This document shows positions 1-5,910 of a DNA stretch of 5,910 nt, one piece after another. A program made the position numbers and the translations under genes. The first letter of the stretch is position 1; each line of letters begins with the position of its first letter. Under the pieces are notes generated by a model that worked only from the letters and a program-made list of their open reading frames with translations, was not told where the DNA came from and searched no databases. This DNA is from an uncultured Ruminococcus sp. (lineage in GTDB: Bacteria > Bacillota > Clostridia > Oscillospirales > Ruminococcaceae), in NCBI GenBank assembly GCA_900554975.1, contig USJI01000079.1, forward strand, positions 1 to 5,910, given 5' to 3'.

Positions 1-107
1 GGAGCTGCTATGAGGGCGGAGAAAAGCCATGTGGAAAATGCGGAACTTGTATAGACAGGGCAAACGCTTTTAGATTAAACGGCGTTGAAGACCCGGCTTT
101 GAGGTGA
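1..107 (+). CDS. queC: 7-cyano-7-deazaguanine synthase QueC, C-terminal end (partial)
   Basis: The reading frame entering from the left edge (first full codon at 3) gives 34 residues ending at TGA 105-107. They contain SCYEGG, then PCGKCGTC, then IDRANAF. This is the C-terminal zinc site of QueC: four cysteines in a CY...C..C..C pattern followed by the conserved R..AF. QueC uses ATP and ammonia to convert 7-carboxy-7-deazaguanine to preQ0, a step in queuosine tRNA modification. The next gene, queF, starts 3 nt after the stop, and its ribosome site (GAGGTGA, 101-107) lies in the last codons of queC, so the two are cotranscribed and probably translationally coupled. The rest of the gene is outside the window. 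Identification rests on the cysteine motif and the neighbouring queF. Confidence 0.9.
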
Positions 108-110
108 ATT

Positions 111-599
111 ATGGATAAAAGAGAAAAAGAAAATTTAAGCCTGCTTGGCAACAAAAATACAAAATACCCTGACAATTATGCTCCGGAAATGCTTGAAACA
201 TTTGAAAACAAGCATCAGGAAAATGATTATTTTGTAAAATTCAACTGTCCGGAATTCACAAGCCTTTGTCCTATCACAGGTCAGCCGGATTTTGCAACAA
301 TATACATTTCATACATACCAGATGTAAAAATGGTTGAAAGCAAATCTCTTAAACTTTATCTTTTCAGCTTCCGCAATCATGGTGATTTCCATGAGGACTG
401 TGTAAACAAGATTATGAAAGACCTGATAAAGCTGATGAATCCGAAATATATTGAAGTATGGGGAAAATTTACTCCGAGAGGCGGAATTTCAATTGATCCT
501 TACTGTAATTACGGAAGGCCTGATACCAAATGGGAAAAACTTGCGGAAAACAGACTGTTTAATCACGATATGTATCCGGAAAAAGTTGACAACAGATAA
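111..599 (+). CDS. queF: NADPH-dependent 7-cyano-7-deazaguanine reductase QueF (short, type I form)
   Basis: This cytosolic enzyme reduces the nitrile of preQ0 to the aminomethyl group of preQ1 with two NADPH, the last step before the base is inserted into tRNA. The 162-residue protein matches the length of the single-domain (Bacillus YkvM-like) QueF, not the long two-domain proteobacterial form. The family signature is plain: [10 protein letters not shown] carries the nucleophile Cys53 and the general acid Asp60, ESKSLKLY (76-83) is the QueF NADPH/substrate motif, and FHE (93-95) supplies Glu95. Their spacing matches the known Cys/Asp/Glu set of B. subtilis QueF. The ATG at 111 is preceded by GAGGTGA at 101-107, inside the end of queC. 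The gene is the last of its operon, with a terminator hairpin starting at its stop codon. All catalytic residues are intact. Confidence 0.97.
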
Positions 600-627
600 A
601 AACGGGGTGCTAAAGCATCCCGTTTTT
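599..627 (+). terminator. Bidirectional intrinsic terminator between queF and the ATPase remnant
   Basis: AAAACGGGGTGC (599-610) pairs with GCATCCCGTTTT (615-626) across a TAAA loop with one G-U wobble, followed by T residues. Read on the other strand, the same hairpin is also followed by TTTT. It begins at the queF stop codon and lies 23 nt beyond the stop of the convergent ATPase remnant, so it can end transcripts from both sides. Confidence 0.88.
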
Positions 628-649
628 CTAAACTTATTTACAGAGGTTC

Positions 650-1193
650 TCATATTTTCTTTGATTTCCACTTTAACAGAAGTGCAGAGCTTATAATAAC
701 CAGAACTGAACCTGCATTATGAACAAGTACACCGATAACCGGATTAAGCACACCTGTTACAGCAAGTGCAATGGCAACGAAATTTAGTATCATTGAAAAA
801 GTAATATTGCATTTTATAGTTATCATCATTCGCTTTGCAATTCCAAGCAGGTGCTCTTGCAACAGTAAGATCCTCAAGAAGGCTTCCAAGCTGCATAATA
901 AAGGCAACCTCACCTGCTGCAAAGTCTTCGCCGATGCAAAGTGAAGCAACAAGTGCGATTGAAACCAGAACGTCTGCTTTGATATCAAATGCAGTTACAA
1001 GACCAATTATAGCCTCAAGAATTATCGGAACACCACATAATATTATTGCAATCCACGCCACATTAAACGGCAACAAATCCGGTGTAAAAAGGCTCACAAG
1101 AAGGGAAATTCCGCTTATTACAAGCAGGATAATATCCTTTTTAGTTCCACCAAGTTCCAGAAATTCTTCAAGCTTTCCCATAATTTTTTTCAT
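650..1193 (-). pseudogene. Heavy-metal P1B-type ATPase remnant: catalytic core deleted, frameshifted
   Basis: Two out-of-frame pieces of one metal ATPase are joined here. From the ATG at 1193 (GAGG at 1203-1206, 9 nt upstream) the first piece reads through the N-terminal membrane helices to GSLLEDLTVARA, the conserved end of the helix pair before the actuator domain. At about 851-856 the frame breaks. The other frame continues HLLGIAKRMM, then CNITFSMILNF and VHNAGSVLVII, ending KWKSKKI at 650. That is the family's last two membrane helices. Everything between is missing: TGES, the CPC-type membrane motif, DKTGT, the HP motif and GDGxND, roughly 400 residues by comparison with normal family length. 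The surviving first frame runs on out of frame to a stop at 744-746. Pumping is impossible. Upstream lie csoR, a consensus promoter and two CsoR-like boxes, so the parent was probably a CsoR-controlled exporter. A sequencing error cannot explain loss of the whole core, though an assembly join could. Confidence 0.92.
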
Positions 1194-1213
1194 GCTACTC
1201 AACCTCGATTCTA

Positions 1214-1239
1214 ATATACATATGGGGGTATATGTATAT
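1214..1239. promoter_or_regulatory. CsoR-type operator, distal box (perfect inverted repeat)
   Basis: ATATACATAT (1214-1223) and ATATGTATAT (1230-1239) are a perfect 10-bp inverted repeat around the central GGGGGT. An AT-rich palindrome with a run of G/C in the middle is the form of CsoR/RcnR-family operators. On the - strand it lies just downstream of the -10 element and covers the expected transcription start of the ATPase remnant. The csoR gene is the next gene upstream. That CsoR binds here is inference from position and shape. Confidence 0.8.
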
Positions 1240-1267
1240 TATACCATTAGGGGTATGTGTATGTCAA
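1238..1267 (-). promoter_or_regulatory. Sigma-A promoter of the ATPase remnant
   Basis: On the - strand TTGACA (1262-1267) and TATAAT (1238-1243) are separated by 18 nt. Both hexamers match consensus fully. The start would fall near 1231, giving a leader of about 38 nt to the ATG at 1193. The promoter is intact although the gene is destroyed, and it carries the two CsoR-like boxes. Confidence 0.88.
1241..1256. promoter_or_regulatory. CsoR-type operator, proximal box
   Basis: ATACCATTAGGGGTAT has ATACC/GGTAT arms and a G run (CCCC on the - strand). It overlaps the -10 element and fills part of the promoter spacer. With the box at 1214-1239 it would bracket the -10 region, a layout suited to repression by a tetrameric CsoR. 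It is less symmetrical than the other box. Confidence 0.65.
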
Positions 1268-1278
1268 TAGATAAAATA

Positions 1279-1308
1279 AAAAATCCGCAGGAATTCCCAC
1301 AGATTTTT
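1279..1308 (-). terminator. Intrinsic terminator of csoR
   Basis: On the - strand AAAAATCTG pairs with CGGATTTTT around an inner TGGGAATTCCTG stem-loop, and is followed by a T-rich run (1273-1278). It starts a few bases after the csoR stop and ends just before the -35 of the ATPase promoter, so csoR and the ATPase remnant are separate transcription units. Confidence 0.82.
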
Positions 1309-1312
1309 CATC

Positions 1313-1588
1313 TTATCCCATATTTGAAAATCTTTCAACCGCTTTAGTGAAACTTTCTATCGTCTTATCAGCATCGCCATGCTCTATGCCATCACGGACA
1401 CAATGCTTTATATGTCCTTCAAGAACAACCTTTCCGCAGCCATGAAGTGCAGATTTTGCGGCATTTATCTGTGCCAGAACATCTTCACACGGAACATCTT
1501 CATCAACCATTCTGTCAATTGCCTGAACCTGACCTATAATTTTTTTCAGTCTTCTGTGCAGATTTTCAGCATCCATACATTGTTTCAT
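1313..1588 (-). CDS. csoR: CsoR-family metal-sensing transcriptional repressor (DUF156)
   Basis: This 91-residue all-helical repressor has the usual family length. The N-terminal helix reads LHRRLKKIIGQVQAIDRM, the family signature. The metal site is Cys34, His59 and Cys63 (VPCEDVL and GHIKHCV), with exactly the C-25-H-4-C spacing of Cu(I)-binding CsoR. The sulfur sensor CstR lacks the His and the nickel sensor RcnR uses other ligands, so a Cu(I)-like thiophilic metal is the best guess. Cys4 and Cys51 are extra cysteines. In the family, metal binding releases the tetramer from G-tract operators and switches on an exporter. Two such boxes lie just downstream, before the broken ATPase. The start is set by GGAGG at 1596-1600, 7 nt before ATG. 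Its own promoter (1626-1654) shows no G-tract box by eye. The symbol is by family and the true metal is untested. Confidence 0.92.
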   Translation of the reverse strand: MKQCMDAENLHRRLKKIIGQVQAIDRMVDEDVPCEDVLAQINAAKSALHGCGKVVLEGHIKHCVRDGIEHGDADKTIESFTKAVERFSNMG

Positions 1589-1625
1589 TTTTATTCCTCC
1601 CGACTATACACTTATATTATATTAT

Positions 1626-1654
1626 ATTTTATCATTTGTTTTAAAGGTTGTCAA
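1626..1654 (-). promoter_or_regulatory. Sigma-A promoter of csoR
   Basis: On the - strand TTGACA (1649-1654) and TAAAAT (1626-1631) are spaced 17 nt apart, with the start expected near 1619, about 30 nt before the csoR ATG. It lies beyond the terminator of the ATPase gene upstream, so csoR is transcribed on its own. Confidence 0.8.
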
Positions 1655-1684
1655 CTCAAAAACCGTAACTACAGTTTCAGTTCA

Positions 1685-1718
1685 GCAAAACAGGACCTGC
1701 CCACAAGCAGATCCTGTT
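1685..1718 (-). terminator. Intrinsic terminator of the metal ATPase gene
   Basis: Read on the - strand, AACAGGATCTGC (1707-1718) pairs with GCAGGTCCTGTT (1689-1700) over a 6-nt loop with a single U-G wobble, followed by more T. The wobble would be a mismatch in the + strand RNA, so this acts on the - strand. It starts 9 nt after the ATPase stop. Confidence 0.85.
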
Positions 1719-1727
1719 AATTTTACA

Positions 1728-3797
1728 TTATTTTTTTATGAGTTTAGTCATGCTTTTAGCTGATATCAACATGGTAGATGTATTATGTAAAAGAGCAGAT
1801 GTTGCAGGAGAAATTATTCCGGCAACGCCTGAAACAATTAGTCCGGCATTAAATCCGACAATAAAATGATAGTTTCCGCTGATACGCTTCATAAGCTCCA
1901 TACTAAGTTTTCTCAGTGTCACAAGGTTTGCAATATCATCTTCACAGAGAGATATATCCGCAACTTCCCTTGCAATGTCAGAACCTCCGCACATCGCAAC
2001 AGATACATCTGCCGCTGCAAGTGCCGGTGTATCATTAACGCCGTCACCGACCATGATAACCTTATGACCCTGCTCCTGAAGTTCCTTGACAAATGAACTC
2101 TTGTCTTCCGGAAGAACCTGTGATCGGTGCATATCAAGTCCCAGACTCTCTGAAACTCGTTTTGCAGCAGCTTCGCTGTCACCTGTAAGCATACATATAT
2201 GTCCTATTCCAAGCTTACGCAGATCATGGATAATAGTTTTTGCATTATCTCTTACAGGATCATCAATAAGAAGCATTCCTGCAAGAACACCGCCTATTGC
2301 CAAGAAGATAGCTGAATTTCCGTCAGCACGTTCTTCTATCAGCTGTTTCTGCTCATCTGAAAGCGGAACATTTTCATCTTCAAAAACAAAATGTCCGGAA
2401 CCGATTATAGCACGCTTTCCATTATAATCTGTAGCGATTCCATGTGCCACAAGATACTCTACCTTTGCGTGTTCTTCTTCATGCAGAAGTCCTTCTTCCC
2501 TAGCCTTATTGACTACTGCCGCCGCAACGCTATGTGGAAAATGTTCTTCAAGGCAAGCGGCTGTTCTCAGCACATAATCACGTTCAAACCCGTTGAATGC
2601 GATAACATCTGTAACTTCCGGATTTGCATTTGTAAGCGTTCCGGTTTTATCAAATACAATAGCATCCGCTTCTGAAAGTATCTCAAGATACTTTCCGCCC
2701 TTTACAAGTGCTCCGGTTTCAGCGGCTTCTCTCATAGCTGAAATAACCGAAACCGGTGTGGAAAGTTTTATAGCACATGAAAAGTCAACCATAAGAACAC
2801 AAAGTGCCCGGCGAAGACTGCCTGTAAGTGCCAGAGCAAGGAAAAATGCAGGAAAACTGTATGGAACAATAGCGTCTGCAAGATGCTCTGCACGGCTCTG
2901 AATTCCGGCTTTGAGATTTTCCGATTCATCAATGAGTCCGATTATCTTTTGCAGACGTGAACCGTCAGAAAGACTGCGTACACAAACGGTAATCTCACCC
3001 ATTTCAACGGTAGTTCCGGCAAATACACTGTCGCCGTCTTTTTTGTGAACCGGCTGTGATTCACCAGTCATTGTTGCCTGATTTACCATTGCCTCACTGT
3101 CGCAGACTGTTCCGTCAAACGGAATAACATTTCCCGCACGAACAACAACTTTATCTCCGACCTGTACTTCAGAAAACGGAACTTTAATTTCTGTACCATT
3201 ATCCGAAAGCCATACATAATCTATATTAAGTGCGAGCTGCTCTGAAAGTGCAAGCTTTGTTCTTTCTCTTGTATAATCCTCAAGAAGCTCGGAAATCTGA
3301 AGCAGGAACATTACAGATGATGCAGACTTAAAGTTTCTCTGTACAAGAGATATTCCGATAGATGTCGCATCAAGTACAGATACATTCATGTTGCATTGCA
3401 GCAGGCTGTCAAGCCCCTTTAGCACATACTTTGCACCCTTGTAAATAGTCATGGCATATCTTATCGGCGCCGGCACAAATCTCATAAGAAATTTTACTGC
3501 AACAGCTTTTTCAAGGCTTTTATAAAATTTCTGATCAGCCCTGACGATAGGTGACACTTCTTTTTCCTTTATGTCACATACCTTCAGATTTTTAAGATAA
3601 TCCACAATTTTACTTCTGCCGCCCTTTGTATATTCCACAAGAATACTTCCGGTCTTGTAGTTCACTTTACAAAGTGTTACACAATCCAAAGCCGAAACAG
3701 CTGATTCAAGACCACATGCCTGCTCAGGTGAAAGAAGATATTCTCTGCATCTTACTCTGAGACGGGTATATTTGTCATAAGCAATTTCAAATTTCAA
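1728..3797 (-). CDS. P1B-type heavy-metal-exporting ATPase with atypical FSC membrane motif
   Basis: This is a 689-residue inner-membrane metal pump. Order: a ferredoxin-like HMA-type N-domain (about 1-75, RLRVRCREY and SILVEY) with no CxxC; membrane helices between about 100 and 175; actuator domain with TGES (244-247); helix pair about 305-355 with the metal-site motif DFSCAIKLSTP (338-348); phosphorylation loop with DKTGT and Asp383; N-domain; TGD (538-540); GDGVND (584-589); two final helices (about 640-685). The ATPase core is complete. Oddities: FSC replaces CPC, with Lys344 where Gly is usual, and the nucleotide-site HP pair is His422-Ser423. These set it apart from CopA/ZntA, so the metal cannot be assigned; CtpC-like Zn/Mn exporters are one comparison. 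It starts with TTG, 2 nt after the stop of the small membrane-protein gene, with no good ribosome site of its own, so translation is probably coupled. A terminator follows. Confidence 0.93.
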   Translation of the reverse strand: MKFEIAYDKYTRLRVRCREYLLSPEQACGLESAVSALDCVTLCKVNYKTGSILVEYTKGGRSKIVDYLKNLKVCDIKEKEVSPIVRADQKFYKSLEKAVAVKFLMRFVPAPIRYAMTIYKGAKYVLKGLDSLLQCNMNVSVLDATSIGISLVQRNFKSASSVMFLLQISELLEDYTRERTKLALSEQLALNIDYVWLSDNGTEIKVPFSEVQVGDKVVVRAGNVIPFDGTVCDSEAMVNQATMTGESQPVHKKDGDSVFAGTTVEMGEITVCVRSLSDGSRLQKIIGLIDESENLKAGIQSRAEHLADAIVPYSFPAFFLALALTGSLRRALCVLMVDFSCAIKLSTPVSVISAMREAAETGALVKGGKYLEILSEADAIVFDKTGTLTNANPEVTDVIAFNGFERDYVLRTAACLEEHFPHSVAAAVVNKAREEGLLHEEEHAKVEYLVAHGIATDYNGKRAIIGSGHFVFEDENVPLSDEQKQLIEERADGNSAIFLAIGGVLAGMLLIDDPVRDNAKTIIHDLRKLGIGHICMLTGDSEAAAKRVSESLGLDMHRSQVLPEDKSSFVKELQEQGHKVIMVGDGVNDTPALAAADVSVAMCGGSDIAREVADISLCEDDIANLVTLRKLSMELMKRISGNYHFIVGFNAGLIVSGVAGIISPATSALLHNTSTMLISAKSMTKLIKK

Positions 3798-3799
3798 TT

Positions 3800-4051
3800 T
3801 TATTCATCTGCCTTGCTTGAAGCTTCTTCAGCTGATTCTGCTGATTTTTCATCATATCTTATATCTTCTGCATCTTCCTTTATCTTTGAAAGTGATGCGG
3901 AAGCATCATCACGAAGTTTCATTCCGCTTGCAACAGTCTTTACACAGCCATCATGGAATGTCTTGCTCTTGAGGAACTTAACTCCTGCTGTAGCTACAAC
4001 TACGCCCAAAGCAAAAAATCCGGCTTTTTCATTTTTGATAAACTTCAACAT
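3800..4051 (-). CDS. Small one-helix membrane protein (DUF6110-like), putative ATPase partner
   Basis: The 83-residue protein starts at the ATG at 4051, which has AGAGG at 4061-4065, 9 nt upstream; an in-frame TTG further upstream (4075) overlaps no such site. Layout: short basic N-terminus, one Gly/Ala/Val-rich membrane helix (about 11-27, FFALGVVVATAGVKFL), then a long charged, probably helical cytosolic tail rich in Ala, Glu and Lys. HDGC (33-36) next to the membrane could bind metal. The GVxxATAGVKxLxSK pattern recalls the DUF6110 family by memory; not checked. Its stop is 2 nt before the ATPase start. Size, topology and gene order match mycobacterial PacL proteins (DUF1490), single-helix partners of the metal ATPases CtpC, CtpG and CtpV. 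A scaffold or chaperone role for the pump is inferred from this. The acidic C-terminus has no His-rich metal motif. Confidence 0.82.
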   Translation of the reverse strand: MLKFIKNEKAGFFALGVVVATAGVKFLKSKTFHDGCVKTVASGMKLRDDASASLSKIKEDAEDIRYDEKSAESAEEASSKADE

Positions 4052-4135
4052 AATTAACAACCTCTTTTTATTCAAATTTATTCAGCAAAATTCATCATAA
4101 ATACCATTATACGAACTAAATTTTACTTGTTTTTC

Positions 4136-4164
4136 AGTATACCACAATCATTCTGATAAGTCAA
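4136..4164 (-). promoter_or_regulatory. Sigma-A promoter of the small membrane protein-ATPase operon
   Basis: On the - strand TTGACT (4159-4164) and TATACT (4136-4141) are 17 nt apart, with a leader of about 80 nt before the ATG at 4051. The -35 lies only 14 nt past the stop of the HMA chaperone gene. No terminator is visible in between, so the operon may also be read from the chaperone promoter. No G-tract CsoR-like box is visible here. Confidence 0.75.
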
Positions 4165-4178
4165 TATTGTTATATAGA

Positions 4179-4442
4179 TTATTTTCCGAATAATTTTGAA
4201 AAAAAGCCCTCTTTTTTCTCATATGGTTCAGATCTGACTCCAAGAAGCTTATAGCCTGTCGGTTCAATAACGCTTCTGATTTTATCCTCCGGAATATTGC
4301 TTTCGGAAATAATAACTGTTTCACCTTTGCTATGGGACGATGTCACTTTTTTCACATTCAGTTCCCGGCGGATCGCATCATTTATATGACTTTCACACAT
4401 TGAACAAGCCATTCCGTCAATTGAAAGTATAATTTTAAACAT
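4179..4442 (-). CDS. HMA-domain metal chaperone (CopZ-like)
   Basis: This 87-residue cytosolic protein is one heavy-metal-associated (ferredoxin-like) domain plus a tail. The metal-binding loop is DGMACSMC, with Cys13 and Cys16 as the CxxC ligands, followed by the usual helix (ESHINDAIRREL) and a hydrophobic strand with ETVIIS. After the domain core (GYKLLG near 70) comes a short extension ending GFFSKLFGK, which looks amphipathic and basic and could touch the membrane. Proteins of this kind carry Cu(I) or another soft ion to a P-type ATPase. It probably serves the ATPase encoded next, whose own N-domain lacks CxxC. The start is ATG 4440-4442, with a full AGGAGG at 4453-4458 (10-nt spacer); a longer frame beginning upstream would read through this site. 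It has its own consensus promoter with a possible operator. The metal is not known. Confidence 0.92.
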   Translation of the reverse strand: MFKIILSIDGMACSMCESHINDAIRRELNVKKVTSSHSKGETVIISESNIPEDKIRSVIEPTGYKLLGVRSEPYEKKEGFFSKLFGK

Positions 4443-4476
4443 AATAAAAAAACCTCCTGAAATTATTACAATTTGA

Positions 4477-4492
4477 GTCAGCATGTGCTAAC
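4477..4492. promoter_or_regulatory. Possible operator at the HMA chaperone promoter
   Basis: GTCAGCATGTGCTAAC is an inverted repeat with 7-nt arms, one mismatch and a 2-nt centre. It lies immediately downstream of the -10, over the expected start site, a typical repressor position. It has no G-tract, so it does not look like the CsoR boxes at 1214-1256. The regulator is unknown. Confidence 0.45.
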
Positions 4493-4499
4493 CAGTTAC

Positions 4500-4528
4500 A
4501 TTATAACTCTGCATAATCCATTTGTCAA
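4500..4528 (-). promoter_or_regulatory. Sigma-A promoter of the HMA chaperone gene
   Basis: On the - strand TTGACA (4523-4528) and TATAAT (4500-4505), both perfect, are 17 nt apart. The start would be near 4493, giving a leader of about 50 nt. Such a strong promoter usually needs a repressor, which fits the inverted repeat at 4477-4492. Confidence 0.88.
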
Positions 4529-4573
4529 GTATGAAGTCCGCTTTAACAGGGATAATATAAGCGAGGTGGTTTT

Positions 4574-4750
4574 TTGAAATATAAAAATTTAAAGGAACTG
4601 ATCTGTTCGAGCAGTTCCTCCAGAAATTATCTTTTATCTTTACCTCTTCCTGTTCAGATAAGACTGCATGAACAGGATAAATTTATCCACACTCAGTTTG
4701 AACTGAGAAAAAATGCAGAACACATTTTAAAATATGATTATGACATCTGA
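4574..4750 (+). CDS. Small hypothetical protein (58 residues)
   Basis: An open frame from TTG at 4574 to TGA at 4748-4750 has GAGGTGG (4563-4569) well placed upstream. The product is MKYKNLKELI, then a serine run SSSSS, RNYLLSLPLPVQIRLHEQ, and FIHTQFELRKNAEH. It looks like a small soluble helical protein. The S(S/A)R.Y..SLP..VQ..LHE pattern resembles small uncharacterised clostridial proteins, from memory and unchecked. No function is known to me. Its last 13 bp overlap the end of convergent pnuC. No clear promoter is seen; the TAATAT at 4553-4558 lacks a matching -35. The gene contains several perfect inverted repeats, so an RNA role is the alternative to a protein. Confidence 0.6.
   Translation: MKYKNLKELICSSSSSRNYLLSLPLPVQIRLHEQDKFIHTQFELRKNAEHILKYDYDI
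4594..4707. repeat. Cluster of four short perfect inverted repeats
   Basis: Within the small ORF are GGAACTG/CAGTTCC (4594-4600 and 4612-4618), CCTGTTCA/TGAACAGG (4649-4656 and 4669-4676), the palindrome GGATAAATTTATCC (4675-4688), and CTCAGTT/AACTGAG (4692-4698 and 4701-4707). The second and third share two bases, so they exclude each other in part. They could fold on either strand: as hairpins in the small-ORF mRNA, or in the 3' end of the pnuC transcript. Confidence 0.7.
4708..4728 (-). terminator. Possible weak terminator of pnuC
   Basis: On the - strand AAAATG (4723-4728) pairs with CATTTT (4710-4715) across a 7-nt loop, followed by further T. It begins 9 nt after the pnuC stop. The stem is short and AT-rich; the stronger hairpin CTCAGTT/AACTGAG follows at once and may help. 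Confidence 0.4.
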
Positions 4751-5448
4751 GCATTCACTGCCTGACGCTTTTTCATTTTCGACCAGCTTACAAATCCGTA
4801 AATATCGTTTGCAAGGAAAATCACAAAGCAGATTGTTACAGAAAGATATGATATATCAGATATAGTTGCAAGTCCCCAGAGAATTATCAGTATAACATCA
4901 TTTGCCGCATATGCAACAGCATAAAATTCATTTCTTCTGAATGTCAGATAAACAGCAAGAAAGCTTGTGGTTACTGAAATTGTACTCGGAACAAGGTTAG
5001 CCGTATCAAACGCTTTAAGGATAAAATAGAACAATACCGTTACTGCGACAGCAGCGACCGACATAAGAATGACTTCCGTTTTTCCTATCGTATTTACCTT
5101 TACTTCTGTTTTTTCATTGCTGTATGGATTCCTGAGCCATGAAATAAGTGCGAAAACAGCCATAGGACCTGTCATTCCAAGATATGTTATCATTTCGCCG
5201 TAATATGCAAATGAGTAGGAAATTATTCCGTAAAGAATGCTGAAAAATATTGCAAAAAATGGTCCGAGAGGATTTCCCTTTGCGCTGAATATCAGCGATG
5301 TTGCACCAATAAGCGAAGCCGCAAGTGACAGATAATTTCCGCTGCGGTCAAGCACGAAAAAAGAAAACACAATAGTAAAAACAGATATTCCCCAGAGCAG
5401 AAGTTCTCCCTTCGTAAAATTTCCGAATAATTTTCTTATTCTGTTCAT
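4738..5448 (-). CDS. pnuC: PnuC-family nicotinamide riboside/NMN transporter
   Basis: This 236-residue inner-membrane protein has about seven hydrophobic segments. PnuC proteins move nicotinamide riboside (or related pyridine precursors) into the cell by facilitated diffusion, for NAD salvage after phosphorylation. Family features are the long polar-edged helices around NPLGPFFAIFFSILYG (59-74), YGEMITYLGMTGP (83-95) with SWLRNPY (103-109), NDVILIILW (183-191) and the C-terminal NDIYGFVSW (214-222), matching the conserved G..W end. Related carriers for riboflavin (PnuX) and thiamine (PnuT) share the fold, so the substrate is probable rather than proven. The start is the ATG at 5448, with AAAGGAG at 5455-5461. 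It is transcribed alone behind a structured leader that contains a strong terminator. The 3' end overlaps a convergent small ORF by 13 bp. The coding region appears intact. Confidence 0.92.
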   Translation of the reverse strand: MNRIRKLFGNFTKGELLLWGISVFTIVFSFFVLDRSGNYLSLAASLIGATSLIFSAKGNPLGPFFAIFFSILYGIISYSFAYYGEMITYLGMTGPMAVFALISWLRNPYSNEKTEVKVNTIGKTEVILMSVAAVAVTVLFYFILKAFDTANLVPSTISVTTSFLAVYLTFRRNEFYAVAYAANDVILIILWGLATISDISYLSVTICFVIFLANDIYGFVSWSKMKKRQAVNAQMS

Positions 5449-5461
5449 AACATTCTCCTTT

Positions 5462-5554
5462 CCCGCCAGCGGAACAAAAAAGCATTCGACTGTATATCTT
5501 CAAAGACCTAACGACATACAGCGAATGCTTTCGCATTTTCTACCCGGTGGCAGA
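5462..5554 (-). promoter_or_regulatory. Structured pnuC leader: candidate attenuator or riboswitch
   Basis: On the - strand the 5' UTR holds three competing or nested structures. (1) A terminator stem at 5476-5531. (2) AATGC-GAAA-GCATT (5524-5537), a GNRA-tetraloop hairpin that uses the same GCATT as the 5' arm of the terminator, so the two cannot coexist. (3) A long-range helix joining TCTGCCACCGG (5544-5554) with CCGCTGGCGGG (5462-5472), 11 positions with one C-C mismatch and two wobbles, which encloses the hairpins and ends just before the ribosome site. Mutually exclusive hairpins ahead of a transporter gene are the pattern of a transcription attenuator. I do not recognise a known aptamer. 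NAD+-II (pnuC motif) RNAs occur upstream of pnuC in other Firmicutes, but I could not match them here. Confidence 0.6.
5476..5531 (-). terminator. Leader terminator upstream of pnuC
   Basis: Read on the - strand, AAAGCATTCG (5522-5531) plus CTGTAT (5516-5521 on the other strand) pair with ATACAG (5490-5495) and CGAATGCTTT (5479-5488), a 16-bp stem with one bulged T, capped by a 20-nt loop that itself contains GTCT-TTGA-AGAT. Six T follow (5476-5481). It lies about 28 nt before the pnuC start and inside the transcript, so it would stop most transcription unless prevented. Confidence 0.8.
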
Positions 5555-5577
5555 TATATTCAACTTAAACTGGATAT

Positions 5578-5607
5578 AGTATATCATAATCCGTCACAAA
5601 ATTGCAA
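5578..5607 (-). promoter_or_regulatory. Promoter of pnuC
   Basis: On the - strand TATACT (5578-5583) is preceded by TGA, an extended -10 (TGn), and by TTGCAA (5602-5607) 18 nt upstream as a weak -35. The start would be near 5571, giving a leader of about 120 nt that includes the terminator structures. Confidence 0.65.
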
Positions 5608-5653
5608 TACACGTCTGCAACGAAAAATGTTTATACAACTACAGATATTTTGT

Positions 5654-5899
5654 TTATTTATTACAGTTTTTCTTTTTCCTTTTCCTTCTGATTCTGCTTT
5701 GGAGAAGCATTGCTCCTGCTCCCATAACGGCTATGCCCATACCGATAAGAACTGTACTCTTTTTAAGTTTTTTTGCAGGTTTCTTTTCAATGGTATCATT
5801 TATAACTGCACTGATTTTTTCCTTATCAATAATATGCGGAGCAAGGACTGTTTCCGCATAATTGAATTCAAGATTTCCTGAAAGAACAATAAGTTTCAT
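5654..5899 (-). CDS. Unrecognised protein with single C-terminal membrane helix, possibly incomplete at its start
   Basis: From ATG 5897-5899 the frame gives 81 residues ending at TAA 5654-5656. The first 45 residues are polar and mixed alpha/beta in look (MKLIVLSGNLEF, then VLAPHIIDKEKI). A lysine-rich linker KKPAKKLKKS leads into one membrane helix (about 49-67, VLIGMGIAVMGAGAMLL), and the protein ends with a very basic tail (RIRRKRKKKNCNK). Such an end suggests a tail-anchored protein with a cytosolic N-part, or a stop-transfer anchor. No ribosome site is visible in the 11 bases before the ATG, and the frame stays open to the window edge, so the true start may lie outside. I recognise no family. 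No clear terminator separates it from the pnuC promoter. Confidence 0.55.
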   Translation of the reverse strand: MKLIVLSGNLEFNYAETVLAPHIIDKEKISAVINDTIEKKPAKKLKKSTVLIGMGIAVMGAGAMLLQSRIRRKRKKKNCNK

Positions 5900-5910
5900 A
5901 TGGTGCGTTC

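Follow-up and report, generated by a model that had tools for sequence, protein, structure and literature searches.

The window, that is, the whole stretch of 5,910 nucleotides of DNA that was analysed, comes from an uncultured Ruminococcus sp. It carries on its minus strand a unit in which genes for an HMA (heavy-metal-associated) protein, a small protein with one predicted membrane helix and a heavy-metal P-type ATPase follow one another (Table 1). The nearest protein relative (98%) bears the name of an Oscillospiraceae MAG. The HMA gene upstream of the other two had already been recognised in the first-pass annotation, and its product is a candidate feeder of metal to the pump. Among metal regulators in the window, the one closest to the unit is a CsoR-type gene (1313-1588), whose family is mostly linked to copper, and no known RNA motif was detected in the window at gathering score.

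Table 1. Features of the minus-strand unit, in the direction of transcription.
Feature	Positions	Strand	Basis
Sigma-70 consensus promoter TTGACA-17-TATAAT, 5' of the HMA gene	4500..4528	minus	12/12 consensus positions
Imperfect inverted repeat GTTAGCAcaTGCTGAC, a candidate operator lying between promoter and HMA gene	4477..4492	minus	sequence
87-aa HMA protein, CSMC site; first gene of the unit	4179..4442	minus	PF00403, E 1.1e-6
83-aa DUF6110 (PacL-like) protein, N-terminal predicted membrane helix followed by a long charged helix	3800..4051	minus	Pfam PF19605, AF2
Predicted membrane helix, residues 10-27; K9 just N-terminal to it, small residues G16, A20 and G23 inside	3971..4024	minus	hydropathy, column counts, AF2
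HDGC, residues 33-36, previously proposed metal site; not conserved in the family	3944..3955	minus	sequence, column counts
2-nt gap between TAA stop (3802-3800) and TTG start (3797-3795)	3798..3799	minus	sequence
P1B6-type heavy-metal P-type ATPase, 689 aa, TTG start	1728..3797	minus	TIGR01525, E 3.5e-143; DFSCAIKL and LLHN
RLRVR, R-rich motif, ATPase residues 12-16; many partners keep a GRxRxR-like start	3750..3764	minus	sequence, partner comparison
DFSCAIKL, TM4 metal-site segment, residues 338-345	2763..2786	minus	sequence, partner comparison
LLHN near the C-terminus, residues 669-672	1782..1793	minus	sequence, partner comparison

A profile search assigned the small protein to the Pfam family DUF6110 (PF19605; E 1.6e-9, 38.2 bits, cut-off 26) and gave no match to the DUF1490 (PF07371) profile at E 1. 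Both families had been named for comparison when the protein was first described as PacL-like, and that description stands through DUF6110, a PacL-related family, and not through a direct match to DUF1490. The protein has a single hydrophobic segment (best 17-residue window, residues 11-27), and an AlphaFold2 model of low confidence (mean pLDDT just 64.9), taken for helix limits only, placed helices at residues 5-27 and 30-81. Across 50 members of the family, K9 is kept in 44, G16 in 49, a Gly, Ala or Ser at position 20 in 49 and G23 in 48, in a register that is uncertain relative to PacL. The HDGC sequence, earlier put forward as a metal site, was rejected as a family feature, since H33 of the HxxC pattern is found in 11/17 close relatives and in 0 of the 33 other DUF6110 members; a Cys somewhere in residues 33-42 occurs in 41/50, so that a Cys near the membrane may still have a role. 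We found no solved structure for DUF6110 and no relative in viral contigs.

P1B6 ATPases are recognised by an HN motif in TM6 (PMC9374683), and the window ATPase combines HN in a late membrane segment with a non-CPC site in TM4. The pattern D[FY][SC]CA[LIM]K[LM] in TM4 together with HN near the end was present in all 23 full-length Firmicute partner ATPases, and a GRxRxR-like N-terminal stretch in most partners; the nearest ATPases of solved structure are of the CopA and ZntA types. An ATPase gene lies directly downstream on the same strand at 39 of 41 DUF6110 loci (the window and 38 of 40 others; loci L001-L006, L013-L019, L021 and L049-L074 besides the window), which is the opposite of the scattering away from ATPase genes that had been set beforehand as evidence against the association. 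L015 and L053 are without an ATPase in this position. Both matches on Deinococcus plasmids (2/2) are followed directly by an ATPase, and the ATPase at L084 runs off its contig end. The DUF6110 protein and the P1B6-type ATPase are one conserved gene pair, of which the window holds an ordinary member.

DUF6110 matches were obtained in 9 of 398 genomes sampled from the phylum (6 above the Pfam cut-off), in 28 of 391 genomes sampled from the class (23 above it), in 28/28 genomes of one family and in six named Ruminococcus contigs; the analysis also gathered 1932 DUF6110 relatives. One of the nine phylum-level matches (L020) was spurious and was dropped: it is a 289-residue frame that covers only model positions 33-82, scores below the cut-off and has no ATPase. 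A true HMA-like gene upstream of the pair was found at 4/41 loci (the window, L006, L051 and L052) in a search that reached up to 1.2 kb wherever the locus was long enough; a fifth match, at L021, was discarded as a chance frame. At L051 and L052, from the Feo-linked genomes G697 and G675, the HMA domain is fused to a Cys-rich membrane piece. No CsoR gene was found near any of 41 DUF6110 loci (window excluded); this is weak evidence, since only 0.23 were expected, and a role of CsoR as regulator of the pair gained no support.

At the junction of the two genes the minus strand reads GCA GAT GAA TAA aa TTG AAA TTT, the frame of the small protein having opened with ATG at 4051. This confirmed that an 83-residue, one-helix protein ends 2 nt before a TTG-started P-type ATPase. 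The TTG is the likely ATPase start, because the translation from it onward lines up with the first residue of the ATG-started relatives L001-L006 (57.6-65.5% identity). In the 18 nt 5' of the TTG (CAAGGCAGATGAATAAAA) no well-spaced Shine-Dalgarno site was seen by eye, in agreement with the first-pass annotation, which had described the ATPase as having no good ribosome site; several relatives do have such a site before the ATPase, again as judged by eye. Since none is apparent before the TTG, it is fair to suppose that the two genes may be translationally coupled in the window genome. As a trait of the DUF6110 family, tight coupling is ruled out by the distance between small-protein stop and ATPase start, which ranges from -20 to 200 nt (median 17, 39 pairs). 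The claim of coupled translation thus remains plausible for the window genome and fails for the family, and the tight 2-nt junction is a local detail, because the gaps vary and gene order alone is kept.

The compact junction, with its TTG and weak ribosome site, and the regular pairing with an ATPase (39/41) would also suit a simpler role, in which the small protein is only an accessory helix that stabilises the ATPase, is made in matched amounts by coupled translation and does not cluster the pump. We consider this role quite unlikely: the spacing of the junction varies over the range given above, and two DUF6110 copies, the second one of G073 and that of G773, lack such an ATPase within the surrounding 14-20 kb, suggesting that the DUF6110 protein may also act apart from it.

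DUF6110 has been described as a family related to DUF1490 (PacL), mostly from Firmicutes, typically encoded with P1B6 ATPases and with no predicted metal-binding motif (Boudehen et al. 2022, PMC9374683). A later report (EMBO J 2026, PMC13043812) terms DUF6110 proteins PacL-like and raises the possibility of effluxosome-like assemblies; for PacL itself it reports that functional clusters require the conserved K9, G17 and G20 and that contact with the pump is stabilised by the cytoplasmic part. These two papers were the only ones to name DUF6110 in the literature searched. Consistent with the published kinship, a profile built from 50 DUF6110 members matched the DUF1490 protein of a Rhodococcus plasmid (hhalign probability 73.8, E 2.9e-5), which is itself a clear DUF1490 member (L109; PF07371, E 6e-37) with the C-terminus GHGHDHAH and a gene directly before that of its ATPase. 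One of two further DUF6110 proteins that were scanned matched DUF1490 at E 0.0091, below the Pfam cut-off; DUF1490 gave 0 matches in 21 genomes of the phylum, where the positive control was silent too.

The pair had been proposed to be an independent Firmicute version of the PacL arrangement. The profile-level match to DUF1490, together with the kinship and P1B6 pairing set out in PMC9374683 and PMC13043812, rules out an independent origin, and on these comparisons the DUF6110 protein is a relative of PacL, not a separate invention. The central idea of the first-pass annotation had therefore already been published. Compared with the published DUF6110 and P1B6 pairs, the window shows no difference in kind: Pfam family, size, N-terminal helix, a gene directly before that of a P1B6 ATPase and a mainly Firmicute distribution are the same, and the window adds an HMA gene in front. 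The PacL1-CtpC type (DUF1490, Actinobacteria), represented here by Rhodococcus L109, shares with the window a small helix protein encoded directly before an HN-motif P1B ATPase and similarity at the profile level. Rhodococcus L109, however, has the GHGHDHAH tail and CPC in TM4 of its ATPase, whereas in the window the small protein lacks this tail and the ATPase carries FSC.

These likenesses bear on whether the pair forms a PacL-type efflux platform, in which the small protein would cluster the ATPase in patches of the plasma membrane through which a toxic metal (zinc, cadmium or copper, for instance) would be exported. Kinship with PacL speaks for such a platform, as do the HMA protein at the head of the unit, the adjoining CsoR-type gene and the charged tail of the window protein, whose composition (7 Ala, 7 Glu and 7 Ser among 36 residues) resembles the E/A repeats of PacL. 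However, these last 36 residues hold no His and no Cys, none of the 50 family members has 2 His in its last 20 residues, so that the C-terminal His metal motif is absent; 16/50 have at least 2 Cys in the last 30. With the difference between CPC and FSC in TM4, and with iron genes enriched near family members, as described below, we regard a PacL-type efflux platform as rather unlikely.

The iron link of the DUF6110 family is the new part of this analysis. FeoA or FeoB was found within 5 kb of DUF6110 at 10 or more of 41 loci (40 genomes, window excluded), namely G246, G391, G426, G538, G675, G697, G716, G749, G750 and G803, FeoB being counted from the strongest among the matches listed by score. 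FeoA alone lies within 5 kb at 9/41 loci, where 0.45 were expected from FeoA density (Poisson P 1.5e-9, a value that treats loci as independent, while G391 and G426, two of the ten, share one family). The neighbour distance was initially 5.4 kb, set after seeing the data; the recount at 5 kb returned the same 10 and 13 loci, and 9 instead of 10 for FeoA alone. Ferritin is encoded directly upstream in G650 and G808, a weaker ferritin-type match (a rubrerythrin by eye) lies 2.3 kb from the DUF6110 gene of G246, and a DtxR-type regulator lies within 2.6 kb in G246, G549 and G716. Taken together, at least 13 of the 41 loci have one of the tested iron genes (Feo, ferritin, DtxR) within 5 kb, and the remaining 28 have none among the matches listed. 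Nearest the window the iron signal is thin, with FeoA directly before the pair in G803 and DtxR in G549, and none of the window's six closest relatives (G001-G006) has Feo, ferritin or DtxR within 5 kb, on contigs some of which end early.

We also scanned for Fur-like boxes with the consensus TGATAATNATTATCA. The scan is a weak one, since its best hit before the C. difficile-like gene of G809 had 4 mismatches (P 0.82) although the literature marks a Fur box there. Among the 23 upstream stretches scanned, a near-perfect box was found only at L051 (1 mismatch, 0/300 shuffles). In 5/6 Clostridioides genomes TGATATAAATTATCA (2 mismatches) lies 266-398 nt upstream (shuffle P 0.01-0.04). No Fur-like box was found before the window operon, where the best site had 5 mismatches of 14 and a different regulator may act. 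Given this result and the lack of iron neighbours in the six closest genomes, iron as the metal of the pair in the window organism is proposed here rather than asserted.

The Clostridioides members of the family offer a link to a characterised system. A single DUF6110 match was found in 6/8 Clostridioides genomes, the other 2/8 having none. The DUF6110 protein at L060 is 100% identical to P0152, which is named unclassified Clostridioides, and that of G809 (C1:713,899, minus strand) agrees with P0168, named C. difficile, at 128/131 positions. The ATPase starts no more than 260 nt after the DUF6110 gene in 5/6 (L116 was not reached), and in G719 no ATPase other than the one in this position matches that of the window strongly (634 bits, against 267 and 213 for the next two). 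In C. difficile, fezAB corresponds to CD630_05910-05920 (PMC11651100), of which CD630_05910 is listed as an ATPase and CD630_05920 as a hypothetical protein with a Fur box (PMC6311696, Table 1). Both are up in low iron and in the fur mutant, with protein log2 changes of 5.2-7.5 (PMC6311696), and FezB has been termed an ATPase transporter (PMC12199438).

By position, annotation and uniqueness, rather than by a stated accession, the Clostridioides DUF6110-ATPase pair is likely fezAB. FezB is reportedly of P1B6 type, with an R-rich start. The window shows this FezB-type architecture, a P1B6 ATPase with a small membrane protein gene in front, as in the Clostridioides loci, and the two pairs are also alike in DFSCA..KL, HN, an R-rich N-terminus and a TTG start of the ATPase. 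The window differs from Clostridioides in having an HMA gene and an ATPase of another subclade, in showing no Fur-like box in the scan and in a small protein without the long C-terminal tail seen in the Clostridioides protein of 131-132 aa. In a tree of the ATPases (29 rows, midpoint root for drawing only), the window groups with its Ruminococcus relatives (100/100) and next, at lower support, with G803 and G492 (87/58), G360 (99/96) and G340 (93/81), while Clostridioides falls in a neighbouring subclade with the Feo-linked G675 and G697 (98/94). A ferrosome reading therefore reaches the window through the wider family and not through a sister.

The recurrent gene order, the iron genes near several members and the likely fezAB of Clostridioides lead us to predict that the window pair serves iron and is not a new efflux system. 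Contrary to the efflux platform first suggested, both the gene neighbourhood of the family and the orthologues in Clostridioides favour a role in iron, probably storage of the ferrosome type, over zinc or cadmium efflux. We think it on balance probable that the conserved pair is an iron module of the FezA-FezB type, concerned with ferrosome loading and pump clustering. The membrane through which the ATPase would move ferrous iron is most likely that of a ferrosome, a storage vesicle inside the cell, rather than the cell membrane. The role of the one-helix protein would be to gather the pumps into clusters and keep them in position, and by analogy with PacL this clustering could proceed through the small-residue helix face formed by G16, A20 and G23. 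The HMA protein would deliver metal to the pump.

Several observations weigh against a FezAB-type module. Apart from the absent iron neighbours in the closest relatives, the 28 loci lacking a nearby tested iron gene among the matches listed and the placement of the window ATPase, these are the CsoR-type gene as nearest metal regulator (not a conserved neighbour), the absence of a Fur-like box before the window operon in a weak scan, the two Clostridioides genomes with no DUF6110 match and the indirect identification of FezA as DUF6110. The CxxC site of the HMA protein is, moreover, of a kind that favours soft metals.

The same iron neighbourhood would be expected around a plain iron exporter, that is, the same pair and metal acting at the cell membrane to relieve an excess of ferrous iron, with no vesicle involved; ferritin and Feo fit storage and detoxification alike. 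However, in the published accounts available C. difficile fezAB is iron-repressed, being switched on by low iron, and is needed for ferrosomes, the iron-storage vesicles. Storage therefore fits better than export, and we judge a plain exporter unlikely. A FezAB-type iron module thus remains our preferred reading of the pair.

This reading would bring together two systems that have been treated apart. It seems to us an even call whether PacL, which forms efflux platforms, and FezA, which serves ferrosomes, belong to one DUF1490/DUF6110 family, in which a helix scaffold and a P1B6-type pump are put to use in efflux patches or in iron-storage organelles, and whether gut Ruminococcus-like bacteria possess a minimal HMA-FezA-FezB ferrosome kit. 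Neither PMC9374683 nor PMC13043812 makes any mention of ferrosome, FezA or FezB. In the literature searched we found no paper joining PacL with ferrosomes, the sole co-mention being in a review on ferroptosis in breast cancer, and P1B6, ATPase and iron occurred together only in PMC9374683. Taken alone, the pair adds one more ordinary member to a family already in print; what would matter is this join. Should FezA prove to be related to PacL, existing knowledge of PacL, namely the conserved helix residues for clustering and the cytoplasmic part that holds the pump, would supply a testable model of ferrosome building, and DUF6110 could mark likely ferrosome makers among gut anaerobes.

A comparable arrangement was seen on plasmids of Azospirillum, Arcobacter and Vibrio, where a protein with a glycine-rich and an amphipathic helix is encoded directly before a DYSCALKL/HN ATPase. 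The Azospirillum and Arcobacter proteins are annotated YtxH and gave no DUF6110 match, the profile similarity of the Arcobacter protein being weak (probability 23.9); the Vibrio protein is unannotated and was read by eye. The pumps of all three take outside positions in the ATPase tree, followed by Priestia and the Rhodococcus PacL partner.

The csoR-type gene probably has the broken ATPase as its partner, and not the DUF6110 pair (the PacL-like protein and its P1B6-type ATPase). It is preceded by a promoter-like site of its own (1654-1626, minus strand; 11/12 consensus positions), and the ATPase remnant adjoins it from behind. The early membrane segments of the remnant are kept in one frame, the one with the weak TIGR01512 match, and a late membrane segment carrying the VHNAGS motif was found by eye in another. 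Because the central part is absent and the two ends lie in different frames, the sequence looks like that of a pseudogene with an internal deletion, or else an assembly join.

Features of the window and of a comparison locus
Feature	Position	Strand	Evidence
Imperfect inverted repeat GTTAGCAcaTGCTGAC	4477-4492	minus	immediately 3' of -10 box
CsoR/RicR-type metal-sensing repressor	1313-1588	minus	PF02583, E 3.1e-26
Second metal ATPase remnant	650-1202	minus	weak TIGR01512 match; VHNAGS read by eye
PnuC-type transporter	4738-5448	minus	TIGR01528, E 2.4e-18
81-aa protein, single hydrophobic segment and basic tail	5654-5899	minus	sequence
P1B6-like ATPase and upstream genes	L110 (Priestia megaterium plasmid), 3126-6076		

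The inverted repeat before the HMA gene is a possible regulator site; a similar sequence, GTTAGCTGACGCTAA, is present in the upstream region of L002, a close relative of the window. A search of the window for Rfam motifs gave no match at the gathering score, and family searches with the 81-aa protein returned nothing above cut-off.

No P1B6-like ATPase was found within the stretches read around the DUF6110 genes of L085 (G073:C7) and L083 (G773:C20). The former genome, G073, carries another DUF6110 copy, which is accompanied by a P1B6-like ATPase. On the L110 plasmid, an HMA_2 protein (E 4.5e-18) precedes the P1B6-like ATPase in place of the DUF6110 protein, and is itself preceded by a shorter protein that resembles it by eye. 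All three proteins share a GRxR motif.

At two further loci, L088 (G808) and L090 (G650), a ferritin gene lies immediately upstream of the DUF6110-ATPase genes, an arrangement that may provide two adjacent routes of iron storage. Inspection by eye placed a ZnuA-like ABC set behind these genes on the opposite strand at both loci, and a Fur-like regulator also in L088.
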